Below are positions 1 through 8,697 of a stretch of DNA of 8,697 nt, piece after piece. Every line of letters starts with the position of its first letter. The first letter of the stretch is position 1. The stretch covers positions 1 through 8,697 of the forward strand of contig WAOU01000016.1 of the NCBI GenBank assembly GCA_015521095.1, given 5' to 3'. The notes below the pieces were generated by a model. It made no database searches. It worked only from the letters and a program-made list of their open reading frames with translations, and was not told the origin of the DNA. The DNA is from Desulfurococcales archaeon (GTDB lineage Archaea > Thermoproteota > Thermoprotei_A > Sulfolobales > Acidilobaceae). A program made the translations under genes and the position numbers.

Positions 1-911
1 CAAGACCGGTCCTAGCCTCCTACATAATCCTTTACCAGCTGGTAAATGACACTAGGCAGCTAGCAACAATCAAGTTTATTGACGAGGAGATACCCCCAGG
101 AGCAAATACAACACTCCCAATAGCATCTAATCTAACAAGTGGAAAATACGAGGTAAACATTGTAACCAGGCTCGGGAACGTTTTCGGCTGGGATCCCAGC
201 ATAGGAGGAGCATACAGTATTCCTCCAGAAGACGCTGTACTCCAAGACAATCCACTCTTGCTACTCTCGGATCTTATTGATCCCGGACTAGCCAAGGAGA
301 TACTTGAGAACTATACTGTTGTAGGGTATGACGCGGTTAAACCAGTGCTATATGATACAAGTATATTTGCACAAATAAGTGGAACAAGCAATTACAGGCC
401 AGTAACCTTGTCTATTAGGGTTAACGGAACGATAAACCACTACTATTACAAGCACGTAACCAATAGCAAGATAATCCATGAATATACAGGTACCGTTGAC
501 CTGACGGAGAACATGTCAGCACAGCTCTACGTTTACGGATACCTATGGGGCTATGGTCGTCCATATTACAGTACAGGTATCCGTCTACGAGTAGACTATA
601 CACTAATATACGAAGGGAGCAGGCCAATCCTCGTAACATTCAACCTGAACAAGTTAGACAATGTAATAGTACCGGTAGCCACAACATACAAGAATGTTAT
701 AGGCGAAGTATCGTTAGATAACGGAACACTGTTATCCTACTATGATAACCGCTATGTAGTCTTACTTTATGGTCCTGGGAGAATAACATTGGAATATATG
801 ACTTGGAGAACAACATCACCCACAAGCCCTAATGGAGGATCCTGGACCGCCCAGCTCGAAGGAATAGTATCCTATACTGGGTTAAACGTAGTCTACTTAG
901 ACGAGAAATAG
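1..911 (+). CDS. Secreted sequon-rich protein with pilin-like beta-sandwich region (5' end outside window)
   Basis: The reading frame is open from base 3 to the TAG at 909-911, giving 302 residues with no start codon in view, so the N terminus and any signal peptide lie to the left. The visible part is rich in Tyr, Thr, Asn and beta-branched residues, has no cysteine, and carries at least seven N-glycosylation sequons (NDT, NTT, NLT, NYT, NGT twice, NMS). This is typical of an archaeal cell-surface or pilus-associated protein. Near the start a stretch with 'PPGANTTL', 'LTSGKYEV' and 'IVTRLGN' resembles the C-terminal beta-sandwich of the pilin at 5242-5640 ('KPGQSI', 'LPSGDHVV', 'KIVFADG'). 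A pilin-like or adhesin role outside the membrane is therefore plausible, but no family is firmly recognised. Its last 15 bases overlap the end of the opposing membrane-platform gene. Confidence 0.75.
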   Translation, partial: RPVLASYIILYQLVNDTRQLATIKFIDEEIPPGANTTLPIASNLTSGKYEVNIVTRLGNVFGWDPSIGGAYSIPPEDAVLQDNPLLLLSDLIDPGLAKEILENYTVVGYDAVKPVLYDTSIFAQISGTSNYRPVTLSIRVNGTINHYYYKHVTNSKIIHEYTGTVDLTENMSAQLYVYGYLWGYGRPYYSTGIRLRVDYTLIYEGSRPILVTFNLNKLDNVIVPVATTYKNVIGEVSLDNGTLLSYYDNRYVVLLYGPGRITLEYMTWRTTSPTSPNGGSWTAQLEGIVSYTGLNVVYLDEK

Positions 912-2906
912 TGCGAGAAGAGCACTTGCAACACTTAGCAGGGCCAGGCGTACATTATCCCAGCGCCCATAATATATTCTGCCAGCTATAAGACCTATGC
1001 CTAGTGCTGCAATCCCTATACTTGTTTCTATCAGGTTCCAGGGCAGGACCGGTCCTGCCTGGAACTGTACTCCGGCTATCGGGGCAGTGTTAAAGCTGAG
1101 AATATGTGTTGCCCCGAGTTTTACACTGTATAGGAGTATGAGTGGTAGTATTGGTATAAGGGCTATAAGTATTCTTAGCCTGGCTCTCGCCTCTTTCTCT
1201 GCGTTTAGTACTGCTTGTATGTAGCGTTTAGCTTGTTCTATGTCGTATGCTGTTGCCCCTGTCTCGTACAATAGCCTAGCCAGCTTTAGTGTTTTGTCCA
1301 TTGCCTCGTGTATCGTCTCAGCCTGTAATATACCCCTAGACTTAAGGTTTCCGAGGAGCTCCAAGTAGAACTGTCTCAGCCTATAGTGTTTGACGGTAGA
1401 CGCCCGTTGTTCTAGTAGGCTGATTAATGGCATGCCGCTTCTAGCCGATTCTGCTAGTAGTCTTAGGAGCATGGGAGCCTCCTCTTTCTCTGCACGTGTA
1501 GCGTCAAGGACCGCATTATGCTTAATCATGTATGCTAGTAGTCCTATCAGTGCTGTTAGCGTGAAAGCTGGTCCGGGAGCTAGGCGTAGCACTAGGCTTA
1601 TAGCTACTCCTGTTATTGCTCCTGCAAGCAGCCATAGTAAGCCGTCTCCCGGCTCGATACTTGCTTTATCAGAGGGGAGCCTTGAGGCAAGGATCCCTGC
1701 ACCCACTATACCCAACGGTAAAAGTAGGCTAGTATACAGTCTGAGCAGCTCTAGGTTGCCCGCGAGGGAACCGGCAAGCAACGCTATAAGCGGTCCCAGC
1801 CCCAGCAGGATAAGTATAGCTTCGAGCAGTGTTAGGGCTTCCTCAGACATTCTCCTCATGCGCTGCTCGTGCTCCTCCAGCAAGCTAGTCTCGTAGTCTC
1901 TTAGCACGGGCTCCGGATCTCCTCCAGCAGTAATTATATCCTTGTAGTCTGTTGCTATCATCTGTATCTTCCGGCACGGATGCCTCTCTAATACTTGGAG
2001 CGGGTCTTTGCCTGAGTCTAGGTATCGGCCCGCTATTATTGTTTCCTTTGTAAGGCCCGCTATTGGAAATATTGTGTGTAGCATTAATCCAAGCCTGCTA
2101 GCCAGCCTTCCCGCGAGGACAAGCCATAATGCATTCTCTTTTCCTTCTTCCTTTCTATCCTCTCGCTTAATAAATATGAGAACAGGGACCGTCGCTAATC
2201 CTACTAGAGGCAGAAAGCCTACTATTAACACCTTGTATCCTATCCATGGATATAGTGCAATGATTAATCCTATACTCACAAGTGATGAGAGGAATAATAG
2301 TGAGCCTAGTAAAAGACCAAGCTCGCGTTCCGTGTACGGTAATAATGCTTCTTCTGCTATCCTATAGAGTCTCCTCGAGAGTGGAGCAAGCTTATCCGAG
2401 ATAAACAGCACGGGTGCTATTCCGCGTATCCTGAAATACGATAATCGATTATACCAGGGAATTTTATTCTCGAGTCTCCTTTTTCTAATCTCAACGCTTA
2501 GGGGACTAGTAACTAGGCCTTGAGCGGTCAGCCAAAAAGCTGTCTCCAGCGATAAAAGGCCTCCTAAGTAGATAACTGCGAACTTAAACGTATCAAGATC
2601 TAGTCTCACTATAACTAGGAGCTCCAGCGAGACCCCAATCATGTAGAATGGGATAGCTGCTACGAGTAGCTCCTTATATCTAGGCCGGCTAAAGTATAGT
2701 CTAGCTAATAGTCCTGTAACAGTGTCTAAGAGCAAAAGGCTTCCTATTACTGTGCCTAATATCGCCAGCGGACGAGGGTTCAGCTCTATTCGCCTGCTAG
2801 CCAGCTCGATTAACTGTGTTCCGGGACCTACATATAGGGCGTATAGGCTCAACCCCAGTATAACAGTAGAGAATGCTAGCTCTAGGATCCTAGCAGTATT
2901 TTTCAT
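897..2906 (-). CDS. TadC/GspF-like type IV pilus membrane platform protein
   Basis: This 669-residue protein has about a dozen hydrophobic helices. Approximate positions are 7-27, 47-70, 79-101, 108-130, 197-219, 224-246, 361-382, 386-407, 422-441, 446-462, 577-597, 626-645 and 653-669. Two charged, helical cytoplasmic blocks (about 250-360 and 463-576) interrupt them, the duplicated layout expected of the T2SSF/TadC superfamily. Such proteins form the inner-membrane platform on which the secretion ATPase works to assemble pilin subunits. The length matches the long archaeal form rather than the roughly 300-400 residues of bacterial TadC or GspF. Its ATG overlaps the TGA of the upstream ATPase gene (ATGA, 2903-2906), so the two are probably translationally coupled. 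The family call rests on architecture and gene order, not on a diagnostic motif. The TAA lies inside the end of the convergent secreted-protein gene. Confidence 0.85.
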   Translation of the reverse strand: MKNTARILELAFSTVILGLSLYALYVGPGTQLIELASRRIELNPRPLAILGTVIGSLLLLDTVTGLLARLYFSRPRYKELLVAAIPFYMIGVSLELLVIVRLDLDTFKFAVIYLGGLLSLETAFWLTAQGLVTSPLSVEIRKRRLENKIPWYNRLSYFRIRGIAPVLFISDKLAPLSRRLYRIAEEALLPYTERELGLLLGSLLFLSSLVSIGLIIALYPWIGYKVLIVGFLPLVGLATVPVLIFIKREDRKEEGKENALWLVLAGRLASRLGLMLHTIFPIAGLTKETIIAGRYLDSGKDPLQVLERHPCRKIQMIATDYKDIITAGGDPEPVLRDYETSLLEEHEQRMRRMSEEALTLLEAILILLGLGPLIALLAGSLAGNLELLRLYTSLLLPLGIVGAGILASRLPSDKASIEPGDGLLWLLAGAITGVAISLVLRLAPGPAFTLTALIGLLAYMIKHNAVLDATRAEKEEAPMLLRLLAESARSGMPLISLLEQRASTVKHYRLRQFYLELLGNLKSRGILQAETIHEAMDKTLKLARLLYETGATAYDIEQAKRYIQAVLNAEKEARARLRILIALIPILPLILLYSVKLGATHILSFNTAPIAGVQFQAGPVLPWNLIETSIGIAALGIGLIAGRIYYGRWDNVRLALLSVASALLALFLV
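1035..1065. repeat. Near-perfect palindrome inside the platform-protein gene
   Basis: GGCAGGACCGGTCCTGCC (1042-1059) is an exact 18-base palindrome. Outside it, GTTCCA (1035-1040) pairs with TGGAAC (1060-1065), with one unpaired G at 1041. It encodes ordinary residues (around 'QAGPVLPWN', near 616-624 of the platform protein), so it may be a chance product of coding. It could nevertheless form a hairpin in that mRNA near its 3' end. Confidence 0.7.
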
Positions 2907-4144
2907 ATAGCTATCACCTTTCTCGCCCTAGAGAGCCTCTCTTCTAGCACCCTACTTTTCTCCAGTATCCACTCGTCGCTGTCTGGATCCCATAGGGCTA
3001 GCCTCTCCCATTCGCCTGATCCACGGACGTATATCTCGAGGACTCTTCTCCCCTTCTGCGTTATGCCAGTTACTACTACCAGCCAGATTAAGTCCAAGTA
3101 ATAGTCTTCAATACCTAGTAGTCTCAGCCTCCGCTCTAGCTCGTCTATGCTGTGCGCGTGGAATGTCGCTGCACTAGCGCTCCCTAGTGCTGCTGCTTCA
3201 AAAATGTAGCGTACCTCTTCTCCCCTGGCCTCGCTTACCGCTATTACGTCCGCACGCATTCGTAGCGCGCTCCTCAGTAGCTCGCGGAAAGTTATCTTTG
3301 TCTTCTCGCTTGTAACGTCCAAACTATAGGCTTCTCTTGCCCGCAGACTTATCCAGTTTCCCCGCTGGAGCTTAAGTTCCGGGACCTCCTCTACCGCAAC
3401 TATTCTCATTGTTTCTGCTAGCTGTTCAAGGAGGGCTCCTAGTAGCGTTGTTTTCCCGGTTCCCTGGGCTCCTACTATTAGGATCATTCCCTTGCTCCTG
3501 AGTACTTCTACTAGTAGTGCTGCTAGTTCTCTTGGAAGCATGCGGGCTAATATTAGCCTGTCAAGTCCCCACTTGACACGGAGCTTCCTTATAGTAATAC
3601 TAGTCTTATCAGCTACACCCGAACCCCCTAGTACTGCAGAGATCCTATCCCCATGCAGGCTAAACTCACGTATCGGGAACAGCGGGCTAATACTTGTACC
3701 AGACCTTATAGCGAGGCGTTGTGCGAGCAATCTTGCATCGGACTCCTCTAGCATTATATTGGTCCTTATCCAGCCGATAACGGCCCTGTGGATAACCCTG
3801 ACGTAATCACCACCAACAATACTTATCTCTTCTATAGACTGATCCTGGATAAGTGGGTCGATAACTCCGTATCCAGCGTAGTCCCTTAACAGGTAATAGT
3901 CTATGGTGTGCTTCCAGCGCTCATATAACTCTGTCTTTCCTAATCGCTCTGCCGCGATCCACCTATCCTCCTCTCTGCCAGGATCGAGTTCCAGGTGTTT
4001 TGAGAAGTACTCGCGGAGCTCCAGATAGAGAATTGCAGCCTCCTCCGGTAAAGGTGGTTCAACTATGTTCAGTATCTTCTCCGTTCCAGTGTCGATTAGC
4101 TCTACCACTACTGGGCCTATTGTATAGCTCTCAAGTACCTTCAA
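2903..4144 (-). CDS. Type II/IV secretion system ATPase (GspE/TadA/VirB11 superfamily)
   Basis: A 413-residue cytoplasmic ATPase that would power pilus assembly with the platform protein encoded next to it. Visible motifs in order are: an N-terminal signature 'GYGVIDPL' followed by 'IEEISI' (about 91-108); Walker A GAQGTGKT at 225-232; an acidic Asp-box region 'VEEVPEL' at 251-257; Walker B 'DVIAVSEARGEE' at 299-310 with Glu305; and a His box 'FHAHS' at 328-332. All catalytic elements are present, so it should be active. The length is typical of archaeal pilus ATPases. The apparent start is TTG at 4144, 14 bases inside the upstream winged-helix gene; an in-frame GTG a few codons later is the alternative. 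The ATGA junction with the platform gene supports one transcript. The subfamily (archaeal adhesion pilus versus Tad-like) cannot be decided by eye. Confidence 0.93.
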   Translation of the reverse strand: MKVLESYTIGPVVVELIDTGTEKILNIVEPPLPEEAAILYLELREYFSKHLELDPGREEDRWIAAERLGKTELYERWKHTIDYYLLRDYAGYGVIDPLIQDQSIEEISIVGGDYVRVIHRAVIGWIRTNIMLEESDARLLAQRLAIRSGTSISPLFPIREFSLHGDRISAVLGGSGVADKTSITIRKLRVKWGLDRLILARMLPRELAALLVEVLRSKGMILIVGAQGTGKTTLLGALLEQLAETMRIVAVEEVPELKLQRGNWISLRAREAYSLDVTSEKTKITFRELLRSALRMRADVIAVSEARGEEVRYIFEAAALGSASAATFHAHSIDELERRLRLLGIEDYYLDLIWLVVVTGITQKGRRVLEIYVRGSGEWERLALWDPDSDEWILEKSRVLEERLSRARKVIAI

Positions 4145-4904
4145 GTCCCAGCCCCTTCCTTACAAGCCTGTATTCTTTCATGTTCTTTCCCTGCGTCGGC
4201 CTCCTGCTCTCTACTATTCCATGCTCCTCTAGTCTTTTCAGGAGGGCACTGGCTGTGCGTGGTGTTACTGCTAGGACGACTGCTGCTTCTCTTGCTGTAA
4301 ACCAATCAAGGTCGAAAAAGTCGTATAGTTTCTCTACTATTATTTTTGCATCGAACGTCACGCTTCCAACCTTTATATGTAGCCCTGTCATGCTAGCTCT
4401 CCATACTAGTGTGCTTTGCGGGGACGGTCCAGGCCATGTCTCGAGGACTCCTTTGCACGGTGGACCGCGCGTATAACCGTATGCCTCCCATATGATCAGG
4501 GGGTTGTTTTTGTGACGGCATATCTGGGCTCCTATACGTCCATAGAGGACTCTTTTGAACATGCTGCTGTGACCTAGTAGTATTAGTAGCTTGTTGAGGC
4601 TGTTGTGGAAGCTCTGTCGAGGAATCCGTAGCCAGTCAATGCTTTCGGTTACTCTCTTGTATATCTCGCTAGGTTTTGCGGATGATCCTTGCCAGCGGGC
4701 TGTGTAAAATAATATTGCCGCGGCCATGCTCCTCTCGTCGCATCCTCTTCCCTTGCATGATGGGATACTGTCTAGTATTTGTAGCGTCTTTTCTTCGAGC
4801 ACCCTGCGATCGATACCTAGTCTTGTATTGTTTATTAGTAGTCTTGTGAAGAGTAGTATTCCTCTTTTATGGCGTGTTAGCTTGGGAGATTCTTTGTATG
4901 GCAA
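4131..4904 (-). CDS. Winged helix-turn-helix protein, candidate regulator of the pilus locus
   Basis: The protein has 257 residues. The C-terminal part (about 200-248) reads as a winged helix: 'WFTAREAAVVLAVTPRTASA' is the helix-turn-helix, followed by 'LLKRLEEHGIVESR' and a wing ending 'KEYRLV'. This resembles MarR/ArsR-type DNA-binding domains. The first 190 residues are helical and basic, with a C-x4-C pair at Cys50 and Cys55 and further cysteines at 129 and 150; I do not recognise a family. The frame begins at TTG 4904, preceded by a GGGGAT that may serve as ribosome-binding site; GTG codon 35 is a less likely alternative. It is the first gene of the leftward operon and overlaps the ATPase start by 14 bases. 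Facing the palindrome at 4958-4994, it could control itself and the divergent pilin genes. That role is inference. Confidence 0.8.
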   Translation of the reverse strand: MPYKESPKLTRHKRGILLFTRLLINNTRLGIDRRVLEEKTLQILDSIPSCKGRGCDERSMAAAILFYTARWQGSSAKPSEIYKRVTESIDWLRIPRQSFHNSLNKLLILLGHSSMFKRVLYGRIGAQICRHKNNPLIIWEAYGYTRGPPCKGVLETWPGPSPQSTLVWRASMTGLHIKVGSVTFDAKIIVEKLYDFFDLDWFTAREAAVVLAVTPRTASALLKRLEEHGIVESRRPTQGKNMKEYRLVRKGLGLEGT

Positions 4905-4941
4905 ATGAAATCCCCAATTTATGCTCGTTGAGTGTCCCAGA

Positions 4942-4957
4942 GCTCATAAGCGTGAGC
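4942..4957. repeat. Short hairpin abutting the long palindrome
   Basis: GCTCA (4942-4946) and TGAGC (4953-4957) are perfect inverted arms around a 6-base loop. The hairpin ends exactly where the 37-base palindrome begins, so the two form a tandem pair. Confidence 0.5.
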
Positions 4958-4994
4958 CAACTCCCCACTTTACACGGTGTAAAGTGGGGAGTTG
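4958..4994. repeat. 37-base perfect palindrome between divergent genes
   Basis: The left arm CAACTCCCCACTTTACAC (4958-4975) and the right arm GTGTAAAGTGGGGAGTTG (4977-4994) are exact reverse complements around a single G at 4976. It lies 54 bases upstream of the winged-helix start and 247 bases upstream of the pilin start. TGGGGAGT from the arm recurs at 5043-5050. A dyad this long and exact between divergent genes, one encoding a DNA-binding protein, fits an operator. A transposon-end hairpin or cruciform is the alternative. Confidence 0.9.
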
Positions 4995-5004
4995 ACAGTC
5001 TGCG

Positions 5005-5024
5005 CCCAACAACCATGCCTTGGG
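5005..5024. repeat. Short hairpin in the intergenic region
   Basis: CCCAA (5005-5009) pairs with TTGGG (5020-5024) across a 10-base loop. Taken alone it could be chance; it is listed because it lies among several other inverted repeats. Confidence 0.3.
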
Positions 5025-5079
5025 ATCACGAAGTATGAACGTTGGGGAGTAAAACTTAAAAACCCCTCGTCCTGCGGGC

Positions 5080-5089
5080 GATATTTAAA
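5080..5089 (+). promoter_or_regulatory. TATA-like box, candidate promoter of the rightward pilin genes
   Basis: GATATTTAAA resembles an archaeal TATA box. The expected start of transcription, about 25 bases downstream, would fall near 5110, giving a leader of about 130 bases before the pilin ATG at 5242. Alternatives are ACTTAAAAA at 5054-5062 and GATATATGC at 5160-5168; the latter would give a leader of roughly 50 bases. No choice among them can be made from sequence alone. Confidence 0.4.
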
Positions 5090-5103
5090 CCCCTCAGAAG
5101 GGG
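5090..5103. repeat. C/G hairpin just after the TATA-like box
   Basis: CCCCT (5090-5094) and AGGGG (5099-5103) pair around a CAGA loop. The left arm belongs to an AAACCCCTC that is repeated at 5060-5068. The hairpin sits at the presumed initiation region, so it may mark a protein-binding site or a structured 5' end. Confidence 0.5.
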
Positions 5104-5204
5104 ACAGTCAAACCAACTGAGTTCCGAGACATGGCAAGAATCCTAGCTCCAAGACAAGCCGATATATGCTTCTCATACCTCTATGACGTAGAACACTACG
5201 ATGA

Positions 5205-5232
5205 CGTCCCCCAATGCGCCATATCTAGTGAG
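5205..5232 (+). repeat. 28-base leader repeat, copy 1 (before pilin gene)
   Basis: This copy begins CGTCCCCCAA and ends CTAGTGAG. It matches 5934-5961 at 26 of 28 positions, the differences being T/C at position 11 and T/A at position 20. It ends 9 bases before the ATG at 5242, and its GTGAG could pair with the 16S anti-Shine-Dalgarno sequence. This copy lies in apparently non-coding sequence. Confidence 0.85.
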
Positions 5233-5241
5233 CGTGAGAGT

Positions 5242-5640
5242 ATGCGCAGGCTATCGGCAAGACGTGGTATAAGCTACATAGCTAGCGTAATCATACTCTT
5301 AGCAATAGTAGCAATAGGAGGCGCAGCCGTATACAACTATCTAAATAATACCGCCTCAGCACTAGCCAAACAAGTAGAAGTAACAGCATCGGCAATAACA
5401 ACAACAAACACAACATACGTGCAGATACAACTACACAATACAGGCACACAAAGCGTAACCATAACCAGCGTATACATAGACAACACAGACATAACAACAA
5501 CCATAGGACTAGCAAACTACACGCTAAAACCAGGACAAAGCATAAGCAAAGTAATCAGCCTAAACCTGCCAAGCGGAGACCACGTTGTAAAAATAGTATT
5601 CGCCGACGGCAGCGAGAAACCGGCAAAGTTCACTAGCTAA
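5242..5640 (+). CDS. Type IV pilin-like protein with class III signal peptide
   Basis: A 132-residue secreted subunit. The N terminus 'MRRLSARRG' followed by 'ISYIASVIILLAIVAIG' is a textbook archaeal prepilin signal: a short basic region, a predicted prepilin-peptidase cut after Gly9, then one hydrophobic helix (about 10-30) that would form the filament core. The remainder (about 45-132) is Thr- and Val-rich beta-sandwich with sequons at Asn35, Asn56 and Asn92 and no cysteine. The frame stays open back to 5131, but the extra 37 residues would bury the signal peptide, so ATG 5242 is chosen. The coding strand is strikingly poor in T from about 5360 to 5560. It is the first rightward gene and faces the operon for a pilus ATPase and platform, its likely assembly machine. 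Whether it is a major or minor pilin is unknown. Confidence 0.85.
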   Translation: MRRLSARRGISYIASVIILLAIVAIGGAAVYNYLNNTASALAKQVEVTASAITTTNTTYVQIQLHNTGTQSVTITSVYIDNTDITTTIGLANYTLKPGQSISKVISLNLPSGDHVVKIVFADGSEKPAKFTS

Positions 5641-5664
5641 CCTGTTTTCCCTTTCCCTAGTGGG

Positions 5665-5671
5665 GGAGGAG
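5665..5671 (+). promoter_or_regulatory. Ribosome-binding site deciding the start of the second pilin-like gene
   Basis: GGAGGAG lies immediately before GTG 5675. The alternative in-frame GTG at 5660 is preceded only by pyrimidine-rich sequence, and this site would then lie inside the gene, so 5675 is preferred. Confidence 0.5.
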
Positions 5672-5674
5672 AAC

Positions 5675-5953
5675 GTGAACAACATAGTTGCGGCAATTCT
5701 TCTAATTAGTATAACAGTAGCGGGAGCCACGGCACTATACCACTACCGAGATGTTCTCCAAACAGACAACAAACCCCTAAGCCTAGAAAGGATAGGTCCC
5801 TACAATGCCACCTACGACCTGGTATATGTAAATAGTGGTTGCCTAAGCGATGTCCTAGCATACAACAAGACTATAGGTAATTTCACCCGAGTACAACAGG
5901 CATGTGCTGGAAGCCTAGTTCTCCTCCCCCACGCGTCCCCCAACGCGCCATAA
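5675..5953 (+). CDS. Small pilin-like membrane-anchored secreted protein
   Basis: A 92-residue protein read from GTG 5675 (97 residues if GTG 5660 is used). A hydrophobic helix, 'IVAAILLISITVAGATALY', lies almost at the N terminus. A short beta-rich ectodomain follows, with sequons at Asn44, Asn64 and Asn69 and two cysteines (Cys56 and Cys77) that could form a disulfide. This is the plan of archaeal type IV pilin-like proteins, but the basic residue plus Gly/Ala of a standard prepilin-peptidase site is missing. It may be an atypical minor pilin or a simple membrane-anchored protein. It starts 35 bases after the first pilin gene and ends 16 bases before the VirB2-like gene, so all three are probably cotranscribed. 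Its last codons lie inside copy 2 of the 28-base repeat. No named family is recognised. Confidence 0.65.
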   Translation: MNNIVAAILLISITVAGATALYHYRDVLQTDNKPLSLERIGPYNATYDLVYVNSGCLSDVLAYNKTIGNFTRVQQACAGSLVLLPHASPNAP

Positions 5954-5961
5954 CTAGTGAG
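5934..5961 (+). repeat. 28-base leader repeat, copy 2 (before VirB2-like gene)
   Basis: It is 26 of 28 identical to 5205-5232 and ends 8 bases before ATG 5970, almost the same position as copy 1 relative to its start codon. Here the repeat also encodes the last residues (SPNAP) and the TAA of the preceding gene. Its final GAG begins the GAGGTG ribosome-binding site at 5959-5964. Confidence 0.85.
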
Positions 5962-5969
5962 GTGCAAAC

Positions 5970-6290
5970 ATGGTGAATACACGTATAATTCTATCGGCCA
6001 CGATCCTCCTATTACTAGTAATAATGGGATCTATCCATGTGAATGCTCAGACTACGACAACACTACCAATAACAGCGGAGCCGGAGGCACCGGAACCAGT
6101 ACAGAACCTGGCTAGCAAGGCCCTGGGCCTTGCAATGTATGTCCTTATAGTCGTAGGCTTACTAGCCCTCCTAGTGGGAGGAGCAAAATTTGCTATGGGA
6201 GCCCCCGATGCTGGCAAGTGGATAATAAGAGGAGCAATAGCACTAGTTATAGGGATAGGCTTCTGGGCCATTGTAACATGGCTACTATAA
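5970..6290 (+). CDS. VirB2/TrbC-like conjugative-type pilin (CedA1/TedC-like role)
   Basis: A 106-residue protein with the complete VirB2/TrbC layout. A Sec-type signal peptide occupies 1-26 and ends 'HVNA' before Gln27. A Thr/Pro/Glu-rich linker (27-47) follows, then a first membrane helix (about 51-72), a short polar turn 'GAPDAGKWIIRG' (77-88) and a second helix (about 86-106) that ends the protein. In bacteria such subunits polymerise with lipid into conjugation pili. The pilins of the archaeal Ced and Ted DNA-import systems are established homologues. The ATG has a GAGGTG ribosome-binding site 5 bases upstream. A VirB3-like gene follows after 13 bases and a VirB4-like ATPase lies further down, which strongly supports the call. 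Assignment to Ced, Ted or a new branch needs comparison with known members. Confidence 0.8.
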   Translation: MVNTRIILSATILLLLVIMGSIHVNAQTTTTLPITAEPEAPEPVQNLASKALGLAMYVLIVVGLLALLVGGAKFAMGAPDAGKWIIRGAIALVIGIGFWAIVTWLL

Positions 6291-6303
6291 GAGGCCAACA
6301 ATA

Positions 6304-6888
6304 ATGCCTCGTAGATTATACAGGGTAAACTCGGCCCCGGATTTTTCCGGGTTTGAAGAACCAATACTCCTAGCAGGCACAACTCCCCTAAGCTTAAAGA
6401 ATATAATAGCGATAGGAGTAGGCCTAGCAATAATAGGCATGGGTCTACTATGGAAGACACCTGTACTAGTGAGAGAGCCATTCCCACTAAGCCTAGGACT
6501 ATTACTAGGACTAGCAGGAGGACTCTCAATAATAATGTGGAGCACCATGATCAGACCAGACCAGAGCAGCCTACCTATATTAAAACTAATAGTGACAAGA
6601 CCCACGCAGCCAAAGGAGCGGAAGAGACGCATTGAACCAATAACCATAAGAGCAGATGAAGAAACAGGAATAGCGAGAATAGAGCTCGAAGGATACGCGT
6701 ACGATCCGGCAAGTGGAAAACCGCTTGATAGGGTTGACGTTGTAATCGATGGAAAAGTACACGGCGTAGACACGGTTAATGGAAAATACTATCTAGAAGT
6801 AGAGCTCTCGAGGGGCATACACAGGATAGTAGTCAGGCTATCCAAGTCCCAGATTATACTCAGAGAGTTCGATCTTAGGATAATCTAA
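6304..6888 (+). CDS. VirB3/PrgI-like membrane protein with C-terminal beta-sandwich domain
   Basis: The protein has 194 residues. The N-terminal part looks like VirB3/PrgI: a short basic start, the motif 'FEEPILLAGTTPLSLKN' (17-33), then two hydrophobic helices (about 31-50 and 61-81) joined by a short loop. A basic linker (about 92-112, 'PKERKRR') leads to a domain of about 75 residues (120-194). Its pattern 'LEGYAYDPASGKPLDRVDV', then 'VNGKYYLEV' and 'HRIVVRLS', is that of carboxypeptidase-regulatory-like or Ig-like beta-sandwiches. VirB3 helps anchor the VirB4 ATPase at the membrane, but bacterial VirB3 has no such domain and is usually about 90-110 residues. Two helices would leave the C terminus on the same side as the N terminus. 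The position between VirB2-like and VirB4-like genes supports the VirB3 reading; by sequence alone it is tentative. Confidence 0.65.
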   Translation: MPRRLYRVNSAPDFSGFEEPILLAGTTPLSLKNIIAIGVGLAIIGMGLLWKTPVLVREPFPLSLGLLLGLAGGLSIIMWSTMIRPDQSSLPILKLIVTRPTQPKERKRRIEPITIRADEETGIARIELEGYAYDPASGKPLDRVDVVIDGKVHGVDTVNGKYYLEVELSRGIHRIVVRLSKSQIILREFDLRII

Positions 6889-6890
6889 CG

Positions 6891-6908
6891 TTTTTGAGGG
6901 GTTCTTTA
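6891..6908 (+). terminator. Candidate T-rich terminator after the VirB3-like gene
   Basis: A run of five T (6891-6895) starts two bases after the stop codon, followed by GAGGGG and a second T-rich patch (TTCTTT, 6902-6907). Archaeal termination commonly uses such T tracts without a hairpin. A promoter follows at once, so a transcript boundary here is likely. Confidence 0.45.
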
Positions 6909-6920
6909 TCAGAGTTAAGT

Positions 6921-6938
6921 TAATTATTAATATAAAAA
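6921..6938 (+). promoter_or_regulatory. Promoter of the 75-residue protein and VirB4-like gene
   Basis: An A/T-only stretch ending in TATAAAAA (6931-6938) is the best TATA box in the window. Transcription would start about 25 bases downstream, near 6960, giving a short leader with a GAGGTGA ribosome-binding site (6971-6977) before ATG 6984. Confidence 0.65.
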
Positions 6939-6983
6939 CTTTAGATTACAAAAAATCACAACGAGGCTCAGAGGTGAAACAAC

Positions 6984-7211
6984 ATGGTCGAATACATAAG
7001 AAAAATAGTCGGAATCATACTAATAGCTCTAGGAGCAATACCCGGCTCAATAGTGATCCAATCCATACCTGCTCTACTAGAAAACATATACAACCCGTTC
7101 TACACAATAATCCTAGGCATCATAATCCTCGTAGTCGACTCCATCCTAGCCATAGGCTCAATGTCACTAATCACAATAGGAGCCAGTATGTTAAAAGATA
7201 CCACTTGGTGA
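6984..7211 (+). CDS. Small two-helix membrane protein between VirB3-like and VirB4-like genes
   Basis: A 75-residue, strongly hydrophobic protein with helices at about 7-27 and 39-68 (the second interrupted by Asp52) and a short tail 'LKDTTW'. It has no signal-peptide cleavage site and no cysteine. The gene has its own TATA box and a GAGGTGA ribosome-binding site six bases before the ATG. The leader and first codons (GAGGTG, AAAC, ATGGT, GAATACA) echo those of the VirB2-like gene. The Ced system includes small two-helix membrane proteins (CedA1, CedA2) beside its channel protein CedA, so this could be an accessory subunit of that type or a second VirB2-like pilin. I cannot assign it to a family. 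The VirB4-like gene begins 41 bases later. Confidence 0.7.
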   Translation: MVEYIRKIVGIILIALGAIPGSIVIQSIPALLENIYNPFYTIILGIIILVVDSILAIGSMSLITIGASMLKDTTW

Positions 7212-7225
7212 ACCCTGTCCCCGGC

Positions 7226-7240
7226 TTTTTCCTATTTTAT
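7226..7240 (+). promoter_or_regulatory. T-rich tract before the VirB4-like gene
   Basis: TTTTTCCTATTTTAT fills the short gap ahead of the VirB4-like gene. It may act as a partial terminator that lowers ATPase expression relative to the small protein, or it may contain a weak TATA element. It directly precedes the GGAG ribosome-binding site at 7242-7245. Confidence 0.3.
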
Positions 7241-7252
7241 TGGAGATAAAAG

Positions 7253-8697
7253 ATGGCCTGGTGCCGAATCGATTCTGGACCATACTGGGACATGCCAGAG
7301 CCTGAAAGGGACAGGTTTATCTCAGCGTTTGCACGATGGCTCTCCGGCCTTAAAAATAAGGCCTGGATACATGTTGTTGTAGAAGAAGACGCTATCAAAT
7401 GGGAGGATCTAGACACAACTTACAGGGTCCCCAGATTCTATATCGAGGCGAGAGACGAGGATGATCCAGGACTAGCAGGTTTATCCGCAGAGAGAATACT
7501 CACAGTGGAGAGGCCTCGGCCCATTAAATCCGTTAAAGGAGGATTCCTATTGTTAGAGGGAGGCTATTTCGCCAGAAGCTATGCTATAACAGGTCTACCC
7601 CCACAGCTACCTGAAGCTGCATTTGCCGAATACGACGTGGTAGACGAGCTACATATACAAGTAGAACCATACAATGCCCTGAACAGACTACGCGCGAAAC
7701 ATAGTAGGCTCCAGAACTATGCAGTAGGAGGATTCGCCCCGATATGGAGCAGTATAGGACTACTCCTCCAAGAGGCCATGAGCGGATATAGACTCCTAAG
7801 ACTCAGAATACTCCTAATAGTAAAGGCTAGGAGCCTGGAAGGAGCTAAGAACCGAGCTAGACAACTCGAGGCACTTCTAACCTCGCTGGGCGTAGGCTAT
7901 AGTAGTCCTTATATAGGAAGGGTTCAACAAGCATTATACAATCTGCTACCATTAGATAATTGGAAGGGAATAATAGTCTCAAATGGGGCTGCACCCGTAC
8001 TATACCCATTCATAAGCGAGGAACTTGCACACCCAGGAGGAATATTCCTAGGCTTCAACCTCCGGACAGGAAGCCCGATAATCTACAACCCGTACCGGAT
8101 GCCCAACTACAACCTCGTAATAATAGGAGAAACAGGCTCAGGCAAAAGCATGACAGGCAAACTATACATAAGGAGATGGCACAAGCGTCATCAAGCACCA
8201 ATATACATTATCGATCCAAGCGGAGAATACGCCCGAGTAGCAGGCTCTCTAGCACCACGTCTAAAAGCCTACAGGATCAGGCAAGAAGAAGGAGGACTAG
8301 ACCCGGTCCGGCTCTACCGCACAGGACAATTATCATACAGCATCATACTAGACATCCTGTCTGACGTCTATAAACTAAGCAGAGAAGAAAGACTAAGCCT
8401 CCTAGACCATATAGAACGAGCTAAGAACATGGAAGACCTCCTAAACATTGTTAAAGAAGCACGCGTAGACAGAGGCCTATTCAATGGTCCTCTAGTAGAA
8501 CCAGACGAGCACGGAGCAATATTCGATCTAAGCGAGCTACGCACCAAAAGAGAGAAGATCCTCGCCGGTAGCATAATAGCCGCAATACTAGCAAAGAGAC
8601 TAAGAGGCAAGTCACTCCTAGTAGTAGACGAGGGCTGGATGTGGGCCGAATACCCAGCACTCATGTCCCTACTAGCAGAGACTAGCAGAGTAGGCAG
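7253..8697 (+). CDS. VirB4/HerA-family ATPase of a conjugation-like DNA-transfer system (CedB-like; 3' end outside window)
   Basis: The frame runs from ATG 7253 to the window edge, 481 complete codons without a stop. ATG 7253 is the start because an in-frame TAA lies two codons before it and GGAG sits seven bases upstream. The first 280 residues match a VirB4-type N-terminal domain only loosely ('PYNALNRLRAKHSRLQNYAV' at roughly 140-160). The motor domain is unmistakable: Walker A GETGSGKS at 292-299, 'IIDPSGEY' with Asp321, Walker B 'LLVVDEGWMW' with Asp459-Glu460, and 'ETSRVG' at the edge. VirB4 proteins energise pilus assembly and DNA transfer from the cytoplasmic side. CedB is the counterpart in crenarchaeal DNA import. 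The last part of the motor, perhaps 100 or more residues, is missing. Neighbouring VirB2-like and VirB3-like genes favour VirB4 over the repair helicase HerA. Confidence 0.9.
   Translation, partial: MAWCRIDSGPYWDMPEPERDRFISAFARWLSGLKNKAWIHVVVEEDAIKWEDLDTTYRVPRFYIEARDEDDPGLAGLSAERILTVERPRPIKSVKGGFLLLEGGYFARSYAITGLPPQLPEAAFAEYDVVDELHIQVEPYNALNRLRAKHSRLQNYAVGGFAPIWSSIGLLLQEAMSGYRLLRLRILLIVKARSLEGAKNRARQLEALLTSLGVGYSSPYIGRVQQALYNLLPLDNWKGIIVSNGAAPVLYPFISEELAHPGGIFLGFNLRTGSPIIYNPYRMPNYNLVIIGETGSGKSMTGKLYIRRWHKRHQAPIYIIDPSGEYARVAGSLAPRLKAYRIRQEEGGLDPVRLYRTGQLSYSIILDILSDVYKLSREERLSLLDHIERAKNMEDLLNIVKEARVDRGLFNGPLVEPDEHGAIFDLSELRTKREKILAGSIIAAILAKRLRGKSLLVVDEGWMWAEYPALMSLLAETSRVG

Follow-up and report, generated by a model that had tools for sequence, protein, structure and literature searches.

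A VirB2-VirB3-VirB4 cluster with linked type IV pilus genes in a crenarchaeote, probably part of a conjugative element

Background

A stretch of 8,697 nucleotides from a thermophilic Desulfurococcales archaeon, hereafter the window, ends in a gene cluster that resembles bacterial conjugation operons. Does such a cluster belong to a DNA importer of the Ced or Ted kind, or to an element that transfers itself? An earlier note, made from the letters of the window, had taken it for a conjugation-type module related to Ced or Ted or forming a new branch. We followed this up by family searches, trees and a comparison of neighbourhoods in related genomes.

Results and discussion

Gene content of the window

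Four ORFs lie on the plus strand between 5970 and 8695, where the earlier note placed them: a VirB2/TedC-like conjugative pilin of 106 aa with a signal peptide and a helix hairpin (5970..6290), a VirB3/PrgI-like protein of 194 aa with two transmembrane (TM) helices and a C-terminal beta-sandwich domain (6304..6888), a hydrophobic ORF of 75 aa with two TM stretches by eye and of uncertain gene status (6984..7211), and a VirB4 ATPase (7253..8695), whose 481 aa are open at the window end and include the GETGSGKS, IIDPSGEY and DEGW motifs. The full-length ATPase is the 565-aa protein P0017, encoded on a contig of 20,735 bases, with its start MPEPERD at position 7292 of the window. The 75-aa ORF looks unconserved; for the related loci L002 and L001, the listing has no plus-strand ORF of at least 60 aa between VirB3 and VirB4, and a 58-aa ORF, which lacks a TM stretch, is all that this gap holds in L002.

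A type IV pilus (T4P) module fills the left half of the window (897-5953) and shares a conserved neighbourhood with the secretion genes; the earlier note overlooked it, and its account was to that extent incomplete. On the minus strand are a UpsF/TadC-like membrane platform of 669 aa (897..2906; Pfam T2SSF 1e-6, 29.2 bits against a cut-off of 25.2; NCBIfam UpsF 4e-9, 35.8 bits of the 400 required), an UpsE/TadA-like assembly ATPase of 413 aa (2903..4144; Pfam T2SSE 3e-27), and a winged-helix protein of 257 aa (4131..4904), which matches MarR_2 at 6.5e-5, below the cut-off, and whose blastp family spans 6 loci including the window. On the plus strand are an UpsA-like type IV pilin (5131..5640; NCBIfam UpsA 1e-12, 48.4 bits, below the cut-off of 130), whose real start probably lies further inside, before MRRLSARRG as judged by eye, and a second type IV pilin-like protein (5660..5953; archaellin/pilin N-terminal domain 0.0025, 17.3 bits, cut-off 20). 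At the left edge, the open ORF 3..911 (plus strand) encodes the last 302 aa of a protein that is secreted or pilin-like and has no Pfam family; a 349-aa protein occupies a comparable third pilin slot in L002 (7525-8574), as far as position is compared. The family matches of the 10 window ORFs in Pfam and NCBIfam include no integrase, VirB6 or VirD4, the tRNA search of the 8.7 kb found none, and the viral_contigs scan gave no match.

The ATPase groups with VirB4 and not with CedB

In the tree of these ATPases, the VirB4 side, including the window, comprises 41 rows and the CedB and CedB-like side 12 rows, each with SH-aLRT 97. The window's own VirB4 clade has 10 rows (SH-aLRT 99), and the VirB4 of the Thermococcus plasmid pT33-3 joins it with SH-aLRT 87. 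The tree is a quick search from which L063 was omitted, L121 yielded no CedB ORF, and Lysinibacillus, the sole bacterial row, sits on a long branch whose placement is unsure. Rows labelled HerAlike proved by a coupling protein (T4CP) search to be T4CP relatives; HerA itself is therefore absent from the tree, and a HerA identity for the weaker VirB4-like neighbours was dropped. For the L002 orthologue of the window ATPase, the best PDB match is VirB4 at 2.6e-18, followed by a DNA helicase at 1.9e-4 and a HerA-domain helicase at 0.0013. The NCBIfam CedB model gives 26.9 bits for the partial ORF of the window and 29.2 bits for L002, against a cut-off of 700. The window ATPase thus groups with the VirB4 proteins of conjugative elements, not with CedB, and the suggested kinship with Ced is rejected on this tree, the family cut-offs and the CedA comparison given below.

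The VirB2-like and VirB3-like proteins

The order VirB2-VirB3-VirB4, likened by the earlier note to that of conjugation operons, recurs side by side in L001, L002, L005/L055, L037, L038, L039 and pT33-3, which argues that the cluster is more than chance. The 106-aa pilin has a signal peptide ending, by eye, in VNA before QTT, and two further hydrophobic helices; its AlphaFold model (mean pLDDT 79) places helices at 2-24, 42-76 and 81-105. Its match to the curated pilin family PF18895 has an E of only 3.6, and PDB searches by sequence and by fold matched no solved conjugative or archaeal pilin. By hhalign, the VirB2-like family meets VirB2 of Bacillota plasmids at E 0.02 (local) and 0.0045 (global), values obtained without a shuffle control. 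Moreover, in 9 loci the VirB2 HMM matches a VirB6-like protein (1e-3 to 3e-9, anywhere in the protein), consistent with the comparable resemblance of CedA1 and CedA described in a passage of PMC9905601.

The 194-aa protein has two TM stretches and is encoded near virB4, possibly with the 75-aa ORF between. Its AlphaFold model (mean pLDDT 74) comprises two paired helices (31-51/64-82) and, at the C-terminus, a beta sandwich (113-193), and the protein exceeds the 10-15 kDa that a passage of the review PMC12857230 gives for VirB3/PrgI. In 18 rows scanned with Pfam, none reached the PrgI cut-off of 27 bits and the window's VirB3-like protein had no listing at all; PrgI was listed for 4 rows (L050 and P0006, which are the same protein, P0009 and L068; best 16.7 bits, E 0.011) and TcpE for one, L068 (0.011). 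When the VirB3-like family was compared locally with the PrgI profile (score 18.7, E 0.011, probability 3.9 percent), none of 150 layout-preserving shuffles reached that score (maximum 17.7); the score of the global comparison was reached by 8 of 150 shuffles, and a separate comparison gave E 0.038. The hhalign links to bacterial families are weak, with probabilities of 1 to 4 percent for VirB2 and VirB3 locally and VirB2 globally, and 0.2 for VirB3 globally. With PF12666, 7 of 10 genomes had weak matches, 15 in all, of which 2 fall on the VirB3-like genes of G209; 11 of 14 control genomes had matches as well. Sequence searches of solved structures with both proteins returned designed or unrelated proteins, Ig-like or adhesin domains, or nothing. 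Foldseek found no match at E <=0.001 for either AlphaFold model, the rows shown being mostly helical hairpins or bundles for one model, and for the second model generic beta sandwiches.

VirB6-like gene and coupling protein in relatives

The earlier note expected a VirB6-like gene to the right of VirB4, and such a gene is found there, outside the window, in L002 and other relatives. Five VirB6-like proteins of the window clade align with eight others (5 of a second VirB4 clade and 3 of Sulfolobales elements) at E 1.4e-28, and the family aligns with a protein of pT33-3 at 1.9e-14. Compared by hhalign with 5 CedA candidates, which were picked by position and TM count and not by name, it gave E 0.79, no better than reversed sequences; with a VirB6-like protein of Lysinibacillus there was no detectable alignment (E 0.65). 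A match to the T4CP family lies at most 26 kb from VirB4, a limit set after the places had been seen, at 22 of 32 places, and the second clade likewise has a T4CP near its VirB4. The relatives are crenarchaeal, and the reading as a conjugation-type type IV secretion system (T4SS) module is borne out.

tRNA-bounded islands in relatives

The cluster lies between a tRNA gene and its repeat in 4 of 12 regions tested, namely in Pyrodictium abyssi, two other relatives and Pyrolobus fumarii; these islands, too, had escaped the earlier reading. The repeats are exact (74, 52, 48 and 56 bp), the spans are 35.5, 35.4, 38.8 and 36.7 kb, and each island adjoins an archaeal integrase above the PF16795 cut-off. 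The tRNA genes were searched with ARAGORN without intron search, by which intron-bearing genes may be missed. Both the T4P and the T4SS modules are inside the bounded islands in the 4 genomes. The hallmarks of an integrative conjugative element, namely integrase, att-like tRNA repeats, VirB4 and T4CP, are thereby found together in 4 relatives, with the reservation that Pyrolobus has a T4CP-like protein only, for which a T4CP-specific Pfam search gave no match.

These island boundaries favour a conjugative element over a domesticated system, and we consider it probable that the window belongs to a crenarchaeal element of the Desulfurococcales/Acidilobales sphere which is conjugative, probably also integrative, and encodes its own T4P; mobility of the window's own copy is inferred. 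Because the best-bounded relatives have an integrase and a coupling-protein relative in an island flanked by a tRNA gene, and the T4P module shares their conserved neighbourhood, they suit a conjugative element better than an importer pure and simple.

The most serious alternative, to which we give a minor share of our belief, is a chromosomal, domesticated DNA-exchange system serving DNA repair, Ted-like or functionally Ced/Ups-like, in which the T4P aggregates cells and the T4SS imports DNA. Such a pair is established in Sulfolobales, where Ups aggregation goes with Ced import (parts of PMC11868833 and PMC9905601). Moreover the second clade, too, shows linkage of VirB4 with T4P and T4CP, and there none of the six regions with a T4P nearby (G070, G071, G103, G112, G113 and G167) has a convincing enclosing tRNA repeat, so that neither linkage proves mobility. 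Against it, three Pyrodictium-side VirB4 genes from the integrase-bearing, tRNA-bounded islands fall within the window's VirB4 clade (that of the Pyrolobus element belongs to a different one), and its Ced form is opposed by the window ATPase not being CedB.

Linkage of the type IV pilus module to VirB4

Could the GspE-type ATPase at 2903..4144 be the T4SS's own VirB11 and not a T4P motor? VirB11 and T4P ATPases share one superfamily, and the window protein matches both VirB11 (TIGR02788, 1.4e-26) and the TadA type (TIGR03819, 4.7e-43) below the cut-offs. We regard this as improbable, because the T2SSF/UpsF platform and pilins adjoin the ATPase, the platform recurs in 6 loci including the window, and the ATPase groups in trees with VirB4-linked T4P ATPases, as a moderately supported sister of those of Ups and the bindosome (91/90). 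From about 90 other T4P matches the first of these trees took a sample of 40, and from the 12 near CedB a sample of 8; it labelled L180 (G039) as near though its contig has no VirB4; four long branches were omitted from the second.

A T4P ATPase lies at most 15 kb from VirB4 at 15 of 36 places, where 1.9 would be expected, with VirB4 places on contigs too short for neighbours counted as misses; the corresponding P of 1.3e-10 presumes independent places, which those of related genomes are not. That two unrelated modules are adjacent by chance is thereby very improbable, given also that both sit in the same bounded islands, even if these genomes commonly carry T4P loci (1 to 5 ATPase matches in each) and L055 has no T4P within the 19.9 kb read. 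As a control, 20 CedB loci were drawn from 80 genomes; among the 18 whose CedB match stays below the cut-off, 12 have a T4P ATPase close to the CedB-family gene, as do 0 of the 2 above it, and T4P linkage is therefore not peculiar to VirB4.

Comparison with known systems

The closest comparison is pT33-3 of Thermococcus nautili 33-3, for which NZ_OX281346 was taken on strain name and size. Its VirB2-like, VirB3-like and VirB4 genes follow the window's order, with a VirB6-like protein encoded close by on the opposite strand, whereas the 29.7 kb of it that were covered have no T4P ATPase HMM match and only a marginal UpsF match on a 53-aa ORF. According to a passage of PMC12857230, the plasmid conjugates, and mutation of its virB4- and virD4-like genes abolishes transfer. 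Sulfolobus conjugative plasmids of the pNOB8 type and their integrated relatives also have VirB4 with VirB2-, VirB3- and VirB6-like genes, and for one integrated copy (in G208) the tRNA repeat measures 34 bp and the span 29.4 kb. Unlike in the window, a T4P ATPase is within 15 kb at 0 of 6 Sulfolobales VirB4 places, and the VirB3-like proteins of L048, L050 and L061 have three TM stretches, with no beta-sandwich Pfam match found for those of L048 and L050.

As for Ted of the Thermoproteales, set beside its published descriptions, the signal peptidase I site of TedC and the VirB6/VirB4-like TedA/TedB (described in part of PMC9905601) fit the window module. The presumed Ted-like loci, whose Ted identity is a guess, make up a VirB4 clade of their own with 15 members. 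Ced and Ups of Sulfolobales likewise pair a T4P with T4SS-like transfer; the window differs from them in having both modules in one locus, and the VirB6-like family of its relatives has no match to the CedA candidates. In bacteria, the IncI plasmid R64, likened here by description only, is a conjugative plasmid encoding a T4P, which a passage of PMC12102498 reports to be required for liquid mating. A relaxase has, as stated in part of PMC12857230, been identified on none of the archaeal conjugative plasmids.

A possible mechanism and its meaning

If the window is part of such a conjugative element, two machines would be encoded that act in sequence. The Ups-like T4P, with its ATPase, platform and pilins, would gather and hold cells, and a minimal T4SS would afterwards transfer the DNA. 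In the latter, the VirB2-like pilin would be cleaved by signal peptidase I, the VirB3-like protein may anchor the VirB4 motor at the membrane, and VirB4 would power pilus assembly and transfer; beyond the window, a VirB6-like protein may form the channel and a VirD4-like coupling ATPase may feed the DNA into it. The cell contact through the T4P, the direction and form of the DNA and each molecular step are proposed here from gene content.

According to passages of the literature, archaeal conjugative plasmids have only VirB4 and VirD4 homologues, plus one further membrane protein in Sulfolobus (PMC12857230), VirB3 is called absent in archaea, and Ups genes are called absent in other Crenarchaea (PMC11868833). 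The loci described here point to a fuller archaeal conjugation kit, with a dedicated T4P tied in and in one mobile-looking unit. The linked T4P and T4SS suggest a means by which such elements may draw cells into contact ahead of DNA transfer, and provide a gene list testable in pT33-3, where transfer is measurable, as well as an evolutionary route to the split Ups/Ced system. More speculatively, and with doubt prevailing, there might be an archaeal family of integrative conjugative elements with a complete mating kit (T4P and VirB2-VirB3-VirB4-VirB6-VirD4), ancestral both to the Ups/Ced pair of Sulfolobales and to the chromosomal VirB4 loci with a linked T4P. If this is true, the aggregation pilus and the DNA pump would have been domesticated jointly, not recruited separately.

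Gene content of the window and related loci

The window carries ten genes or open reading frames in a single arrangement. A secreted or pilin-like protein (3-911, + strand) is followed by a type IV pilus (T4P) platform (897-2906, -), a T4P ATPase (2903-4144, -) and a winged-helix protein (4131-4904, -), then by pilin 1 (5131-5640, +) and pilin 2 (5660-5953, +), and 3' of pilin 2 by the VirB2-like (5970-6290), VirB3-like (6304-6888), 75-aa and VirB4 (7253-8695) frames, all on the + strand. By Pfam and NCBIfam, the platform resembles T2SSF/UpsF, the T4P ATPase T2SSE/TadA, pilin 1 UpsA and the last gene a VirB4/HerA-type ATPase, where a part only of the window's matches passes the curated cut-offs. 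The 75-aa frame (6984-7211), with two transmembrane (TM) stretches and located between VirB3 and VirB4, has no counterpart in L001 and L002, the two loci found by the species-genome scan in a Desulfurococcales and an Acidilobaceae MAG, whose VirB4 proteins have 54 and 53 percent identity to that of the window in the best segment.

The order in L002 is T4P ATPase, platform, three pilin-like genes, VirB2, VirB3 and VirB4, and beyond VirB4 come frames of 112, 80 and 444 aa and a 689-aa polytopic VirB6-like protein. Two small genes lie 3' of VirB6 on the opposite strand, one (15939-16520) with relatives in several loci and the other (16532-16981) with a weak AbrB/MazE-like match. The same MAG holds a second, different secretion system copy, L055, comprising VirB2, VirB3, VirB4, VirB6 and a VirD4-like coupling protein, with no T4P genes in the 19.9 kb read; an integrase-like gene accompanies each copy.

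Linkage of T4P genes with VirB4

VirB4 matches at 1e-20 or better are spread over 36 places in 33 of the class's 229 genomes. With T4P ATPase matches taken at 1e-10, a T4P ATPase is found within 15 kb of VirB4 at 15 of these places, compared with 1.9 expected; the corresponding P of 1.3e-10 is too small because the genomes are related. Relatives of the L055 coupling protein occur in 26 of 29 genomes, and at 22 of 32 places one lies within 26 kb of VirB4. No description of archaeal T4P genes encoded together with VirB2-VirB3-VirB4 was found in the parts consulted of PMC9905601, PMC11868833, PMC12857230, PMC4158269, PMC4858521, PMC12102498, PMC3158045, PMC6668835 and PMC12713403, nor in the titles and abstract openings listed by searches of a largely open-access literature.

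Phylogeny of the two ATPases

In a quick-search VirB4 tree of 59 rows, the VirB4 side (41 rows, support 97) takes in the window, the Thermococcus plasmid pT33-3, the Sulfolobus plasmid pNOB8 and, on a long branch, a Lysinibacillus plasmid, and is set apart from 12 CedB or CedB-like rows with support 97. The window's own clade of 10 rows (support 99) includes the MAG and Pyrodictium genes and is adjoined by pT33-3 (support 87); the Pyrolobus VirB4 belongs to another clade of 4 rows (support 99).

The first T4P ATPase tree had 65 rows, L180 being scored as near although its contig has no VirB4. Here the 9 ATPases of window-type and Pyrolobus-type loci cluster together next to 5 Sulfolobales ATPases, 8 ATPases of a second VirB4 clade group with 8 sampled from the 12 near CedB-family genes, and the 40 others, sampled from about 90, fall outside both groups. 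As for the Sulfolobales five, L140 exceeds the NCBIfam bindosome ATPase cut-off, a bindosome BasC gene adjoins L144, and an UpsF match follows L149, and therefore L142, L146 and L149 are taken for Ups. In a careful tree leaving out the four longest branches, the group of 9 has support 90/70, the 9 together with Ups and bindosome 91/90, and the other group of 16 100/100; the sister relation of the 9 to Ups and bindosome is therefore moderate. Eight loci of the second clade have a T4P ATPase, and in five of them (L043, L057, L181, L182 and L183) the VirB2-like gene stands beside the T4P genes. Of 18 loci whose CedB match is below the family cut-off, 12 (L121, L122, L124 and L127-L135) have a T4P ATPase beside the CedB-family gene, usually together with a polytopic protein, a pilin and a protein of roughly 700-800 aa.

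VirB2-like and VirB3-like proteins

A two-TM N-terminal part is common to twenty aligned VirB3-like proteins. The C-terminus of the window's protein is a beta sandwich in the predicted model, and CarboxypepD_reg matches, all below cut-off, occur there in 5 of 10 relatives scanned; those of L055, L048, L050 and L061 have extra TM stretches in place of this domain. An HMM of the N-terminal part picks up VirB4-adjacent proteins outside its training set, with matches in L054 (5e-14), L041 (1e-7), L040 (4e-7) and pNOB8 (8e-7), and 5 weaker ones elsewhere (2e-4 to 7e-3). The pNOB8 match, a 312-aa protein annotated as hypothetical (L113:8142-9080), adjoins VirB4.

Bacterial PrgI matches the archaeal VirB3-like profile weakly (E 0.011, probability 3.9 percent); its local score exceeds all 150 shuffles preserving the hydropathy layout, and its global score is unremarkable, being reached by 8 of 150. 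The best PrgI-family match of a PF12666 genome scan (0.004) is at G209:C1:2735529-2735720 (L083), inside an open frame of 312 aa that has a coupling protein match some 2 kb away, and this frame is perhaps a pNOB8-type VirB3. The Lysinibacillus plasmid has the order VirB2-like, PrgI, one gene, VirB4 and a gene annotated as type IV secretion system protein; at the position upstream of PrgI, 4 of 6 further Bacillota plasmids have a gene annotated as TrbC/VirB2 and the other 2 a hypothetical one. In the window's clade, the N-terminus of the VirB2-like proteins is hydrophobic; VirB6-like proteins of 9 loci are matched by the VirB2 HMM as well. In the Ced-type operons L123, L125 and L126, a two-TM protein of 60-64 aa is directly upstream of CedB, the place that VirB3 takes relative to VirB4, and CedA2 might be the VirB3 counterpart.

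Islands bounded by tRNA genes and their repeats

Over the 100 kb compared, synteny between Pyrodictium abyssi (G174) and G182 is confined to a block of some 32 kb, whose ends are a tRNA gene and a sequence that exactly repeats a portion of this tRNA. When twelve regions were tested for such repeats, the cluster proved to be enclosed by repeats of tRNA-Thr (74 bp, G174), tRNA-Asn (52 bp, G182), tRNA-Val (48 bp, G175) and tRNA-Ser (56 bp, Pyrolobus fumarii, G183), and an integrated Sulfolobales element in G208 has a 34-bp tRNA repeat. In G103, G113 and G167 tRNA genes are present and no enclosing repeat was found; in G070, G071 and G226 no tRNA gene was found in the tested region. The 22 bp common to two tRNA genes in G112 is taken for chance, as is a 21-bp match of a second tRNA in Pyrolobus. 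An integrase is located at the repeat in all four islands (G174, G182, G175 and Pyrolobus), and these integrases, together with that of L055, pass the PF16795 cut-off; the integrase-like gene of L002 is below it. The tRNA end of the G182 island (L188, 886366-887831) holds three tandem copies of a small protein family, of which G174 and G175 have a single copy apiece.

Proposed mechanism

Gene content, gene order and island boundaries are the demonstrated basis; the mechanism itself is a proposal. On the model of Ups pili, the T4P may make or stabilise cell contact; VirB4, together with VirB3 and VirB6, would assemble the channel and the VirB2 pilus, the VirD4-like ATPase would feed the DNA, and the integrase would carry out the excision and insertion of the element.
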